Positions 1 through 64,000 of a DNA stretch of 64,000 nt are shown here, piece by piece. Position 1 is the stretch's first letter, and every line of letters begins with the position of its first letter. The translations under genes were made by a program, and so were the position numbers. Origin of the DNA: Bacillus sp. F19 (GTDB lineage Bacteria; Bacillota; Bacilli; Bacillales; Bacillaceae); assembly GCA_023823795.1 (NCBI GenBank), contig CP085710.1, positions 3,126,001-3,190,000 of the forward strand, given 5' to 3'. The notes beneath the pieces were generated by a model. The model did no database searches. It saw only the letters and a list, made by a program, of their open reading frames with translations, and had not been told where the DNA came from.

Positions 1-589
1 CGTAACTAATGTTGTAGACTCTTTTTAATTTCTTAAGTAATTCAAGTACTTGTGTTTGAACAGATACATCTAAAGAGCTGATTGCTTCATCTAATAAAAT
101 ACATTTTGGTTCTGTTGAGATAGCTCTCGCAATACATACTCTCTGAACCTCTCCCCCTGATAACTCATGAGGATATTTGTTTCGAAAAGACGAAGGTAAT
201 CCAACCTGATTTAATAGATTAACAATCTTGTCTTTATTCTCTTTTCTACTCTTGTTCTGAAATTTCAATGGCTCCATGATTGCTTCTTCAACAGTAAAGA
301 ATGGATTAATGGAAGATTTGTAGTCTTGAAAAACAGCACTTATATTACCTAGTCTCACTCTTCTGTCTTCTACATTCATACCATTAAACAAAACTGTTCC
401 ACGATCAGGCTTTTCAATTCCCAGCATCAAGCGCCCTAAGGTTGATTTACCACTCCCACTTTCTCCGATAATACCAAGACACTCCCCACTTCTGCATTCA
501 AGGCTAACATTCTTTAAAACATTCTGCCTTTCTGCGGAAAACAACCCACCTTTTTTATAGGATTTCTCCACTCTATCAACTTTCAGCAA
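1..589 (-). CDS. cntF: Metallophore ABC importer ATPase CntF-like, partial
   Basis: Second ATPase of an oligopeptide/nickel-type ABC importer; it hydrolyses ATP at the cytoplasmic face to drive uptake of the metal-metallophore complex. Readable on the minus strand are Walker A (GESGSGKST), the signature LSGGEVQR and Walker B (ILLDEAISSLD). The C-terminus lies beyond the left edge. The best start is TTG at 589, preceded by a GGGGAGG ribosome site, so it overlaps the end of the cntD-like gene by 14 bp, as in translationally coupled opp/dpp/cnt operons. The assignment to Cnt rather than Opp/Dpp rests on the cntKLM genes upstream. Confidence 0.85.
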   Translation of the reverse strand, partial: MLKVDRVEKSYKKGGLFSAERQNVLKNVSLECRSGECLGIIGESGSGKSTLGRLMLGIEKPDRGTVLFNGMNVEDRRVRLGNISAVFQDYKSSINPFFTVEEAIMEPLKFQNKSRKENKDKIVNLLNQVGLPSSFRNKYPHELSGGEVQRVCIARAISTEPKCILLDEAISSLDVSVQTQVLELLKKLKRVYNISY

Positions 590-1403
590 CTATAGTTCCT
601 CCCCCCATTATCCTTTTAAAATTATTGCTCAGAGCCAGTCTAGTGGAGACTAAATATTTTGTATATTCATGTTTTGCTCCTGTAAAAATCTTTTCAGTAT
701 TTCCTCTTTCAATGATTTCTCCATCCTTCATCACTAAAACTTCATCCGCAATTTTTCTTACAACACCTAAATCATGGGAAATAAAGATCATCGAACAACC
801 CATTCTTTCTCGCAACTTAATAAATTGTTCAACTACTTCAAATTGTGAGATGGTATCAAGTGCTGTTGTCGGTTCATCAGCTATAATAATATCCGGCTCT
901 AGGACAATGGCCAGCGCAATCATAATTCGTTGCAGCATTCCACCAGATAACTGATGTGGATATTTGTTCATAATTTCTGTTGGGTTTTTCAACATGACAC
1001 TTTCCATGGCATTTGTCATTTTCACTTCCATTTCGTTTTTACTCCAATTGAAATGTTCAGCAAGTGTTTCCCTTAAATGTACACCGACCATACAAGAGGG
1101 ATCGAATGCACTCATCCCATTTTGTAGAATCATGCAAAGGTTTCTTCCCCTTTTCTTTCTCATCTCTTTATTAGAAAGTTGGTTCATGTTTTCTCCTTTT
1201 AAAAAAATATCCCCTGCTTGGTGAAGAGAGGACCTGTTTAATCTCATGATCGCCCTACAAGTAACAGACTTGCCACTTCCACTTTCCCCTACAATCGCAA
1301 GACAGCTTCCGGCCTTTAAGTGGAATGAACTATCTTGAATAATCTTTTTACCAGAATGAACATCCCATACCTTTAAGTTTTTAACTTCTAATATATTCAT
1401 CAT
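576..1403 (-). CDS. cntD: Metallophore ABC importer ATPase CntD-like
   Basis: First ATPase of the importer, 275 aa, normal length for OppD/DppD/CntD. Walker A is GESGSGKS near residue 40, the signature LSGGMLQR near 153 and Walker B IIIADEPTTALD near 175, followed by the switch histidine in FISHDLGVV. The start is ATG-ATG, with the upstream permease stop directly before it, so translation is coupled. It pairs with the partial ATPase on its 3' side to form the heterodimeric motor. The substrate (a metal-opine complex) is inferred from the operon, not from this protein. Confidence 0.88.
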   Translation of the reverse strand: MMNILEVKNLKVWDVHSGKKIIQDSSFHLKAGSCLAIVGESGSGKSVTCRAIMRLNRSSLHQAGDIFLKGENMNQLSNKEMRKKRGRNLCMILQNGMSAFDPSCMVGVHLRETLAEHFNWSKNEMEVKMTNAMESVMLKNPTEIMNKYPHQLSGGMLQRIMIALAIVLEPDIIIADEPTTALDTISQFEVVEQFIKLRERMGCSMIFISHDLGVVRKIADEVLVMKDGEIIERGNTEKIFTGAKHEYTKYLVSTRLALSNNFKRIMGGGTIVAES

Positions 1404-2300
1404 CTAATTAGCCACCTCTTTTTCTTGAACCTTTATCTTAGAAAGTGGTAAATTTTCTTTATGCATGTTTTTAGAGTTTACTAATTTAGGGTCTAGAGTA
1501 ACTTGAAGTGAATCAGATAAAAAATTAAACGCCGATACCACAATAACAATGGCTAAACCGGGAGCTAACATTAATTCTGGTCTCGTAAACATAACTTCCC
1601 TCGCTTCATTTAACATCATCCCCCATTCGGCATTTGGAGCCTGAATTCCTAAACCCAAGAATGAAAACCCTGAAATTTGCAATATCATCGATCCAATAGA
1701 TCCACTTGAAATCACTGAGATATCAGAAAAGGTAACTGGAACAATGTGCCTACAAATTATTTTCATACCACTAATACCAGATGCTTTGGCAAATTTGATA
1801 TAATCTAATTCAGCATACTGCCTAACAGACGTTCTGATTACTCGAGCAAACCATGCCCATTTAATCAAAGCAAATGCAATTAGGATATTTTCAAGACCTA
1901 CGCCTAAGATACCAATAACTGCTAGCGCCATAACGTATCCCGGAAAAGAAAGCATCGTGTCACATATTTTCATAATTATCGCATCGACTTTTCCTCTAAA
2001 ATAGCCAGCTAGAAAACCTAAAATAGCCCCAATTAAAACAGATATAAATAGAACAACTAAAACCCATAATACACTTGGTCGAATTCCATATATGATTCTG
2101 GACAAAATACATCTCCCTAGATGGTCATTACCTAATAGGTATTCCCACGAAGGTGAAGCATATGAAAGACTCATATTGACTTCATTAGGGTCATATGGCG
2201 CAAATAATGGCGCGAAAATGCCAACAATAATCGTGACAACAATGATCACTAAAGATATCGTAGCTAACTTATCTTTACTTAAGTTTTTCAATATTCTCAT
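1404..2300 (-). CDS. cntC: Metallophore ABC importer permease CntC-like
   Basis: Inner-membrane permease of the binding-protein-dependent family (DppC/OppC/NikC type), 298 aa. The N-terminus has the typical OppC leader followed by a first membrane helix near residues 13-35, then DPNEVN and the conserved LGNDHLGRCILSRIIYG stretch. A further helical block follows, with the EAA loop (YIKFAKASGISGMKIICRHIVP) near residues 165-186, where the ATPases dock. Its ATG abuts the stop of the cntB-like gene (TAAATG), so the two are coupled. It forms the heterodimeric channel with that permease. Confidence 0.87.
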   Translation of the reverse strand: MRILKNLSKDKLATISLVIIVVTIIVGIFAPLFAPYDPNEVNMSLSYASPSWEYLLGNDHLGRCILSRIIYGIRPSVLWVLVVLFISVLIGAILGFLAGYFRGKVDAIIMKICDTMLSFPGYVMALAVIGILGVGLENILIAFALIKWAWFARVIRTSVRQYAELDYIKFAKASGISGMKIICRHIVPVTFSDISVISSGSIGSMILQISGFSFLGLGIQAPNAEWGMMLNEAREVMFTRPELMLAPGLAIVIVVSAFNFLSDSLQVTLDPKLVNSKNMHKENLPLSKIKVQEKEVAN

Positions 2301-3233
2301 TTAAAGATCATTCCTTAGCTTAGGATTCATCGCAGCATTTATAATGTCGGATATTGTATTAAACAAAACAAAGGCTGCTGCTAATATAAGAACGTATGCC
2401 TGGATAATAGGAAAGTCTCTGCTTAGAATTGCTTTAACACTTAGAGTTCCTAACCCTGGCCATGCAAAAACGTTTTCTATAACGACTGTGCTTCCCAATA
2501 TAATAGGTATAGCCATACCAAATATCGAAATGGCAACTTGCAATGAATTTCTTAGTATGTGCATGGTAATTTTCATTTCAGATAACCCAGATGCCCTTCC
2601 ATACAGGACATAATCCTCATTTAAATTGTTTAACATGGAAGTTCTAACATTTCTAAAATAGATACCGGCATAACTTATCGTGATAACAATAACCGGTAGA
2701 ATATAACTTTTATATGAATCCATTCCGCTTGTTGGTAACAAATCCAATTTAACCGAGACATACCAAACCATAATGGACGCCAACCAGTATGACGGCATTG
2801 CTGTTAGGAAAAACGAAACCCCTCTTACCGATTTATCGATCATTTTCCCTTCCTTCAACGCACAAATAACACCTAATAGTATAGACATAAAGATAATGAC
2901 AACAGATGAAACTAACGTTAACTTTAACGTATTTAAAAATGCCGGACCTATTAATGACCACACTGGTTTCCCATTAATATATGAATCTCCAAAGTCCAAC
3001 TGTAAGCAGGAGATGAGCCAATCAAAATATCGTAAGATAAATGGCTTATCCATCCCCAATTCTTCTTTTGTTTGTTTTAATAATTCTTCTGTTATCTGTG
3101 GAACACCTTGCGCTTGTAATACCACTTCAGCTGGGTCTAAAGGAGAAAGGTTAATTAAGATAAAGGTCAAAAACGAAATGGTTAAAAGTAAAGGGACAGA
3201 GATTAGTATCCTGCTAATGATGTAACTTACCAT
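2301..3233 (-). CDS. cntB: Metallophore ABC importer permease CntB-like
   Basis: Inner-membrane permease of the DppB/OppB/NikB type, about 310 aa. The N-terminus MVSYIISRILISVPLLLT is the characteristic first helix of this family; DPAEVVLQAQG and the EAA loop (YVLYGRASGLSEMKITMHILRN) follow. The ATG at 3233 is preferred over an upstream in-frame codon at 3251 because GGAGATCTTCT lies just before it and the N-terminus then matches the family. A hairpin terminator separates it from the binding-protein gene upstream, so permease and ATPases are probably made at a lower level than the binding protein. Confidence 0.87.
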   Translation of the reverse strand: MVSYIISRILISVPLLLTISFLTFILINLSPLDPAEVVLQAQGVPQITEELLKQTKEELGMDKPFILRYFDWLISCLQLDFGDSYINGKPVWSLIGPAFLNTLKLTLVSSVVIIFMSILLGVICALKEGKMIDKSVRGVSFFLTAMPSYWLASIMVWYVSVKLDLLPTSGMDSYKSYILPVIVITISYAGIYFRNVRTSMLNNLNEDYVLYGRASGLSEMKITMHILRNSLQVAISIFGMAIPIILGSTVVIENVFAWPGLGTLSVKAILSRDFPIIQAYVLILAAAFVLFNTISDIINAAMNPKLRNDL

Positions 3234-3285
3234 AGAAGATCTCCTTTCCATTAAAATATCAATATTTAACGTTTATACTTCCTCA

Positions 3286-3317
3286 TAAAAAAAAGGGGGG
3301 AAATTCCCCTTTTTATT
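3286..3317 (-). terminator. Attenuating terminator after cntA
   Basis: On the minus strand GGGGAATTTCCCCC is followed by a run of T residues, directly downstream of the binding-protein gene and upstream of the permease genes. Its position inside the operon suggests partial termination that lifts binding-protein transcript over permease transcript, a common arrangement in ABC importers. Confidence 0.7.
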
Positions 3318-3318
3318 T

Positions 3319-4938
3319 TTATTTAAAGTTCATCAACTCAAATGGCAGCTCAAATTGAGTTTGCTTGAAAGATATTCCGTTTAAATTTTTTTGGGCTACT
3401 ACAGTAACACTTCCATTTGATATAGGAATAAAAACTGCTTCGTTATGAACAATCGTCAAAATATCAGCGTACAATGATTTTCTGGTTTCCTCATCTGTTG
3501 AAACCATAACTTGTTCAATTTTCTTGTAAAGTTCATCTGCTTGCCCGATGCCTTTGGTCGTATGCAAATAAGAAGCCTCAGAAGTAAAAGCAGCGATTGT
3601 ACTTTGTGGGTCATACGCTAGACCCCAGGTTTGATTGAATAATAAATCATAGTCCCCTGTTGACCTTCTATTAGCGATTGAAGTTGACTCCTCACCGATA
3701 ATCTCCAGCTGCATACCAATCTTTTTTACTGATGCTTGAATAAATTCAGCCTGGTATTTTTGAGAAGAAGAATTGCTATCATAATAGAGTTTCATGGCTA
3801 ATTTCTTGCCATTTTTCGTTCTAACTTCAGCACCATTCTCAAATTTCCAGCCAGCTTCTTCTAAAATCTCCTTCGCTTTTTCTACATCATAACCTCGTTT
3901 CTTTAAATCAACATCGGCATAATTGACGTTCGGAGAAAATAGTGTGTGGGCTACCGTTTCAGTACCATTCAAAATATCCTCAGTGATGGTTTCTCGATCA
4001 ACCGAGTCCCAGATAGCTTCACGAACTGCTGTTTCACTAATTGGATTATCAGTTTTACTGCTATTTGCTACGATCATTTTCGTATTCATTGGTTCACTTC
4101 TAACAAGTTGATATTCACCTGACTCAACTAATTGATTCATTGCTTCGACAGCAAGACTGTCAGCACCGCGATCATCTGTAAAAACAAAGTTTACTTCCCC
4201 TTTTTTTAAGGCTAAGAATGTCGTTTCACCAGCTGGAAGAACTTTAGACGTAATTTTCTTAATTTCAGGTGCGCCATCCCAGTAGTTTTCATTTGCTTTA
4301 AAAGTGGCGTACTCATCGGTTTTATGTTTAGTGAGCATATATGGTCCTGTACCGTTAAAACCACTTACGCCATCTTTAGTTTCCCCGTTTTTAAAATCTT
4401 TGGGTGATATGAATACATACGGTCTGGTCATAGACAATTCAACCAAAGTTGGATAGTATGCTTCTGACAATACTAATTCAACAGTATACTCATCTATTAC
4501 ATTTACACTTTTTATTTTTGTAGATAACTTAATCCAGGCATGCTTTTCTGCATTATTCTGTACAGCTTCAATATTTTTCTTCACTGCCTCTGCGTTAAAC
4601 GACTCTCCATCATGGAATTTCACATTTTTTCTTAAGTGAAACGTGTACACTTTTCCATCCTCTGAAACTTCCCAGGATTCAGCAAGCAAAGGCTTGATCC
4701 CATCTTCCGTATTTTCAATCAATGATTCATAGACCATTCCTTGAGCCGGCATTGAACCTGTATAGAAATGCGGATTCATATCATTAATATCTTTGGCTGA
4801 TGCATAAACTAACTCGTTTTCCCCATTAGCTGCATCACCATCCTTTTTCTCACTAGTAGAATTTTCTGCAGAGCAGGCAACTAGAATAGATAAAACCAAA
4901 AATATTAGACCCACTAACTTAAATTTTTTAATTATCAA
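3319..4938 (-). CDS. cntA: Metallophore-binding lipoprotein CntA-like
   Basis: Extracellular solute-binding lipoprotein, family 5 (peptide/nickel/opine), 539 aa. The lipobox is LSILVACS with the lipidated Cys near residue 22, followed by a low-complexity linker (EKKDGDAANGENE) and the SBP_bac_5 fold (YTFHLRKNVKFHDGESFNAEAVKKNIE near residues 94-120). It captures the metal-loaded opine outside the cell and hands it to the permeases. The start is TTG, with AAAGGGAGAG eight bases upstream. Nickel, cobalt and zinc complexes are the known ligands of staphylococcal CntA; specificity here is inferred. Confidence 0.87.
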   Translation of the reverse strand: MIIKKFKLVGLIFLVLSILVACSAENSTSEKKDGDAANGENELVYASAKDINDMNPHFYTGSMPAQGMVYESLIENTEDGIKPLLAESWEVSEDGKVYTFHLRKNVKFHDGESFNAEAVKKNIEAVQNNAEKHAWIKLSTKIKSVNVIDEYTVELVLSEAYYPTLVELSMTRPYVFISPKDFKNGETKDGVSGFNGTGPYMLTKHKTDEYATFKANENYWDGAPEIKKITSKVLPAGETTFLALKKGEVNFVFTDDRGADSLAVEAMNQLVESGEYQLVRSEPMNTKMIVANSSKTDNPISETAVREAIWDSVDRETITEDILNGTETVAHTLFSPNVNYADVDLKKRGYDVEKAKEILEEAGWKFENGAEVRTKNGKKLAMKLYYDSNSSSQKYQAEFIQASVKKIGMQLEIIGEESTSIANRRSTGDYDLLFNQTWGLAYDPQSTIAAFTSEASYLHTTKGIGQADELYKKIEQVMVSTDEETRKSLYADILTIVHNEAVFIPISNGSVTVVAQKNLNGISFKQTQFELPFELMNFK

Positions 4939-5051
4939 TGTATTTCTCTCCCTTTAGCTTTACTTAATTGTCAAATATAATCTAAATTAAAACCATCTCC
5001 CTCTCACAAAACGAAATCATTACTATTTACATAGTAAATTACTCTACTAGC

Positions 5052-6380
5052 TTAAGACAAGTGTTCCTCCGATTTCGTTGCTCCTATACTTCTTCCTATT
5101 TCACTGCATATCATATTCAAATCTTCATCAAAACTTTGAACGACAAATGCATTAGACAACAATTCGTTTTTATGAAATTGAGCAACTTCTTCAATTTTAC
5201 TCTCATATGTTTTAATGAATTTATCTATTGTTGGACAATCTGAGTCTAAATATTTTGCGATTCCTTGTATTATTTTTATACGGTAATAATCTTCCTTAGG
5301 CATCCTTGGAATATCCAAATACCCTTCTCTATTGACAAACATCTTTCTAATTGGAACAGCAGAAAAATCAAAATATCTTCCATCCTTATCTGGTTCTGAA
5401 AAAGGATCCATTAACAGTGAGGTATAACGTATATACAACAAGTACTCTTGATGAATAGTCTCAAAATGATTAAAACTTTCTATATCATGTCGGGATAAAC
5501 TTTCCAACCTTATCGGATAATTATCGTCTGTCATAAATTTAAGTAAATTTATACTTTTTATATTTATTTTCTCTAAAACATTCATTATTTCTTTCCATTG
5601 GGCCAACATATCACGAATTAAAAATTGCGTAATAGGCCCTTCAGGATAAATTTTATACACATATTTTTTGATATTTAAATCTCCAAATATTGCACTTAAT
5701 GAAAAGTTATTCATAAACAACGGTGGGTGGACATATAAAGAAATATTTCTTGTTTCCGCCTCAAGTGGAGAATCCATGACTTCTAGTGCAATACCTATTT
5801 GCTCATATACCTTATATAGTCTGTCAATATTTTTAGATGGATGGTGCGTCGAGCCTATGTATATTTTTTTCTTGACCGCTGTTGTTAAAACATGATTAGA
5901 CGGTTTATCGTGCATCCATCGAGTATCACCATAATATGTAGAAAAACTAATAATTTCCGCATTTGAATTATGCTGGTTCATATAATTCTTGATTAAGTTA
6001 TTTGAACCGAAAGTTGGAGAAATTAAAACAATACACCTTACTTTTTTTAAGAGCTTATCATTGATTTGTTTTATTACTTCTATATAGGCATCTGTTGTTA
6101 CAGATAGAATAATGGTATCCCATTCCCCCTGTATTGTTTCATACCCATTAAAAACTTGGTCAATGAAGCATTCACCTTTCATAGCACGATGCTTTTCGTT
6201 TTGAATACTTACACGAATCAGATGATCACTCTGCCTAAGCGCCGAAAAAAATGTATTTGAGCGAACAGATTCTCTTCCAGCAATCCCTACGTAACAATCC
6301 AATTGTTTTTTTAAATTTACAGCAAGTTGAATTGATGTAGGACCAGTTCCTAAAATTAAGACTCGCTTAAAATCACTCAT
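5052..6380 (-). CDS. cntM: Opine metallophore dehydrogenase CntM-like
   Basis: Last enzyme of the metallophore pathway: NAD(P)H-dependent reductive condensation of the CntL product with a keto acid (pyruvate gives staphylopine-type, 2-oxoglutarate gives pseudopaline-type products). Length is 442 aa, close to the staphylococcal enzyme. The N-terminus carries a Rossmann motif (VLILGTGPTSIQLAVNLK); the C-terminal part has the helical composition of opine dehydrogenases. It lies 28 bp after the cntL-like gene. Which keto acid is used cannot be read from the sequence by eye. It is an opine dehydrogenase with high confidence; the Cnt role comes from context. Confidence 0.85.
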   Translation of the reverse strand: MSDFKRVLILGTGPTSIQLAVNLKKQLDCYVGIAGRESVRSNTFFSALRQSDHLIRVSIQNEKHRAMKGECFIDQVFNGYETIQGEWDTIILSVTTDAYIEVIKQINDKLLKKVRCIVLISPTFGSNNLIKNYMNQHNSNAEIISFSTYYGDTRWMHDKPSNHVLTTAVKKKIYIGSTHHPSKNIDRLYKVYEQIGIALEVMDSPLEAETRNISLYVHPPLFMNNFSLSAIFGDLNIKKYVYKIYPEGPITQFLIRDMLAQWKEIMNVLEKINIKSINLLKFMTDDNYPIRLESLSRHDIESFNHFETIHQEYLLYIRYTSLLMDPFSEPDKDGRYFDFSAVPIRKMFVNREGYLDIPRMPKEDYYRIKIIQGIAKYLDSDCPTIDKFIKTYESKIEEVAQFHKNELLSNAFVVQSFDEDLNMICSEIGRSIGATKSEEHLS

Positions 6381-6408
6381 AAAATCCTCCCTTTCCTACA
6401 AACACAAG

Positions 6409-7203
6409 CTATACTTTTTTATACAACGCAATATCAAACACATGATCTGGGCGTAATATATTTTCAACCATCTTCCATTTTTGTTCATTAACCTTTTTCA
6501 TTGGATAATTAAATAATGATTTCAACCGATCACCATATCTCATGGCCACAACTACATTTTCATTCGACAATGTATGTAACTGATCTAGTATTTCATACTT
6601 TATTTCAACGGTTGAACTAAAAATAATATGGGTCGCTTCTTTCGTGAAATCAAGATCTTCTACTAATGATTTTTCTAGTCTAATATTTGATCCACTGCTT
6701 AATCTCTCTACAACGTTTAATCCAAGCTTAATGGCCTCATCATCAATATCTATGCCAACAACCTCTGCTCCAGTTTGCTTAGCTATTAACAACGGTGTCA
6801 TCGGAAATGAACCCGATCCTATTAATAATACTTTTGATTCAGAATTAACTTGAAAACTACCAAATTCTTTTTCAATACATGACTCTATATTTTTAAAATA
6901 ATCGGACATCTCATCATTTCCGTTCAATAACTTCAATGCACGATATTTTTCCATAATAGCAACACAAAGTGCCGATTTTTTCCTCAAATCCGACAAAAGC
7001 TGATTAAAATCACTAGATTCTTGTAGTTCTAGTTGTTCCCAAGTTTTTTTGTTGCTCTCGCTTGTTATGAACTTTGAATAGTCATCTATTAAAGTCTCTA
7101 ATTCTGAACAATTATTGATTGTATAATCATATCTTCTTGCTAAATCATCGAATTTTTCTAAAAAACCATTTAAATATTCATGAAAAGTTTTTAACGCAAT
7201 CAT
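6409..7203 (-). CDS. cntL: Nicotianamine synthase-like aminobutyrate transferase CntL
   Basis: Second pathway enzyme: transfers one aminobutyrate unit from S-adenosylmethionine onto D- or L-histidine. Length 264 aa, like staphylococcal CntL. The central SAM-binding fold is visible near residues 124-155 (KVLLIGSGSFPMTPLLIA, then AEVVGIDIDDEAI), and the N-terminal helical half is typical of nicotianamine synthase-like proteins. GSFPMTP is a hallmark segment of this family. It sits between the racemase and dehydrogenase genes in the canonical K-L-M order. ATG start at 7203. Confidence 0.87.
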   Translation of the reverse strand: MIALKTFHEYLNGFLEKFDDLARRYDYTINNCSELETLIDDYSKFITSESNKKTWEQLELQESSDFNQLLSDLRKKSALCVAIMEKYRALKLLNGNDEMSDYFKNIESCIEKEFGSFQVNSESKVLLIGSGSFPMTPLLIAKQTGAEVVGIDIDDEAIKLGLNVVERLSSGSNIRLEKSLVEDLDFTKEATHIIFSSTVEIKYEILDQLHTLSNENVVVAMRYGDRLKSLFNYPMKKVNEQKWKMVENILRPDHVFDIALYKKV

Positions 7204-7230
7204 TAATATTACCCCTATTCAATGTTATAA

Positions 7231-8064
7231 TTATACATCTATAAAAGCTTTGCCTTGTGCCACTATGCCAACGTATCCTTCAATCTTTAGACTTGTTAAT
7301 TCTTCTTCCTGACATTTAGCAACTACATTAATAGTGCCACCAGGTTGCCTTATCTTTGCAACAATTCCCCCTTTATTCTTCCAAGCTAGATAGGCTCCTA
7401 AGGAGGCTGTACCTGAACCACACCCCCTTTCCCATATCATACTGTCTAGGTGTGGGACGTAAATGAGGGGAGCTAATTCATCAGATTTCGATTTATACAA
7501 TAAAATGCCAATTAAGTTAGCACCTAAGGTTACTCCAAGCAACTTTGCTAATGATTGCGCTTTTTCCCTCACTGTCTTACTAAATTCATCCACTTCTATC
7601 ACAATATGTATGAAGTCATGATATCTCACTATAATCATATTCAAGTCGCTGCCTTCATACTTTATTGTTCGCTGCTCTATCTTTTTAGGAATAGGCATAG
7701 CAACTTGACAGTAATATTCTTCTAAATTTCTTTTCACTTGACACATAATTAATTGATCTGTACCTGAAGCTTCTAATAATATTTCTGTCAAATCATTTTG
7801 CTTTAGTCCTTTTTCAGATGCAATAAAAGCTGCCAATGCCATGCAAGCATTACCACAAAACTCACTACCAGCCATCTGTAGATGTGCAGCAGCTTTATTG
7901 TTTACCGGCTTTTCTATAAAACCTACTTGTTCAGCATACACATTGTCATATGACATAATTTTTGAAGCAATGTGCTTATACTTCTCAACTGGATAATTAG
8001 TTTTTATAAGAATTGTCATATTTTGTGTGGGATTAAATTTTATAAAATCTATTTCCTGTTTCAT
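7231..8064 (-). CDS. cntK: Histidine racemase CntK-like
   Basis: First pathway enzyme, a cofactor-independent racemase of the diaminopimelate epimerase fold that makes D-histidine in the staphylopine route. Both catalytic cysteine motifs are present: FCGNACMALAAF near residue 70 and ERGCGSGTASLGAYL near residue 213, the two half-active sites of the DapF family. The ATG at 8064 is chosen over the adjacent GTG at 8067 because AAAGGATG is then seven bases away. It is the promoter-proximal gene of the operon. DapF itself is excluded by context and by divergence outside the active site. Confidence 0.85.
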   Translation of the reverse strand: MKQEIDFIKFNPTQNMTILIKTNYPVEKYKHIASKIMSYDNVYAEQVGFIEKPVNNKAAAHLQMAGSEFCGNACMALAAFIASEKGLKQNDLTEILLEASGTDQLIMCQVKRNLEEYYCQVAMPIPKKIEQRTIKYEGSDLNMIIVRYHDFIHIVIEVDEFSKTVREKAQSLAKLLGVTLGANLIGILLYKSKSDELAPLIYVPHLDSMIWERGCGSGTASLGAYLAWKNKGGIVAKIRQPGGTINVVAKCQEEELTSLKIEGYVGIVAQGKAFIDV

Positions 8065-8117
8065 CACAACATCCTTTACACTTTTATTTTTATTTGCTTC
8101 TGAGTATTATATAATGC

Positions 8118-8138
8118 AAATCGTAATTATTACGATTT
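8118..8138 (-). promoter_or_regulatory. Zur box of the cnt operon
   Basis: A perfect 21-bp palindrome: arm AAATCGTAAT, one central T, arm ATTACGATTT. It matches the Bacillus Zur operator consensus (TCGTAATNATTACGA core). It lies just downstream of the promoter -10, where bound Zn-Zur would block transcription. This predicts repression in zinc-replete medium and induction in zinc starvation. Confidence 0.92.
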
Positions 8139-8154
8139 TCATATTACTAAATGA

Positions 8155-8182
8155 ATTATAGCATGATACCAGATACTGTCAA
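8155..8182 (-). promoter_or_regulatory. Sigma-A promoter of the cnt operon
   Basis: On the minus strand TTGACA (8177-8182), a 16-bp spacer and TATAAT (8155-8160): both hexamers are perfect. The expected start site falls around 8148, putting the Zur box at about +10 to +30. A second TATAAT at 8106-8111 has no good -35. Confidence 0.82.
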
Positions 8183-8294
8183 TATTGTTCTGGCTAATAA
8201 ACACTAGTTTTACTTAAAAGAAATAATCCAATATTTAGTTATCTATTTCACTGACCTTAGGGCAAAATGGTCCCCCCCACTATAAGGGAATTAT

Positions 8295-8440
8295 TGTACA
8301 TAAATTCATCAGTTTCTGTACACTTTTTTTGCGAAGCAATCAATCTATCAATTTTTTGTATTTTGTGTTCATAAACTCTATCAATAAAACTATGTTCAGT
8401 TAATCCCTCCCCTCTTAAGTTATGGTACAATTATTTGTAA
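8295..8440. other. Candidate resolution (res) site
   Basis: Between the cnt promoter and the resolvase gene is an AT-rich stretch with a 28-bp segment bounded by TGTACA at both ends (8295-8322), then a segment with two TGTTCA half-sites around 8370-8400. Tn3-type resolvases bind imperfect dyads of this size just upstream of their own gene. Sub-site assignment is tentative. Confidence 0.35.
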
Positions 8441-8458
8441 AAAGATGGGGGATGTTTT

Positions 8459-9010
8459 ATGAAAGTGGGCTATGCACGTGTTTCCACAGGTGTTCAGAAT
8501 TTAGATTTACAACTTGACGCACTAAAGATACATGGCTGTGAAGAAATCCTGAAGGATAAAATCAGTGGAGCTAAAGAAAAAAGAATAGGACTAGAAGAAG
8601 CTCTACGTTTTGTTCGTCCGGGTGACACTTTGGTTGTTTGGCGACTTGATCGCTTAGGAAGAAACATGCAGCATTTAATTAAAATCGTAAATGACCTAAA
8701 TAGTCGGGGGATTGGTTTTCATAGCTTGCAAGAAAATATTACGATGGACAAATCAAGTGCAACTGGACAATTAATGTTCCACCTGTTTGCTGCATTTGCT
8801 GAATTTGAACGGAATTTAATACAAGAACGTTCGGCAGCAGGTAGAATAGCAGCTCGAGCTAGAGGTCGACTGGGAGGTAGGCCAGAAAAATTAAGTAAGA
8901 AGGATATCGAAATGTTAAAAACCCTTGTTGCAAATGGAACTCCTATTAAAGATATTGCGCAAATGTTGGGAATTTCTCGGACAACTATTTATCGATATTT
9001 AAAAAGGTAA
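8459..9010 (+). CDS. tnpR: Tn3-family resolvase
   Basis: Serine recombinase of 183 aa, full length for a Tn3-type resolvase. The catalytic serine is in YARVSTGVQNLDLQLDAL at residues 4-21; the family pattern R-x-G-D-T-L-V-V-W-R-L-D-R-L-G-R is near residues 54-72; the C-terminal helix-turn-helix (IKDIAQMLGISRTTIYRYLKR) binds res. It resolves cointegrates formed by the neighbouring Tn3 transposase. GGGGGATG is its ribosome site. It appears intact although the transposase beside it is broken. Confidence 0.9.
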   Translation: MKVGYARVSTGVQNLDLQLDALKIHGCEEILKDKISGAKEKRIGLEEALRFVRPGDTLVVWRLDRLGRNMQHLIKIVNDLNSRGIGFHSLQENITMDKSSATGQLMFHLFAAFAEFERNLIQERSAAGRIAARARGRLGGRPEKLSKKDIEMLKTLVANGTPIKDIAQMLGISRTTIYRYLKR

Positions 9011-9080
9011 ATTAATCACTTGTATTTACATCTCTGAGTTGACAATAAAGCTAAAATCTTTTTAAAAAGGATGGTAGGTA

Positions 9081-10162
9081 ATGTCGTTACGAGGAAGAGA
9101 ATTACTAACACCTGAACAAAGATTAGAGTTAGTTCGTATTCCAGAGAATATTAGCGAACAAGAATTAGGTAGAAACTTCACCCTATCCGATTTTGATCTA
9201 GAGCTTATTAAGAATAGAAGAAGGGATTATAATCGCTTAGGTTTTGCAATTCAGTTATGTGTCCTGCGCTTTCCTGGATGGTCCTTAAACGATGTTGAAC
9301 CAATTCCTAGAAAAGTCCTTCAACATGTTGCAAGGCAACTTAATGTAGACCCTGACTCCTTTGACTTATATTCATCAAGAGAAGCGACTAGGTATGAACA
9401 TTTAGAAGAAATTAGGAAGGTTTATGGCTTTAGAAATTTCTCATCCAGTAAATATCGAGCAATTTCACGGTTGTTACTAAAACATGCAATGCAGAATGGG
9501 AATACAATGTACTTAGTACAAACTCTTATAGAAGAACTTAGGAAACAGAAAGTTATCCTACCAGGAATGACTACTATGGAAAGACTGGTTTGGGAAACAA
9601 AAGCTCGAGCAGAAGAAAAAGTGTTTAACGTTTTAGCACGGTCGCTTACAGAAGATAATATTGCGAGATTAAATGAAGTCATAAATAACGATGGGAATGG
9701 ATCTAAAACCAAACTAAGCTGGCTTAAAGAAATTCCAGGGCAATCATCTCCCGATGCTTTTCTTAAAGTAATCGAACGATTAGAATTTATTCGTTCTATG
9801 CAACTTACATATAATGTCGAATCCATTCATCCTAATAAACTTCTACAAATGGCTCGTCTTGGAGCAAGGTATAATTCCCAGGCTTTACAACGTTTTAAAG
9901 AGAACAAACGGTATGCAATATTAGTGGCATACCTCTCTACCCTAAGTCAAAATCTAATTGATCAAGCTATTGAGATTCATGACAGGCAAATGATGATTTT
10001 ACAGTCTAAAGGTCGTAAAGCTCAAGAAGAAATACAAAAAGTAATGGAAAGTCTTTGAATGAAAAAGTAGTTCATTTTATTGATTTAGGAGCAGCTCTTA
10101 TTAGAGCTAGAGAAGAAGGTCTTGATCCATTTACTACTATGATAACTCACATAATGTATTAG
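9081..10162 (+). pseudogene. tnpA: Tn3-family transposase, N-terminal remnant
   Basis: The first 325 codons match the N-terminal DUF4158 region of Tn3-family transposases (RELLTPEQRLELVRIPE, NRRRDYNRLGFAIQLC, SSREATRYEHLEEIRKVYGF). A full-length transposase would be close to 1000 aa with a DDE core; none is present. Around 10056 a one-base shift ends the frame, and the homologous reading continues in another frame (EKVVHFIDLGAALIRAREEG) until a stop at 10160. The gene is therefore both frameshifted and deleted. A related but different fragment lies on the minus strand at 32.8-33.3 kb. Confidence 0.88.
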
Positions 10163-10190
10163 TAGCTGATATTGGAGGGAGGAATCATAA

Positions 10191-10292
10191 ATGAGTGATT
10201 TTTGCAGAAAATACAACGATTTTGTGTTAATCGTTGTATTGTTTATCTTATTGATTATTGTAGGCGCTTCTTTCATGAAAGATCACTACTAA
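10191..10292 (+). CDS. YjcZ-family sporulation peptide
   Basis: A 33-aa peptide: MSDFCRKYNDFVLIVVLF, then a hydrophobic helix ending IVGASFMKDHY. The FVLIVVLFILLIIVGA type of single helix with a short polar head is typical of the YjcZ/tiny-TM family of Bacillaceae, usually made in sporulating cells and of unknown function. It has a strong ribosome site (GGAGGGAGG, seven bases before ATG) and a terminator about 60 bp downstream. Confidence 0.8.
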   Translation: MSDFCRKYNDFVLIVVLFILLIIVGASFMKDHY

Positions 10293-10348
10293 AAGCTGTT
10301 TATCTTCCTCTACACAAATGGGGTATACCACCAGATACCTCATTTTTT

Positions 10349-10380
10349 AGGCTGCTAATGAAGTATCGGCAGCCTTTTTC
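10349..10380 (+). terminator. Terminator after the YjcZ-like gene
   Basis: GGCTGC and GCAGCC arms around an AATGAAGTATCG-type loop, followed by TTTTTC. It is positioned to end the short peptide transcript. Confidence 0.65.
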
Positions 10381-10554
10381 TATACCTAAGATGCAAGGTA
10401 GTCAATCACCTCATACAAGAAATGTCCGTAAAAGAAGAGCGATGAAAGCAGCGATTATATATATCTAAAACCGAAGCTAAAAGGAGTCGTAAAGTATCGC
10501 ACCTTACAAGAAAGGGATTTTTACGGATACCTTCTTTTGAGCATTGGACAGCAT

Positions 10555-10581
10555 AAAAGCCCTCCTAACGGAAGGCTTTTT
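10555..10581 (+). terminator. Hairpin with T tract
   Basis: AAAGCC and GGCTTT arms with an inner TCC/GGA pairing, followed by TTTTTC. No gene is recognised directly upstream on the plus strand (10380-10555 holds nothing recognisable), so it may be left over from lost DNA. Confidence 0.5.
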
Positions 10582-10597
10582 CTATTTTTTGTGGCAC

Positions 10598-10674
10598 TTA
10601 TTCCATTAAAGCCCCCGATTGTGGAATATCGTGTATGTTGTCTTATCGAAGAATAGCGCCCCTTAACGGAAGAA
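10598..10674. repeat. Dispersed GCCCCCGATTG repeat, two modules
   Basis: Contains GCCCCCGATTGTGGAATATC, then the module ATGTTGTCTTATCGAAGAA and a second core GCGCCCCTTAACGGAAG. The same two-module layout recurs at 12139, 44272 and 62356. It begins ten bases past the DinB gene's stop. Confidence 0.85.
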
Positions 10675-10683
10675 TGGATTTGA

Positions 10684-11187
10684 TTACATTTTTGGGGGTT
10701 CCATACCAAAATTAGCCCATTCCTCTTTTGAAGGGCCATATATACCTGGAACAGTTAATCCTGCTTGACGCATAAGAACAGTCATTTGTCCTCGATGGTG
10801 ACTTTGATGCTGAAGTAAGAACATCAAAAGAGAACCATTTGGCATTTGTCTACCCAAAAAGTTGATATGTTCTCCTAAAGTTTGGTCCGTCCATTGAGTT
10901 TCTAAAGCTTGTACAAATGCTTCACTGGCTTTCCTATAACTACATGCTATAAACTTAGCTGAATCAGGGACTGGCCAATCTTCTGCTTGGGCTTCAAATC
11001 TTAATTTTGTATTTGAAGTAATGATATGAATGGACGCAACTGTATGCCAAGCAATACGTCCTAAATTCCAGTTCTGTGAAGTAATTTCCTGTTTTAGTGA
11101 CTCATCAGTTAGATTATTCAGTAGGTTCTGTGTGGCTCCAGATTCGTACTCCCAGGATTTTAAAAAATGGTTTAGGTTTTGGAACAT
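10684..11187 (-). CDS. DinB-family protein
   Basis: A 167-aa four-helix-bundle protein of the DinB/YfiT type, putative metal-dependent thiol transferases or hydrolases. The metal-ligand histidines are visible in RIAWHTVASIH (near residue 48) and QHQSHHRGQMTVLMRQAG (near residue 128), the family signature. GGAGG lies just before the ATG at 11187. It stands alone, with a dispersed repeat directly downstream and no operon partner. The precise substrate is unknown; the damage-inducible name does not establish a role in DNA repair. Confidence 0.82.
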   Translation of the reverse strand: MFQNLNHFLKSWEYESGATQNLLNNLTDESLKQEITSQNWNLGRIAWHTVASIHIITSNTKLRFEAQAEDWPVPDSAKFIACSYRKASEAFVQALETQWTDQTLGEHINFLGRQMPNGSLLMFLLQHQSHHRGQMTVLMRQAGLTVPGIYGPSKEEWANFGMEPPKM

Positions 11188-11291
11188 AAAAATCCTCCAA
11201 TTTTATTATAAATAATAGTTTCGCCAAATCTTGTATATTCCCTTCCAATTTATAAAAGTGTCTATACGGTCATATTAGTTTAACTTAAAAA

Positions 11292-11416
11292 GACTTACTC
11301 AAGAATATGGCCCGATTGCTGATCAAACTCTTGAAACCACTCTTCAACTATACTGCCCTTTACTTCATAAGAAGAGGCGACACTTTGTTAAGCAATCGCC
11401 CCCGATTGCTGAATAA
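11292..11416. repeat. Composite dispersed repeat
   Basis: A long copy: ACTCAAGAATATGGCCCGAT, then TCTTCAACTATACTGCCC, then GGCGACACTTTGTTAAGC and a hairpin core with GCAATCG and CGATTGC arms around CCCC. The order is shared with 45972-46094 and in part with 51049-51130. It ends two bases before the stop of the GNAT gene. Confidence 0.85.
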
Positions 11417-11418
11417 AA

Positions 11419-12084
11419 TCAACTAAAATGCAAGTCGATTCCATATTGATATAAGTTTAGTTTTCTCGCAACAGACTGTGATGAAAAATTATCCCAGGCA
11501 GTGCTATAGAGAGGCTGCAACCCTAATTTCTTCACTTCATTAGCCCAAGATATTACACATCTAGTGGCATAGCCTTGACCTTGATACCTTGGCGATGTTT
11601 CCACACTTGCTTCAGCAGCTGTTGAACTTTTTCTAGCACTTGAGCAAACGGACACCGCTTTACCATCTTGTACAATAACATACAATGGCTGTTTCCATTC
11701 TAGTTCTCTCATTAGATTAGGAAATTCTTCAGCCAATATCTCTTTATTTTCACTAGTTATCTTAATTGCATCAGATATCATATTAAAGCCTTCAGGAAAG
11801 GTGTATGCTGGTCCCAACCATATGGAATTTATCTTCCTGATCATATTAACATTAAAAATGAGTTTTCCAAGATCCTGGTTGTCTACCTGTGTTAGGATTT
11901 CATTCTTTTCAATTTCAGAAATAGTTTTATCAAGCCGAATTACATTTCCTGTCTTAGTACGTCCAATGAAAAGGAACGGTGCAGTTGTATCTTCACGTTC
12001 GTTCAATCCAGTTATTCTTTTTAGTTTATCGATTTTAAATAATACTTCAGTCTACATTTCCATCATTTTTTTCTCTATACTCAT
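11419..12084 (-). pseudogene. GNAT acetyltransferase with an in-frame amber codon
   Basis: The main frame (TTG at 12006, 195 aa) is a GNAT N-acetyltransferase: the acetyl-CoA loop is SPRYQGQGYATRCVISWANE near residue 139, followed by YSTAWDNFSSQSVARKLNL. The same frame continues upstream as TEVLFKIDKLKRITG, meets TAG at 12052-12054, and beyond it runs MSIEKKMMEM from an ATG at 12084 with GGAGAATGAAA as ribosome site. The simplest reading is a gene of about 220 aa interrupted at codon 11. Restart at the TTG could give a functional shortened protein. A sequencing error is also possible. Confidence 0.75.
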
Positions 12085-12138
12085 TTTCATTCTCCTAGTG
12101 TCGATTTAACCACTTAAAAATGCTTCTGTATACGACAA

Positions 12139-12206
12139 ACGCCCCCGATTGTGGAATATCATTTTTGGTTGTCTTATCGAAGAAAAGCACCCGATTATTG
12201 AAGATC
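12139..12206. repeat. Dispersed GCCCCCGATTG repeat, two modules
   Basis: GCCCCCGATTGTGGAATATC, then TTGTCTTATCGAAGAAAAGC and a second core CACCCGATTATTGAAGATC. It lies about 60 bp beyond the stop of the gene at 12266 and about 210 bp upstream of the GNAT main-frame start. Confidence 0.85.
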
Positions 12207-12265
12207 ATGGCTGCTAAAGATGGCTTACACTTATTGAACTCTAGCACCTTTTAGTTCAACAAGGA

Positions 12266-12928
12266 TTATTCTCTTCTTAATAAATTTCTGTATAGCGTTA
12301 AATGAGAAAATGGGTCAATCTCATCTTCATTAGGAACATACATCTCTTTATCATGATAAGGCAGTGTGATCTGTTGCCAATCCTTATTATTTTCTGTTTC
12401 ACCTGGCAAACATGATATGAACAATTCATAACCTTCACCATCACTTGTTGTGGTAACTAACCTGCCTTCACCATATTGAATAGCATTGTCAATAACATCT
12501 CTCAATTCTTTAAGTGCTGTTTTGTTTCCAACTATAATTGCATCATCATGCCAGTGTTTTTGACCATAAATATGAAGATATGGAGATTCTGTATAACCCT
12601 CCTTCTTTTCTGCAATCACTTTAATGAATTTAGGAATAAGAATTTCGTGCGATATGTCAGTTGTAAATACATCCATTTCTGTGTGGCTTTGACCAAACAT
12701 TTCTTCAAATTGTTGAATAAAAGGTGTTACTTCCACAAAAAAAATAAAAGCATCTTTAAAAAAATATGTACGAATTAAGGTATCTTGTTTTTCATAACAA
12801 GAAAATGTAACAGTTGGAGACAACTCTTCATACTGTACTCTTCTAATCTTAAATTGTTTTCTCTTTTCCATATTTGATGATTTAGAAAGGCTAGTGTCTA
12901 TACCAATAAATAATGTTGTTTTAACCAA
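12266..12928 (-). CDS. Hypothetical protein, 220 aa
   Basis: Not recognised. A soluble, mixed alpha/beta sequence with no signal peptide or membrane segment. It has the features of a Bacillus orphan: MVKTTLFIGIDTSLSKSSN at the start, a central IDNAIQYGEGRLVTTTSDGEGYELF, and an acidic C-terminus ending in LYRNLLRRE. The only start is TTG with AAAAGGGG upstream. It has no operon partner, and a dispersed repeat follows its 3' end. Confidence 0.65.
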   Translation of the reverse strand: MVKTTLFIGIDTSLSKSSNMEKRKQFKIRRVQYEELSPTVTFSCYEKQDTLIRTYFFKDAFIFFVEVTPFIQQFEEMFGQSHTEMDVFTTDISHEILIPKFIKVIAEKKEGYTESPYLHIYGQKHWHDDAIIVGNKTALKELRDVIDNAIQYGEGRLVTTTSDGEGYELFISCLPGETENNKDWQQITLPYHDKEMYVPNEDEIDPFSHLTLYRNLLRRE

Positions 12929-13111
12929 AACTCTTACCCCTTTTCAATTCATTTGATAAAACAAATCTCATATATCACTAACCAATAAGTAATTTCTTTC
13001 CGTTAGCCATACTTATCATTTATTTTATTATTTTCGAATCCTTATTGCACTAAACTGCGACGTTAGCTTAAGTACATTTCTTTACAATCTCTTCGCTATA
13101 CAATCTAACAT

Positions 13112-13315
13112 GTTATTCAAGAATATGGGACCTTATGTAGAAAAACTTCAGAATCCGCTTACTCCGTTAAACTGCCCTTTAATCATTTCGAGATGAACCA
13201 CCTAATTGCCTTTTTTACTCCAGAATATGGCCCGATTGTTGAAGGAATAGCAAAATACCTCAATATCATTAAAAAGGGAGCTGTCCGTTTAAGGATTCGC
13301 CCCTGTTCGTTCAAT
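13112..13315. repeat. Dispersed repeat, tandem composite copies
   Basis: Two consecutive copies. One is TTATTCAAGAATATGGGACC followed by CTTACTCCGTTAAACTGCCC (13112-13189); the other is ACTCCAGAATATGGCCCGAT and GATTCGCCCCTGTTCGTTC (13215-13315). They fill the gap after the monooxygenase gene's 3' end. The rest of 12929-13112 shows nothing recognisable. Confidence 0.75.
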
Positions 13316-13324
13316 AACCACCAA

Positions 13325-13618
13325 TTAAAGATTAACCTTCTCAAAATGTTCAACTGTCGGGAAGGGATCATAAAAATGATGTAATTGCTTTTTCCATTCT
13401 TGATACTCGTTTGATTGTCTAAATCCAACTGTATGATCTTCTAATGTTTCCCATTGCACCAGTAATAAATATTTCCCCTTTGCTTCCATACAACGCTGTA
13501 ATTCGTGAGATACGTACCCTTTCATTGAAGATATAATTTCTGATGCTCTAAGAAAAGCTTCTTCATATTCAGCTTCCATCCCATCCTTAACTTGCAGCAT
13601 AACAGCTTCCAATATCAT
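13325..13618 (-). CDS. ABM-domain (antibiotic biosynthesis monooxygenase) protein
   Basis: A 97-aa ferredoxin-like protein of the ABM family, small dimeric proteins including haem-degrading and quinol monooxygenases. MILEAVMLQVKDGMEAEYEEAF at the start and LLVQWETLEDHTVGFRQSNEYQEWKKQLHHF in the second half show the family pattern: an opening beta strand, then a W-x-x-x-E-D-H-x-x-x-x-x-S loop. The ribosome site AGGGGTG precedes the ATG. It stands alone, with no haem-uptake genes nearby, so its substrate cannot be deduced. Confidence 0.8.
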   Translation of the reverse strand: MILEAVMLQVKDGMEAEYEEAFLRASEIISSMKGYVSHELQRCMEAKGKYLLLVQWETLEDHTVGFRQSNEYQEWKKQLHHFYDPFPTVEHFEKVNL

Positions 13619-13691
13619 TTAATTCACCCCTTTTTCAATCAGTCATACTTTTTGTTGAAATATTCTGCGCATTAGGAAGAATTCAACAAGA

Positions 13692-13725
13692 AGAGCGTTA
13701 ATCCTTTTTGGATTAACGCTCTCTT
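13692..13725. terminator. Strong bidirectional hairpin
   Basis: AGAGCGTTAATCC and GGATTAACGCTCT arms around TTTTT. The preceding TTCAACAAG plus hairpin resembles 63650-63697 (TTCAACAAAAAGTGC with a GCACT partner), so it may be another form of the dispersed repeat. Confidence 0.7.
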
Positions 13726-13764
13726 AATATATCTATTATTTCCTATCGTGTGTGTTTTTTTCAA

Positions 13765-13905
13765 TCAGGCTACTGTCCGTAATAAACCATCTTTCATCTT
13801 TATAAAAGCTCTATTGTTTAGTATTCCAATGACCCTAAATGGAATGGCTCTTAGAAAGAAAAACAAAGCTAATAAAATGGAAAAAGTGGTCAGTGTTTCA
13901 TACAT
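13765..13905 (-). CDS. Possible small membrane protein, 46 aa
   Basis: ATG at 13905 opens MYETLTTFSILLALFFFLRA, then a basic tail (FIKMKDGLLRTVA). It could be a single-helix membrane protein with a cytoplasmic basic end. No clear ribosome site precedes it, and the family is not recognised, so it may be a remnant. Between 13906 and 14050 there is a G/C-rich dyad (GAGGGCTTATAGCCCTTATA) with a T tract but no gene. Confidence 0.3.
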   Translation of the reverse strand: MYETLTTFSILLALFFFLRAIPFRVIGILNNRAFIKMKDGLLRTVA

Positions 13906-14052
13906 TTGTTTCTGAAACAATTACTTTCTTAGGCGCACGAGGGCTTATAGCCCTTATAAGGACTTTTTTTCAATAGGGAACATGGGCTTTTTTTGAAAAA
14001 ATCTTACTCAGCATCCAGCCATTGTCTTAACTAAAGAGGACGATTACTATAT

Positions 14053-14083
14053 GCTGCAATTGCCCCCGATTGCTGAATATTGC
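14053..14083. repeat. Dispersed repeat hairpin
   Basis: GCAATTG and CGATTGC arms around CCCC, then TGAATATTGC. It lies about 150 bp beyond the 3' end of the surface protein gene. Confidence 0.8.
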
Positions 14084-14201
14084 ATTCCATCATACATTTT
14101 GGGATTTTTAACGTAAGCCCACAGACAGTCTGGAATATTCAGAGAATGCTGTCGGATAAGTGGTTGTATTGAAGGATGTGCTGATAAAGATTAACGCATT
14201 T

Positions 14202-14231
14202 TAAAAAGCGTGGCAATAGGCCACGCTTTCC
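14202..14231 (-). terminator. Terminator of the CWB2 surface protein gene
   Basis: On the minus strand AAAGCGTGGC and GCCACGCTTT arms around CTATT, followed by TTTAAAA, immediately past the stop codon. Confidence 0.85.
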
Positions 14232-14233
14232 AT

Positions 14234-15667
14234 CTATTCTTCAAATAATTGATCGATTGCACTTTGTGGAAGAGCTGTCTCTCCTCCAAGGATATAGTAG
14301 ACGTACATTTGGTCCATATATTTTTCTACTGTCGTTTTGGTAGCTATGTTCGCTTTAGCCGGATTTGTCAAAATGACAGGACTGGAATATTGAGCTGCAA
14401 GAGCAGATCCTGCTAATGCATCAGGATAATTAGTGCCAGTTGCGAAATAAGTGAAAAACGTATCAATGTCTTCAATAAACGTATCAATAATTTTACTGTT
14501 TGTTGCGTAACGGTCTGCACCGCTGATTCGTTTTACTCCGGGCAGTTTTTTCGCAGCCGCATCTGAAATAGCATTAACTCCTCCGATAACATAGCTTCTT
14601 TCTACATCCCAATTATTAATAAAGGTTGAAACAGCGCCTGGTACTGAATCCTTCCTAGAAAGAAGAATTGGCATTTCCAATTGAGCAGCAATCGGAGCTA
14701 TTGATAAAGCATCAGCGAAGTTGCCTCCTGTTGCAACTACAACCGCACCTGCTCCAATTTCATCTGCAATTTTCACAGAAGTCGAATATCTGTCAGTACC
14801 GCTTAGTCTAGTTACTTTAATCCCCATATTCTTAACCTGTTTTTCAACATCTGCTGAAACAGCACTTGTGCCTCCAACGATGAATACTTCGGATACGCCT
14901 AAACGAACAAGCTCATTTTTAACAACTGCTGGCAGGGATGCTTGCCTTGTCAGCAGCAATGGTGCACCGTAGCGGTATGCAAGCGGAGTTGCACTGAGGG
15001 CATCAGGAAAGTTTGCTCCAGTCGCTAAGACAGCCGTTTTAGCTTCTCCGTCCATCCACCCGTCCTGTGAGATTTTGACTGATGTTTCATAGCGGTCTTC
15101 GCCGGCGAGTCTTTCAAATGATTGTCCATACCCGTAAACATCATGAAAGATTGCATAATTTTCATTAAGAACAGTTGAATAGGAATTCGTGACTTCCAAA
15201 TAGTAGGTTCCAGGTGTAAGAACGCTCTCAACGCTTTGCAGATCATATCCATCCTCACTGAACAAAGTGCTCTTTGCTACTTCTTCTCCATCTGATGAAA
15301 GTACACGTATTTTAAGTGTTTGTTCTCTTTGATTCTGAGTATATGCAACGAGAGAATAATCTTCTTCATCTTTTAATGTGAATTTATAAAGATCAATATC
15401 CTTTCCATTATTAACAGACTGGTTGTGACTGCTTCCAGCCAAAAAATACCCAGTCTCTACAGGAGTGGCTTTTGCCAAAGTATCGTTTGGCTCATCTTCA
15501 TAATAAGTTCCTTCATCTTCATTAAATCCAAATAGTTCCATTTCATTTGTCTGATGCTGCTGCAAAGCTGACCATTTTTCTGCCATTGCTGTTTTTCCCT
15601 CTGCAAAACCCTGCCCCACAGGAAATGCAAGAAAGAGTCCGCAAGCTAACAATAATTCTTTTTTCAT
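14234..15667 (-). CDS. Secreted cell-wall-binding repeat (CWB2) protein
   Basis: A 477-aa exported surface protein. Signal peptide at residues 1-23 (MKKELLLACGLFLAFPVGQG). Residues 55-165 resemble a PPC-type beta-sandwich domain (YEDEPNDTLAKATPV, DIDLYKFTL, YDLQSVESVLTPGTYYLEV). Three CWB2 repeats follow, each opened by RLAGEDRYETSVKIS, RLSGTDRYSTSVKIA or RISGADRYATNSKII and each carrying an LATG..FPDALS-like motif; three such repeats normally trimerise to hold onto wall polymers. There is no separate catalytic domain, so it may be an adhesin or wall-organising protein. It has its own terminator. Confidence 0.88.
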   Translation of the reverse strand: MKKELLLACGLFLAFPVGQGFAEGKTAMAEKWSALQQHQTNEMELFGFNEDEGTYYEDEPNDTLAKATPVETGYFLAGSSHNQSVNNGKDIDLYKFTLKDEEDYSLVAYTQNQREQTLKIRVLSSDGEEVAKSTLFSEDGYDLQSVESVLTPGTYYLEVTNSYSTVLNENYAIFHDVYGYGQSFERLAGEDRYETSVKISQDGWMDGEAKTAVLATGANFPDALSATPLAYRYGAPLLLTRQASLPAVVKNELVRLGVSEVFIVGGTSAVSADVEKQVKNMGIKVTRLSGTDRYSTSVKIADEIGAGAVVVATGGNFADALSIAPIAAQLEMPILLSRKDSVPGAVSTFINNWDVERSYVIGGVNAISDAAAKKLPGVKRISGADRYATNSKIIDTFIEDIDTFFTYFATGTNYPDALAGSALAAQYSSPVILTNPAKANIATKTTVEKYMDQMYVYYILGGETALPQSAIDQLFEE

Positions 15668-15782
15668 AGTATCCCCCTGAATATATGTATTAAATCTACT
15701 AGATTATACCTCCTAATTAATTCAAATGTAACAGGTTATTACAATTATATGTAAAATATATATATTTTTTTTTCGACTTTTT

Positions 15783-15959
15783 TTACATAAAGAACTCCCT
15801 AACAATGGTTAGGTCGATAATGTTTATTTCACAACCATCAAGCCCAGGATTGGTTTCGTCAATGAAACTTGCAACTTCTTTAACAGTAAAGCCTTTATCC
15901 AAGTTTTCATCTTGATTATCCGCACCTGGATTTTCACTTTTATTCAAGTTTCCAACCAT
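15783..15959 (-). CDS. Possible small acidic protein, 58 aa
   Basis: The frame MVGNLNKSENPGADNQDENL opens at ATG 15959 and ends in IVREFFM. It is acidic and Asn/Asp-rich, with GFTVKEVASFIDETNPG as a possible short helix. No clear ribosome site and no recognised family. It lies in the 600-bp gap upstream of the glycine-rich gene, which otherwise holds only AT-rich DNA. Confidence 0.35.
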   Translation of the reverse strand: MVGNLNKSENPGADNQDENLDKGFTVKEVASFIDETNPGLDGCEINIIDLTIVREFFM

Positions 15960-16283
15960 CTTTCTAACTTAGATCCATACCTGGTTAAGATAGATAAATA
16001 GGGTTGATAAGCAAATTTGCAAATGTTTTAATCATTATAATTTAAAATCCATGTGTCTAAAAGTGTAACTTTTAGATATAATACCTTTTCTTAAATACCC
16101 AAAGGATACCCACCCCATTATAAATGATACGTACTCAAACAAAGGTTCTGGTCAAAACTCTCGATTCATCTATTTTCTCTTGGTTTTAAAACACATTTTT
16201 TTCCTGCATAATGAAATAGTTTAGACAAGTTACTCATTTTTTCCATACGTTATAGTCAGACTGGAAAAAAGGAGGTCCTGTTC

Positions 16284-16658
16284 TTGGAAGAAGAAACATT
16301 TGATAAACCTCTTACTGACCAAGAAACAATAGATTCTGATAGTGTAACGATCAACGTTGAAAGCATAGATGGCGCTGACAGTGCCGATGGCGAAAGCGTT
16401 ATTATTGGCAGCGTTGACGAAGAAAGTGGTATTAAGATCAATGTTCCCGGTGTGTATGTAAACTTTAATCTTTCCAAACTTCTTCAAGCCATCGGTTCTG
16501 TGATAGCAGCAGCAAGAGTCACAGGGGCAACTGCTGATGGTAATGGTGGTAATGGTGGTAATGCAACAGATGGTAACAACACTGGAAGTAGCGCAACTGG
16601 TGATCGCGGTGGTGACGCTGAAGGCAGTGACGGCGGCAACGCAAAAGTAAGAAACTAA
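16284..16658 (+). CDS. Acidic Gly/Asn-rich protein, 124 aa
   Basis: Not a recognised family. The N-terminal half is acidic (ETFDKPLTDQETIDSDSVTI) with a short hydrophobic stretch INVPGVYVNFNLSKLLQAIGSVIAAARV. The C-terminal 45 residues are a low-complexity tail (GNGGNGGNATDGNNTGSS). The start is TTG with GGAGG eight bases before it. The tail resembles spore-surface or exosporium filler segments, but a spore role is inference only. A strong terminator follows. Confidence 0.6.
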   Translation: MEEETFDKPLTDQETIDSDSVTINVESIDGADSADGESVIIGSVDEESGIKINVPGVYVNFNLSKLLQAIGSVIAAARVTGATADGNGGNGGNATDGNNTGSSATGDRGGDAEGSDGGNAKVRN

Positions 16659-16775
16659 TAGTTTAAATTCTACTACGGTGGTTTTTATGAAGTTGATTTA
16701 ACCAGTTAGAACATTATTTGCCTGACAACTCAACAAGAAATAGAGATATTGTCACCAACGATAAGGTAATCATTA

Positions 16776-16807
16776 AAGAGTTGTTCTAAGAGAACAGCTC
16801 TTTTTTA
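16776..16807 (+). terminator. Terminator of the Gly-rich gene
   Basis: AAGAGTTGTTCT and AGAACAGCTCTT arms around AAG, then TTTTTT: a strong intrinsic terminator about 120 bp past the stop. Confidence 0.85.
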
Positions 16808-16987
16808 CGTTAAAAAATATTCAGCAGAACTTTTTTCTATGAAGAGAGCTATCTAAAAGTTGTAACTTCTAGACACTTATGTTTAGAAGTTATTTTTTAT
16901 GTATTTTTTAGTAGAAATTAGTCTAAAAGATAGTCTATAATTTAAAGTATAAAAGATTGTTAATTTATAGACAAAAGGAGCTTAATA

Positions 16988-17581
16988 ATGAAAATTGGTT
17001 ATGCGAGAGTCAGTACAGTTGGCCAAGATTTAGCATCTCAAGAAGAAATCTTAAAAGAAAATGGCTGCGAACGTATCTATGTAGAAAAAATTACTGGTAC
17101 GACCACTAAAAATAGAAAAGAGCTAAAAAAGTTATTAGAAAATGTGAGACCGGGTGATACAGTGATGGTGACAAAAATAGATCGTTTGGCCAGATCGATT
17201 ATTGATTTAAATAAAATTATAGAAACACTACAAGAAAAAAAAGTTGATATCTTTTTTATCAAAGATAATTTATCTTTTAAGGTCAATGAAACAGCAAACC
17301 CTCTACAATCATTATTATTCAATGTTTTAGGTTCTTTTGCGCAGTTTGAAAGAGATATAATAGTTGAACGAACATCTGAAGGTAGAGAAAGAGCAAAATT
17401 GATAGGAAAACACATGGGTCGTCCTTCACAACCGAGAAAGAATATAGAAGAAGCCTTACGACTATATAATAGTAGAAACACGAATGGATTAAGTGTGAAA
17501 GACATTGTGAAACTTACTAGTGTGCCTAAAGCCACTTTATATGTGGAAATAAGAAAGAAACGTGCAAACAACCTAGAATAG
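16988..17581 (+). CDS. Serine resolvase/invertase, second copy
   Basis: A 197-aa serine recombinase. The catalytic serine is in YARVSTVGQDLASQEEIL; ENVRPGDTVMVTKIDRLARS is near residue 53 and the E-helix FAQFERDIIVERTSEGRERAK near residue 118. The C-terminal helix-turn-helix (VKDIVKLTSVPKATLYVEIRKK) is present. AAAGGAG precedes the ATG. It differs from the other two resolvases in the window (8459, 20328), so it arrived separately. No transposase adjoins it. The AT-rich 16860-16980 upstream has TAGTCTATAATTTAAAGTAT-type dyads that could be its res site. Confidence 0.88.
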   Translation: MKIGYARVSTVGQDLASQEEILKENGCERIYVEKITGTTTKNRKELKKLLENVRPGDTVMVTKIDRLARSIIDLNKIIETLQEKKVDIFFIKDNLSFKVNETANPLQSLLFNVLGSFAQFERDIIVERTSEGRERAKLIGKHMGRPSQPRKNIEEALRLYNSRNTNGLSVKDIVKLTSVPKATLYVEIRKKRANNLE

Positions 17582-17964
17582 TTGTTGCACGTTTTAAATG
17601 TCTCAAATACACCCGGAAAGCCTTCAGTCATCGTGGAGTATACGTGCAATATCTGGAATATTATAGGATTTTAATCTGATCCTCTATTTCCACCTGCCTT
17701 TACATTGTCAAAACGTTACTCATTCAATCATATTCTATCAATTGAAATGAAATCATCCGAATACATGAGTATTCATGAGAAATACTTATCTAGCTGAGGG
17801 AGTTGAAGAAGAATGCTAAACTACTATACGCTTGGAGTATTGGCTCCAACAAGGATTACAAAAATTTACTTTATCTCCAAAAGATATAACACATATTATC
17901 TTTCACATTGGGAAGTTTAAGTAAAGATTTACAATTAAAAATAAAATAAGGAAGGTGTATTACC

Positions 17965-18222
17965 ATGAATAAAAAATGGTTCCACTTGCTTACAAGTGTA
18001 TTTTTCTCTGCTTTAATATTAGCGGGATGTAATGTTGGAGATAATCAGGATCAGGATCCTGCACCTCCAGAGGAAGAACAAAATAATGATACAGAAGGTG
18101 TACCGGGTGTTGATGAAAATGACACTATCAACAAGGATGATGAAGAAGATGCCGAATCAGATCCAGAGGATCCAATAGAAGACCCAGAAGATATGAACGA
18201 TAAAGATAGGCAAGACGACTAA
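17965..18222 (+). CDS. Small acidic lipoprotein, 85 aa
   Basis: Lipoprotein with signal peptide MNKKWFHLLTSVFFSALILA and lipobox LAGC, Cys near residue 22. The mature part is very acidic and disordered (DQDPAPPEEEQNNDTEG, then DDEEDAESDPEDPIEDPED). No domain is recognised; similar Bacillus lipoproteins lack known functions. AAGGAAGGTG is a good ribosome site and a terminator follows. The 380 bp upstream (17582-17964) holds no recognised gene or element. Confidence 0.75.
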   Translation: MNKKWFHLLTSVFFSALILAGCNVGDNQDQDPAPPEEEQNNDTEGVPGVDENDTINKDDEEDAESDPEDPIEDPEDMNDKDRQDD

Positions 18223-18238
18223 CAAATCACTTAAATAG

Positions 18239-18268
18239 GAAAGAGTCCTCAATGAGGACTTTTTTAGG
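18239..18268 (+). terminator. Terminator of the acidic lipoprotein gene
   Basis: AGTCCTC and GAGGACT arms around AAT, then TTTTTT. Confidence 0.85.
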
Positions 18269-18668
18269 TTTTTTATACCAACTTCATTGCGTTTGCTTAA
18301 TGCTATAATCAAGCCTAATATAGCTTTCCCCTTTGCAAATAATCACTTGCTATGTGAATAGAGATACAATTTATAACCCCGGCTAAAAATCGAAAATAAA
18401 CGCGATTTTCAATCTTTTTAACACAATATAAAAAACTTTTTATTAAGAACAGGAAGCCTATAGCTATCAACTTAAGGAATAATTTGTTATGTAAATTACA
18501 TATAAATATTTCCGAACGATCAGAGTAGTGTCGAAAAGGGTATTGAACACCTTTTGGAAATAGCTAAAATTAAAAACAGTCATTTCTAAATAAGTATAGA
18601 GCCTTGGTTAGGTTCGACAAGCATAAGGGGAGCCAGCAGGAGGTTGTGTTCATTTACTTTTTTGACGA

Positions 18669-18697
18669 TCTCTAGTCCCGGGCACAGGAGCTAGAGA
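18669..18697. other. Isolated hairpin in a gene-free stretch
   Basis: TCTCTAGTCC pairs with GGAGCTAGAGA around CGGGCACA. It lies in 18270-18818, which holds no recognised gene. No T tract follows, so it is not an obvious terminator; function unknown. Confidence 0.4.
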
Positions 18698-18818
18698 CCT
18701 GTCTAACTTCAGAAAGATATAATTTCTGATAGGGTAAAAAATGTTAAACCTTCTCAGAGTAAAAGTTAACGTCTTTCACTTACGAATTCTAAATCCTGCT
18801 TTGGTCCATTATAACCTT

Positions 18819-19046
18819 TCAGATTGAGCTTTGATTCTGTTGATTCTGACTGCTATTGTCATCGCCTTTCTTATTGAACATCTGCTGAATCTTATCTACT
18901 GCTTGAGGAGCAAGATCGAGTATCTTTTCATATAAATGCGTGCTTTCATCAAGATGAAGCATTTTCACCTCATTGGAATTCACAATTAAGAAGGCAATGG
19001 GGGTAATGGAAACACCGCCTCCGCTTATTGCTCTTTCTCTATATGC
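18819..19046 (-). pseudogene. GerW/YtfJ sporulation protein, C-terminal remnant
   Basis: Reading the minus strand gives ISGGGVSITPIAFLIVNSNE, then VKMLHLDESTHLYEKILDLAPQ, VDKIQQMFNKKGDDN and a Gln/Asn tail to TGA at 18819. This is the C-terminal half of GerW (YtfJ), a forespore protein needed for proper germination. Upstream in the same frame comes a stop at about 19045; the DATFGGCGGRAHHVCV stretch before it may be decayed glycine-rich linker, but the N-terminal half is missing. It is therefore a remnant. An intact copy should be looked for elsewhere in the genome. Confidence 0.75.
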
Positions 19047-19136
19047 CTACACGCATACGTGGTGGGCTCTGCCCCCACACCCGCCAAATGTAGCATCACT
19101 CCTTTTTAAAAGGACTATGGCCACATTTATAAAAAC

Positions 19137-19169
19137 TAAAAACACCGATCCGATTATTCGGACGGTGTT
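19137..19169. terminator. Symmetric hairpin, possible terminator
   Basis: AAACACCG and CGGTGTTT outer arms with TCCGA and TCGGA inner arms. It is symmetric enough to act in either direction, but T tracts are short. Confidence 0.5.
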
Positions 19170-19326
19170 TCTGCAATAACCTATCACTTTATGGGAAATT
19201 AGAAATAACTTTAATTTCTCAACAGACCGAGTCATTACCCTTGGTCTGTTTCCCTATTTAAAATGAGTTTTTCCTTAAATCCATTTCCTATTCTGGTCAA
19301 AAAGTAAAAGACACATTCCTAAAGGA

Positions 19327-19348
19327 AAGCGCCCGTTAATTGAATAAC
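19327..19348. repeat. Dispersed repeat, short copy
   Basis: GCGCCCGTTAATTGAATAAC, the core only. It lies about 100 bp past the cupin gene's 3' end. Confidence 0.65.
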
Positions 19349-19450
19349 AAACATATAATATAATTACAAAATAGTTCTCTAATTTCATAAGAACAATTCT
19401 AATAATATATTTTTGCAAACACGTTCTTCTTTTTATTATTCACAGTAGTT

Positions 19451-20011
19451 TTATTCAGCTGCCATGGCATCGGATTTTGTTACATGTACAGTACCGTGTG
19501 GATGTTGTGGAGGTGCATATATCGAGTAAATTTTTAACGGGATATTACCTGTATTAGTTACATTGTGCCATGTTCCAGCAGGTATCATTATTGCCGAATC
19601 ATCATAGACATTTCTTTCAAAGTTTAAATCATCTTTACTCTTGCCCATTTGAACAATCCCCTGGCCTTGTTCAATACGTAAGAATTGATCAACGTTAGGA
19701 TGCATTTCCAAACCGATATCTTCGCCAACATTGAGACTCATTAAAGTAACTTGTAAATGTGTTCCTGTCCATAAAGCAGTACGATAGGTATTGTTTTGCT
19801 TCGTTGCTTCATTGATATTAACGACAAATGATTTTGGTCCATAATCTGTTAAAAAAATTCTTCCATCACCGTTGTAAGAGTGAAAAGAATCAAATCTGTT
19901 TGCATGCTCTATCTCATTAGGAAAAGTCCAGTAAACAGATTGTCTTTCATAGTTATACGTTGGTACATTAATATAATAAGGATATGGATTCATATAAGGA
20001 ACATAATACAT
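19451..20011 (-). CDS. Cupin-domain protein with coat-like N-terminus
   Basis: About 186 aa. The N-terminus MYYVPYMNPYPYYINVPTYN is Tyr/Pro/Asn-rich like spore-coat proteins; residues 80-180 form a cupin barrel with metal-binding motif 1 (GLEMHPNVDQFLRIEQGQG) and motif 2 (IPAGTWHNVTN). The C-terminus (APPQHPHGTVHVTKSDAMAAE) is that of mannose-6-phosphate isomerase-like cupins. ATG 20011 is preferred over GTG 20029 because AAGGGATTG lies between them as its ribosome site. A spore-coat location is inferred from composition only. Confidence 0.78.
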   Translation of the reverse strand: MYYVPYMNPYPYYINVPTYNYERQSVYWTFPNEIEHANRFDSFHSYNGDGRIFLTDYGPKSFVVNINEATKQNNTYRTALWTGTHLQVTLMSLNVGEDIGLEMHPNVDQFLRIEQGQGIVQMGKSKDDLNFERNVYDDSAIMIPAGTWHNVTNTGNIPLKIYSIYAPPQHPHGTVHVTKSDAMAAE

Positions 20012-20120
20012 TATTCTCAATCCCTTCACAGTATATAAATTATCCTATTCACTTGTTAAGGAAATGTATTTAGATTCAAGATGACTTATTGAAAAAAAGC
20101 TTTCTTAGCCCAAAACACTT

Positions 20121-20153
20121 TACTCCATTAAATGGCCCGTTTATGGAGTTAAG
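20121..20153. repeat. Dispersed repeat, palindromic variant
   Basis: ACTCCAT and ATGGAGT arms around a TAAATGGCCCGTTT centre. It carries the GGCCCGTTTATGGAG form of the core. Confidence 0.65.
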
Positions 20154-20178
20154 CAAGTAAAGGGGGATTTCAATTTTC

Positions 20179-20294
20179 TTATCAAAAACGAATGTATTTG
20201 ATAAACTTTACTTTCGAAAATTTTAACCTGCAAAATCCTTATTCATTCGTTATCAAAACTATTATCAAAAACAAGTTAACAATAACACCCTTTA
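20179..20294. other. Candidate res site of the third resolvase
   Basis: A 26-bp dyad with TTATCAAA and TTTGATAA ends (20179-20204), then a second segment around 20245-20275 with two TTATCAAAA half-sites, ending just before the resolvase gene. This is the size and spacing expected for resolvase sub-sites. Confidence 0.5.
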
Positions 20295-20327
20295 ATGATA
20301 AGATTATCGCTAAGAAAAGGGGAGAGT

Positions 20328-21200
20328 ATGATGCAATACACTTATGGATATGCAAGAGTTAGTACCAAGCAACAAGATTTGATTCGACAACTGGATTTGT
20401 TAAGCGAATACAACTGTACCGAAATATTAACAGAAAAAATGTCAGGTACAAAAACGAACAGACCAGAACTTATTCGATTAAAGGATAAAGTTAGACCCGG
20501 AGATTCAATTGTTGTAGAAAGTTTTTCAAGATTAGGCCGAAGTACAAAAGATTTGATAGAGTTAGTTGAGTATTTTGAAAGTAAAAATGTTAAATTGATT
20601 AGCATAAAAGAGAATTTTGATACGAATACTCCACAAGGTAAACTTATGCTTACTGTATTTCAAGCATTTAGCCAATTCGAAAGGGATCTAATTGCTCAAC
20701 GGACAAAAGAGGGGTTAGAGAGTGCAAGAGCCAGAGGAAGAAATGGCGGACGTCCAAAAGTGAAAGAAAAACAGATAAATAAAGCTTTAAATCTTTATCA
20801 CTCTAAGGAATACAGTATTAGCGAGATTGTGGAAATGACCGGAATAAGTCAAGCAACATTGTATCGTTACATAGGAACAACACGGCAAAGCAAAGAGAAA
20901 CAATCTCCTATTGATCTAGAAAACACTGCAAAAATAAGAATGGGGCTGCGAATCGAAAATAACAATAAATTTGTAGGTGGCAAAGGGAAGGTAAGAGAAA
21001 GTATCGAACAATTCCTAAAACATCATTATAAAATGGAGATCATTGCAAACGAGTATATAATCTACGTCCCCTATACAACTATCGATGCGTTAAAAAAGGC
21101 AGTGTATGATATTCTCGGTGAATTGGATAGTGAGGCTGATATGAGGAATTGTTTTATTGAGGCAGATGTTTATTGCGATGAATTAGGACTTACATGGTAA
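20328..21200 (+). CDS. Serine resolvase with extra C-terminal domain
   Basis: About 290 aa, roughly 100 longer than an ordinary resolvase. Residues 1-190 are a standard serine recombinase (GYARVSTKQQDLIRQLDLL; VRPGDSIVVESFSRLGRS; helix-turn-helix ISEIVEMTGISQATLYRYIG). After this comes an additional domain with an N-glycine hinge (RIENNNKFVGGKGKVRE) and a mixed helical/strand segment (YIIYVPYTTIDALKKAVYDI; EADMRNCFIEADVYCDELGL). I do not recognise it. ATG 20328 follows AAAGGGGAGAG. A candidate res site lies directly upstream. No transposase is adjacent. Confidence 0.85.
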   Translation: MMQYTYGYARVSTKQQDLIRQLDLLSEYNCTEILTEKMSGTKTNRPELIRLKDKVRPGDSIVVESFSRLGRSTKDLIELVEYFESKNVKLISIKENFDTNTPQGKLMLTVFQAFSQFERDLIAQRTKEGLESARARGRNGGRPKVKEKQINKALNLYHSKEYSISEIVEMTGISQATLYRYIGTTRQSKEKQSPIDLENTAKIRMGLRIENNNKFVGGKGKVRESIEQFLKHHYKMEIIANEYIIYVPYTTIDALKKAVYDILGELDSEADMRNCFIEADVYCDELGLTW

Positions 21201-21290
21201 TTTCAATGGGTTTGTTTTGCTTTTTCCTATTGTCATTTCTTTTCTATTCCTTATTAAACAATTAAATTACTTTTTTTGGAAATTATCCTG

Positions 21291-21321
21291 CGGACTAGAG
21301 CAGCTACCCTGTCACTAGGCC
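21291..21321. repeat. 31-bp motif shared with 32781-32811
   Basis: Begins CGGACTAGAGCAGC and ends CCCTGTCACTAGGCC. It differs at three positions from 32781-32811, where the motif abuts the break point of a Tn3 transposase fragment. CTAG half-sites near both ends suggest an imperfect dyad. It is probably an element end or recombination site; unidentified. Confidence 0.6.
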
Positions 21322-21369
21322 ATATACACTGGCTTGTGAAAACGAAACATAATGCCAACTATATGAAGT

Positions 21370-21423
21370 GAACAAACGCCAATCCCTTACGGTTGAAGGG
21401 ATTGGCGTTTGTTCATTTTTTTT
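21370..21423. terminator. Long bidirectional terminator
   Basis: AACAAACGCCAATCCCTT and AAGGGATTGGCGTTTGTT arms around ACGGTTG, followed by a run of T: an 18-bp perfect stem. It could end the resolvase transcript and read-through from the minus strand. Confidence 0.85.
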
Positions 21424-21531
21424 CGTTTATGCAGAATTTTATACATCGTTGATGAATCAACGTTTTCGATTTCTTCAGAATACTATTTCATGGACGCTTT
21501 TTATAAAAAATTTGATCATTTTCTGTTTGTG

Positions 21532-21563
21532 TTGTTAAACAATCGCGCCATTAATGGAGTAAA
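21532..21563. repeat. Dispersed repeat, short variant
   Basis: TTGTTAAACAATCGCGCC followed by ATTAATGGAGTAA. It lies immediately beyond the ceramidase-like gene's stop. Confidence 0.65.
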
Positions 21564-21571
21564 ACACTCAC

Positions 21572-22867
21572 CTACACTTGGTCCATCATATAGAGTATAG
21601 TGTCTTTTATTTTTTCTGAGGATCCTTTTTCTAATAACGTCATATATGCCTCATAGCTGTCACTCGCATAGTAGCCTTCTGGGACTATATATCCTATGTA
21701 GTCGTTAGTGTTACCAGCTATGAATACTGGTACTCCATTGTAGTTATTAGTTATTTCTGTTCCAGTTTCATTAAATATTTCTCCAGGTATTGATACGAAT
21801 AAGATCTCACCCAGCTTTAATACTTGTATTTCGGTAGAAATGGTTAACGAGTTTTCTAACACTCCTGATTTCTTGATTAATGCAGAAACACCTTCAATCT
21901 CTGATTCTATCTTTCTTAAATAGGCACAGTTGTTTCCAGCTGTTACCCTTTGGATTTTATGTTTTTGTTTAAGTTCGTGCAATTTATGTTGCAGTTGCGC
22001 AGAATCTTCTATGTTGTGAAGGGCCAAATCTACTTTCTCTATTTTAGAAGTTACGGTATCAACCTTGATTTGTTTTTTGTGAGTTAATAATTCCAATATC
22101 GCTGCAGATAATACTGTTCCTACCCTTCTTACTTCATAAAAACTTGCCTCTTTTCTTGTAAAACGTGTACTAATATCACCTGACGGACCATTTATAAATA
22201 ATGCAATTTCTACATTATTTTCATTTTCTAAATTAGAGCTAGTTACTCCAGGGAAATCAGCACTAATTAGAAGGTTGTCTCTATTCATTATCGTTGGATG
22301 GCATGCAAAGTGATACACTATAACCTTTTTGTTCGTGCTGCAATATTCAAATTCTATTACTTTTAAAATTGAGGAATATTCTATTTCAGCTGATATCCTA
22401 TTAGCAGCAATGCCGCTGGCTTCCCCCTCACAAATACTAACTTTGCATTCTTCTAAATTTTCCAATGCTAGTTTAACAGCATCAACAATCTTTTTATGTT
22501 GTTCATTTACAAGTATTCTATCGTATGGCATCCATAAATCAGGAAATGCTCTCCAGATGGGAGATGTTTCATGAATAGTCCCCCCCGGACCAGAATGAGT
22601 ATGCGTAGCGTGAAGAAAGATACATTCTTTTAAAACATTTGTTTGGTCTGAAATTTTTTTGCGAAGTTCGACTGTATAGTTTTGATCTATACAAATCAAA
22701 TCTAAGCTAACCAGAATTATAAAAGTCTGTTGAGATCTGATTGCAATAATTCGTGCATTAATTGGGTCATGAATTCCCTTAGATTGTCTTGTAGCCATAT
22801 AACCTGCTAAAAGCTTACTTTCAGTAGGTGTGATATCAACTTTAGCTGATCCACAATAAATATTCAT
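21572..22867 (-). CDS. Neutral/alkaline ceramidase-like hydrolase
   Basis: A 431-aa protein of the neutral/alkaline non-lysosomal ceramidase family (zinc amidases). The N-terminus CGSAKVDITPTESKLLAGYM and the first zinc-binding motif LHATHTHSGPGG near residues 92-103 are diagnostic; a second metal region is FACHPTIMNRDNLLISADFPG. It has no signal peptide and lacks the C-terminal immunoglobulin-like domain, so a cytoplasmic amidase acting on an imported molecule is likely. It lies 17 bp past the PTS IID gene, the last gene of the operon. Removal of an N-acyl group from the imported sugar is my inference. Confidence 0.82.
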   Translation of the reverse strand: MNIYCGSAKVDITPTESKLLAGYMATRQSKGIHDPINARIIAIRSQQTFIILVSLDLICIDQNYTVELRKKISDQTNVLKECIFLHATHTHSGPGGTIHETSPIWRAFPDLWMPYDRILVNEQHKKIVDAVKLALENLEECKVSICEGEASGIAANRISAEIEYSSILKVIEFEYCSTNKKVIVYHFACHPTIMNRDNLLISADFPGVTSSNLENENNVEIALFINGPSGDISTRFTRKEASFYEVRRVGTVLSAAILELLTHKKQIKVDTVTSKIEKVDLALHNIEDSAQLQHKLHELKQKHKIQRVTAGNNCAYLRKIESEIEGVSALIKKSGVLENSLTISTEIQVLKLGEILFVSIPGEIFNETGTEITNNYNGVPVFIAGNTNDYIGYIVPEGYYASDSYEAYMTLLEKGSSEKIKDTILYMMDQV

Positions 22868-22883
22868 TTGATCACCTTATTCA

Positions 22884-23741
22884 TTATAAAATACCAATCC
22901 ATTTACCCAATACACAAAAAATAATCATTCCCATTAAAATTTTGATTGCACTAAAACCTTTCTTAATTAATAGGAAACTAATAACTGTAATAGCTAAGGG
23001 AAGTAAGCTAGGTAAAATCCCATCAAAGATTTCCTGGAACTTTATTTCTGTACCTCCCACTTTTAGTACATAAGGAGTGGCTAATTGTACAAGTTGCGGG
23101 ATTAAACCACCAATGACTACAATCCCTAACATCGTTGCCATTGCAGTATATCTTTGAACAATTCCTGATTTTCCGGCTTCAGCTAAAAAGTTTACGCCTT
23201 TTTCATATCCTATTTTAATACCGTACCATTTAAGTGGAATATTAACTACGTTAAATAGAATAAGAGCAAGAATTGGCCCGAAGATATTTCCATCTTTAGC
23301 AAAGGCGGCTCCTATGCTCATTGCAATAGGCATCCAAGTAAGCCACAAAATACTGTCTCCCAGTCCTGCTAGAGGTCCCATTAACCCAACCTTAATGCCC
23401 GATACACCTTGGCCAGCGCCATTTCCACCCTTTTCTTCCATAGCAGCAGTCATTCCTAAAATGGGTGCTGCCATTGTAGTGTGGGTATTAAAAAACTCTA
23501 GGTGTCTTTTCAAGGCTATTTCTCTCTCATCTTTGGTTTTATAGAGCTTTTCTATGGCCGGTTTTATAGTAAATGCAAATGCTAACGCTTGCATTCTTTC
23601 GTAATTCCATGAAACCTGAAATAATTGCAATCTCCAGAACATACTTCTAAGTATTTTTTTATCAATTTTAGTTTCAACATTTTTTTGCACTATTAAATTT
23701 TCATTGGCTTCAGCAAAATTATCTTTCGCAACTTCACTCAT
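22884..23741 (-). CDS. PTS mannose-family component IID
   Basis: Membrane subunit IID of a mannose/fructose/sorbose-family phosphotransferase system, 285 aa. Diagnostic segments: RSMFWRLQLFQVSWNYERMQALAF near residue 30 and the GMTAAMEEKGGNGAGQGVSGIKVGLMGPLAGLGDSI stretch near residues 98-133, with membrane helices in the C-terminal half. Its start overlaps the IIC stop by one base (TAATG), so the two are coupled. With IIC it forms the translocation channel. Confidence 0.92.
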   Translation of the reverse strand: MSEVAKDNFAEANENLIVQKNVETKIDKKILRSMFWRLQLFQVSWNYERMQALAFAFTIKPAIEKLYKTKDEREIALKRHLEFFNTHTTMAAPILGMTAAMEEKGGNGAGQGVSGIKVGLMGPLAGLGDSILWLTWMPIAMSIGAAFAKDGNIFGPILALILFNVVNIPLKWYGIKIGYEKGVNFLAEAGKSGIVQRYTAMATMLGIVVIGGLIPQLVQLATPYVLKVGGTEIKFQEIFDGILPSLLPLAITVISFLLIKKGFSAIKILMGMIIFCVLGKWIGIL

Positions 23742-24517
23742 TATTCAAGACCCCCTCCAGTAGGTGTTTCTACCGAACCACTATCTATAGATTGGTTTAC
23801 AAAACGGTCATAAAGGACTGCTACGACAACTCCAACTAGTGCTATACCTATTGTAGGAACTTTAAGATAAGCTGCTAAAAAGAATCCTATAATAAGGAAT
23901 ACCCACATTTCTTTGTTGAGCATTAACGATAGGAGCATTGCAAAACCTAAGGCTGGCAGCACCCCACCTGCTAATCCCAAACCATCTAAGATAACTTGAG
24001 GTATATGTGAGAATAAATCTTCTACGTACTTTGCTCCTAATAACACGGCTAAAAATACTGGAATAGCCCGCGTAAGTACTACAAAAGGAATACCCAATAG
24101 ATGATACCGCTGTATTTTATCAAGATCACCATCAAGCGCAGCTTTATCAGCCTTATGCATAAGAGTGATGGTACCTGTTCTGAATAAAATATCCAGTTGT
24201 TGACTTGCTACAGCAACTGGAACTGCAATTGCTATGCCTGCGACTGCACCTTCACCTGATAAAATTCCTATTGCTGTTCCAATAATAGAACCTGCCACTA
24301 CATCAGGCGGAACATAAGCTCCTACACTTACAACACCAAGCCACATTAATTCTAAACTCCCTGCAATAATCAATCCTTGAACCGGATCGCCTAAAATTAC
24401 TCCTACCCCCGTTCCGGCTACTAGTGGACGCCAAAGGGAAAGTTGAGGTCCGAACAAATCTAAAGTACAGATTGCAGCCCAGATTGCCACAAGTATTGCT
24501 GGAACTAACATTTCCAT
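23741..24517 (-). CDS. PTS mannose-family component IIC
   Basis: Polytopic channel subunit IIC, 258 aa, normal length. The conserved family segment VLGDPVQGLIIAGSLELMWLGVVSVGAYVPPD is present with minor variation near residues 40-72, and several hydrophobic helices follow (FVVLTRAIPVFLAVLLG; LGFAMLLSLMLNKEMWVFLIIGFFLAAYL). The ATG is preceded by AAAAGGAG. The substrate is unknown; the neighbouring ChbG/ROK/SIS genes point to an amino sugar. Confidence 0.92.
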   Translation of the reverse strand: MEMLVPAILVAIWAAICTLDLFGPQLSLWRPLVAGTGVGVILGDPVQGLIIAGSLELMWLGVVSVGAYVPPDVVAGSIIGTAIGILSGEGAVAGIAIAVPVAVASQQLDILFRTGTITLMHKADKAALDGDLDKIQRYHLLGIPFVVLTRAIPVFLAVLLGAKYVEDLFSHIPQVILDGLGLAGGVLPALGFAMLLSLMLNKEMWVFLIIGFFLAAYLKVPTIGIALVGVVVAVLYDRFVNQSIDSGSVETPTGGGLE

Positions 24518-24535
24518 AGATCAAACTCCTTTTTA

Positions 24536-25012
24536 TTAAATGAAATTTTTGATTTGATCATAATCTTTCTTTGGTGAACTGGGTACCATTTGTAAATCGA
24601 TCTTTATACCGTGGCCTACTAATCTATTAAACGCTTCAATGTCTTCTTCTGTGACAAAAACTGATTCTGTTATTTTTCTCTTTCCGTTTGTAAATTTCAT
24701 TCCTCCAACATTTAGCGAGGAGATTCTTACCCCCTCTCCCACTATAGATAGTACATCATGGGGGTTGGTCAGAATTAGCATCGTTCTCTTTTTGAAACCT
24801 TTTTTATAAGCTTCGGTAAAATCTTTTTTTGTTAAGAGAACTGCATTCACTCCTACCGGTGCAGCCATTTTTATCACTGATGTTTGAATTGGATCATTTA
24901 CCAATGTGTCACTAATTACGGCTATTTGTTCGACATCAAAATTTCTTACCCAAGTCGTCGCTACTTGGCCATGAATTAAACGGTCATCTATTCTGACAAA
25001 AACAATTCCCAT
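24536..25012 (-). CDS. PTS mannose-family component IIB
   Basis: Cytoplasmic phosphotransfer subunit IIB, 158 aa. The active-site histidine is in VRIDDRLIHGQVATTWVRN near residue 15, followed by the fold's IAVISDTLVNDPIQTSVIKMAAP. It receives phosphate from IIA and passes it to the sugar. GGGAGG lies upstream of ATG. No EI or HPr genes occur here, as expected for general PTS proteins encoded elsewhere. Confidence 0.93.
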   Translation of the reverse strand: MGIVFVRIDDRLIHGQVATTWVRNFDVEQIAVISDTLVNDPIQTSVIKMAAPVGVNAVLLTKKDFTEAYKKGFKKRTMLILTNPHDVLSIVGEGVRISSLNVGGMKFTNGKRKITESVFVTEEDIEAFNRLVGHGIKIDLQMVPSSPKKDYDQIKNFI

Positions 25013-25026
25013 TTTGTATTCCTCCC

Positions 25027-25455
25027 TTAATTAAGCGATTGTGAATCTTCTGTTAAAATATTGGTTCTAATTGTTTGAATCCCTTCTTTACCAACCGTCT
25101 CTAACTCTTTAGCTAATGTATCAGGATTTTCAGTAGAAGAAGAATAGAATTGAACTAACATAGGTAAATTCATCCCAGTTATAAGAATAATTCTGTCAGG
25201 ATAAGATTCTGCCAAAAACACCGATGCATTACTCGGTGTACCCCCAAATAAATCGCTTACAATAAAAACGTGCAAACAATCGCTTAACTGCTGAATATTT
25301 TCTTCAATAAGTTCTCTGATATTAGAAAGACCCATACCAGGTTCGAGACTAATTGTTACTGTATTAGATCGAGGTCCCATAATCATCTCTACCGAAGATA
25401 ATAGACCTTTTGAAAGTCCACCATGGCTAACTAAAATTAATCCAAAAGAGTTCAA
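25027..25455 (-). CDS. PTS mannose-family component IIA
   Basis: Cytoplasmic IIA domain of the ManX type, about 142 aa. The phosphorylated histidine is in GLILVSHGGLSKGLL; the second conserved loop is VFIVSDLFGGTPSNASVFLAE. The TTG at 25455 is preferred: GGGGAGG lies eight bases upstream and the protein then begins directly at the first beta strand, whereas the longer frame to 25515 adds 20 residues with no family match. It is phosphorylated by HPr. Confidence 0.9.
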   Translation of the reverse strand: MNSFGLILVSHGGLSKGLLSSVEMIMGPRSNTVTISLEPGMGLSNIRELIEENIQQLSDCLHVFIVSDLFGGTPSNASVFLAESYPDRIILITGMNLPMLVQFYSSSTENPDTLAKELETVGKEGIQTIRTNILTEDSQSLN

Positions 25456-25534
25456 TATCGTAACCTCCCCACTCGGTTTAAAACATATAATTGTAGAAAT
25501 GGAAAAGTACTGCATGTAGACAGTATCATTACCA

Positions 25535-26254
25535 TCAGAGCTCCTTGTAAGATCTTAACTGGATCCTAGCTTTTTGAATGGCAGTTATTGTCAAGGGATC
25601 AGTTAATATATCTAATTCCTTTATTCTTTGTATGCTATAAGAACTGTGATTTAAAAGTTGTTGATCAACAAAACCAGGATGACACATCATTTCTAAAGGG
25701 ATCACACTTGCACTCTCAAAAATATCCAATAAAGTTTCATAAGAAGCATTATCATCATGAAATTTAGAAGAAAATTCTAGAGTGTTTATCGATTTATCTT
25801 CATTATTTAATCGACGTATTCGTAGCTGATACTCTTCAGCCAAAACTTTTACAATCGAAGAAACCGGTTCTGTTCCGTGTAAATTATGATGAGTATCTAA
25901 GTGAGTAGGGATCAATCCAAGAGTGTAAAATTCGTTAATTTGTGCCCTAAGTTCTTTTTCAATATCAAGTACATTAGTTTTGTTTAAAACATCTTTCTTG
26001 CTATGGAAATATCCCTTTTGATTGACTAGTGATGGAACATTTAGATGAATAGGTTTACCTGCCGTTAGGTTGAGGTGAACTCCAACACCCAAAGAAGGAT
26101 ATTTTTTTGCTAGGCTTGAGGCATGTTTCGCTGCCGGCATGTTCACCATAAGCGTTGTTGATGTAACAATTCCATTTACATGTGCATCAATAATTCCGTA
26201 ATTTACTCCTTTTGAAAGACCAAAGTCATCAGCATTTACTATTAAAAATGGCAT
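25535..26254 (-). CDS. ChbG/YdjC-family carbohydrate deacetylase
   Basis: A 239-aa deacetylase of the YdjC/ChbG family, which removes acetyl groups from N-acetylated oligosaccharides such as phosphorylated chitobiose. Motifs: LIVNADDFGLSKGVNYGI at the start (metal-binding Asp pair), GVHLNLTAGKP near residue 57, LDTHHNLHGTEPV near residue 118 with metal histidines, and MMCHPGFVD near residue 195. It overlaps the ROK kinase gene by 13 bp, so the two are made together. Confidence 0.9.
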   Translation of the reverse strand: MPFLIVNADDFGLSKGVNYGIIDAHVNGIVTSTTLMVNMPAAKHASSLAKKYPSLGVGVHLNLTAGKPIHLNVPSLVNQKGYFHSKKDVLNKTNVLDIEKELRAQINEFYTLGLIPTHLDTHHNLHGTEPVSSIVKVLAEEYQLRIRRLNNEDKSINTLEFSSKFHDDNASYETLLDIFESASVIPLEMMCHPGFVDQQLLNHSSYSIQRIKELDILTDPLTITAIQKARIQLRSYKEL

Positions 26255-27231
26255 AATGAGTTTCTCTCCGCACTAGAAGGGAGATTTTTGGCTAAATGCC
26301 ATGCTCCCCATAAACCGCTCTGTCCGTTAAGTGCAGCCAATTTAAGATCCAGATGACCCCTGTGAATTTTGAACAAGCGTTGATTCATTTCATTTTCTAT
26401 TAATGGAATTAATAGTTTTGACTGATTATTCATAATTCCGCCTCCTAAAATTATGGCGTCAGGGTTGAAAATCTGTATTATATTTGCCAAACCAATACCT
26501 AAATATCGGCAAGTTTGTTGGATGATCGAAAAACAGGCTTGATCTCCCAACCTAACGGCCTCAAAAACCATTTCAGCAGTAACCGAATTCTTACCGGCAA
26601 GTTCTAATAATACTTGAGATTGCTCTTGAATCAATAATTGCTCCCCTTTTTTTGAAATAGATGTTCCAGAAGCCAAAGCTTCTAGACAACCAAAATTCCC
26701 ACAGGAGCATGGTGGTCCGTCTGGTGATACCGTCATATGACCAATTTCGCCCGCAAGATCTTGTTTTCCATAATATAGTTTTTCATCTATAATGATTGCA
26801 CCTCCAATACCTGTACTGACTGTCAAATATATTTGATTCTTATAGCCTTTTCCTGCTCCATAAATCGCTTCTGCAATACCAGCAGCGTTAGCGTCATCAT
26901 CTATGATTATTGGAATATCATTGAGACTTTTTCTTAGTTCTTCCACAATCTTAAAATTGGACCACTTTAAATTTCCTGTGAAATGAATAACTCCATTTTG
27001 TCGATTTAACGGACCCGGAACACTTATACCGACCGAGTTTAATCTTCCATATTTATGGTCCGTTTCAGCTATTAATGAATCGAATTCTTTCATAAGAATA
27101 TCTATCAGCATTTGTGGTGATTCTATAGTTTTAGACATCAACTGACGTGTGCCAATAATTTTTTCATTAGTGGCTATTCCAATTAGGGTTTTAGTTCCTC
27201 CAATATCCACTATTCCATACAAACCACTCAT
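26242..27231 (-). CDS. ROK-family sugar kinase
   Basis: A 329-aa ROK protein. ATP-binding DIGGTKTLIGIA near residue 8, the catalytic Asp region IIDDDANAAGIAEA near residue 109, GTGIGGAIIID, and the ROK zinc motif CSCGNFGCLEALASG near residue 176. No N-terminal helix-turn-helix, so it is a kinase rather than a NagC-type repressor. It probably phosphorylates a hexose or amino sugar released inside the cell. ATG overlaps the permease stop. Confidence 0.9.
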   Translation of the reverse strand: MSGLYGIVDIGGTKTLIGIATNEKIIGTRQLMSKTIESPQMLIDILMKEFDSLIAETDHKYGRLNSVGISVPGPLNRQNGVIHFTGNLKWSNFKIVEELRKSLNDIPIIIDDDANAAGIAEAIYGAGKGYKNQIYLTVSTGIGGAIIIDEKLYYGKQDLAGEIGHMTVSPDGPPCSCGNFGCLEALASGTSISKKGEQLLIQEQSQVLLELAGKNSVTAEMVFEAVRLGDQACFSIIQQTCRYLGIGLANIIQIFNPDAIILGGGIMNNQSKLLIPLIENEMNQRLFKIHRGHLDLKLAALNGQSGLWGAWHLAKNLPSSAERNSLCHF

Positions 27232-28673
27232 TTTATCACCTTTTCTACAATTTTTTCTGAACCATCTGAACTAATAATTTTACTAACATCCTGTACAAGG
27301 TTTTGCGTTTTTCTTTTTAGGACTAATCCTAAAATAAAACCAACTAGGATATAGACCAAAACTAGTATCAATACCAAATTATATGGCCAGGCCGGAAACG
27401 GAAAAATGGAGCCATAGATCGGCAATAACATAACAAGAGCACCAATTATTGGGGCTATACCGTGTGACCACAAGCTAAATTCGTTCCGATGGTTTTTTCT
27501 AATAAACATGATTAATGAAATAGAAGCAAGCACATAAAGAAGTAAAATGGGCAAAGTTGCAAACGATCCCAGCATCCCATACCCAACAGGGTAAGGACCA
27601 AATATAAAGCCCATTAGTAGTACTATTATAGTTGCCAAGATACCAACAGCATTAATTGCATGGACGGGGGTTGCGTATTTCTTATGGGTAATACCCAATT
27701 TGCTAGGAAATACTTTTTCTCTTCCCATAGCATATATTACTCGAACTGCGGCATTGTTTAATGCAAGGCTTATGGCAAAAGCACTCACAATTCCTGCAAT
27801 TGCAACAGCAATTCTTAACCAGTCCCCTATGTAAGTTGCAGCTAAATAATCCATAGCCAGTACTGATTTAGCAAACTCATCCCCATTATGTGAACCAAAT
27901 CCAATTGACATTGCATAGGTTACAATGATATAAAAAATCCCCATACCTACTACTGAACCCCAAATAGCTCTTGGGATATTTTTTTTAGGGTCAGAAGTTT
28001 CTTCCGCCACGGTAGCTACCGACTCAAAACCCATAAAAGTCATCATTGCAAAAATCATTCCAAAAAAGATGCCAGACCAACCGCTTGGGGATCCCTCAGC
28101 TGTCATGACTTCAAAAGTGTGACCGTCAGCTCCTCCCTGAAGGATAATAGCAAATACTACTATTAGGATAATTAGCATTTCCGCACCCACAAAATACAAG
28201 TCAGCTTTCATAGAACTACTAATTCCCCTAGTTGATAAATACCAAATAATCACAATGAAAAATATTGAAAATAAACTCCAATGAATATCGATACCAAAAT
28301 GTTGAGTTATTATCTGCGAACTAAAAAATGATGCCACCAAGATGTTTTGGGGATAAAACACAAAATAACCACTCATTAGCAACCAACCAGATAAGAATCC
28401 CATTGTTTGACCGAGACCAGCAGAATTATAGGCAAAAAAGGATCCAGCGTGCGTTATCCGTTTAGCAAATTGCACAATTGTATTAGCTACAAAAAGCGAA
28501 CCAATTAGAGCGATGAAATATACCAAGGGGACAGATGATCCTGCAGATTGAGCAACTACCTGTGGAACGAACATCATACCCGCTGCAGGTGCCATTATAG
28601 CTATGGACATAGCTATCGCTCCAGATAAACTAATAGCGTTTTTCTTAAGATTATTGGAAATTATTAAAACCAC
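27228..28673 (-). CDS. APC-family permease
   Basis: A 481-aa amino acid/polyamine/organocation permease with about 12 membrane helices. Family landmarks: LSGAIAMSIAIMAPAAGMMFVPQ in helix 1, FMGFESVATVAEETSDPKKNIPRAI in the helix 6 region, and VYAMGREKVFPSKLG. Its start is odd: the only canonical in-frame codon is a GTG that overlaps the GGAGGTGG ribosome site, so a non-canonical ATA/ATT a few codons later is plausible. It is the promoter-proximal gene of the operon, downstream of the palindromic operators. Its cargo in a sugar operon is unclear. Confidence 0.85.
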   Translation of the reverse strand: MVLIISNNLKKNAISLSGAIAMSIAIMAPAAGMMFVPQVVAQSAGSSVPLVYFIALIGSLFVANTIVQFAKRITHAGSFFAYNSAGLGQTMGFLSGWLLMSGYFVFYPQNILVASFFSSQIITQHFGIDIHWSLFSIFFIVIIWYLSTRGISSSMKADLYFVGAEMLIILIVVFAIILQGGADGHTFEVMTAEGSPSGWSGIFFGMIFAMMTFMGFESVATVAEETSDPKKNIPRAIWGSVVGMGIFYIIVTYAMSIGFGSHNGDEFAKSVLAMDYLAATYIGDWLRIAVAIAGIVSAFAISLALNNAAVRVIYAMGREKVFPSKLGITHKKYATPVHAINAVGILATIIVLLMGFIFGPYPVGYGMLGSFATLPILLLYVLASISLIMFIRKNHRNEFSLWSHGIAPIIGALVMLLPIYGSIFPFPAWPYNLVLILVLVYILVGFILGLVLKRKTQNLVQDVSKIISSDGSEKIVEKVIK

Positions 28674-28692
28674 CTCCAGAAAAAATATTTAT

Positions 28693-28720
28693 ACCAATTT
28701 TAAATTGGTATTAACCAATT
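28693..28720. promoter_or_regulatory. GntR operator at the PTS operon promoter
   Basis: AATTGGT and ACCAATT arms four bases apart (28703-28720), overlapped by a second perfect palindrome of ACCAATTT and AAATTGGT arms (28693-28709). It lies just upstream of the permease gene. The first has the same spacing as the dyad at 29590, so both are likely sites of the adjacent GntR protein. The motif resembles NagR/DasR-type boxes. Confidence 0.78.
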
Positions 28721-28770
28721 TACATAAATTTTATATTTGTCTGATATTTTTGTCAATTTAATTTTTAAAA

Positions 28771-28797
28771 AATACGGATCCCTTATTTTGGATCCGT
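28771..28797 (-). terminator. Terminator of the GntR gene
   Basis: On the minus strand ACGGATCC and GGATCCGT arms around AAAATAAG, then ATTTTTTAAAAATT. It separates the regulator from the operon downstream. Confidence 0.8.
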
Positions 28798-28806
28798 AGT
28801 CATAGT

Positions 28807-29520
28807 CTAGCTATAAATTTCAGTATCTATTTCATATCTGTCTCCCCTATATACTGAATGAGCAACCTCGAAAATTTCGTTATTTTGATCAAAGGTTATC
28901 TGTTTAAAATGAAAGACGGGTACAGAGTAGTTTATTTCAAGTAATTCTGATTCCTGAGGAGTCGGCATTCTTACCTCGATTTTTTGTTGAGCCTTTGTAA
29001 TCTTTATACTGTATTCATCCTCTAAGATTCGATATAGCGATTCGTTCTCGAAGTTTCTACTTTCAAGATTATTAAACTTTTCAATCGGCAGCATTATTGT
29101 TTCAATTGCTAAAGGATACAGATCTGCCAATCTTAAACGCTTCAGCATAAGAAGTTTTCCCTCAGATTTTAAATCAGCAATCATGTTTGCAGGAGGTTCT
29201 ACAATTATTGTTTTCTCTAGAACCTTGGATCCGGGCAACAGCCCTCGCGCGCGCATGTCTTCACTAAAGCTCTTTAAACGCCTACCTTGTGGAATTTTAA
29301 GTTCAGCTACATATGTCCCGCTGCCGTGTCGTCTTATGAGAATATATTCATTGACCAATTCTGAAATAGCTTGCCTCACCGTCATACGACTCATTTCGAA
29401 TAATTCTGCAAGTTCTCTTTCAGGTGGTAACACATCACCCGGTTTCAACTCCCCTCTTTCAATTTTTTGTATAATTTCCTTTTTCAGTTGTTTATATAAA
29501 GGGGTTTTTTTATTGTTCAT
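28807..29520 (-). CDS. GntR/HutC-family repressor with UTRA domain
   Basis: A 237-aa transcription regulator. N-terminal winged helix: LYKQLKKEIIQKIERGELKPGD, LPPERELAELFEMSRMTVRQAI, RRHGSGTYVAE. The C-terminal UTRA effector domain begins about residue 90 (LKSFSEDMRARGLLPGSKVLE) and ends VYRGDRYEIDTEIY. This is the YvoA/NagR/DasR type that senses phosphorylated amino sugars. Paired operators sit at the promoter downstream (28693) and in the divergent promoter (29590). It probably represses both operons until the imported sugar phosphate binds. Confidence 0.9.
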   Translation of the reverse strand: MNNKKTPLYKQLKKEIIQKIERGELKPGDVLPPERELAELFEMSRMTVRQAISELVNEYILIRRHGSGTYVAELKIPQGRRLKSFSEDMRARGLLPGSKVLEKTIIVEPPANMIADLKSEGKLLMLKRLRLADLYPLAIETIMLPIEKFNNLESRNFENESLYRILEDEYSIKITKAQQKIEVRMPTPQESELLEINYSVPVFHFKQITFDQNNEIFEVAHSVYRGDRYEIDTEIYS

Positions 29521-29589
29521 TTTTCACATTCCTTTTATTTAAGATTATTCTATTGACATTATAAACATATTTTTATAATAATTAAAGAG

Positions 29590-29607
29590 AATTGGTATAT
29601 ATCAATT
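29590..29607. promoter_or_regulatory. GntR operator in the divergent promoter
   Basis: AATTGGTATATATCAATT, 18 bp, matching the dyad at 28703-28720 (AATTGGTATTAACCAATT) in length and 14 positions. It lies between the divergent regulator and nucleotidyltransferase-like genes, so both may be controlled. The rest of 29608-29749 has an orphan AAAGGAGG but no open frame. Confidence 0.78.
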
Positions 29608-29749
29608 TACAAAGGAGGTATAAAATTCGAATTATGGTGTAAATCTTTATGGATATAATCCATTAGATTTAAACAACTTAAAGGACGTAATGCATTACTT
29701 TTTAGGGTTTAATTAAATCTTGACTAAATAAATATACGGAGTGATTGAT

Positions 29750-31141
29750 GTGAAAACAGCTATTATATTGGCTGCAGGTAAAGGAAAAAAAATGTGGCCA
29801 TATAATGATTATTGGCCTAAGACAGCTTTACCGGTAGCTAACCAAGGAAATATCGTTCATCTCGTAAACCATCTTAAGAACTTGTCTTTTGACCGAATTA
29901 TTATTGTGACTAGTTATCTAGGACGCAGAATTAAATCTCTTGTTTACGATATTGAAGGAGTTGAAACTATTGAACTCTCGGTAACTGAGGGGACTGCAGA
30001 TAGTTTGGAAAAAGTAGTGTCCCTCGTTAACGACGAAAACTTGTTGATCATGTATGGAGATATATTTATTACTCTAGAGAGATTAACTAGTTTTGTTGAT
30101 GCCTATCAAAAAGAACTTAATACTGTAGATACACTCATTTTATCTAAACCTATAACAAATGAATTTGCGCCTGATTGGTTTGGAATTTCCAAAGGGACCG
30201 GAAACAGCGTTCAGAATATTTATGGTCACCCTCGTCCTCATTATGTACAAGAGCGAATCATGGGCGTCTTTGCTTTAAGTACAAAAGTGCTGAAGAGAAT
30301 GTTGCACCATAACCCAGGTTTCATGAAAAATGTACCGACAGGAGTTATGCCACAACACGAGATGGAATTTGAGCAAAGTCTACAATGGTTAGTGGAAGAA
30401 GGATATACGGTTTCATCCTATCCTGTCACAGATGGAGTAATTGATATAGATAAGCCTTGGCACCTAATGCAAGCTAATCAGCTGGCACTATCGGTTATGA
30501 CAAATGAACTTCAACATAATGATATTCCTGAGACTTGTAATATCCATCCGACAGCTGATATTCAAGGATGTATAAAGCTTGGAGAACATGTGGAAATAGG
30601 AAAATATGTAACGATAAAAGGAAATGCGATTATTGGAGATCATACAAAAATTGAAAATAGTGTAACTATAGAAGGAAACGTAGTAATAGGTTCTCATTGT
30701 CGCATAGAAAACTTTTGCAGGATAGGTCCTGATAGCGTCATTGGGAGTAAAAATCGCATTGGACATTGTGCAGAATTTAGAGGTATTACCTTTGATAACG
30801 TCAGTTTTATACATTTTGGTGAAGTGTTCGGAATCATAGGTGAATCAACAGATATCGCTGCTGGAGTCACAGTAGGTATTACTCGTTTTGATGATCTGCC
30901 TCAAACTCAAAAGGTGAATGGTAGAAGAGAAATTCCTGAGGAATTTGGAAACGCTGTTTATTTTGGCGACTTTACTCGGACCGGTATTTTGAGTCTATAT
31001 ATGCCCGGAACTAAAGTAGGCAGTAATTGCGTTATCGGATCAGGTGTTGCAGTGGAGAAAGATATACCATCCAAGACGTTATTGTATGCCCAACAAACTC
31101 TAATTGAAAAAGGATGGGACATTCATCGTTATGGATGGTAA
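29750..31141 (+). CDS. Sugar-1-phosphate nucleotidyltransferase-like with beta-helix
   Basis: A GlmU-like two-domain protein of about 463 aa. N-terminal nucleotidyltransferase: TAIILAAGKGKKMWPYNDYWPKTALPVAN (the pyrophosphorylase signature in variant form), MYGDIFITLE, then a left-handed beta-helix from about residue 255 with hexapeptide repeats (GCIKLGEHVEIGKYVTIKGN, NAIIGDHTKIENSVTIEG). The GTG at 29750 is preferred because GGAG lies eight bases upstream. It starts the divergent operon. Activating a sugar 1-phosphate to an NDP-sugar is inferred; substrate unknown. Confidence 0.85.
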   Translation: MKTAIILAAGKGKKMWPYNDYWPKTALPVANQGNIVHLVNHLKNLSFDRIIIVTSYLGRRIKSLVYDIEGVETIELSVTEGTADSLEKVVSLVNDENLLIMYGDIFITLERLTSFVDAYQKELNTVDTLILSKPITNEFAPDWFGISKGTGNSVQNIYGHPRPHYVQERIMGVFALSTKVLKRMLHHNPGFMKNVPTGVMPQHEMEFEQSLQWLVEEGYTVSSYPVTDGVIDIDKPWHLMQANQLALSVMTNELQHNDIPETCNIHPTADIQGCIKLGEHVEIGKYVTIKGNAIIGDHTKIENSVTIEGNVVIGSHCRIENFCRIGPDSVIGSKNRIGHCAEFRGITFDNVSFIHFGEVFGIIGESTDIAAGVTVGITRFDDLPQTQKVNGRREIPEEFGNAVYFGDFTRTGILSLYMPGTKVGSNCVIGSGVAVEKDIPSKTLLYAQQTLIEKGWDIHRYGW

Positions 31142-31200
31142 AGCTTAAAAGCTATCGTAGTAATAAATTCAAAATAAAAACTTTTAATGGAGGAAGAACA

Positions 31201-31929
31201 ATGGGATCATTATTTGCGGATTATAGTAAATTCTTTAACAATATTTTAATGGAAGTTCAAGAAACACAAGAAGAAGCCATTATAGAAGGTGCTAACCTCA
31301 TCTCAAAAGCTGTTAAGTTGGGTGGAAGATTCTATGTATTCGGTTCTGGACACTCCCATATGATTGCCGAAGAGATTTATAATCGTGCAGGTGGACTTGC
31401 CTTAGTCACAGCTATTTTACCTCCAGAGCTAATGTTGCATGAACGCCCAAATAAAAGCACCTATCTTGAAAGAATCGAAGGACTTGCGAAGTCGTACTTA
31501 AATTTACATGAAGTATCAGACAAAGATGTAATTATGATTGTATCAAATTCAGGAAGAAATATTGTACCCGTTGAAATGGCTATAGAGGCAAGGAAAAAGG
31601 GAGCAAAGGTCATTGCTATGACGAGCATTAAACATTCTCAAAGTGTAACTTCAAGACACCAGAGCGGAAAAAAACTATATGAACTTGCTGATGTAGTACT
31701 CGATAATGGCGCTGTTATCGGTGATGCTGGTTTCCGGATCTCAAACTCTGACATTTATTCTGGAGCTACTTCAGATGCCGTTGGATGCTTCCTTGCTCAA
31801 GCTCTCATCGTTGAATCTCTACAACTTTTAATAGAAGCTGGTTTTACCCCTCCAGTATTTAAGAGTTCAAATGTGGATGGGGCTGATCAATTTAATGATG
31901 AGATATTTTCAAATTATGTGAAATGGTAG
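31201..31929 (+). CDS. SIS-domain protein (UPF0309 type)
   Basis: A 242-aa sugar isomerase-domain protein. SIS fold with RFYVFGSGHSHMIAEEIYNRAGG near residues 38-60 and DVIMIVSNSGRNIVPVEMAIEARKKGAKVIAMTS near 100-133. The UPF0309 family has unknown substrate but binds phosphosugars. GGAGG lies before ATG 31201, so the longer frame from 31114 is not used. It is the second gene of the divergent operon and ends at a strong terminator. Isomerisation or deamination of the imported amino sugar phosphate is inferred. Confidence 0.87.
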   Translation: MGSLFADYSKFFNNILMEVQETQEEAIIEGANLISKAVKLGGRFYVFGSGHSHMIAEEIYNRAGGLALVTAILPPELMLHERPNKSTYLERIEGLAKSYLNLHEVSDKDVIMIVSNSGRNIVPVEMAIEARKKGAKVIAMTSIKHSQSVTSRHQSGKKLYELADVVLDNGAVIGDAGFRISNSDIYSGATSDAVGCFLAQALIVESLQLLIEAGFTPPVFKSSNVDGADQFNDEIFSNYVKW

Positions 31930-31954
31930 GTAATCCATAATTTGTGTTTCTTTA

Positions 31955-32396
31955 TTACGCTATTAAAAATAAACCAAGAAAAGGAAGAGAGTGCCAAAAG
32001 TCTGACTTTTGGGCACTCTTATTACTTTTCCCTCTCATTACAGCAAGCCAAAAATCCCAAAGCTTGAAGTCTTTTGAATCCTTTCTGAAAAGATCGAAAC
32101 CAGCTTCCGATATATCTTTATAGTCATTATTCTCAATCAGATTTAAAGCCTCTTCAATGTTAAAAAATCCAACTTCTAAACTTTCTGAACTTGTTTGTAG
32201 TTCCCCACTTACAGGTATACCTAACCACCACATATTACAGATATTTTTTCTGAATTACTGCATCTTTAATTGCCTCTTTGGTTTCTACAATACCATCAGG
32301 CAATTCCCAACCTCTTCTGGGCTCCTTCTTTAACAATATTCTATTCTGGTTATCGATAACGACCGCACCTGATGTAATTGTGAATTTATTTATCAT
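31955..32396 (-). pseudogene. NUDIX hydrolase pseudogene
   Basis: An ATG at 32396 with AAAGGTG upstream opens MINKFTITSGAVVIDNQNRI and GWELPDGIVETKEAIKDAV, a NUDIX N-terminus in which the first Gly of the box reads Asp and the REUxEE part is missing. After a stop, a second frame gives WWLGIPVSGELQTSSESLEVGFFNIEEALNLI and WDFWLAVMRGK, the C-terminal half. The frame then runs through the terminator, so the true stop has also been lost. It is a decayed hydrolase. Confidence 0.78.
31988..32019. terminator. Bidirectional terminator
   Basis: GAGTGCC, AAAGT and ACTTT, GGCACTC arms around CTG, then TTATTACTTTT. It ends the SIS gene transcript and lies inside the read-through frame of the NUDIX pseudogene. 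Confidence 0.85.
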
Positions 32397-32780
32397 ATAA
32401 TCATCACCTTTATAATTAAGATATCTCTATTTTAACTTTCCATATGTTTATTCTTCTTTTACAAAACCAATTCTTTCTTAAAAAAACTGCCAAGAAAGCA
32501 CAATAAGCCTTATTTCATTGAATGGCTCTTCGGAATATACTGAAGTTTTTTACAACAACATCATAAATAAGAAATCAAATTACTGTAACAAAAACGACCG
32601 TTTATGGGCATTACCATTACTTAATCAACAAATAGTCTATTAATGCTAATTTACAGTACCAAAACTCATTCCCTAAAACAAGGTAACATTTTTACTATTG
32701 AACATCGTTTTTGGTACTACATTTAGGAAGCAGATAACAAATATCCAGAGTAAGATATACATTTTATGTAAAACATCTGA

Positions 32781-32811
32781 CGGACTACAGCAGCAACCCT
32801 GTGACTAGGCC
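32781..32811. repeat. 31-bp motif shared with 21291-21321
   Basis: CGGACTACAGCAGCAACC then CTGTGACTAGGCC. It lies exactly at the break point of the Tn3 transposase fragment, where the coding match stops. See 21291. The gap 32397-32780 is otherwise AT-rich without genes. Confidence 0.6.
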
Positions 32812-33300
32812 TGGTAGAATGACTTTCCACTTACGCAATATCTGGATTGCAGTTTGGATAAGGTGTGTAGGGTTTCCATTAGCCATAGCATCATCGAACA
32901 GAAGTCTAGCAAGTTGGCGATATTCTGAAGTTGTAAATGTTCGATATCCATACTCTTTACGGATTTCTACCAAATGTTCATATTTTGTAGCTTCTCGTTT
33001 TGAGTACTTTAGAAACTCATTTGGATTCACTTTAATTTGCTTGGCAATATAAGAAATGGCTGTTGAAGGAACTTCATCCATATCAGATAAGGTCCATCCT
33101 GAAAATCGGATAATGCAGAGTTGTACTGCAAAGCCCAAACGATTATAGTCTCTTCTATGGCGAAGAGTGACATCCAAATCATGTTGACTAAGCGTGAAGT
33201 ATGTACCTAATGTCCATTCATCCAATTCATTAGGAATCGACATATACGTTTTACGTTCCTCTGAAGTTAGTAATTCTCTTACTCGGGCATATATAATATA
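32785..33300 (-). pseudogene. tnpA: Tn3-family transposase, second N-terminal fragment
   Basis: Minus-strand reading gives RVRELLTSEERKTYMSIPNE and then HRRDYNRLGFAVQLCIIRFSGW, KYSKREATKYEHLVEIRKEYGY and RKWKVILPG, homologous to residues 6-170 of the fragment at 9081 but clearly divergent, so it comes from another Tn3 relative. Homology stops at about 32811, where the 31-bp motif begins; the last residues (LVTGLLL) are not transposase. The usual N-terminus also lacks a proper start codon. Confidence 0.83.
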
Positions 33301-33484
33301 AGAACTCCTTTCTTGAGGAAAATGGTTCTTGCGAATGATACATAACTATCTTTTGTATCATTCGGAATAAAGCGATAACCCTTGATAAATCAGAGTTTCC
33401 AAGGACTATTTTAAATCTCTTACTTTTTTTAGCATTTGAATCATACATAATATATAATATTATACATTAAGGATCATAGTTTTG

Positions 33485-34051
33485 GAGGGTTCATTTGGGA
33501 ATATGTTCAACCCATTCGGAATAGGAAACAAATAGATGCTATTAAGAAAATTCTAAAGGCTACTAATATAAGAGACTATTGTCTTTTTAATGTAGGAATT
33601 AATTCAGGACTTCGAATCAGCGATTTGCTTCAACTAAGAATTGTTGATGTAATCGACGAAAAGGGTAAGATTAAGGATCGAATTTCACTTCGGGAAGTAA
33701 AAACAGGAAAAACCAAAGATTTTCCCATTGGGGATACGTCAAAAAAAGCAATTAAGGAGTACTTGATGACAAGAAATTGTGATGAGAACGAACCTTTATT
33801 TCGCTCCAGAAAAGGGAAAGAAGCATTAAAGCGACTCGAATTATTAATGAAGCAGCAAGAGCAGTAGGAATTAAAGAGAGAATTGGGACTCATACATTAC
33901 GAAAAACTTTTGGCTACCACGCTTATCAATCTGGAGTTGACCTCTCAATTCTTCAAAAGTTGTTTAACCATTCAGCACCAAGCGTTACGCTAGCCTATAT
34001 TGGTATGACACAAGATGATCTCGATAACGTGTATTTAAATTTAAATTTATA
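33485..34051 (+). pseudogene. Tyrosine recombinase with frameshift
   Basis: An integrase-type recombinase of about 185 aa without a separate N-terminal arm-binding domain. It reads EYVQPIRNRKQIDAIKKIL, YCLFNVGINSGLRISDLLQL (first catalytic Arg), then shifts frame by one base around 33828 into RIINEAARAVGIKERIGTHTLRKTFGYHAY (HxxR) and LFNHSAPSVTLAYIGMT (catalytic His and Tyr). GGAGGG precedes a likely ATT or other weak start. All catalytic residues survive, so only the frameshift inactivates it. This is the compact XerD-like type seen in Gram-positive mobile elements. Confidence 0.85.
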
Positions 34052-34193
34052 AAATTTGACTCTTTATAAATAAGCAATTATACAAATTATCAATTTAATG
34101 GTAAATATTACTTAATTTTCAAAATTCCTTATAATATAGAAGGGAATTATTTACTTTTGGGAGAAGTATATAAAAAGGACAGGAGGTATTGCA

Positions 34194-34649
34194 ATGAAGA
34201 TGAAGAAATCATTAATTTCAACAACATTAGGATTATCGATTTTATGTTTTGGTACGGGAGCAAGTGCTGCAGAGAATGATGCTTTGGTGGACTCCGATGT
34301 AACACAATCTATAAAACAAGCAGAAAATCCAAATTTAATTGGCACCATGGCCGCGCCAACGAATTCATCTAGAACAGATACATATAGCCCTTTTTTGGGG
34401 GGAACATATGCAGTATCTAAATCTTCTTCAACAGCAACTGAGGATTATATTTACGCAAGAGCTAGAACATTCAATGGTGATGGAGCTTTAATTAATTCAA
34501 AATCAGCAAGCGCAAATAAAACGACTTATATTTGTGCAAGAGCTGACAACGGGACAATATACTTTGGAAATGACTGGGCACTTGGAAACCACACATACAA
34601 GCTTAGTGGATATAAAGATGTTGTTCATGAAACTAAAGCATATTGGTAA
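34194..34649 (+). CDS. Small secreted protein, 151 aa
   Basis: An exported protein with signal peptide MKMKKSLISTTLGLSILCFG and cleavage after ASA (about residue 25). The mature part opens acidic, then has a compact domain of about 90 residues: GGTYAVSKSSSTATEDYIYARARTF, YICARADNGTIYFGNDWALGNHTYKLSG, ending VVHETKAYW. The balance of short strands with Tyr, Gly and Asn resembles small secreted beta-sandwich proteins; a lactococcin-972-like bacteriocin was considered but not confirmed. A terminator separates it from the gene below. Ribosome site GGACAGGAGG. Confidence 0.7.
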   Translation: MKMKKSLISTTLGLSILCFGTGASAAENDALVDSDVTQSIKQAENPNLIGTMAAPTNSSRTDTYSPFLGGTYAVSKSSSTATEDYIYARARTFNGDGALINSKSASANKTTYICARADNGTIYFGNDWALGNHTYKLSGYKDVVHETKAYW

Positions 34650-34664
34650 ATAAAAAGAAGATAA

Positions 34665-34697
34665 AAGAGATATGCTCATCGCATATCTCTTTTATTT
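34665..34697 (+). terminator. Terminator between the secreted-protein pair
   Basis: AAAGAGATATGC and GCATATCTCTTT arms around TCATC, then TATTT. It allows the upstream secreted protein to be made in excess over the downstream gene. Confidence 0.85.
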
Positions 34698-34717
34698 CAC
34701 AAGGAGAAGGAAGTTCA

Positions 34718-35674
34718 ATGAAAAAATATCACATCATTCTAGTACTATCTGTATTAATATTACTTGGAGTTTATTTCTTATTTAATAGTAGCTTTTATTC
34801 TGAATTATTCTCAAATAAAGGTTCAATCACTTCAGGTACTAATGATAATGGAAAACGAGAAGATGGCAATACAATTGCATATGGACTAAAAAATGTTAAT
34901 GGTGAAAATATAGATAACGGAAGTGTACTTAATAGTGAAAATAATGAAGTGACAGTGTATGTATCACTAGATCACAATATTAATGAAGATAGAGAGTATG
35001 GATTGCTTGTATTTGAAGATTACAAACAAAAGAAATTTAAAGTTGAAAATAATGAGCAGGAATTAAACAAATATTTCTTTGAAATGCGACCTCGAAGTTC
35101 ATTGGACATAAAAGTTTCTGCACCTATTAAGTCCAATTCTAGTGAACTAACATTTTTACTCGTGAAAAAGCCGGAGTATAAATTGAAGGAAAACGATCTA
35201 AATAGAGCAGCCGTTTTGGAAGAAGTTTTAAGTATGCGGTATTCAATTAATAAAACTGTTAGTACTAGTAAGGAAGAATTAAAAGAAGGAAAATCTAAAG
35301 CTATTAAAAGAGATGGTTTAAATGACTACTTATTTGTTACGAATAGTACGGAGAAGTTGCAATTTATTTTCACTGAAACGGAAGGAGAAAAACTAACACT
35401 CTCTGCCGGTAACGATACAAATACTGAAATTAGATATGCAATCTTAGCTTTAAAAGATTGGGAACAAGATATTATTATTGATAATAATGAGGTTTTATAT
35501 ACAACTGTCCCTCCAGAATCAAGAAAGATTTTTGATTTTAAACTACCCAATGTAGAAAGAGAAAGTAATTTTCAATTTATTGCCCTCCCATTTCCTTATG
35601 AAGTAAGTAGCGACAACTATATGAGTCAACAAGCTTTTAGTTCCTTCAGAATTGTGATTCAAAATAAAGAATAA
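34718..35674 (+). CDS. Exported or membrane-anchored protein, 318 aa
   Basis: MKKYHIILVLSVLILLGVYFLF is a signal anchor, followed by an extracytoplasmic Ser/Asn/Lys-rich domain with two similar halves: EVTVYVSLDHNINEDREYGLLV and LTLSAGNDTNTEIRYAILALKDW both read as beta-sandwich strands. The family is not recognised. ATG 34718 follows AAGGAGAAGGAAG, so the longer frame from 34643 is not used. It is the second gene of a possible secreted-toxin or surface-protein pair with 34194. An immunity or docking role would be speculative. Confidence 0.65.
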   Translation: MKKYHIILVLSVLILLGVYFLFNSSFYSELFSNKGSITSGTNDNGKREDGNTIAYGLKNVNGENIDNGSVLNSENNEVTVYVSLDHNINEDREYGLLVFEDYKQKKFKVENNEQELNKYFFEMRPRSSLDIKVSAPIKSNSSELTFLLVKKPEYKLKENDLNRAAVLEEVLSMRYSINKTVSTSKEELKEGKSKAIKRDGLNDYLFVTNSTEKLQFIFTETEGEKLTLSAGNDTNTEIRYAILALKDWEQDIIIDNNEVLYTTVPPESRKIFDFKLPNVERESNFQFIALPFPYEVSSDNYMSQQAFSSFRIVIQNKE

Positions 35675-35678
35675 GTTT

Positions 35679-35777
35679 ATGAACAGAAAGGAACGAATAA
35701 AATTGTTTACTGTAATTACTTTGGCAATTGTATTTGTCATAATAGTTTTCTTAGCAATAGACAACTCCAAAAAGTAG
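35679..35777 (+). CDS. Possible small membrane protein, 32 aa
   Basis: MNRKERIKLFTVITLAIVFV, then IIVFLAIDNSKK: one membrane helix with a basic head and tail, five bases after the preceding stop, so it may be the third gene of the secreted-protein cluster. The ribosome site is weak (AAAGAATAAG); an internal TTG with AAAGGAA is an alternative start. Confidence 0.4.
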   Translation: MNRKERIKLFTVITLAIVFVIIVFLAIDNSKK

Positions 35778-35851
35778 TTGTTCCCGGAAAATAATTAGAA
35801 ATGTTTTTACGTGTTTGATTAGGTATTAATTACAACTAAATACATATTCTA

Positions 35852-35895
35852 TTAAGCCGGTAACTCCTTATATTAGGGTAAATCGGCTTTTATAT
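35852..35895 (+). terminator. Weak hairpin after the secreted-protein cluster
   Basis: AAGCCG and CGGCTT arms with a long loop containing TCCTTATATTAGG, then TTTAT. Low stability. Confidence 0.4.
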
Positions 35896-35907
35896 TCCAA
35901 AAATTGT

Positions 35908-35945
35908 CTTAGCGTATATTTACGTTAAAATGTTGGCGGTACCCC
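35908..35945. repeat. Solo Tn3-family 38-bp inverted repeat
   Basis: On the minus strand it begins GGGGTACCGCCAACATTTTA and ends ACGCTAAG, exactly 38 bp, the length and end sequence of Tn4430-type Tn3 ends. No partner end or transposase is adjacent, so it is a leftover end. Confidence 0.8.
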
Positions 35946-36113
35946 ATTCATAGAATCACCTCCCATCTATTGAATCGTTCGTTATATCGCTCTAGGCAAC
36001 TTATTTGCCCAAAAACCATCATTTTGGCAACCATCGACAAACGACAAATAACCCTGAATCAATTCCAGAGTGAAAAACATCTATATTGTGAATCATTGTT
36101 TTACTTTGAAGAT

Positions 36114-36563
36114 TTAATAATGCCCGGAAAGCCTTCTTTTTTCAGCTTTTTCCACCATTTGTTCAGCATTTTCTAACTTGCTAAATGCTCCGACTTGAAC
36201 AAAATATTGCACAGCTGTCGGCTGTTGTTTTTGCTTCTCTTTTGCAAGTTTTTCAGCATAAACCTCAATCAATTCACGCTTCGTATTCGGGCCATAGATC
36301 CCATCAGCAGCAATTCCTCTTGTTTTCTGGAATGCTGTAAGATGCTTTTCTGTGTTCGGACCAAAATATCCATCAACTTCAATCGTGTTCGCTCCTAACC
36401 AGAAATTCAGATAGGTTTGAATGATCTTCACACCTTCAATGTACTTAGATGTAGGTTTGATCACTCCATCAGGAAGAGCAGCTTCTGCCGATTCCTGAAT
36501 CGCTGGCACAATATCAGCATTTGTTTTAGGTGCTAAAAGCGAAAGACTTATGAAAAACGCCAT
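36114..36563 (-). pseudogene. Peptidoglycan-binding/SPOR fragment fused to an IS end
   Basis: The frame contains a PG_binding_1 domain (IIQTYLNFWLGANTIEVDGYFGPNTEKHLTAFQKTRGI) and the start of a SPOR domain (VQYFVQVGAFSKLENAEQMVEKAEK), the C-terminal half of a cell-wall amidase. It shifts frame near 36140, losing the end. The start (ATGGCGTTTTT with GGAAAGG) is not its own: the DNA just upstream matches the IS231-like end at 41833-41945, so an IS now supplies ribosome site and initiation codon to a headless hydrolase fragment. Confidence 0.75.
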
Positions 36564-36656
36564 CCTTTCCTATTTCTTTACAGAAAGAATAGCGATTTTT
36601 TTCGATTTGGGGTATTAATTTGCCTTAGCTTGATGGACATGTGGTAGGACCCCTTA
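36555..36656 (-). mobile_element. IS231-like left end, remnant
   Basis: On the minus strand it begins GGGGTCCTACCACATGTCCATCAAGCTAAG-like and runs through CGCTATTCTTTCTGTA to the ribosome site AGGAAAGG and ATGGCGTTTTT, closely matching 41825-41945. CATGCCCATCAA-type ends are typical of the IS4-family IS231 group. The transposase that should follow is absent. Confidence 0.72.
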
Positions 36657-36663
36657 TTGACCT

Positions 36664-37491
36664 TTATTCTGTTAAACACTCTTCTTCAGGTTTCATATTC
36701 ACCTGTTTCCACTTTTCATCGCCTACTTTGCGAAATTGAGCTATTTCTACGTCAGTTCCATTTGTTAATGTAAAGAATATAAAATAATAATCAGCTTCAT
36801 CATTACCATGAAAGTAAATATTTTTAATATAACCATTTTTTATCGTTGGGTACATGTGCTGAATCATTTTACACCATTCTCCATATTTTATTTTTACTAC
36901 CGCTTCCCCGTCATGGTCCCATCCATGATATGGTGCACATAGAAAATCTTCTTTAATCTTACTCAAATCTGAAATTCGATAACCATCCTTTTCGTGTTCA
37001 AGCTGGATAAATCCATACGAATAGCCAAAGTACTCAACCATCAAGTCTTTTGACAATTCAATCGTTTCAATTTCATAAAAAAATCTTATTCCTCGTTCTC
37101 CACCTGGGACTCGACAAAGCTTTATTAAACTCGTATGTCCTATTCCTGAAAACGAATCTACATATTTTTCAAAGCTTAGTTTATTTTGATAGGCTTTGGA
37201 TAAAAAATTATAGGCAATTGGAAATGGAAGATCCCCCTGACCGATGGAACCGCAACTCCTCTCTCCTAGATTTACTGCTTCCCGTAAAATACTAAAATAG
37301 TTGATAAGTGTACCCTCTGGTGTCCTCGTCAATTCAGGAGGTAACTGGATTTCGTCATACGTTTTATCATAATATGGAGCGAAGAATTTCCAATTGTTAA
37401 ATTTTACATTTAAAGCTTTCAAGCAAGATGGACGAAAATACTTTTGATGATAAGAAGTTTTGTCCATTTGATTTCGAAATAACACATTCAT
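36664..37491 (-). CDS. Hypothetical protein, 275 aa
   Basis: Not recognised. A soluble alpha/beta protein with no signal peptide. Notable segments: FFAPYYDKTYDEIQLPPELTRTPE, EAVNLGERSCGSIGQGDLPF, the histidine-bearing APYHGWDHDGEAVVKIKYGEW, and a terminal domain YYFIFFTLTNGTDVEIAQFRKVG that looks like a small beta sheet. A good ribosome site (GGGGGGATGA) precedes the ATG. It lies between an IS231-like remnant and an IS3 element, so it probably travels with the accessory DNA. Confidence 0.65.
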   Translation of the reverse strand: MNVLFRNQMDKTSYHQKYFRPSCLKALNVKFNNWKFFAPYYDKTYDEIQLPPELTRTPEGTLINYFSILREAVNLGERSCGSIGQGDLPFPIAYNFLSKAYQNKLSFEKYVDSFSGIGHTSLIKLCRVPGGERGIRFFYEIETIELSKDLMVEYFGYSYGFIQLEHEKDGYRISDLSKIKEDFLCAPYHGWDHDGEAVVKIKYGEWCKMIQHMYPTIKNGYIKNIYFHGNDEADYYFIFFTLTNGTDVEIAQFRKVGDEKWKQVNMKPEEECLTE

Positions 37492-37673
37492 CCCCCCACT
37501 TTTTTAGTTTATGGGCGAACGAAGGATACGTGAAAAACTTCATTTCTTCTCTTTTTCACATGAATACTCTATAAAAATCTAGTTAACATAAAGCATGTTA
37601 TAGATACTAAAAAAGGATCTTCCAAGTTGGTCTTACCCCCGTCAAGTAGACATTTAATTAAAAGGTGCACTTA

Positions 37674-38570
37674 TTAGGCAGCCTTAGCCCTATATTCAGT
37701 AGGGCTAAGGTTATTTAATTTTTTTTGAAAACGTTTATTGTTATAAAACTTAATATAATTTTTTACTGCTGTCTTAACCTCTTTCGAGGTCTCAAATTGG
37801 TATCGGTAAAAACATTCAGTTTTAAAGTGACTAAAAAAACTCTCCATACATGCGTTATCTAAACAATTTCCTTTTCTAGACATACTTTGCTTAATATTGT
37901 ATCTTTTTAATAGTTGGTTATATCTTATTGAGGTGTACTGGAATCCTTGATCGCTATGTAATAGGAGTCCTTTTACGTCTCTTTTTTTTATGGCCTCTTT
38001 TACAGTATCAGCTACTAGCCTTAGGTCATTTCTTTCACTTATTTTATATGAGACAATCTCATTGTTATAAAGGTCTAATATCGAAGATAAATAGATTTTT
38101 TTCCCATTAAAAAGTAAGTAGGTTATATCTGTTACCCATTTTTCATTCGGGCGTTTAGCTGAAAATTCTCTATTTAAGTAATTATCGGAAAGGACATATT
38201 TTTCTTTACGCCCAAAGTGCTTCCACTTTTTTTTTCGTATCTTTGCTTGAATACCATTCGTTTTCATTAAACGATAAATTTTCTTATGGTTGACTTTCAG
38301 TCCATACTCTTTTTTTAGCCAAGTTCGAACTCTTGGATAACCGTAGCTCCAATTAATATCAGGGTCTTGTTGGCATTCAATAATTCTAGATACAATCGAT
38401 TGATCATCTAAATCCCTTTTAGTAGGGTTACTCTGACGTTTTAGCCATTTGTAATAGCCACTCTTTGATACGCCTGCAATTATACATAAAATACTGATAG
38501 TAAATTGATTTTTAAGCTCATGAATGATTTTGTATTCTATTGATTTTTCTTTTCCTGCATCCTCCTCCTT
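37674..38570 (-). CDS. IS3-family transposase OrfB (by -1 frameshift)
   Basis: Integrase-type transposase of about 298 aa, entered by a -1 frameshift from orfA. The DDE core is intact: TDITYLLFNGKKIYLSSILDL (first Asp), LLLHSDQGFQYTS (second Asp) and MSRKGNCLDNACMESFFSHFKTECFYR (Glu). N-terminal part: SIEYKIIHELKNQFTISILC, then SKSGYYKWLKRQ, the HTH_21 region. It has no own start codon; the frame begins within AAAAGGAGGAGG, a slippery run followed by an SD-like stimulator. Confidence 0.87.
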   Translation of the reverse strand, partial: KEEDAGKEKSIEYKIIHELKNQFTISILCIIAGVSKSGYYKWLKRQSNPTKRDLDDQSIVSRIIECQQDPDINWSYGYPRVRTWLKKEYGLKVNHKKIYRLMKTNGIQAKIRKKKWKHFGRKEKYVLSDNYLNREFSAKRPNEKWVTDITYLLFNGKKIYLSSILDLYNNEIVSYKISERNDLRLVADTVKEAIKKRDVKGLLLHSDQGFQYTSIRYNQLLKRYNIKQSMSRKGNCLDNACMESFFSHFKTECFYRYQFETSKEVKTAVKNYIKFYNNKRFQKKLNNLSPTEYRAKAA

Positions 38571-38866
38571 TTCGCATCTAAGAGCTTTTTTAAATAGGCA
38601 TTCTCTGCTTCTAATCGACTTATTTTTTCTGTATCGCTTTCATAGTCTTTTTTAGGTATACCTTTAAGTGGGCTACAAGATGTTCCTCTCTTTTCCTCTA
38701 ACCCCTGAATTCCTTCTCTTTTATAGTGAGCTATCCATCTTTGTATAGTTGTATATCCAATCCCTAACTCTTTGGAAATTGATCTAATACCCATATCTTT
38801 CTTTTGGTATAAATTAATCGCTTTTAGCTTAATTTCTTTTGTATAGGTTGTTCTAATTTTCCCCAT
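38537..38866 (-). CDS. IS3-family OrfA
   Basis: Helix-turn-helix protein of about 109 aa. MGKIRTTYTKEIKLKAINLY opens the HTH_28-type domain, IRSISKELGIGYTTIQRWIAHYKREG is the recognition helix region, and EKISRLEAENAYLKKLLDAK is the leucine-zipper tail. ATG 38866 follows GGGGGGA. Ribosomes slipping at AAAAG near 38570 continue into OrfB to make the fused transposase; otherwise OrfA ends at 38537. Confidence 0.87.
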   Translation of the reverse strand: MGKIRTTYTKEIKLKAINLYQKKDMGIRSISKELGIGYTTIQRWIAHYKREGIQGLEEKRGTSCSPLKGIPKKDYESDTEKISRLEAENAYLKKLLDAKRRRMQEKKNQ

Positions 38867-38957
38867 GAAAAAATCCCCCCATAGAAGACAGTACAATCCT
38901 TTCTTTTTACTGTCTACTATAAGGGGATAATATCAAAGTTGAAGATCCTTTTAGCTA

Positions 38958-38990
38958 TTGTTCAATTAATGCGCCCGTTTTTTTGAATAC
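38958..38990. repeat. Dispersed repeat beside IS3
   Basis: TTGTTCAATTAATGCGCCCG then TTTTTTTGAATA. It is adjacent to the IS3 end and 7 bp from the VOC fragment's stop. Confidence 0.7.
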
Positions 38991-38996
38991 ACCAAG

Positions 38997-39127
38997 TTAT
39001 TTTACATGTGTTTTTTTCACAACCTCCCACTCATCAAGTGAATATCTGTTCGAATCATTTTTTAGTGCTTCAGGAACCTCAACAAAACACATAAATTCTA
39101 AGCTGTTTCCGTCAAGATCTTCAAAAT
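38997..39127 (-). pseudogene. VOC/glyoxalase-family fragment
   Basis: Minus-strand reading HFEDLDGNSLEFMCFVEVPE, ALKNDSNRYSLDEWEVVKK to TAA at 38997 is the C-terminal end of a vicinal-oxygen-chelate (glyoxalase/fosfomycin-resistance superfamily) protein: the DPDGN-x-LEF-like motif carries the last metal-ligand Glu. Everything upstream is missing; the coding match stops exactly at the miniature Tn3 element at 39128, whose insertion or an associated deletion removed the rest. Confidence 0.75.
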
Positions 39128-39223
39128 GGGGTCCCACCAACATTTTGACGTAAAACCCACGTTAAGCCATTCAAGGGTTTTAGCCTTAGCGTGGGAAATG
39201 TGATAAATAGTTGGCGGTACCCC
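39128..39223. mobile_element. Tn3-derived inverted-repeat miniature element (TIME)
   Basis: Two inward-facing 39-bp ends: the left begins GGGGTCCCACCAACATTTTG and ends CACGTTAAG; the right, read inward, begins GGGGTACCGCCAACTATTTA and ends CACGCTAAG. Only 18 bp lie between. This is the architecture of TIME-type elements, mobilised in trans by Tn3 transposases. No 5-bp target duplication is visible (AAAAT against TAATT), so one flank may have been rearranged. Confidence 0.83.
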
Positions 39224-39263
39224 TAATTGGATAAAATGTATAATAAAGTAAGAGGTGACCCGA

Positions 39264-39425
39264 ATGAGTATTATCCTTTTTGCTTTAATTCATATATTTG
39301 TTGGAATAGCATTAATATACTTTTACAGCAGATTGCCAAAAGCTTTAACTACATTTGCATTTGTATTTTTCACAATGAGCTTTTTGTATTGGGGAAAAGT
39401 TGTATTAAATGCTTTTTTTAATTAA
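39264..39425 (+). CDS. Small membrane protein, 53 aa
   Basis: MSIILFALIHIFVGIALIYF, YSRLPKALTTFAFVFFTMSF, ending GKVVLNAFFN: two membrane helices separated by a short basic loop. AGAGGTGA is a good ribosome site. The family is not recognised. A second tiny membrane ORF follows at 39509 and a third, broken one at 39661, so this may be a small-protein operon cut by a Tn3 end. Confidence 0.6.
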   Translation: MSIILFALIHIFVGIALIYFYSRLPKALTTFAFVFFTMSFLYWGKVVLNAFFN

Positions 39426-39508
39426 TGGGGGCGATTGCAGCACATAGTTTTCGCCCATTCAGCTTGGAATTGGGCAGGATTCTTGAGTAGGATAGGGAGA
39501 AGAAACAA

Positions 39509-39625
39509 ATGAGATATTTATATGAAATATTACTAGCTATTATTATTTCAGCTCCTGTGGCTGTCCTTTTATCATTACTTAGTGAATTTGTCTTTAACCC
39601 AGACGTTTTTGCAGACAGTAAATAA
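39509..39625 (+). CDS. Small membrane protein, 38 aa
   Basis: MRYLYEILLAIIISAPVAVL, then LSLLSEFVFNPDVFADSK: one membrane helix with an acidic tail. AGGGAGAAG is a fair ribosome site. It lies 84 bp after the 53-aa ORF on the same strand. Unknown family. Confidence 0.55.
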   Translation: MRYLYEILLAIIISAPVAVLLSLLSEFVFNPDVFADSK

Positions 39626-39660
39626 GCGATTCCAATTTTAAACATTTCAGGAGTGGTTTT

Positions 39661-39747
39661 ATGAAAAATAAAAAAAAATATAAGCAGGTATTTTTAGATA
39701 TTATTAGAGATTTAAAAGCACAGAAAATTAACAGTCTTTACATAAAT
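39661..39747 (+). pseudogene. Small ORF truncated by a Tn3 end
   Basis: AGGAGTGG then ATG opens MKNKKKYKQVFLDIIRDLKA, QKINSLYIN, a basic helical start. From 39748 the frame runs into the solo Tn3-type end (VPPAKRGFTTLRIF), so the native C-terminus has been replaced. The original protein is not recognisable. Confidence 0.55.
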
Positions 39748-39785
39748 AGGGTACCGCCAGCAAAACGCGGATTTACAACGTTAAG
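39748..39785. repeat. Solo Tn3-family inverted repeat
   Basis: GGGTACCGCCAGCAAAACGC, then GGATTTACAACGTTAAG. It is the same end type as 44177 and 57530 (GGATTTACAACG core), facing the other way, but no Tn3 body lies between. Confidence 0.78.
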
Positions 39786-39797
39786 GATATTCCAGCA

Positions 39798-39842
39798 TTA
39801 AAAATCCCAATCTCTCAGTGATATAAATGAGAAATTAGGATT
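39798..39842. terminator. Hairpin of moderate strength
   Basis: AAATCC and GGATTT outer arms with TCTC and GAGA inner arms. No long T tract. Confidence 0.4.
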
Positions 39843-39845
39843 TAA

Positions 39846-39879
39846 TTATTCAACAATTGCGCCCTTTTCTTGAAGAACA
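39846..39879. repeat. Dispersed repeat
   Basis: TTATTCAACAATTGCGCCC, then TTTTCTTGAAGAACAA. It lies about 90 bp past the 3' end of the oxidoreductase gene. Confidence 0.75.
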
Positions 39880-39968
39880 ATAGCCTGTTCCAGTAAAGAA
39901 CTTTTTATACAGAACACTAGTTCTCTTTTAGGCGACAACTAATCATCATGTTATTTGGCACATAGAAA

Positions 39969-40517
39969 TTAATGGATAAGCACACCCATGGAAGTTTGGA
40001 TATGTTCTGCATACTTTTTAGCCTCTTGCTCGAGATATTCATTCGTGCCTTCGTTCGCATTATAGGTGACGAATGCGGGAAGATAGGTGCCGTTGCATCT
40101 GGTGAGGGTACTTTGTATTGGTCTTAATAATTCGCTGATCGTGAACCAGTCGTAACCCCCCGAACGGTATTGCCTTTCCGTACCGCCTGTCGTCGTTGCG
40201 ACCATAAACTCTTTGTCTTTCAAATTATCGCCTCCGGGTCCAAAAGCCCAGCCAAACGTCAATACATCATCGTACCACTTTTTTAAAAGAGGAGGGCAGC
40301 TATACCAATAAAAGGGGAATTGAAACACAACCCGGTCATATTGAAGCAGCAATTGTTGTTCCCTCTCCACATCGATATTCCAATTGGGGTACTCCTGATA
40401 GAGGTCACGAAAATAGATGTCGGTGTGAGCTCTCAGCTCTCGTGCCAACGCCTGATTGGCCCTGGAATTATTTAGATTGGGATGTGCAGCGATAACCATA
40501 ATTTTCATAACGATCAT
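39969..40517 (-). CDS. NAD(P)H oxidoreductase (flavodoxin-like)
   Basis: A 182-aa FMN-dependent quinone reductase of the YwrO/KefF/MdaB type. MKIMVIAAHPNLNNSRANQALAREL is the FMN phosphate loop; FQFPFYWYSCPPLLKKWYDDVLTFGWAFG near residues 68-95 and ATTTGGTERQYRSGGYDWFTI are family hallmarks. It is divergent from an HxlR regulator with a 20-bp palindrome between, a standard electrophile or quinone-stress pairing. Base composition here (39.97-41.13 kb) is visibly more GC-rich than its neighbours, suggesting recent transfer. Confidence 0.88.
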   Translation of the reverse strand: MIVMKIMVIAAHPNLNNSRANQALARELRAHTDIYFRDLYQEYPNWNIDVEREQQLLLQYDRVVFQFPFYWYSCPPLLKKWYDDVLTFGWAFGPGGDNLKDKEFMVATTTGGTERQYRSGGYDWFTISELLRPIQSTLTRCNGTYLPAFVTYNANEGTNEYLEQEAKKYAEHIQTSMGVLIH

Positions 40518-40648
40518 CCTTTCTCATTTTTCGTAGCATCGTGATCTACACCCCCATTATTATGCGGAATTTCATTTTTGCAAAGTACGCTTTTTTTTCA
40601 GACTAGGTCCTGTGAAACGTACAATAGACGTCGCCTGATGTTGGTAGG

Positions 40649-40668
40649 TAGTACGGTAAACCGTACTA
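40649..40668. promoter_or_regulatory. HxlR-type operator palindrome
   Basis: TAGTACGGTAAACCGTACTA, a perfect 20-bp palindrome in the divergent promoter, with a further half-site (CGTACTG) at about 40682. Likely binding site of the adjacent HxlR regulator. Confidence 0.75.
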
Positions 40669-40760
40669 AGTATGATAAATCATCGTACTGTTTTCATTCT
40701 GGATACTTTGATAAAATTACAACTAAGAAGGTAAAGATCATGTGATCGGGAGATGGTAAG

Positions 40761-41126
40761 ATGCGAGAGGAAATTCGCGATTCTAATAAGACACAGGGGA
40801 TATTGGCCACTCTGCAGGTGATCGGAGGAAAATGGAAGCCACTCATTTTGTTTATTTTACTGCATCAAGGCACAAAGCGGTTCGGGGAATTGAGACGTCT
40901 GCTTCCGAATGTCACTCAAGGAATGCTCACCAATCAGCTTCGTGAGATGGAACGGGACGGACTCATCGTACGCCGAGTGTATCAAGAGATTCCGCCCAAA
41001 GTTGAATATTTTTTGTCCGATCACGGAAGAACGTTAAGTTCGGTTTTGACCGACATGTGCGGGTGGGGATTTAAGCATATCGAATTTATGAAGAATGCGA
41101 ATGGGGACGACGCGAACACCCTTTGA
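40761..41126 (+). CDS. HxlR-family transcription regulator
   Basis: A 121-aa winged-helix regulator. [68 protein letters not shown]-type sequence is present over residues 18-84, the complete HxlR signature. Such proteins (YodB, HypR, CatR) use an N-terminal cysteine to sense quinones or diamide; here no Cys precedes the helix-turn-helix, only a late one (DMCGWGFKH), so sensing may differ. Ribosome site GGGAGATGG. Confidence 0.9.
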
Positions 41127-41130
41127 TCTC

Positions 41131-41165
41131 AATGAAAAAAAGACTCTGGCAAAGGTGTCTTTTTT
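41131..41165 (+). terminator. Terminator of the hxlR gene
   Basis: AAAAAAGAC and GTCTTTTTT arms around TCTGGCAAAGGT. Confidence 0.7.
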
Positions 41166-41282
41166 CGTTCCTCTACATACCATTTCATTTCGAACATACA
41201 TGTACTTTTTTATCGTCACGCGGCGTAACTTCCGTCCTTAAAGCTGTTGATTACAAATAAAGTTGTTAACTTCCGAAGCATT

Positions 41283-41310
41283 TATTAAAGGGCCATTTAA
41301 TGAAGGAAGG
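41283..41310. repeat. Diverged dispersed-repeat copy
   Basis: TATTAAAGGGCCATTTAATG then AAGGAAGG; a weak match to the GGCCC-type core. Confidence 0.35.
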
Positions 41311-41435
41311 CTTATTGAGCAAACGGGGAGTTATGTGAAATAAAATATTTCACATTTAACGAATGAAAGAGGACATTGATAGTCATGAAAAGAAATAACA
41401 TTATAGTAGGTGAATTTTTACATAGAGGTGTTAAG

Positions 41436-41813
41436 ATGGAAGAGAATGTTATTTATGAATATGAAGAAAGATTGCGGAAGGCAATGGTAAATGGGGATGT
41501 AGAAAGTCTTGATAAACTTATCAGTGATGAACTTACTTTTGTTTCTCATTTTGGACAAATATTTACAAAGGAAGCTGATATTGAAGCTCATAGGTCAGGC
41601 ATATTGAATATCACTGAAATTAACTTTTTAAACCAAAAGGTAATTCCATTAGAAGATGCCGTTGTTACAATTACACAGGCTAAAGTAAAGGCAATTTTTG
41701 CTGGAGAACATATGGAAGATGAACTGTTTTATACAAGAGTTTGGCGTATGGATAAAAATGAATTGAAAGTTATTTCAGGGCATTGTAGTTCAGTTCAAAA
41801 ATTAGTGGAGTAG
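41436..41813 (+). CDS. SnoaL/DUF4440-like (NTF2 fold) protein
   Basis: A 125-aa small cone-shaped NTF2-fold protein: YEYEERLRKAMVNGDVESLDKLISDELTFVSHFGQIFTKEADIEAHRSG is the DUF4440 pattern, and FAGEHMEDELFYTRVWRMDKNELKVISGHCS closes the fold. Such proteins are often ketosteroid-isomerase-like; function unknown. ATG 41436 is preferred with AGAGGTG upstream; the longer frame from 41376 adds 20 residues without support. It stands alone, directly before an IS231-like end. Confidence 0.78.
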   Translation: MEENVIYEYEERLRKAMVNGDVESLDKLISDELTFVSHFGQIFTKEADIEAHRSGILNITEINFLNQKVIPLEDAVVTITQAKVKAIFAGEHMEDELFYTRVWRMDKNELKVISGHCSSVQKLVE

Positions 41814-41832
41814 ATTTTTTAGTTACTGGGGT

Positions 41833-42260
41833 CCCACCACATCGCTATCAAGCTAACAAAACAAAATACCCCCTAAAATGAAAAAAATACGCTATTCTTT
41901 CTGTAGACTCATAGGAAAGGATGGCGTTTTTGTATGTCTATTTCTGTATCTGATGAATTACAACTATTTGCTCAAGAAATTCAAAACTTCTTATCTCCAA
42001 ATTTCTTACGAGATCTTGCTAGAGATGTTGGTTTTGTACAACGAACCAGTAAGTACCAAGAAAAAGATTTAGTCGCTTTATGTGTATGGATGAGTCTAAA
42101 TGTCGCTAAAACCTCTTTAACTCAGTTATGTAGCTGTTTAGAAGCATCAACAGAAGTGCTCATCAGTCCTGAGGGACTGAATCAACGATTTAATGCCACA
42201 GCCGTGCAATTTCTACAACAAGTGTTAGCCGAACTTCTCAACCAAAAGTTATCTTCAACT
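41833..42260 (+). mobile_element. IS231-like (IS4-family) 5' part, truncated
   Basis: Left end CCACATCGCTATCAAGCTAA, then ATACGCTATTCTTTCTGTAG and AGGAAAGGATG. The transposase start at 41934 reads MSISVSDELQLFAQEIQNFL, KYQEKDLVALCVWMSL, STEVLISPEGLNQRF to about 42260, an IS4-family N-terminus. The catalytic core is absent: the IS110 copy 1 begins at 42261. The matching end at 36555 shows the element has been active here more than once. Confidence 0.78.
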
Positions 42261-42429
42261 CCCTCAGTTTGATACGAATCTCTCTCGAATGCTCACTTAT
42301 TCGCAGGATTTCATACCCCTTGTAATTGGATTACGTGTAAATGAAATGAGTTCAGATCATTTTGGCTTCGTGAAGGCATAGTTAAATAAAGGAGTCAGCT
42401 ACCACTCCATATTTTACCATATAATGCAC

Positions 42430-42570
42430 ATCTCCACGCCGCCCCTGGAGGCTTTCCCTCCCATGTCTCAACGGGTCAATTGCCCTCTCATTCCTTCGTC
42501 ATGCCTATCCAAGGGGTGGAGGCCAGTTATGCTAAACTGATGGGTCACAGTGCCCTTTTGTTGAAGAAAC
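42430..42570 (-). ncRNA. Candidate guide RNA (bridge/seekRNA) of IS110 copy 1
   Basis: A noncoding region conserved with copy 2 (CCTGGAGGCTTTCCCTCCCA, TTCCTTCGTCATGCCTATCC, AAGGGGTGGAGGC). ATGCTAAACTG at 42529-42539 equals the right junction at 44050-44060 (11 bp). GTTGAAG at 42560-42566 is the complement of CTTCAAC in the left flank (42253-42259). The two guides bracket a GGG-CCC hairpin. Flanked by GAAATCCTACGAATAAG and its inverted partner at 42295. Confidence 0.68.
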
Positions 42571-42671
42571 CTGGTACTCCGTACATATTTGAAATCCTAC
42601 GAATAAGACAACATTCAAAATTAAAGTTAACTATTTTATATGATACATTTTATATAACTAATGTTTTATTT

Positions 42672-43945
42672 CTATGCTGCTAAAGGGGATAATACTTGGA
42701 CTTTATTTGGACAGTAAGACTCGTTTCGTCGTGCTATTCCTACAAAAATCCTTGCTAGTTTACCTATCAGTTTCATTATTGACTTCATTTTTTTTATCTT
42801 TTTTACCTTCACATTATGGGAATGGACTGCTTTAAACTCAGGGTTATTCATCACAAGGCTCATAGTTGCTAAGTAGAGGAAGCGTCGTAGTCTTGACCTT
42901 CCACGCTTTGAAATAACAATCTGACCTTTCCATTTGCCTGAACTTGCCTCTGCTAGATGTAATCCCGCATGACGTAATAGAGAGTTTCCGTGAGAGAATC
43001 CACTTAGATCTCCTGACTCACCTAGTATCCCAGCTAATGAAATTTCACTTATTCCTTTAATCATAAGTAGTTTTTTTGCAAATGGTATTTTGTTGAGAAC
43101 TTCATTAACTTGTTGTTCAACTCTTTCGAGTTGTTTTACAGCGAGGTCATATTCTTCTAATAATTGTTCTAGATGGAATTTATAAGCATCAAGTGCTTGT
43201 CCAGTTCCAATAGAAGATTTTGCTAGATTGATCAGTAATTGAGCTTTTTTAGGTCCTGGTTGTCTTTTCATTAATGACTTCCATCCCCTCATGACATCTA
43301 GTTGCTCCATTGAAGATATTTCATATGGAGTTGGAAACAAACGAAGGGTTGCGATGGCACCTTTACACGAAACATCTTTAAACACTTGTCTCAGCTCTGG
43401 AAAGACAACATCTACCCATCGATTTATTTGATTAATAGACATTACGAGACGTTTTACAATCACATCACGATTAGACATTAACACTCTAAGCTTCTCAAAT
43501 GATTCTGATGATGGGCGAATAAAGGAGTAATAGCCGTTTTTGACCATATCCGCGATAACGAGAGCATCTTTTTTATCACTCTTAGATTGAGTTTTATCAC
43601 GATTTTCTTTATTCCTTTTACTAAGTGGGGATTGACTGTTACTACCTCAATATTTTGGTTATATAACCATTTTGATAGGTTAATCCAGTAATGCCCTGTA
43701 GGCTCCACACCTACTATTTCTGCATCTAAGTTTTTTATTCTTTTTAAATCTTTAATCCAGTTTAATAGTTTAACGAACCCCTCTTCATTATTTTCAAATG
43801 TAATAGGGTCTCCAATTACAATTCCACGGAAGTTAACTGCTCTGGCAACGTGTAGTTGTTGAGCGATATCCACACCAACAATAAGATGTGTATCGGAAAT
43901 TCTTTCTATTAGTTGATTTTGTTTGTCTTGCATTTTAAAATTCAT
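42672..43945 (-). pseudogene. IS110-family transposase, copy 1, frameshifted
   Basis: DEDD transposase. The N-terminal frame (43478-43945) holds LIVGVDIAQQLHVARAVNFRG and EIVGVEPTGHYWINLSKWL, the RuvC-like DEDD half. It breaks near 43625, and the C-terminal frame (42672-43547) carries the Tnp20 domain (IKGISEISLAGILGESGDLSGFSHG; LRHAGLHLAEASSGKWKGQIVISKRGRSRLRRFLY). A one-base change inactivates it. Sequence is close to copy 2, distant from copy 3. Confidence 0.85.
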
Positions 43946-44176
43946 AGTAGGGCTTCCTCCTTAAGACTCTGAGTTAGATTGGACTCTATACTCGTATCTT
44001 ACTGAGGGGCTCTATTTTTTTCAAACCTGATATTTAACGATCTACAGGAATGCTAAACTGCCCCGTTAGTTTAAGTGTATCACTTCACAATTCCAATAGA
44101 GTAGAGTCTATTGAGACAGACATAAAATCGTGCAAAATAAGGATTCTTAAAGTCTCATACGACTTGTCTCAAAACT

Positions 44177-44214
44177 CTTACCGTTGTAAATCCGCATTTT
44201 CCTGACTGTACCCC
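44177..44214. repeat. Solo Tn3-family inverted repeat
   Basis: On the minus strand GGGGTACAGTCAGGAAAATG then CGGATTTACAACGGTAAG, 38 bp. Same end type as 57530. The rest of 44060-44271 has no gene. Confidence 0.78.
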
Positions 44215-44271
44215 TTTTAGACTTTGGTTATTAAACAAAACTTCCCCTTAGCAGTATTTAAAAAGCGTTTC

Positions 44272-44352
44272 CTCTTATTGAAGAAACGCCCCCGATTGTG
44301 GAATATCATTTATGTTGTCTTATCGAAGAAAAGCGCCCTTTAACGGAATAAC
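44272..44352. repeat. Dispersed repeat, two modules
   Basis: ACGCCCCCGATTGTGGAATA, then TATGTTGTCTTATCGAAGAA and GCGCCCTTTAACGGAATAAC. It lies about 40 bp past the subtilase stop. Confidence 0.85.
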
Positions 44353-44389
44353 CGAAACATGGAATTTGTTCAAAATAACTTAATTCATC

Positions 44390-45907
44390 TTATATACCCG
44401 TTCTAATTTCTTTTAATTGTAACTTTTCCTTTTTGTATTGTTTATAGGCTTCATGTAAAGCATTTGCTTTTTCAGCTATTAAATCTGGATCCGGTGTAAG
44501 TTCAAATTTTGGAAATTCCGATGACTTTAATAGATATTTGTCTACACACCATCGTACAGACAAATTTTCATCTTTTGCCCAAGGTATCCAAGATTCAATT
44601 TCGTTTGCTGGAGCATCTTGAAGAAGGCCATACATATATATCCCTCTCACACCTCCTTCACTTTCTGTCTGTAATTGGGCCCAGAATTTTTCTCTTTCTT
44701 CCGAATTTGCTGGTTTATGTAATCCTGAAACAGCAATGTTTCTAACGATACTTGAGGGATCTAATGTATACATCCATAAGTCTTTCCTGCTGCAGAGAGA
44801 GTGTTCTACTAGATATGATAGAGCTAAAGCTCGTTCTATCTCGCATTTCGATTGTAATGAATTTGTAGGATTTTCTACAGTAATTGGCCTTTTTATTTGA
44901 GGAGGAACATTGTTTGAATACCCTGTTTCCAAGGCTTTTAATACTTTTGAAACATTGACTTTTGGTGCAGGGTTATCATAGTTATCTATATAATCTCCCA
45001 GTTCCTTTAGAACATTTTTAAGTAATTGAATGTCGATATGTGGAAACTTTGAAAATAAGTATGCACAAATACCTGCTATTAAAGTTCCGGATCCACTTGT
45101 TCCGCCATAAAAGGCCACAGATCCTATAGAGCCATCTTTTTTATGAATAGGTACGGGTAAATACGTTCTTGGTCCTAAAATATCAGGTCTCATATGTCCA
45201 TCCCCATTCGGTCCCCATGGTTCATCGGTATGAGGGACATGTTGCTTTAAATCAGCGGAACCTCGATCGTTATAACCGCCTACAGCTAAATATTCAACAG
45301 GTGGTCTAATATTCGTTATTCTAGAATTTCCATTCGAACATACCACTAGAATGTCTTTTTCTAAAACTGGGGCCAGTGCTTTTACCGTGGAATTGTATCG
45401 GGTATTTTTTAACAAGTGAGTATTATCTAAAGCATGCCATCCCATACTTAAAACAATCTTTATATTCCATTGTTCTTGTTTCTCTAAAAGCCAGTTGATT
45501 CCTTTTTGTAGTCTCTCTCCTTCTCCTTCTCTAAATGCTCCATGGTTTAGTACTAAGAAGGTTGCTGCGGGAGATATTCCTGTATGAAGTTTACCATTGA
45601 TTTTGCAAGGTTGATGGGCTAAAGAAAGGACAGTTAATAATCCGTGTTCATCTTCAAAGTTTTTTATTTCTGCCGGTTCCTCAAATGCAGGCATCTGTAC
45701 TTTAATCGATAAATCGTCATGAACAGTAATGTATATAAGCCGTTCTTTTAAATGTTGGATACTTTGATGTGGTTTTAAGGTGTCGATGATTACGATTCCT
45801 ATATTGTGACCCGATGAATTAGAATCTGGAGCATCTGGAAACCCTAACCTTAACCAATTTGGATCATACTGAGTTTCAATCAATTTATTCACTCCTAAAT
45901 TTGACAT
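44390..45907 (-). CDS. Cytoplasmic subtilisin-like protease with C-terminal helical domain
   Basis: A 505-aa S8 subtilase with no signal peptide or propeptide. Catalytic Asp in IGIVIIDTLKPHQ near residue 41, His in FEDEHGLLTVLSLAHQP near residue 88, Ser in FYGGTSGSGTLIAGICAYL near residue 267. From about residue 355 a helical region (ALALSYLVEHSLCSRKDLWMY; DPSSIVRNIAVSGL; NLSVRWCVDKYLLKSS) looks like HEAT-type repeats, unusual for a subtilase. Lacking an export signal it should act inside the cell. A role in regulated or defence-linked proteolysis is possible but not shown. It stands alone. Confidence 0.82.
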   Translation of the reverse strand: MSNLGVNKLIETQYDPNWLRLGFPDAPDSNSSGHNIGIVIIDTLKPHQSIQHLKERLIYITVHDDLSIKVQMPAFEEPAEIKNFEDEHGLLTVLSLAHQPCKINGKLHTGISPAATFLVLNHGAFREGEGERLQKGINWLLEKQEQWNIKIVLSMGWHALDNTHLLKNTRYNSTVKALAPVLEKDILVVCSNGNSRITNIRPPVEYLAVGGYNDRGSADLKQHVPHTDEPWGPNGDGHMRPDILGPRTYLPVPIHKKDGSIGSVAFYGGTSGSGTLIAGICAYLFSKFPHIDIQLLKNVLKELGDYIDNYDNPAPKVNVSKVLKALETGYSNNVPPQIKRPITVENPTNSLQSKCEIERALALSYLVEHSLCSRKDLWMYTLDPSSIVRNIAVSGLHKPANSEEREKFWAQLQTESEGGVRGIYMYGLLQDAPANEIESWIPWAKDENLSVRWCVDKYLLKSSEFPKFELTPDPDLIAEKANALHEAYKQYKKEKLQLKEIRTGI

Positions 45908-45971
45908 AGTACGCTTAACATCCCTTTAACTTAATAATAATCATCTCAAATTGCCAATATTTCCTCAATAA

Positions 45972-46094
45972 GTTATTCAAGAATCTGGCCCTTTTGTAGA
46001 AGAACTTCAGAATCCACTTACTCCGTTAAACTGCCCTTTAATTCAATAAGAAAGGCGACACTTTGTTAAGCGATCGCCCCCGATTGTAGAATAG
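45972..46094. repeat. Composite dispersed repeat
   Basis: TTATTCAAGAATCTGGCCC, CTTACTCCGTTAAACTGCCC, AATTCAATAAGAAAGGCGAC, ACTTTGTTAAGCGATCG and CCCCCGATTGTAGAATAGC. Same module order as 11292-11416. It lies directly past the 62-aa gene's terminator. Confidence 0.85.
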
Positions 46095-46117
46095 CGTTTA
46101 TTTTAATTGCTTTATAA

Positions 46118-46163
46118 AAAACAGTGAAAACAGGGTCCTATTTATCCCTGTTTTCACTGTTCT
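46118..46163 (-). terminator. Terminator overlapping the 62-aa gene
   Basis: AACAGTGAAAACAGGG and CCCTGTTTTCACTGTT arms; the first arm contains the last codons and stop of the gene. Minus-strand T tract TTTTATAAAGC is weak. Confidence 0.75.
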
Positions 46164-46326
46164 TTATAGCTTCCACTTTATCTTCAAGGCTCTTAATACG
46201 TGCCTTTGTTTTATTGTTGGTTCGGAAAAACCAAACAAGTATTAAGACTATAATTAAAAGATAAGCATAACTTAAAAATTGAAAAATTAAGTCACCAATA
46301 TTCAAAATAATCACCTTCTCATTCAT
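46138..46326 (-). CDS. Small membrane protein (DUF4083-like), 62 aa
   Basis: ILNIGDLIFQFLSYAYLLIIVLILVWFFR is a membrane helix near residues 9-36, followed by a basic coiled tail (TNNKTKARIKSLEDKVEAIKN). This is the layout of the DUF4083 family of Bacillaceae; function unknown. GAAGGTGATTATTT-type ribosome site precedes the ATG. Solitary. Confidence 0.65.
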   Translation of the reverse strand: MNEKVIILNIGDLIFQFLSYAYLLIIVLILVWFFRTNNKTKARIKSLEDKVEAIKNSENRDK

Positions 46327-46394
46327 TTATTATGTATAACTTATATACGATTGTTTAGCATTTATGTTTCATTCTAAAGTAAAGTTCTACAGTT

Positions 46395-46430
46395 TTATTA
46401 ATGCCATTAATGCCCCCTTTAATTGAATAA
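46395..46430. repeat. Dispersed repeat overlapping a stop codon
   Basis: TTATTAATGCCATTAATGCC then CCCTTTAATTGAATAAG. It contributes the last three codons and stop (LFN-stop) of the NUDIX gene. Confidence 0.75.
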
Positions 46431-46814
46431 GGCCTGTATTTTATCAGCAACTTCTTTAGGTTTAACATTAATGTAAAAAAGTTCTTTAATGTCTATCCAC
46501 ATAGGTATATAGGAACCCTTAGCTCTTTCGTTATCTGTGAACTCTAGACCTTGTCCGGTGCCGAAAGTGCCACCAACAATTTCTCCTAAGAAGAAAAACT
46601 GCTTTCCATTAAACTCAATTTCTGCAATACATTCATTCACGCATATCTCGATTCCTAACTCTTCAAACGCTTCTCTTTTTGTTGCTTTCTCAGGCGTTTC
46701 GCCTATTTCTATTCCTCCACCTGGAAAGACATAATAAGTTATTCCATTTCTTATTCGTTTTATTAAAGCAACTTTGTTATTTTCTATAAGAACAGCAGAA
46801 GCTCTATCTCTCAT
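46419..46814 (-). CDS. NUDIX hydrolase
   Basis: A 131-aa NUDIX hydrolase with an intact box: GGGIEIGETPEKATKREAFEELGIEI (GX5EX7REUXEEXGU) near residues 34-59. Start MRDRASAVLIENNKVALIKRI is the usual first strand. Such enzymes cleave nucleoside diphosphate-linked compounds; substrate unknown. The C-terminus ...KIQALFN-stop is encoded by a dispersed repeat, suggesting the repeat arrived at, or was retained at, the gene end. AGAGAGG is the ribosome site. Confidence 0.87.
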   Translation of the reverse strand: MRDRASAVLIENNKVALIKRIRNGITYYVFPGGGIEIGETPEKATKREAFEELGIEICVNECIAEIEFNGKQFFFLGEIVGGTFGTGQGLEFTDNERAKGSYIPMWIDIKELFYINVKPKEVADKIQALFN

Positions 46815-46893
46815 AACAACCTCTCTTTCTTAGATAATTTCTGACAAAACCATTGATAAGTAAAGGGCGTTCAAAAAGCCCCTGTTTAGCTTA

Positions 46894-46930
46894 ATAAAAG
46901 AGAGGAGTAAAATACTCTCCCCTCTTGCCA
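46894..46930 (-). terminator. Terminator of the MFS gene
   Basis: GAGGGGAGAGTA and TACTCCTCTC arms, imperfect, then TTTTATTA on the minus strand. Confidence 0.55.
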
Positions 46931-46934
46931 AAAA

Positions 46935-48152
46935 TTATATGTTATTCTTTCTCAACTGTTGTCTAAACAAATCCTTACTCTTTAAAGCCATAATGCTAAC
47001 TACCGCCAGTAAACCCCCAGAAAGAATAAAAATACTACGGACGCCGAAATAATCAGAAAGAATACCCATTATTAGCGAGGCAACTCCGAATGTACCTGTT
47101 CCAATTGTACCAAGGGAAGTATACACAGTTGCCAATTGTTCTTTTGGTACGGATGTCTGAACGACTGTTTGTTGAGGAATATTTTTTAATTGCCCAAAAA
47201 GACCAATTAAGGTGGACAAAATCAATGCGATTACAGGGAAACTCGTCAATCCAAATACAATCGTAAAAACGCACGACATAAAGGCTCCTGTAATTATAAA
47301 AACATTACGATTTTTATCTACAAATATGGAAAATTTAATACATAATAAACTTCCTACTACTAACCCTATAAAAAAAGAACCGTTGATAAAACCCCACCAA
47401 TATTCTTGTGCCTTTAATGCCTGCTCGACATAAACCAATAATATTGCTGCTATCCAAACGGAGCCAGCGATAGTTTCAAAAAACTCCATACGAACCACTG
47501 TTTTTAACAGGGGTGTACTACTAATCGTTTGCCATCCTTGTGTTAATAGTGTCCACTTTTTTTCTTGCGTTTCATCTTTGTTTTCCACATTTTTCAATAC
47601 ACCTAATATGATGCTCGAAAAAACAAATAGCACAATAACTATCCAAATCAGCTGGTTTGGATTGAATACAATTAATAGCATACTTCCAAAAAACCAAGTC
47701 CCTATTTGAATAGACTGGGTAATTGTTTCTGCTATTCCGTTTGCTTTGACTAAGCTATCCTCTTCCACATAATATGGAATTAAAGTCTGTCTAATTGGAT
47801 TTGCACAACCATCAAGGAGAGCAATCAAAGCAATCACTAAAAATATTAATGTAAAGTTACTTGAATCTACACCTACAGTCAAAAAAATGCCTAATCCAAA
47901 TAAAAAAACCGTTTTTCCTATTTGCGAACCAGTTAATAAATGTTTCAAGTTAAACTTACCTATTAGCAGTGGTGTTAAAATGCTTGAAATAAACATAGAA
48001 AAAGTAATGGTAAACGGAACGAAAGCAGATGCGGTAGCTGATTCGGTTAAACTATAAATTATGCTAATAACACCGACAATGTATAGCACATCACCTATAT
48101 TAGCTAGTGATTGACCGAGCATTAAAAAAAGAAAGTTTCGATTTGATTTCAA
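46935..48152 (-). CDS. MFS transporter
   Basis: A 405-aa major facilitator with about 12 helices: FLFLMLGQSLANIGDVLYIVGVISIIYSL in helix 1, LLIGKFNLKHLLTGSQIGKT in the helix 2-3 loop, and YFGVRSIFILSGGLLAVVSIMALK at the end. Looks like a drug or macrolide-type exporter of the MefA/YfmO class, by composition only. ATG 48152 follows GGGGG. Own terminator; no partner gene. Located directly upstream of IS110 copy 2. Confidence 0.85.
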   Translation of the reverse strand: MKSNRNFLFLMLGQSLANIGDVLYIVGVISIIYSLTESATASAFVPFTITFSMFISSILTPLLIGKFNLKHLLTGSQIGKTVFLFGLGIFLTVGVDSSNFTLIFLVIALIALLDGCANPIRQTLIPYYVEEDSLVKANGIAETITQSIQIGTWFFGSMLLIVFNPNQLIWIVIVLFVFSSIILGVLKNVENKDETQEKKWTLLTQGWQTISSTPLLKTVVRMEFFETIAGSVWIAAILLVYVEQALKAQEYWWGFINGSFFIGLVVGSLLCIKFSIFVDKNRNVFIITGAFMSCVFTIVFGLTSFPVIALILSTLIGLFGQLKNIPQQTVVQTSVPKEQLATVYTSLGTIGTGTFGVASLIMGILSDYFGVRSIFILSGGLLAVVSIMALKSKDLFRQQLRKNNI

Positions 48153-48514
48153 ATTTATCCCCCATTTCTAAATTGTCTTTAAAAACAGGGAAGTTAAATT
48201 GGAATATTTCGCATAAACTTTTCTCCTTTTATATATGCAATATGATAAAAACCTCAGGGGGATAACAAGACTTATCACTTTTGCATCTGAATTTTATAAT
48301 TTATATGATTACTTGAATTTTTAAAGTATTGTTAAACTCCCTCTGCTAGATGAGTATTTCTCTCGAATGCTCGCTTATTCGCAGGATTTCAATCCACTTG
48401 ATAGAATATGAATGAATGAATAAAAGGGGTTATGACCGTTTTGACAATGTGAAGGCAGATGGAAACAGAGGATTCAATATAAATCCTATAATATTCCATA
48501 TGCTGCACGCATAC

Positions 48515-48660
48515 TCCACGATGCCCCTGGAGGCTTTCCCTCCCATGTCTCAACGGGTCATGTTGACATGCCCTTTCATTCCTTCGTCATGCCTATCCAA
48601 GGGGTGGAGGCTGGTTTTGCTAACCTAACGGGTCATTGCCCTTTTGTTTAACACATCCAG
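48515..48660 (-). ncRNA. Candidate guide RNA of IS110 copy 2
   Basis: Conserved with copy 1 (TGGAGGCTTTCCCTCCCATG, ATTCCTTCGTCATGCCTATC). GTTTAAC at 48646-48652 is the complement of GTTAAAC in the left flank (48331-48337). TGCTAACCT at 48618-48626 matches the right junction TGCTAAACT with one mismatch. CATGTCAAC and GTTGAGACATG pair on the minus strand. Bounded by a CTTATTCG / CGAATAAG inverted repeat at 48374 and 48678. Confidence 0.68.
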
Positions 48661-48729
48661 TACTCCATGCTTTCTTTGAAATCCTACGAATAAGCCAATA
48701 CTCGCGAACATCTACTCAAATGGCTATTT

Positions 48730-50003
48730 TTATGCTGCTTCTTGAGTGATTGGGAATACTCTCTCTGGTACATATTCAGAACCACTTCTAGCCATTCCTA
48801 CCAAAACTCTAGCGAGTTTACCGCATAACTTCATGACGGATTTTATTTTCTTCATTTTTTTCACCTTCACATTTTTAGAATGAATCGCTTGAAATTCAGG
48901 ATTATTCATGATGAGGCTCATCGTCGCAATAAACAGGAACCGTCTCAGTCGGGACCTTCCTCGTTTGGACAAAATAATTTGTCCTTTCCATTTACCAGAG
49001 CTCGCTTCGGAGAGATGCAGCCCAACATGGCGAAGTAGAGCATTACCGTGAGCGAATCCACTTAAATCACCTGATTCACCGAGAATTCCAGCTAATGTGA
49101 TGGTGTGAATCCCTTTAATGGCAAGCATCTTTTCAGCAAAAGGTACCTGCATAAGCACATTTGTTACCTCTTGTTCAACGGCTTCAAGTTGGACAGTCGC
49201 AAGATCGTATTCCTCTAGTAACTGCTTCAATGGAACTTATGGGCGTTAAGAGCTGATTGAGTGCCGACAGATCGGTTTGCAAGAGTGATCAATGAATGAG
49301 CCTTGGCAGTTCCGGCATGTCTCTTCATAACTGTTTTCCATCCTTTCACGATATCATCGGCCTGTAATGAACGAAGTTCAAGTGGAGTAGGAAACAAGCG
49401 AAGCGTTGCGATGGCGCCTTTACTAGTCACGTCTTTAAATACGTCTCGAAACTCAGGAAAGACAATGTCGACCCATCGGTTAATCTGGTTGATTGAACTC
49501 ACACGTCGTTTGTTTACCACGTCCCGATTTGACATGAGGACACGAAGTTTTTCAAATGATTCTGGCGTGTAATAAACGATTGTATAGTAACCATTCTTCA
49601 CCATATCAGCAATCACAAGTGCATCTTTTTTATCGCTTTTTGATTGAGTATTATCTCTGTTTTCTTTGTTTCTTTTTACGCGATAAGGGTTTACAGTGAC
49701 AACCTCTATACGTTTTTCAGATAACCATTTTGATAGATTCATCCAGTAATGACCGGTAGGTTCCATCCCGACGGTGGTTTTTCCTAGTTTATATATACGT
49801 TTAAGGGAATCAATCCACTGAAGAAATTTTGTAAATCCGCCTTCACTGTTTTCGAATGTCAAAGGATCACCTATTATAATACCCCGGTAGTTTACAGCTC
49901 TGGCAACGTGGAAGTGTTGAGCAATATCTACACCCACAACAAGATGGTGATCTGTAATTTTTTCAATCAGTTGATTTTGTTTGTTTTGCATTTTAAAATT
50001 CAT
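48730..50003 (-). pseudogene. IS110-family transposase, copy 2, frameshifted
   Basis: Close relative of copy 1. The N-terminal frame (49227-50003) holds LVVGVDIAQHFHVARAVNYRG and TVGMEPTGHYWMNLSKWL with an intact DKKDALVIADMVKNGYY stretch. It stops at HKFH; the C-terminal frame (48730-49230) resumes at KQLLEEYDLATVQLEAVEQ through IKGIHTITLAGILGESGDLSG. One base change near 49230 breaks it. Different break from copy 1, so the two decayed independently. Confidence 0.85.
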
Positions 50004-50105
50004 AGTAGAGCTTCCTCCTTAAGATGGTTTAGATTGGTGTCTATTTCATCTTACTGAGGGGGCCTCTTTTTTTCAAAGTTGAAATTAACTCACTACAGGA
50101 ATGCT

Positions 50106-50158
50106 AAACTGTCTCGATTGCTTAAAATCAATTACAGATAAGCGCCCGATTATAAAAG
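50106..50158. repeat. Dispersed repeat at the copy 2 junction
   Basis: AAACTGTCTCGATTGCTTAA, then ATAAGCGCCCGATTATAAAA. Right-hand target flank of IS110 copy 2; about 70 bp past the CcdA gene's stop. Confidence 0.75.
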
Positions 50159-50228
50159 TTTGTCCTGGAACATTCACGCTGCATAGATATCGTGAAAGAC
50201 CAGCCTAATTACACCGTAATAAGAATTC

Positions 50229-50930
50229 TTAGAAACCTGTAAACCCCCTAAATACATAACTTGATAAGAAATTTGTTATTTTAGTCATCCAACCAAAATA
50301 TAAAAACACGCCCATAAAAATCATTGCATACCCACCAAATTGGTTTATATTTCTATTGTATTTTTTAATCCATTTAGAATTTCCAATGAAAAATGACATT
50401 AAAAAAAATGGTATTGAAAAACCAAATGTATAAGCAATCATATAAATTAAACCCTGCCCGGTATATAAACCTAAAGTGATAACGGCACCTAATATTGGTC
50501 CAACACAAGGTGTCCAACCAGCAGCATATCCTATTCCAATTAAAACGGAACCTAAATACCCTGAAGGACGATTTTTAAATGTGATTTTTCTATCCATCAT
50601 TAAGAACTTTGGTTTCAAAATGCCAACAACAACCAAACCAAAAAACACTATTAAAATTGCTCCTATCTTTTGAATTAGATCTTTGTATTGAGAAAAAAGA
50701 CTACCGATAATTGATGTTGATAATCCTAGAACAACAAAAATAATAGAAAACCCAAGCAAGAAGAAAAAGGTATGAAGCATTGCACTACGATTTAGTATGG
50801 AATTATCTCTTAACTCCCCCACCGACATTCCTGTAATATAAGATAAAAATGCAGGATAAAGAGGTAAACAACACGGAGATATAAATGAGAAAAACCCTGC
50901 ACCAAAAGCCAAAAAAATATTTAAGTCCAC
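50229..50930 (-). CDS. Cytochrome c biogenesis protein CcdA-like
   Basis: A membrane thiol-disulfide carrier of the CcdA/DsbD type, about 233 aa with six helices. SPCCLPLYPAFLSYITGMS holds the first redox Cys pair region and GYAAGWTPCVGPILGAVITLG the second. It moves electrons inward-to-outward for cytochrome c maturation or spore-envelope thiol reduction. The GTG at 50930 is preferred (GGAG eight bases upstream); the ATG-type start at 50948 lacks support. No thioredoxin-like partner is adjacent. Confidence 0.85.
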   Translation of the reverse strand: MDLNIFLAFGAGFFSFISPCCLPLYPAFLSYITGMSVGELRDNSILNRSAMLHTFFFLLGFSIIFVVLGLSTSIIGSLFSQYKDLIQKIGAILIVFFGLVVVGILKPKFLMMDRKITFKNRPSGYLGSVLIGIGYAAGWTPCVGPILGAVITLGLYTGQGLIYMIAYTFGFSIPFFLMSFFIGNSKWIKKYNRNINQFGGYAMIFMGVFLYFGWMTKITNFLSSYVFRGFTGF

Positions 50931-51048
50931 ATATTCATCTCCTACCACCGTCTAATTTCTATCCATCACAAACTTACACAGTCACATATTCCATTAAACT
51001 GTACATTTCTGGAATAACATACCATTCAAGGTGAATCACTTAATTTCC

Positions 51049-51130
51049 TTCCTTACTCCACAATCCTGCCCTTTACTTTAATAAGAAGAAGCGACACTTT
51101 GTTAAGTAATCGCCCCCGTTTGCCGAAGAT
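51049..51130. repeat. Composite dispersed repeat
   Basis: CCTTACTCCACAATCCTGCC, TTTAATAAGAAGAAGCGACA, CTTTGTTAAGTAATCGCC, then CCCGTTTGCCGAAG. It ends at the stop of the membrane protein gene. Confidence 0.8.
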
Positions 51131-51459
51131 TAATTTGCGATGTTTTTACGTCTTATATAAAAGGTAATTGGGTTAACAAATCCAAGGATTAAAATTACCA
51201 AGAACATATAGGTAGTAACTACATCTCCTCCTAAACCAAGTTCATCTACAATTATTGCATCGTAGTATAGCAATTGTGCAGATGCAATTACCGACACTAT
51301 TGATAATCCCACCACAGAAAGACCACTCACCATTTTTAGCCTTATTTTAGGAAAAATGATAATAAAAAACATAAGCAAAGCTGTAATAATAAACGTGACA
51401 AAAATAGGTCTTAATAATGTGAATGCTCCTAAGGTTTCGAATGAATCGTATGTATACAT
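51130..51459 (-). CDS. Membrane protein, 109 aa
   Basis: Four predicted helices: LGAFTLLRPIFVTFIITALLMFFIIIFP, VSGLSVVGLSIVSVIASAQLLYY, VVTTYMFLVILILGFVNPITFYI. Family not recognised. ATG 51459 with GGAGGTG seven bases before is preferred over 51489. Ends basic (RRKNIAN). It lies directly beyond a repeat and upstream of nothing on its strand; its upstream neighbour is IS110 copy 3. Confidence 0.65.
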   Translation of the reverse strand: MYTYDSFETLGAFTLLRPIFVTFIITALLMFFIIIFPKIRLKMVSGLSVVGLSIVSVIASAQLLYYDAIIVDELGLGGDVVTTYMFLVILILGFVNPITFYIRRKNIAN

Positions 51460-51689
51460 AAGCACCTCCAAAATCTTCTTATTCAACAATCCTCCCTCTA
51501 TAAAGAAAGGAATAACTCTGGATTTCTAGCTTTTTCTTAAGATTTCATCATGGTTTATTTTAATTAGACATCAAAGCTATGGATGTAAGTTGAAAATAAG
51601 GATATTTTTGGAGTGTCAGAGAAAAAAAGTCCTTAACTGCCTAACCACTCCTATCCAAAAAGTGGTTACCTAGTAAAAGTATGGTTGCA

Positions 51690-51845
51690 CTGGTGGATGT
51701 CCACATGTCTCATGGAGGTCAACCCTCCCATGTCTCACAGAGTCTATGCTCCAAAATTCCTTCGTCCAACCTTTCCATGAGGTGGATGTCAGTGATGCTG
51801 CCCGACAGGATCAAAGTCCGTAGTATTGTTGTTTTACTGACTAAT
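51690..51845 (-). ncRNA. Candidate guide RNA of IS110 copy 3
   Basis: Same layout as copies 1 and 2 (CATGGAGGTCAACCCTCCCA, ATTCCTTCGTCCAACC, ATGAGGTGGATG) with different spacing. ATGCTGCCC at 51795-51803 equals the right junction 53312-53320 (9 bp). ATTGTTG at 51825-51831 is the complement of CAACAAT in the left flank (51484-51490). GGATC and TCC pair between them. Confidence 0.66.
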
Positions 51846-51910
51846 CCGTGCTTCAAATGTCTAAAATAATAAACCTAATAAAACTAAATAAATAACCAAC
51901 TAAATGAATT

Positions 51911-53197
51911 CTAAGCTGCTTTCTGTAATGGTGCCATATGGGGAATATCCTTCAACATTCTATCTTCACTAAATTCACATTGTTTTGTACCAATCGTAAA
52001 AAGAATTCGTATCAGCTTATTACATATCGCTATAAGAGACTGCATTTTCTTTAGAGGATTTGTTTTACGTGTTGTAAAATACTCATGTAAAGCTTTAAAA
52101 GCAGTGTTCTTAGCTACCAAAGGCATCGCTACTCGGAAGAGGAGAGCCCTCAGTGTCTTCCTTCCTCTCTTTGTAATCTTCGTTTGCCCTTTGTGCTTTC
52201 CAGAGGTATTCTCCTTTAAGCTTAATCCAGCTAACTTGATGATTTGTCGAGGGTGAGAATAGTAACTTAAATTCCCTACTTCTGAAAAGAAGCCAGCTAC
52301 AGTGTCCTTGCCGATTCCTGTGATGGCCAACATTTGTTGAACACCTGGTATCCGTTCAAGGAGTCCATCAATATCAGATTCTAGTTCTTCGAACTTTTCA
52401 TTTATTAATTCATACTTGTCTAGTAAAGTGCGAAGCTCTAATTTAGCCATCCTTGAACCTTCACGAATACCAATAGAGTCTTTGGCTACTCGTTTAAGTT
52501 CTTGAATTTTACTGAGTCCAACCGCACGTTTTACAGCTTTTCTGAGATGAATGAGGATCTCTTGTTCCGAGACTATCTCTAACTCATGTGGTAATACATT
52601 TAACTTTAATAATTGTAGTGCTGATTTTCCTTCCCAATCTTTAAACACTGTTAAGAATTCAGGGAAATATCGATCTAACCAGTTATGAATTTGCCCCTGC
52701 ACAGCTTGTAAGTCAACAAATAAGAGATCGCGTATTTTCCTTGCCACACGAAGTTCTGCATAAACTCCTTGTGGAATATTAGGTTCGGCATATCTTCCAT
52801 CTTTGACTAGCTGTGCAATGACTTTTGCGTCCTTCACATCATTTTTGGTTGGAGAATTATCATCTAATTCTTTAGACTTCTTCACATGCATAGGATTTAC
52901 CACGACAAACTTAATCTCCTCTTCTTTCAGAAAATGAGCGAGGTTGAGCCAATAATGACCTGTCGGCTCCATTCCAATAATCACCTTATCCATGCCTTGT
53001 TGTTCCATCAAATGTTTTATCCAGCCTAAAAAAAGATCAAAATGTGATTTGGTATTTTCAAAGTGACATGGTGCACCAAACTCTAGGCCTCTAAAGTCTT
53101 GAGCACGAGCTACATGCTTGTACTTCGCAATATCTACACCTATAATCAGTGTTTCAGAAGTAATTTGAGCAATCTTTTCATTTTGGTTATAATTCAT
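51911..53197 (-). CDS. IS110-family transposase, intact
   Basis: DEDD transposase of about 428 aa. N-terminal RuvC-like half: LIIGVDIAKYKHVARAQDFRG and IIGMEPTGHYWLNLAHFLK, KNDVKDAKVIAQLVKDGRY. C-terminal Tnp20 half: LLERIPGVQQMLAITGIGKDTVAGFFSEVGNLSYYSHPRQIIKLAGLSLKENTSGKHKGQTKITKRGRKTLR. The ATG at 53197 follows GGAGG. No frameshift, unlike copies 1 and 2; a separate subfamily from them. Confidence 0.9.
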   Translation of the reverse strand: MNYNQNEKIAQITSETLIIGVDIAKYKHVARAQDFRGLEFGAPCHFENTKSHFDLFLGWIKHLMEQQGMDKVIIGMEPTGHYWLNLAHFLKEEEIKFVVVNPMHVKKSKELDDNSPTKNDVKDAKVIAQLVKDGRYAEPNIPQGVYAELRVARKIRDLLFVDLQAVQGQIHNWLDRYFPEFLTVFKDWEGKSALQLLKLNVLPHELEIVSEQEILIHLRKAVKRAVGLSKIQELKRVAKDSIGIREGSRMAKLELRTLLDKYELINEKFEELESDIDGLLERIPGVQQMLAITGIGKDTVAGFFSEVGNLSYYSHPRQIIKLAGLSLKENTSGKHKGQTKITKRGRKTLRALLFRVAMPLVAKNTAFKALHEYFTTRKTNPLKKMQSLIAICNKLIRILFTIGTKQCEFSEDRMLKDIPHMAPLQKAA

Positions 53198-53386
53198 ATT
53201 GATGGCCTCCTGGTATATATGTTTTGTCCTTTTCGCAGCCCGCTTCAGGACACTCATATCATACCAAGAGGTTATTTTTTTGTTCAAACCTCATTTTTCT
53301 TCATTACAGGAATGCTGCCCAATTGCTTAGTAACAATTATTTCAAAATTTGTAAATGTTAACAATTGTTTTATCGAGAATAAATAG

Positions 53387-53420
53387 AAAAAACACACTCT
53401 CTAAGAATGTGTTTTTTGAT
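53387..53420. terminator. Terminator between recombinase and IS110 copy 3
   Basis: AAAAAACACA and TGTGTTTTTT arms around CTCTCTAAGAA. Confidence 0.75.
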
Positions 53421-53431
53421 GCCTTTAAAAT

Positions 53432-54274
53432 CTAAAAGTATTTACTATATAAATCCTGTCTTAGCTTTCCACTTAGCTGAGCATAAATTTTAGTTGTTTC
53501 ACTCTTTTCGTGTCCAAGTAAACTTTGTATGACTTCAATAGGGGCTCCATTATTGATCATATGTGTTGCATAACTATGTCTTAATTGGTGGGGATGGATA
53601 TTCTTCTTTATCGCAGCTCGACTAGAAATCCGTTTAATTATATATCTTATTTGATCTATGCTCATTCTTCTGTGAGGACGCCTTTCAGTAACAAACAAGC
53701 ATTCATCTTGATCGTCTCTATCATCAAGGTATCTCTTTAACCATAGAGAGCATCTTGTATTAAAGTATACTTCTCTTTCTTTATCTCCTTTTCCGTGTAC
53801 AATAACTGAGTTTGTAGAAAAATTGATGTCTTCTCGATTTAATTTTACTACTTCTCCAATCCTGCAGCCGGTAGAATAAATAAATTCAAATAAGGCATTT
53901 TCCATAGAATTGTGGCAAGCTTCACGGAGATATTCTATTTCGAGTTCTGATAGAAACTTTGGTATTCTCTTGCCCAATTTTGGTTCTTTTAACTTGGCAG
54001 CAGGATTCTTTTTAATATACCCTTCCTCATATGTCCACTTAAACAGAGAGCGTATACATCGAACTCTATGTCCTAAACTAGAAGGTTTTAAATGTTCTCC
54101 TGCATTAATTAGGTAACTTTTAAGCTTATTAGTTGTTATTTGATTCACATCAATGTTTCCAAAGTATCGCAATAAAAGTTTAAATTGAAAACAATACGTT
54201 TTTATTGTCTGTATTGAGTAACCTTCAATCTTTTTATCGAGATGATATTTCTCCCAAACATCAGATAATAGCAT
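53432..54274 (-). CDS. Tyrosine recombinase (XerC/D-like integrase)
   Basis: A 280-aa full-length tyrosine recombinase: N-terminal SAM-like domain (SIQTIKTYCFQFKLLLRYF; LKPSSLGHRVRCIRSLFKWTYEEGYIKKNPA), then catalytic Arg in YSTGCRIGEVVKLNREDI, HxxR in HPHQLRHSYATHMINNG, His in LLGHEKSETTKIY and Tyr at its end. AGGAGTG precedes the ATG. It may mobilise or resolve local DNA; no att site is recognised, and the chromosomal XerC/XerD are usually elsewhere. Confidence 0.88.
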   Translation of the reverse strand: MLLSDVWEKYHLDKKIEGYSIQTIKTYCFQFKLLLRYFGNIDVNQITTNKLKSYLINAGEHLKPSSLGHRVRCIRSLFKWTYEEGYIKKNPAAKLKEPKLGKRIPKFLSELEIEYLREACHNSMENALFEFIYSTGCRIGEVVKLNREDINFSTNSVIVHGKGDKEREVYFNTRCSLWLKRYLDDRDDQDECLFVTERRPHRRMSIDQIRYIIKRISSRAAIKKNIHPHQLRHSYATHMINNGAPIEVIQSLLGHEKSETTKIYAQLSGKLRQDLYSKYF

Positions 54275-54469
54275 AAAATCACACTCCTACACTATAAACC
54301 AATTAATCTTATTTATATTTTGAACAAAAATAACAAGCTTCATACTTTTCTTATTCAACAATCTAAAAATATAAATCTAATTGCCATTACTGAATCTCCT
54401 GTGGGAATGAAAAAGGAGCGTATACCTTGTCCAAGTAATCATTTACAGAATATAACTTACCTCTTCAGA

Positions 54470-55017
54470 TTTTGCTAGTTCTGCTATCCTTAGTAGTTTT
54501 GTTTCCATTCATTATTCCTACCTCTATGTGTAGTAAATGTGTCCCTAGTAAGGGTGATTACTGGTAGCAGCCTTTCCTCCATCGGCATTACCCAACTTCA
54601 TTGGTACTACGCTGCTATCCGACTCCCTACATCGGCATTTGGTTTCCTTGCTTTTTATCGCTTGTGCACCATACTCTTCTAAAAAAAAGAAAAGACCGGT
54701 AGGGTCTCCCGAGTTGCCGTATCATATCAATGTATAACGTGCCAAGGTCTATGACTCCAGAGAGGTTTTACCCTTCTTGCCTTTAACGAAAGATAAAATG
54801 TAGCTTTCTGCAGCGCGTAAAGCATCAGCCCTCTCGATTTACAATCATTATGGAGCTCAATCCCTTCAACCAGTTGGCTTTCGGCCCGCCACCTCACTGT
54901 CTACGCTTAAAGACTAAAGTTACCTTTAGTCCTCCAAGACTCGCTACGAGCGAATGGCTAGTTCTTACTCGACGGGAATCCCACCCGTTATATGATACGA
55001 CCTAGGCTCAGCCGCAC
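54470..55017 (-). mobile_element. Group II intron, 5' part, truncated
   Basis: On the minus strand it begins GTGCGGCTGAGCCTAGGTCG at 55017, a GUGYG-type intron start, and continues with AACGGGTGGGATTCCCGTCG, GCTTTACGCGCTGCAG, CTCGGGAGACCCTACC and GGAGTCGGATAGCAGCGTAG, all group II intron domain I-III features. It then reaches METKLLRIAELAKSEE (ATG at 54508), the first 16 residues of an intron reverse transcriptase, and breaks off. Upstream exon is the repeat AACAATAGGGCGCTT. Region 54275-54469 has no gene. Confidence 0.78.
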
Positions 55018-55019
55018 AA

Positions 55020-55080
55020 GCGCCCTATTGTTGAAGATCATTGCTTAAACCTTATTCAAGATAAGCACCCGTTACTTTAA
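55020..55080. repeat. Dispersed repeats at the intron junction
   Basis: GCGCCCTATTGTTGAAGATC, then TTATTCAAGATAAGCACCCG. It follows the 82-aa gene's stop and forms the intron's 5' exon. Confidence 0.8.
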
Positions 55081-55087
55081 GTACATA

Positions 55088-55336
55088 TCATTTTTCGTTG
55101 CTCTGAGTATCACTCGTTTTTCCGCTGGGTCCAGTGCTCTTCTCTCCGTTCTGAGTATCAGTCGTTTTCTCGCTGGGTCCAGTGCTCTTCTCTCCGTAAA
55201 GTGAGGAAAAGTTCTCGCGGTCCTTAGTGCCAGCCTCGTTTTTTGCTTCGTTTCCGCTTCCACCCTGCTCGGCTGGCCGTGTATCTCTGTCTCTCTCGCT
55301 GAGCTCTTTGTTGATTTCTTCCTTTTTCTCTGTCAT
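55088..55336 (-). CDS. Hydrophilic repeat protein, 82 aa
   Basis: A charged, disordered protein: MTEKKEEINKELSERDRDTR, GGSGNEAKNEAGTKDREN, then two tandem 16-residue repeats (GEKSTGPSEKTTDTQN and GEKSTGPSGKTSDTQS). No family. AAGGAGATGGG is the ribosome site. The 48-bp DNA repeat suggests slippage expansion. Its neighbour upstream is the transpeptidase-like gene; 54 bp apart on the same strand, so possibly one operon. Confidence 0.6.
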   Translation of the reverse strand: MTEKKEEINKELSERDRDTRPAEQGGSGNEAKNEAGTKDRENFSSLYGEKSTGPSEKTTDTQNGEKSTGPSGKTSDTQSNEK

Positions 55337-55390
55337 TTTCCCATCTCCTTGTGCAAGGGTATTGTCCTTGTCATTTATTGGAACGTGAAT

Positions 55391-56446
55391 CTAAACTGGC
55401 AGTGGTGGCGGATATGGGCTCCAGACCGGATAGTTCCATGGATAGTTGTACCAGGGGCGCTTTCTCAGTTCTAGCGCCTTCAATTCAAGTCTGTGAGGAG
55501 CGCCGTGATTCCAGTATCCTTGTGCGATAGTTCCTTTCCATTGAATTTGCACCGGAATCATGAGACCCGGTTGGAAATTGAGTTCCCAGCATCCCACGCG
55601 CAGATCACATTCACGCGGCCAGTGCGAGCTTGGCTGGTTATCTGTCAGCCTGCCTTCCATGATGCCTCCATCTTGAGGGCCGAAGGAATGGGCTACCGGT
55701 GCATCTTTGGTGAGTGCAAAAGCACCACGGAAGGTGTAGCGATGATTGTCTGTTGTGCCCACAACATTGAGCCAGTTGTCTGCGCCTTTCGAAAAGTTTA
55801 AGTTCAGTATGCCCCAAGCATACGCTACACCATCAACAGTAATTTGGTATTTGCCGTTAAATAACCTGCACCAATCCTCTGCGTCGGGAGGACAAACCTG
55901 CAGCATACTCACGCAATCATTGTTCTTGCGTCGGTTGATCAAAAAATCGTAGATGTCATTCCATTTTGTGAGGTCAGTTACGGTAAGGCAACCCGCAGAA
56001 ACTGTTCCAGGATGAAGATAGCGTGCTCCTTCCAAACCGATTGGAAACCAGGAAAATTGATACGGACCGGCTTCAGGATAATTGTTTTTATGATCAGTAT
56101 CCACGACCTGTATACAATGATTCCCTTCAGGAATAGGATTATATGGATCGGTTTCCGCTTCATACTCGACCTGGTGCGGGATGCGGAGCAAATTTTTCGC
56201 TGGGTGGAATTTCAAAACTTCTGAGGGTTTATAGCTAGTCACAGGGCCGAGCGCTTTAGCCTGAGAATCGACGCTGTATTTTTGATCCTTTGCCCGTCCT
56301 TCAAGCACAGTGAAATAATCTCTTCCGTTAGTTGTACCTGTGTGATCGACTTTCAGATATTGTGGCAGCTTTGTCTCTTTTCCGGCTGCATCGAGGACCT
56401 TTAGAAAGCCGTTCCCATCCCACTTTACGATCATCTTAACCGTCAT
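55391..56446 (-). CDS. L,D-transpeptidase-like (YkuD-fold) protein
   Basis: A 351-aa protein without signal peptide. Residues 118-170 (YQFSWFPIGLEGARYLHPGTVSAGCLTVTDLTKWNDIYDFLI) have the YkuD pattern, a histidine about 17 residues before a Ser-x-Gly-Cys; the usual SHGC reads SAGC, so the catalytic His-Gly is altered. The second half is a separate beta-rich domain. C-terminus is aromatic/Pro-rich (RPWYNYPWNYPVWSPYPP), like spore-surface proteins. Composition is more GC-rich than its neighbours. Activity as a transpeptidase is uncertain. Confidence 0.6.
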   Translation of the reverse strand: MTVKMIVKWDGNGFLKVLDAAGKETKLPQYLKVDHTGTTNGRDYFTVLEGRAKDQKYSVDSQAKALGPVTSYKPSEVLKFHPAKNLLRIPHQVEYEAETDPYNPIPEGNHCIQVVDTDHKNNYPEAGPYQFSWFPIGLEGARYLHPGTVSAGCLTVTDLTKWNDIYDFLINRRKNNDCVSMLQVCPPDAEDWCRLFNGKYQITVDGVAYAWGILNLNFSKGADNWLNVVGTTDNHRYTFRGAFALTKDAPVAHSFGPQDGGIMEGRLTDNQPSSHWPRECDLRVGCWELNFQPGLMIPVQIQWKGTIAQGYWNHGAPHRLELKALELRKRPWYNYPWNYPVWSPYPPPLPV

Positions 56447-56470
56447 AACTATTGCCCCCTTGCACGATAA

Positions 56471-56665
56471 TTGGCGCTGGTTGGGGATAGTTTGCCTTAT
56501 TCTAACGGCGCTTATGCATGCGCGGCAGAGGAGCCTAAAGCCGATCTCTCCAAGAAGCAGATCCTGGCCAACATATTAGAACTTCTTGATATGTATTTCC
56601 AATTTATTACAGACGTTTACCATGGTGTCACGGACGCTGGTATTACCCCATTGCCATCAAGTTAA
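56471..56665 (+). pseudogene. C-terminal fragment of an unknown protein
   Basis: The frame EEPKADLSKKQILANILELLD, MYFQFITDVYHGVTDAGITP ends at TAA 56663. Only a TTG without ribosome site could start it, so it is probably the 3' end of a lost gene. Divergent from the transpeptidase-like gene. Not recognised. Confidence 0.4.
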
Positions 56666-56689
56666 AGTTTTGTAGTACCCCCAGAACGA

Positions 56690-56775
56690 AATTTTGGACT
56701 TTCTTTTAACTTATAAGCTCAATTTATCGTTTTGGGGGTGACCTATTTTCTTGGCTTGATGGGCATGTGGCGAGT
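56690..56775. mobile_element. IS231-like end, remnant
   Basis: A hairpin with CCCCCAGAACGA and ATCGTTTTGGGGG arms, then TTCTTGGCTTGATGGGCATG, the inverse of the CATGCCCATCAAGC-type IS231 end. No transposase follows. The hairpin may be the element's terminator or end structure. Confidence 0.6.
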
Positions 56776-56882
56776 TCAATAAAATTATCCTCGACGCAGA
56801 AAAATAGGTCTATAGAACAGGGATTTCAATTATGAATCTTTGTAAATGGTGACACACATAAGGAGTTTTTTTATAAAAAGTA

Positions 56883-57137
56883 TTATCTTTCGTGCATATG
56901 CGAAATATATATAATCGCAATTGTAACAGTAACAGCAACAGCTACGACAATAACGGCAGCAGGACTCCTAAAATAAAGATTTGCTCCAAGTAGTGCGATA
57001 AGCTCTTCTATAATATTTTTACCTTCTTTTGAGTTGTATAGTTTTTGATTCATTTCACTAATTGTAGAACCAATATATGATAAATATTCAATATCACTTT
57101 CTAAAACAGGTAAGGTCCGACCTTCTAATTCCTCCAT
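56883..57137 (-). CDS. Small membrane protein, 84 aa
   Basis: A soluble head (MEELEGRTLPVLESDIEYLS; SEMNQKLYNSKEGKNIIEEL) and a C-terminal membrane helix (AAVIVVAVAVTVTIAIIYIS). The family is not recognised. It lies 57 bp after the Trp/Pro-rich gene on the same strand. The ribosome site is distant (AAAGGTAAA), so the start is uncertain. Two-gene unit with a possible spore-envelope link. Confidence 0.55.
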   Translation of the reverse strand: MEELEGRTLPVLESDIEYLSYIGSTISEMNQKLYNSKEGKNIIEELIALLGANLYFRSPAAVIVVAVAVTVTIAIIYISHMHER

Positions 57138-57194
57138 AACAAAAGTGGAAATTTTTACCTTTATTTGATCGGGAATTAGAGATAAGTACCAGTT

Positions 57195-57425
57195 TTATTC
57201 ATCACTGTTTCTAGATATCCAAGGTCCCTTCGGAGGCCAAGGAAACCAAGGTTCAGGTTTACACCATGGTGGAATCCAAGGAACCATAGTCGAAGGACCT
57301 CCTAATTCCCTGATACTATCATACCGAGCTGGTGGTCTACACCATGGGGGATCCCCCCACGGAAAAGTGGCAAAAGTAGGCGGACATGACAAACGCATGC
57401 CTTCAGTGTTGTACGTATTGTACAT
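57195..57425 (-). CDS. Trp/Pro-rich protein, 76 aa
   Basis: Extreme composition: CPPTFATFPWGDPPWCRPPA, then WIPPWCKPEPWFPWPPKGPW, with four Cys and about nine Trp. Such tiny Pro/Trp/Cys-rich proteins are often spore-coat or exosporium components; that is inference. GGAGGAGAAA precedes the ATG. First gene of a two-gene unit with 56883. Confidence 0.6.
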   Translation of the reverse strand: MYNTYNTEGMRLSCPPTFATFPWGDPPWCRPPARYDSIRELGGPSTMVPWIPPWCKPEPWFPWPPKGPWISRNSDE

Positions 57426-57529
57426 TTTTCTCCTCCTTTTGTTACATATTATGGGTTATCGCGGACTGTCACTTTTGAGGAGAAGGGCACATGCTACTGC
57501 GATGACAGGGGTAGCGTTAGGAAAACAGC

Positions 57530-57567
57530 CTTAGCGTTGTAAATCCGCATTTTCCTGACGGTACCCC
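57530..57567. repeat. Solo Tn3-family inverted repeat
   Basis: On the minus strand GGGGTACCGTCAGGAAAATG then CGGATTTACAACGCTAAG, 38 bp. It abuts and truncates the germination-permease fragment. Confidence 0.8.
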
Positions 57568-57715
57568 TAGCTGTACCGAATACAGCTGCCAGCCATGCAT
57601 CTTGTTCAACCACTTGAGCAAGGCTTCCAGGAATCACCAAGATGGTAGTGCCAATAGTAAATAAAATAACTAGTATTGCAAATTGCCGCGCACTAATTTT
57701 ATGATTTTTCTCCAT
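57568..57715 (-). pseudogene. Spore germination permease GerKB-like, N-terminal fragment
   Basis: MEKNHKISARQFAILVILFT, IGTTILVIPGSLAQVVEQDAWLAAVFG is the first ~49 residues of a GerB-type (spore permease) protein. The frame is cut at 57567 by a solo Tn3 end. GGAAG precedes the ATG at 57715. It points away from the gerKA-like gene, so it derives from a different or inverted ger cluster. Confidence 0.78.
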
Positions 57716-58022
57716 AGTCCAACTTCCTATCAATGGTTATAATCTCTATTCTTGACCTTGTTTTGTTAGAATAAACTCCGGACAATATTAAAAGCGTTGA
57801 GTAAATCAGATGTTTATTATCCAATCATTCTATGTTATTTACATAAAATTCCCATTTCGCCAGAACCTATTTATGTTTAAATCATGGTAAATTGGTAAAA
57901 AATGATTATTAAATGGAGCGATAAAGAAGAGTCAGATACGTTTATTATTTGCTCAAATGAATGATGTTAAGGACCGATTCCCCAAAAATCAAGCAAACCA
58001 TAAATGAGAGGGGATTATATGT

Positions 58023-59229
58023 GTGAGTTTTTTTAAGAAAAAAACAAAAAAAGTATAAACCAATCTTCATTAGATCATAAAGACGAACGTAATGTGATAA
58101 ACGAAGACCTGTTAAGAACAGACCTGAATGTAAACATTCAACATGTCAAGCAACTGCTTGGGAACAGCATCGACCTCGTGATTCGTGAAATACAAATTGG
58201 CAAAGGGAGACTTATTAAAGCTTGTATTTTCTATACAGATGGATTGGTGGATACCAATTCCATTCAGAACTATATCATGAAATCGCTCATGTTAGACGAT
58301 CAGGATCTATTGCTATCATCACAACAGAATATTGTACAAGTTTTGAAAGATAGAATTCTGGCAGTTGGAGATATACAAGATGTAACTGAATTCAGCTCTT
58401 TAATGACTTCCCTGTTATCAGGGGATGTTATCCTTTTATTGGATGGGTATTCACAAGGTTTCAAAATCTCTATGCGGGGCGGGAAGGACCGCGGTGTAAT
58501 GGAATCCACTACGGAAACCGTAGTTCGGGGACCGAAGGAGGGTTTTACGGAGAATTTGCGTACTAATTCGGCTTTAATACGCCGGAAAATAAAAACTCCT
58601 CACCTTTGGCTGGAAACAAAAAAAATCGGGAGAGAGACAGTCACAGATGTAGGGATCATGTATATCGATGGAATTGCGAATGATAAGGTCATTAAAGAAG
58701 TTCATAGGCGTCTGGATCGGATCGAAATCGATGGAATCCTGGAAAGCGGCTATATTGAGGAATTGATTCAGGATGAAGCTTTGAGTCCTTTTCCGACTGT
58801 CTATTATTCGGAACGGCCTGATAAGATTGCTGCCGAGCTTTTGGAAGGAAAAGTTGCCATTTTAGTGGATGGAACACCAATTGTTCTGGTTGTTCCTGCT
58901 CTTTTCGTATCCTTTATACAGGCTGCCGAAGATTATTATCAGGGTGCTGATATCAGCACCCTGATTCGTTTGCTTCGTTTTTTTAGTCTTTTTATAGCTT
59001 TACTGGGGCCATCTCTATATATCGCCATCACCACCTTTCATCAGGAAATGCTGCCAACAGGTCATTCCTTATATGAGTCCATTTGGTCCATTTATTAAGG
59101 AAGACATTAACGATACAATTGTTCGCGTTCCAAGAGGACGAATGTTTTTTCGTCCCCGTTTAATCAGTCAGAAAAACATTAGACGTGAACAAACTTTGAA
59201 ACGAAATCGGCAGGGGAACGATGATTAAT
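58023..59229 (+). pseudogene. Spore germination receptor subunit GerKA-like, broken
   Basis: GerA-family receptor A subunit. GTG at 58023 (GAGGGG upstream) opens MSFFKKKTKK, then a missing A in the A-run at 58046-58052 shifts the frame; the main frame from about 58060 is intact to FHQEMLPTG near 59070 (residues KQLLGNSIDLVIREI, YIDGLANDKVI-like, LLLDGYSQGFKISMRGG). An internal deletion then joins a third frame: DTIVRVPRGRMFFRPRLISQ to TAA 59227, the GerA C-terminus. About 150 residues are lost. Confidence 0.8.
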
Positions 59230-59399
59230 TGTTAAGTTTTTAAAGCGGCATATTAAAAAACACTATGGGTATTTTTCATCCTTCTGCTAATCGGAACATC
59301 ATTAAGCATAGCTCAGGCTTTACAAATCAAGATTCCCAATCCGGTAGATGGGATTACGCGGTTGCCTTTTAGGCACACTTATGATGAAAAAGTTCGATA
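59230..59399 (+). pseudogene. Small membrane ORF between gerKA and gerKC, frameshifted
   Basis: Reads VKFLKRHIKKHYGY, then after a one-base shift FFILLLIGTSLSIAQALQIK, IPNPVDGITRLPFRHTYDEK to TAG near 59399. One membrane helix with a basic head. Not recognised; sits where small extra genes occur in some ger operons. Decayed like its neighbour. Confidence 0.5.
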
Positions 59400-59411
59400 G
59401 GAGATTAATCT

Positions 59412-60614
59412 ATGAAATGGAGTTTTAAAATACTTATCATACTGATAATCGTTCTTTTATTCACAACAGGCTGCTGGAACCGTCGTGAGATGAACGAACT
59501 GGCCATTACTCTGGCCATTGGATTAGACAAGACTATGGATGGTCAATATCTTGTAACCGCTCAAGTAGTCAACCCAGAAGAAGTAGCCGCAAAAGGAGGC
59601 AGCGGTAGTTCAACAGTAGTCATCTATCAGGCGACAGGTGAAACCATATTTGAGGCTTTCCGAAAAACGACAAGGGAATCACCAAGAAGAATTTATCCTT
59701 CACACCTTCGAATTCTAGTGATTGGAGAGTCATTGGCAAAAGAAGGAATTGGTAAGTCGTTAGATTTTCTTTTCAGAAACTGGCAACTGCGTTCAGATTT
59801 TTATATTGCCGTAGCAAAGGGAATGAATGCAGAAGGTATCCTAAAGGTGCCAACTGTTTTAGAAAAGATACCTGCCAATAATTTGTTTAATTCTCTTAAA
59901 GTATCAGAAAAGGCATGGTCAGAGACAAGTTCTGTTACATTAGACGACCTGATTGCGGATATGGTAAGCGATGGTAAGCAACCTGTGTTAACAGGTATAG
60001 AGGCACGTATAAAAGGTAATGAAGAGGTCGCTTTAAGCAAAACAAATGTAGAATTGATCGATTCCCCGGGACGATTGCTTTTTGACCGTTTAGCGGTATT
60101 TGATAAGGATAAATTAATAGGCTGGCTTGATGATAAACAGAGCAGAACTTATAACGCCGTTACAAATAAAGTCAAAAGTACGGTTGTGAATATATCATGT
60201 CCTAAAGAGGGGAAAGCCGTTTTACAGCTCCTTCAGTCAAAAGCGAAAGTAAAAGGCAAAGTAAAAAATGGCAAACCTGAAATAGATATAGAATTACACA
60301 CAGAATATAATGTCGGGGAAGTAGAATGTAATATTGATCTAACGAAACCGGAAATTATTAAAAAAATAGAGAAGATAGAGGAACAAAGAGCCACAAAAAT
60401 GTTCGAACAGTCTATCAAACAAGTGCAGGAAGAGTTTGAAGTAGATATTTTTGGTTTTGGTGAAGCCGTTCATCGGGCAGAACCGAAAGCTTGGAAAAAA
60501 CTAAAAAAAAATTGGGAAAAGGAATTTGAAGAATTACCTGTGAATATAAAGGTTGACGTGAAAATACGGCGTATAGGAACGGTTGGTAATTCATTTCTGA
60601 AAGACATAAAATAA
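59412..60614 (+). CDS. Spore germination lipoprotein GerKC-like
   Basis: A 400-aa Ger(x)C-family lipoprotein, C subunit of the nutrient germinant receptor in the spore inner membrane. Signal peptide and lipobox LLFTTGCWNRREMNELAITLA (Cys near residue 22) are exactly the family start; SDFYIAVAKGMNAEGIL, KLIGWLDDKQSR and CPKEGKAVLQLLQSKAKVK follow. GGAGATTAATCT precedes the ATG. Complete, but its A and B partners here are broken, so it may be an orphan unless another locus supplies them. Confidence 0.88.
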   Translation: MKWSFKILIILIIVLLFTTGCWNRREMNELAITLAIGLDKTMDGQYLVTAQVVNPEEVAAKGGSGSSTVVIYQATGETIFEAFRKTTRESPRRIYPSHLRILVIGESLAKEGIGKSLDFLFRNWQLRSDFYIAVAKGMNAEGILKVPTVLEKIPANNLFNSLKVSEKAWSETSSVTLDDLIADMVSDGKQPVLTGIEARIKGNEEVALSKTNVELIDSPGRLLFDRLAVFDKDKLIGWLDDKQSRTYNAVTNKVKSTVVNISCPKEGKAVLQLLQSKAKVKGKVKNGKPEIDIELHTEYNVGEVECNIDLTKPEIIKKIEKIEEQRATKMFEQSIKQVQEEFEVDIFGFGEAVHRAEPKAWKKLKKNWEKEFEELPVNIKVDVKIRRIGTVGNSFLKDIK

Positions 60615-60732
60615 TGGCTAGGTTAAACCGAAGCGAAATATGGAATGGAAGATCACTCAGGTCCAATAGTAGAATAAATACATGATAATACCTGCCAACG
60701 GCTTAACCGTTATAGACTGCATCAGGTTTAAA

Positions 60733-60770
60733 AAAGTTCCAATAATTGATTATTATTGGAACTTTTTTGT
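60733..60770 (+). terminator. Terminator of the gerKC gene
   Basis: AAGTTCCAATAAT and ATTATTGGAACTT arms around TGATT, then TTTTTTG. Strong. Confidence 0.85.
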
Positions 60771-60818
60771 TAATCAAAATTATTGCTTAATCGTTTGTGT
60801 GGTTGGTTTACTTAATTC

Positions 60819-61025
60819 ATTTTTTTAACATTACAGAAGTCAGAACGATCTATTATTTTTATTCTTAAATTATTAATTTGTTCTAGACCACAATTGGATG
60901 AAGGACAAATTGAAGACCTAGAACGACTTCTATCTGAAAGCTTAAAAGAAAATATCTTATTAGAAATCATTACATGGAAGTTATATTTAGGTCATTTCCT
61001 ACAAACCCTTAATAATAAACGGTGA
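60819..61025 (+). pseudogene. Startless open frame
   Basis: FIFLTLQKSERSIIFILKLL, then PQLDEGQIEDLERLLSESLKE and ILLEIITWKLYLGHFL to TGA 61023. It reads like the 3' end of a helical protein but has no start codon or ribosome site; TTG at about 60893 is possible. Unrecognised; probably a remnant. Confidence 0.3.
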
Positions 61026-61104
61026 TTACATATTATATATGTCCAATATGTGATTGTCGTTTTATTGGTTGGTTAATATAAAGTTTGATCATTTTCTACC
61101 TATG

Positions 61105-61138
61105 TTGTTCCACAATCGCCCCCGATTGTTGAATAAGT
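61105..61138. repeat. Dispersed repeat, best hairpin copy
   Basis: ACAATCG and CGATTGT arms around CCCC, extended by TTC and GAA across one mismatch: an 11-bp stem. It lies nine bases before the stop of the 173-aa gene. Confidence 0.88.
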
Positions 61139-61145
61139 ATTTTAG

Positions 61146-61664
61146 TCATACGTAAAAATGCCATACACTTCTAAAATAACCAGCCAATAATCCTTTTCCT
61201 TGAAATCTATCTTTTAAGACAGCTTGAACCTGTTGAAATCCAGCTTTAGACCCCAAGTAGGAGTATTTATACACTGGATCATCTGATGATAAATCATAAG
61301 CTCGTTTTAACATAGACTTTCCTTTTCTTTCCCACTGTTCATAGTCTTCAATTTCTCCAAAGTATTCAGGGAACAGTGCGATCATATAGCCAAAAGCCCA
61401 TAAAAAATCCTCGTTCTCAATAAAATGTTCCATTCCAAACTGTGAAACTTTATGTAAAGTTGTCTCTAAATCATCAAAATCCACATCATTAATGTTCAAA
61501 GGTCCAGATTCAGCCAGGATATACCAACAGAAAAAGCCAAGGCGAATTAGGGATTTTAGGTCTTTGGGATTTTGAGTCCAATTTTCTATAAGGAGTGACT
61601 TTGCTTCATTCCATCTGCATTGACTTTCTAATTCATCAACTTCAGGCCATCGCCAATCTATCAT
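61146..61664 (-). CDS. Hypothetical helical protein, about 173 aa
   Basis: Not recognised. A soluble alpha-helical sequence: WRWPEVDELESQCRWNEAKSLLIENW, ENEDFLWAFGYMIALFPEYFG, MLKRAYDLSSDDPVYKYSYLG, reminiscent of TPR repeats. ATG 61664 is preferred with GGGGAG ten bases upstream. A dispersed repeat follows its end. Typical of Bacillus orphan genes bracketed by these repeats. Confidence 0.65.
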   Translation of the reverse strand: MIDWRWPEVDELESQCRWNEAKSLLIENWTQNPKDLKSLIRLGFFCWYILAESGPLNINDVDFDDLETTLHKVSQFGMEHFIENEDFLWAFGYMIALFPEYFGEIEDYEQWERKGKSMLKRAYDLSSDDPVYKYSYLGSKAGFQQVQAVLKDRFQGKGLLAGYFRSVWHFYV

Positions 61665-61821
61665 TGCGGTCAAACTCCCCGATCATTATTTTGGTTAAGT
61701 TGTATTCATTAAACATAATTGAAATGCAGTATTCATCATACATATTTAGATTTCAGCTAATAATAAGCTGAATACTTCAATTAAAAAATAGTGAAGGAAG
61801 TGATCACTTATCAGAATTGCA

Positions 61822-62337
61822 GTGCTAATATGTTTAATCTTTATTGGTCCTTTTATTAAAGCAGCAAATGCAAACATTACTATTGATGAGACCTCAAATA
61901 TGTATTTACAAAGTGGATATGGGGATGTATATGAGGAACTACAAGAAAGCAAAGAGCATTTCCGAAAGAATATCGTATTACCTCATAGGCTTCCTCCAGT
62001 TGCATTTACTCATAGTTTTGGCAGGTTTAATGATTTAGATGGACATCTCAATGATGAGTTTGAAATTGAATATATAAATGAAGATAAACCGTACCATCAT
62101 TATAAGATATTAGTTAGACCGGTTGAATGCGGGATAAAATTTGAGGACAAACACATAACCCAAACCGTTAAATTAAGGGATGGTAGCAAAGCTATTTATT
62201 CCACAGCTACAGATGGATTTAATTTTCTTGCCTTTGAAAAGTATGGCTTTCAATACATTCTGAGCATTAGTAAAGATGTGACAACAGTCTCAAAAGAAGT
62301 ATTAGCTGAAATCGCGGACTCAATAAGAAACAACTGA
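61822..62337 (+). CDS. Secreted protein, 171 aa
   Basis: Hydrophobic leader LICLIFIGPFIKAANANITI and probable cleavage after ANA near residue 18. The mature part is a compact beta-rich domain: VLPHRLPPVAFTHSFGRFND, NDEFEIEYINEDKPYHHYKILVRPV, LRDGSKAIYSTATDGFNFLAFE; it resembles the DUF4367-type sheet seen in Bacillus secreted proteins, not confirmed. The GTG start at 61822 is uncertain: GGAAG lies about 20 bases upstream. Solitary. Confidence 0.6.
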   Translation: MLICLIFIGPFIKAANANITIDETSNMYLQSGYGDVYEELQESKEHFRKNIVLPHRLPPVAFTHSFGRFNDLDGHLNDEFEIEYINEDKPYHHYKILVRPVECGIKFEDKHITQTVKLRDGSKAIYSTATDGFNFLAFEKYGFQYILSISKDVTTVSKEVLAEIADSIRNN

Positions 62338-62355
62338 TATCATTAGGGGTGAGGA

Positions 62356-62433
62356 TCTTCGGCAATCGCCCCCGATTGTTGAATATCATTTATGTTGTCT
62401 TATCGAAGAAAAGCGCCCGATTGCGGAATATTG
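62356..62433. repeat. Dispersed repeat, two modules with GU-rich hairpin
   Basis: TTCGGCAATCG and CGATTGTTGAA arms around CCCC pair fully if G-U pairs are allowed, then ATGTTGTCTTATCGAAGAAA and GCGCCCGATTGCGGAATA. It lies between two convergent genes. Confidence 0.88.
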
Positions 62434-62523
62434 AAAAATGTGAAAGTGCTGCAAAAATGGCTCCTCAAATACCGCGTAAGTTTAAAAATTAACATTCTGT
62501 TTAAGTTATTATTTATTAAAAAT

Positions 62524-63540
62524 TCACTTCCCAACGAAGAAGTTTACAACTGCTCCATCTACTTGAGACCAGATTTCTGTAATACTCTTTTCTCTTAAAT
62601 CGTAGAAGTTTACAGTTACTGTATTATCGTTCTTATCATTTATTTCTATCTGTTTATTTTTGTTAGCTAAAAAATAAAATCCACTTTTATCTTTGCTATA
62701 CTCAGGTTCCCGCATACTTATTTTTGAATCTTGTAAGAGTAAGGTTTTGTTCTGACTCTCCATATCAATTGTTGCTACATTGTAAATTTGTTCTTCTAGA
62801 TTATTAAAGTAACTAATTAAAACATCTTTCCCATCTGAAGATAACGAGGCACCTGTTAAGAAAGTTTCCAAAGAAGTTATATCTTTTACTTTTTGTCCAT
62901 CTTTATTATAGATAGATAGAGTATAAACTGGTGGTTCAGGAGGAATCCCTTTCTTATTCGCTTGATCAATTTTTTCATACTCTTTTTTTACTGAATTCGT
63001 TACTACTAATAACTGTTCTTTATCAGGATTGTAATTAATCATCTTTACTGATGTGTCTTTATCTTGATTATCCCATTTATGAATTTCTTTGTTCTTTAAA
63101 TCATAAATAGCGAATTGAAAGTTACGATCGCTCCCACTCATCAAAACCCTCATAATTAGAAGTTGATTTTTCTCATCTAATTCTAATAAATCAACATGAT
63201 TAAATTCATTGGTAAGTTGTGCAGTTTGACTATTATTAAGATTCTTTTTAAAAAGTTGAGATGTTTTATTTTTTGTTTTATATGTAAAATATACTTCATT
63301 ATTTGATTTAGAATATGTTGCAGTAGGATACTCTGTTATCTCTTTTTTTAAGAGTATTTTATTCGTTTTTGTGTACAAATCATACTGAAAAAATATTTGA
63401 TTCAATTTCCTATCTACAAAATTCACATATAGATAATTCCCTTTAATACCTACAGTATTAGTTTGTTCAGCATAAACCAACATGTTTGTATTGTAGAAAA
63501 CAGAGATCAACAAAAAGATAATTACTGGAAATTTATTCAA
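62524..63540 (-). CDS. Secreted beta-propeller-like protein
   Basis: About 338 aa with signal peptide MNKFPVIIFLLISVFYNTNM (cleavage near VYA). The mature protein has repeated Y-x-x-N/D-x-x-x-x-L and S-x-D-G strands (LYVNFVDRKLNQIFFQYDLY; EFNHVDLLELDEKNQLLIMRV; GASLSSDGKDVLISYF; PEYSKDKSGFYFLANK) typical of TolB-type propellers. TTG at 63540 has AAAGGAG ten bases upstream and gives the cleanest leader; an in-frame ATG at 63549 overlaps that site. Function unknown. Confidence 0.65.
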   Translation of the reverse strand: MNKFPVIIFLLISVFYNTNMLVYAEQTNTVGIKGNYLYVNFVDRKLNQIFFQYDLYTKTNKILLKKEITEYPTATYSKSNNEVYFTYKTKNKTSQLFKKNLNNSQTAQLTNEFNHVDLLELDEKNQLLIMRVLMSGSDRNFQFAIYDLKNKEIHKWDNQDKDTSVKMINYNPDKEQLLVVTNSVKKEYEKIDQANKKGIPPEPPVYTLSIYNKDGQKVKDITSLETFLTGASLSSDGKDVLISYFNNLEEQIYNVATIDMESQNKTLLLQDSKISMREPEYSKDKSGFYFLANKNKQIEINDKNDNTVTVNFYDLREKSITEIWSQVDGAVVNFFVGK

Positions 63541-63619
63541 TTGAATCATACTCCTTTGATATTGCATCAAAGGTTATGTTCCCCAAAATTCTCAATTAAA
63601 TTTAATGTGTAAGATCTTT

Positions 63620-63662
63620 AAAGCAAATAGCCCCCGTTTGTTGAATAGGATCTTCAACAAAA
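63620..63662. repeat. Dispersed repeat
   Basis: AGCCCCCGTTTGTTGAATAG, then ATCTTCAACAAAAAG. Beyond it 63654-63697 resembles the hairpin at 13692. It lies about 60 bp past the VanZ-like gene. Confidence 0.75.
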
Positions 63663-63724
63663 AGTGCATTTACCCTTCTTGGATCAACGCACTGTAAGAT
63701 AAGTCATTTTAACCAATTGCATTA

Positions 63725-64000
63725 TTATGTACTCAAATTTTTTAATGCTTTTATTTGATATTTATCACGAATTTTAATAATAAGATTATAAATAAGGTAT
63801 CCAAAATTGACACCCAATACATTACAAATTACATCATCGATATCTGTAACGCGTCCCCATCCGCCAGCAAAGTTTTCTAAAAGCTGTAATAGCTCAATGG
63901 TTATTGATACTGCCAAGCCTAATAAGGTAACTTCTTTCAAACCTCCAAATTTATTCCATAAAATTGGTACCAAAAAACCTAAAGGCATTAATAATAAAAT
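63725..64000 (-). CDS. VanZ-family membrane protein, partial
   Basis: C-terminal end of a VanZ-type protein: PLGFLVPILWNKFGGLKEVTLLGLAVSITIELLQLLENF and RVTDIDDVICNVLGVNFGYLIYNL (the D-I-D-D-V-I-x-N-x-L-G motif). The frame stays open to the right edge (ILLLM before the Met), so the true start is outside. VanZ proteins give low-level teicoplanin resistance in some hosts; most Bacillus copies have unknown roles. Confidence 0.82.
   Translation of the reverse strand: MLLLMPLGFLVPILWNKFGGLKEVTLLGLAVSITIELLQLLENFAGGWGRVTDIDDVICNVLGVNFGYLIYNLIIKIRDKYQIKALKNLST

Follow-up and report, generated by a model that had tools for sequence, protein, structure and literature searches.

Three IS110-family elements and their boundaries

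The window analyzed here, a 64,000-nucleotide stretch of the Bacillus sp. F19 genome, carries three IS110-family copies on the minus strand, each with a ~153-nt structured RNA candidate 3′ of its transposase (Table 1). The intact transposase of copy 3 contains both domains expected of the family (DEDD_Tnp_IS110, 111.2 bits, cut-off 29; Transposase_20, 69.3 bits, cut-off 21.3) and matches NF033542 at 209.5 bits (cut-off 140); an ATG at 53197, which gives a protein of 428 aa, is a likelier start than the listed TTG. A CT dinucleotide is common to both junctions in all three copies, and the junctions lie where a preliminary description of this DNA had placed them. For copy 3, an uninterrupted site in a same-genus genome (G082) puts the crossover at the CT core, with junctions CT/CCCTC and GGAATG/CT, and a further, gappier uninterrupted site is found in genome G494; boundaries elsewhere, which that description had named as evidence against its reading, did not emerge. 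Insertion is thus site-specific and without target duplication, the empty sites being those of copy 3 only. A search of the window with Rfam at gathering thresholds gave no match on the elements, the only match being a group II intron elsewhere.

Table 1 Predicted features of the three elements and of uninterrupted target-like repeats in the window
Feature	Position	Strand	Remarks
Copy 1 element	42261-44052 (with cores 42259..44054)	-	CT cores 42259-42260 and 44053-44054; from domains, ORFs, ends
Copy 1 transposase	ORFs 42672-43547 and 43478-43945	-	Frame broken
Copy 1 bridge-RNA candidate	42432..42584	-	Model R1, 173.7 bits; in seed alignment
Copy 1 left target guide	42560..42566	-	RNA CUUCAAC = left flank CTTCAA + core C
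Copy 1 right target guide, core, handshake bases	42530..42539	-	Plus strand TGCTAAACTG
Copy 1 left donor guide	42489..42495	-	RNA AGGAAUG = element end AGGAATG/CT
Copy 1 right donor guide, core	42458..42462	-	RNA GGGAG; register from donor covariation in relatives
Copy 2 element	48339-50103 (with CT cores 48337..50105)	-	From ORFs, domains, ends
Copy 2 transposase	49227-50003 and 48730-49230	-	Frame broken
Copy 2 bridge-RNA candidate	48514..48670	-	Model search; in seed alignment
Copy 2 left target guide	48646..48652	-	RNA GUUAAAC = left flank GTTAAA + core C
Copy 2 right target guide, core, handshake bases	48618..48627	-	TGCTAACCTA; flank TGCTAAACTG; 4/6 target bases match
Copy 2 left donor guide	48577..48583	-	Plus strand CATTCCT
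Copy 2 right donor guide, core	48540..48544	-	Plus strand CTCCC; register from donor covariation in relatives
Copy 3 element	51494-53314 (with CT cores 51492..53316)	-	From ORFs, domains, ends, empty sites
Copy 3 transposase	51911..53287	-	Intact; DEDD RuvC and Transposase_20 domains; listed from TTG
Copy 3 bridge-RNA candidate	51699..51851	-	Model search; in seed alignment
Copy 3 left target guide	51825..51831	-	RNA CAACAAU = left flank CAACAAT
Copy 3 right target guide, core, handshake bases	51796..51803	-	TGCTGCCC
Copy 3 left donor guide	51756..51761	-	Plus strand ATTCCT; RNA AGGAAU
Copy 3 right donor guide, core	51725..51729	-	Plus strand CTCCC; register from donor covariation in relatives
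Uninterrupted dispersed repeat	51053..51085	+	Copy 3's kind of target, contiguous (CACAATC-CT-GCCC)
Another uninterrupted dispersed repeat	46017..46050	+	GTTAAACTGCCCTTTAATTCAATAAG

A conserved RNA candidate with two loops

The landmarks earlier seen to be shared by the noncoding blocks are real: CCCTCCCATGTCTCA and TTCCTTCGTC, separated by 15–40 nt, occur together three times in the window and in none of 100 shuffles. Across a phylum sample, the RNA candidate was found in 56 of 299 genomes, and the fold is conserved in related blocks: 95.2% of cells are paired and 143 are changed on both sides, against 33–48% paired when slid, a count that rests on an alignment fitted to the structure and on a structure derived from the favoured strand. 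Further pair types in the fold did not exceed shuffles (29 vs 31.7). The strand test gave 37 and 42 GU against 2 and 9 AC pairs. The opposite strand is accordingly a less likely RNA for the copy-1/2 type, for which its consensus energy is also the weaker (−31.7 vs −36.2 kcal); we likewise regard it as less likely for the copy-3 type (−35.1 vs −38.1 kcal), although there the covariation term favours it (0.36 vs 0.14). The candidate guide segments sit in unpaired stretches flanked by conserved stems with compensatory changes.

Both target guides of a copy lie in one loop, and each matches that copy's own flanks. The segments quoted in the preliminary description were recovered in place for copy 1 (ATGCTAAACTG at 42529-42539, GTTGAAG at 42560-42566), copy 2 (TGCTAACCT at 48618-48626, GTTTAAC at 48646-48652) and copy 3 (ATGCTGCCC at 51795-51803, ATTGTTG at 51825-51831). 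The least convincing case is copy 2, where the right guide AACCTA agrees with the right flank AAACTG at 4 of 6 positions. The guides of copy 1 recur identically in a second copy elsewhere in the same genome. The right guide continues beyond the core to take in two bases at the end of the element itself; where that end reads AATT/CT (L051 and L074), the RNA has AA replacing CA.

Another loop has sequence in common with the element's ends. Of 75 unique pairs of donor end and RNA, covering three variants, 74 are concordant; this covariation is that of the right donor guide, with few independent changes, and the left donor guide hardly varies. The one exception (L328) looks like a mis-called end. 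Donor-end variants showing GGG, GAG or GAT followed by AG led us to abandon an initial register, GAGGG-A, for the right donor guide. In the copy-1/2 type, the GG that follows AG in the donor loop does not fit the target base preceding the core; 76 of 79 insertions have A there.

Guides track flanks among related insertions

The preliminary description held that three 7-bp matches at corresponding places are not weak. Alone they would be; for the copy-1/2 type, related insertions settle the matter. There the left guide agreed with the flank at a mean of 5.42 of 6 positions against 4.28 when permuted (79 insertions) and the right guide at 4.63 of 6 against 2.92 (56 insertions), levels reached in 0 of 10,000 permutations on either side, although these counts overstate independence because the insertions are related and some repeat one another (L024, L121). 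Agreement falls at the same columns, and nearest-relative contrasts favoured it by 14:1 with 2 ties and 12:0 with 3 ties. Over all types, the right guide scored 4.73 of 7 against 2.23 permuted (128 unique insertions, 33 guide types; 0 of 10,000). The copy-3 type varies little, and covariation of the loop with the target is weaker in it: 5.95 of 7 against 5.39 for the left guide (19 insertions, 6 of 10,000; 14 unique pairs, 80 of 10,000) and 4.73 of 5 against 4.42 for the right (15 insertions; 2 of 10,000), so that the left-side sequence comparison for this type alone would argue moderately for guiding.

Misfits in the copy-1/2 type comprise 9 of 79 left guides (at most 4 of 6) and 10 of 56 right guides (at most 3 of 6). 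Unchanged guides beside different flanks, which had been named as grounds for rejecting guiding, were seen in a minority; left guide CGTTGTAC, for example, fits in three of its six copies and fails to fit in the other three. With left guide ACTTAAAC, the flank CTTAAA is common to 19 of 20 copies. The reading as guide covariation is supported by the permutations, the nearest-relative contrasts and the conserved fold.

Proposed mechanism and alternatives

We consider it very likely that these IS110-family copies encode, in their 3′ noncoding region and in the transposase sense, a bridge RNA with a target and a donor loop. The 5′ side of the first loop (LTG) equals the plus-strand left flank through the core C and would therefore pair with the bottom strand. 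In the second loop, the 5′ side, AGGAAU(G), is identical to the left donor end and the 3′ side, [GGG, GAG or GAT]-AG, matches the right donor end with its core. The transposase would then join circle and target at the two CT cores, by strand exchange without duplication. Guide–flank agreement, right-donor-guide agreement, conserved pairs and the CT overlap at the junctions are properties of the sequences themselves; that the RNA is made, bound and used is what we infer from them. The broken transposase frames of copies 1 and 2 count against this explanation.

Agreement between sequences is by itself no proof of RNA, and the matching segments could instead be transposase-bound DNA sites or footprints of captured flanks. 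This is improbable: the segments lie unpaired between compensated stems with GU exceeding AC, another part of this RNA varies along with the donor end, and the layout repeats that published for the guides and handshake of IS621 (PMC11208158). Captured flanks, moreover, would not leave identical guides at different sites having the same target, as in L001 and L002. An RNA regulating transposase expression, with target matching secondary, has a precedent in the two small RNAs described as regulating the ISPpu9 transposase (PMC8450116); we judge it very improbable here, where the candidate is transposase-sense, lies 3′ of the gene and distant from its start, and has guides that follow the flanks. 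Short matches picked by chance and search freedom from AT-rich flanks would explain single 7-bp matches, each weak, the more so as an AT-rich dispersed repeat is common to the flanks; the permutation results on both sides, their shared columns and the nearest-relative contrasts leave this next to no credibility.

Comparison with known systems

The proposed bridge RNA shares with that of IS621 (PMC11208160, PMC11208158) a target loop 5′ of the donor loop, a 5′-side LTG directed at the bottom strand and a 3′-side RTG directed at the top strand, a CT core, and handshake bases for the incoming donor end. Both transposases are of the DEDD and Ser kind, and these positions of copy 3 align with those of IS621. 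In IS621, however, the RNA lies in the left end rather than 3′ of the transposase, and the transposase has 328 aa against about 428 in copy 3; here, the gene and its RNA are directed opposite to the CT strand. All three copies have Leu in place of the Pro that the published motif G--P----SG contains.

Like the seekRNA elements of the IS1111 group (ISEc11, ISPa11, ISKpn4; PMC11187229), these copies have a long noncoding region downstream of the transposase, and if the transposase strand is taken as top, the top-strand match lies 5′ of the bottom-strand match; by this comparison, the guide order described as reversed in IS1111 may reflect only the choice of top strand. The transposase is longer than the 330–350 aa given there, and no subterminal inverted repeat exceeds chance: within 45 nt of the ends of nine elements, the longest exact repeats were 5–6 nt (shuffle means 4.9–5.4), compared with 7–17 bp in IS1111. 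The likeness drawn earlier to IS621 and IS1111 stands for guide covariation; judged by inverted repeats, the copies do not belong to the IS1111 group. As judged from sequence, these IS110 elements, which have a 3′ RNA candidate and lack subterminal inverted repeats above chance, carry a bridge-RNA/seekRNA-like system. Its likeliest home is the ‘green’ group of PMC11187229, IS110-type elements with a 3′-side noncoding region, the likeness being in type and in the place of that region. Bridge RNAs whose target and donor stretches are each linked to sequence would thereby extend to 3′-encoded IS110 elements, and a change of target becomes testable because many closely related elements carry different guides.

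Relatives apparently aimed at Shine-Dalgarno motifs

In relatives from across the phylum, guides spell the Shine-Dalgarno motif, AAGG-AG, and these elements appear from their sequences to be aimed at the ribosome-binding motif ahead of genes: 47 of 68 insertions of this class precede a start codon with an open frame by 5–14 nt, compared with 26% of AAGGAG sites in the sampled loci. The left guide of this class seemed by eye to fit poorly. In the proposed scheme, right guide and core spell AAAGG-AG, the element would insert immediately before the start codon, in the same direction as the gene, and its end GGGAG together with the target's G would rebuild GGGAGG, which may leave the host gene with a functional ribosome-binding site. 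On the unrooted transposase tree, thinned from 184 rows to 80 and with two very long rows, L348 and L275, that are doubtful, the Shine-Dalgarno label needs 8 changes, 7 of them forced by starred branches. On balance, we favour one phylum-wide bridge-RNA family re-aimed in nature between dispersed repeats and Shine-Dalgarno motifs, with insertion and repair in that branch as proposed. If true, this would make the element an RNA-guided transposon with built-in site repair whose targets are translation starts genome-wide; such a transposon would have a new way of living safely in its bacterial hosts and could supply broad-target recombinases. Among openly licensed papers, we found no relevant literature on Bacillaceae IS110 targets or Shine-Dalgarno targeting.

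‘Hairpin repeat’ was dropped as a name for the target, since 61 reconstructed sites had a mean fold z of −0.60, with 9 below −2; for target sites in the elements' own genomes, 1 of 6 (L013) fell below −2. The target sites of some relatives do fold.

Junctions of the three copies

All three IS110-family copies, together with each segment that the preliminary description had quoted for them, were present in the sequence where that description placed them. Each encodes an IS110-family transposase on the minus strand, intact in copy 3 and divided into two separate frames in copy 1 and likewise in copy 2; the best plasmid match of the copy-3 protein (95.7% identity, Metabacillus dongyingensis) is annotated merely as an IS110 family transposase. 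The landmark pattern of the noncoding blocks occurred three times in the window, versus none in 100 shuffles.

Copies, junctions and neighboring features (window positions)
Feature	Element	Left	Right	Strand	Remark
Copy 1 junction	42261-44052	42259-42260	44053-44054		CT common to both sides
Copy 2 junction	48339-50103	48337-48338	50104-50105		CT common to both sides
Copy 3 junction	51494-53314	51492-51493	53315-53316		CT common to both sides
Short ORF	41934-42272				copy 1 at its end; resembles part of another transposase by eye
Promoter-like TTGAAC-18-TATGAT	53258-53287			-	copy 3 left end, ahead of transposase; by eye, without scan
Group II intron D1-D4-6 match	54745-54981			-	157 bits; near IS110 cluster

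The element boundary at CT, as originally read, agrees with two empty sites of copy 3, at both of which the crossover falls at CT without duplication. A genome of the same genus (G082) carries 134 nt at 90% to the joined flanks with the target contiguous (...TTCCACAATCCTGCCCGATTG...); it matches the left flank over 378 nt at 89% and the right flank over 32 nt alone, ending near the repeat end, so that the right-hand context may be that of another locus. The second uninterrupted site, in G494, aligns at 81% across 129 columns, 16 of them gap columns. With copy 1 placed at the end of a transposase-like short ORF, its left and right flanks may derive from different original sites. For copy 3, the candidate RNA may be cut out of the transposase transcript.

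Guide and donor anatomy

When the CT strand is taken as top and the RNA is written in the sense of the transposase, region 1 (the target loop) reads 5′ left target guide (LTG), hairpin, and 3′ right target guide (RTG)-AG-CA. In the proposed mechanism, LTG would pair with the left target on its bottom strand and RTG with the right target on its top strand; the following AG would pair with the core and CA with the TG at the element end. Corresponding bases in IS621 are the handshake guides, described in PMC11208158 as pairing with the donor following strand exchange. Two loci (L051, L074) have an altered element end and a matching alteration at the handshake bases. In 128 unique insertions, which represent 33 guide types (207 of 217 records parsed), RTG positions -5 to -1 agreed with the flank in 80, 84, 86, 87, and 98%; at positions -7 and -6, agreement was 9 and 30%.

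In region 2 (the donor loop), the 5′ side reads AGGAAU(G), the same as the donor end, and the 3′ side GGG, GAG, or GAT followed by AG. Of 75 unique pairs of donor end and RNA, drawn from 163 model matches after exclusion of four without a callable end or guide, 74 were concordant (58 GGGAG, 10 GAGAG, 6 GATAG). Since the variants follow clades, independent donor-end changes are few. The sole discordant pair, L328, has GAGAG immediately ahead of the chosen motif, and its end was probably mis-called.

In IS621, gene and RNA run along the CT strand. Unlike IS621, the window copies have both running against it, so that the published T/B order is inverted and the pairing geometry unchanged. The mechanism itself is already known from IS621 (PMC11208160, PMC11208158), whose RNA is placed in the left end, and from seekRNA elements (PMC11187229). 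The guides of this subgroup, its donor covariation, and the repeat and Shine-Dalgarno targets were not found in the openly licensed literature searched.

Guides covary with flanks in related insertions

A landmark scan of a species-representative collection returned at least 119 loci, 80 of them named. From the listed scan loci, own-genome copies, and one viral contig we took 135 noncoding regions, leaving out six own loci as repeats: 91 were of copy-1/2 type, 23 of copy-3 type, and 3 of a third type, and 18 were unparsed and unused. The proposed covariation of guides with flanks was borne out by permutation, strongly for the copy-1/2 type and more weakly for the copy-3 type. For copy-1/2, the left guide (testable in 79 of 91) matched a mean of 5.42 of 6 positions versus 4.28 when permuted, and the right guide (56 of 91) 4.63 versus 2.92; restricted to unique pairs, the values were 4.84 versus 3.83 (38 pairs) and 4.27 versus 2.65 (41 pairs), and in all four tests 0 of 10,000 permutations reached the observed mean. 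Misses comprised 9/79 left guides with ≤4 matches and 10/56 right guides with ≤3. For the copy-3 type, left guides (19 of 23 testable) averaged 5.95 of 7 versus 5.39 permuted (6/10,000 permutations; 80/10,000 for 14 unique pairs), and right guides (15 testable) 4.73 of 5 versus 4.42 (2/10,000).

Because the insertions are related, we paired each element with its nearest relative by RNA backbone bearing another guide. The element's own combination won 14 of 17 left-guide pairs (1 loss, 2 ties) and 12 of 15 right-guide pairs (0 losses, 3 ties). A pattern that had been named as contrary to guidance, one guide beside different flanks, does exist in a minority of copies: flanks of guide CGTTGTAC fit in three of six. 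Within this guide type (CGTTGTAC/GCGCAA), L042, L044, and L061 fit at the left flank and L053, L099, and L136 do not; the left flank is masked in L104 and one L042 copy, and L104 and L136 have flanks of the usual repeat type. Guide-region exchange between these copies, or mis-assembly, is possible. Overall, sequence comparison makes a bridge-RNA explanation of the three copies very probable, our confidence being lowered slightly because the copy-3 type is weaker alone and because of this minority.

A dispersed repeat as target

Within the own genome there were 19 occurrences of the copy-1 target pattern at 1-2 mismatches (none exact) and 10 of the copy-3 pattern at ≤1 mismatch (one exact), versus zero of either reversed pattern; for the wider dispersed repeat at ≤3 mismatches, the counts were 28 versus 5. 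Two uninterrupted repeat copies lie within the window. The label "hairpin" for this repeat was in general unsupported by a fold test. By eye, on reconstructed sites, the copy-1/2 type uses one register of this repeat and the copy-3 type another. In an unrooted 80-row transposase tree, the two types fall in separate clades and Shine-Dalgarno-class lineages (relatives with guides reading AAGG-AG) adjoin the copy-3 clade, so repeat targeting may have had more than one origin. Guides of two loci match unusual targets unlike the repeat, CCTTGTC-CT-GCGGGA in L041 and GTGGTCGC-CT in L113.

Insertions ahead of start codons

The RNA was present in 56 of 299 sampled genomes of the phylum, and 80 additional loci came from RNA-bearing genomes, picked mainly for multi-copy genomes. 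Among listed landmark-scan and transposase-fetched loci, a start codon 3-15 nt past the core with ≥50 codons followed 30/48 unique AGGAG-guide insertions versus 4/130 others. In a later set, the same test was passed by 22/29 with a flank ending AGG and by 18/49 with other or unknown left ends. Combining the sets gave 68 unique insertions that had both ends and sufficient flank and whose flank terminated in AGG. Of these, 47 passed, with spacings of 5-14 nt that in 38 cases lay within 7-10 nt, compared with 8-14 of 68 when the test was shifted by 13-65 nt, a mean of 1.2 in shuffles, and 1/86 insertions without GG among the listed landmark-scan and transposase-fetched loci.

Motif sites as such, in other, mostly Bacillaceae genomes among the listed landmark-scan loci, passed in ~26% (AAGGAG 154/597, AAAGGAG 76/290), so the motif by itself does not explain the 69%; selection against insertions within genes may account for the difference. 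After insertion, element end and target together read GGGAGG in 58/68. We infer that the AGG-flank sites serve for ribosome binding and that the motif restored by insertion would be functional. Four of the 68 (L190-L193, G183) lie inside another dispersed repeat, which on the strand of the transposase reads CCGCAGGCACGAGG; their right guide, CCCGAGG, largely fits. In L304-L316 (G349, G400), guides end in ACG, not AGG; some of the insertions likewise precede start codons, 4 of the 8 whose flank is ACG.

Structure and distribution of the RNA

The RNA alignment comprises 54 of the 55 regions kept after thinning of 86 distinct ones (L089 was excluded for its odd length). Taken over all types, the consensus shows two unpaired regions, each bearing a GGG/CCC hairpin and the second enclosed by a long stem; an outer stem of region 1 was seen in the copy-1/2 type fold alone. 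On model matches, in an alignment itself fitted to the structure, 95.2% of pair cells were standard, 143 were altered on both sides, pairing fell to 33-48% when the partner was slid, and the number of further pair types was not above shuffles. A covariance model built on this alignment was run on 90 additional loci retrieved through their transposases and matched 82, whose identity to copy 3 ranges from 38 to 100%, the eight misses being a fragment (L149), L158 at 54% identity, and six loci in two groups at 26-28%. Seven RNAs in the own genome match the model.
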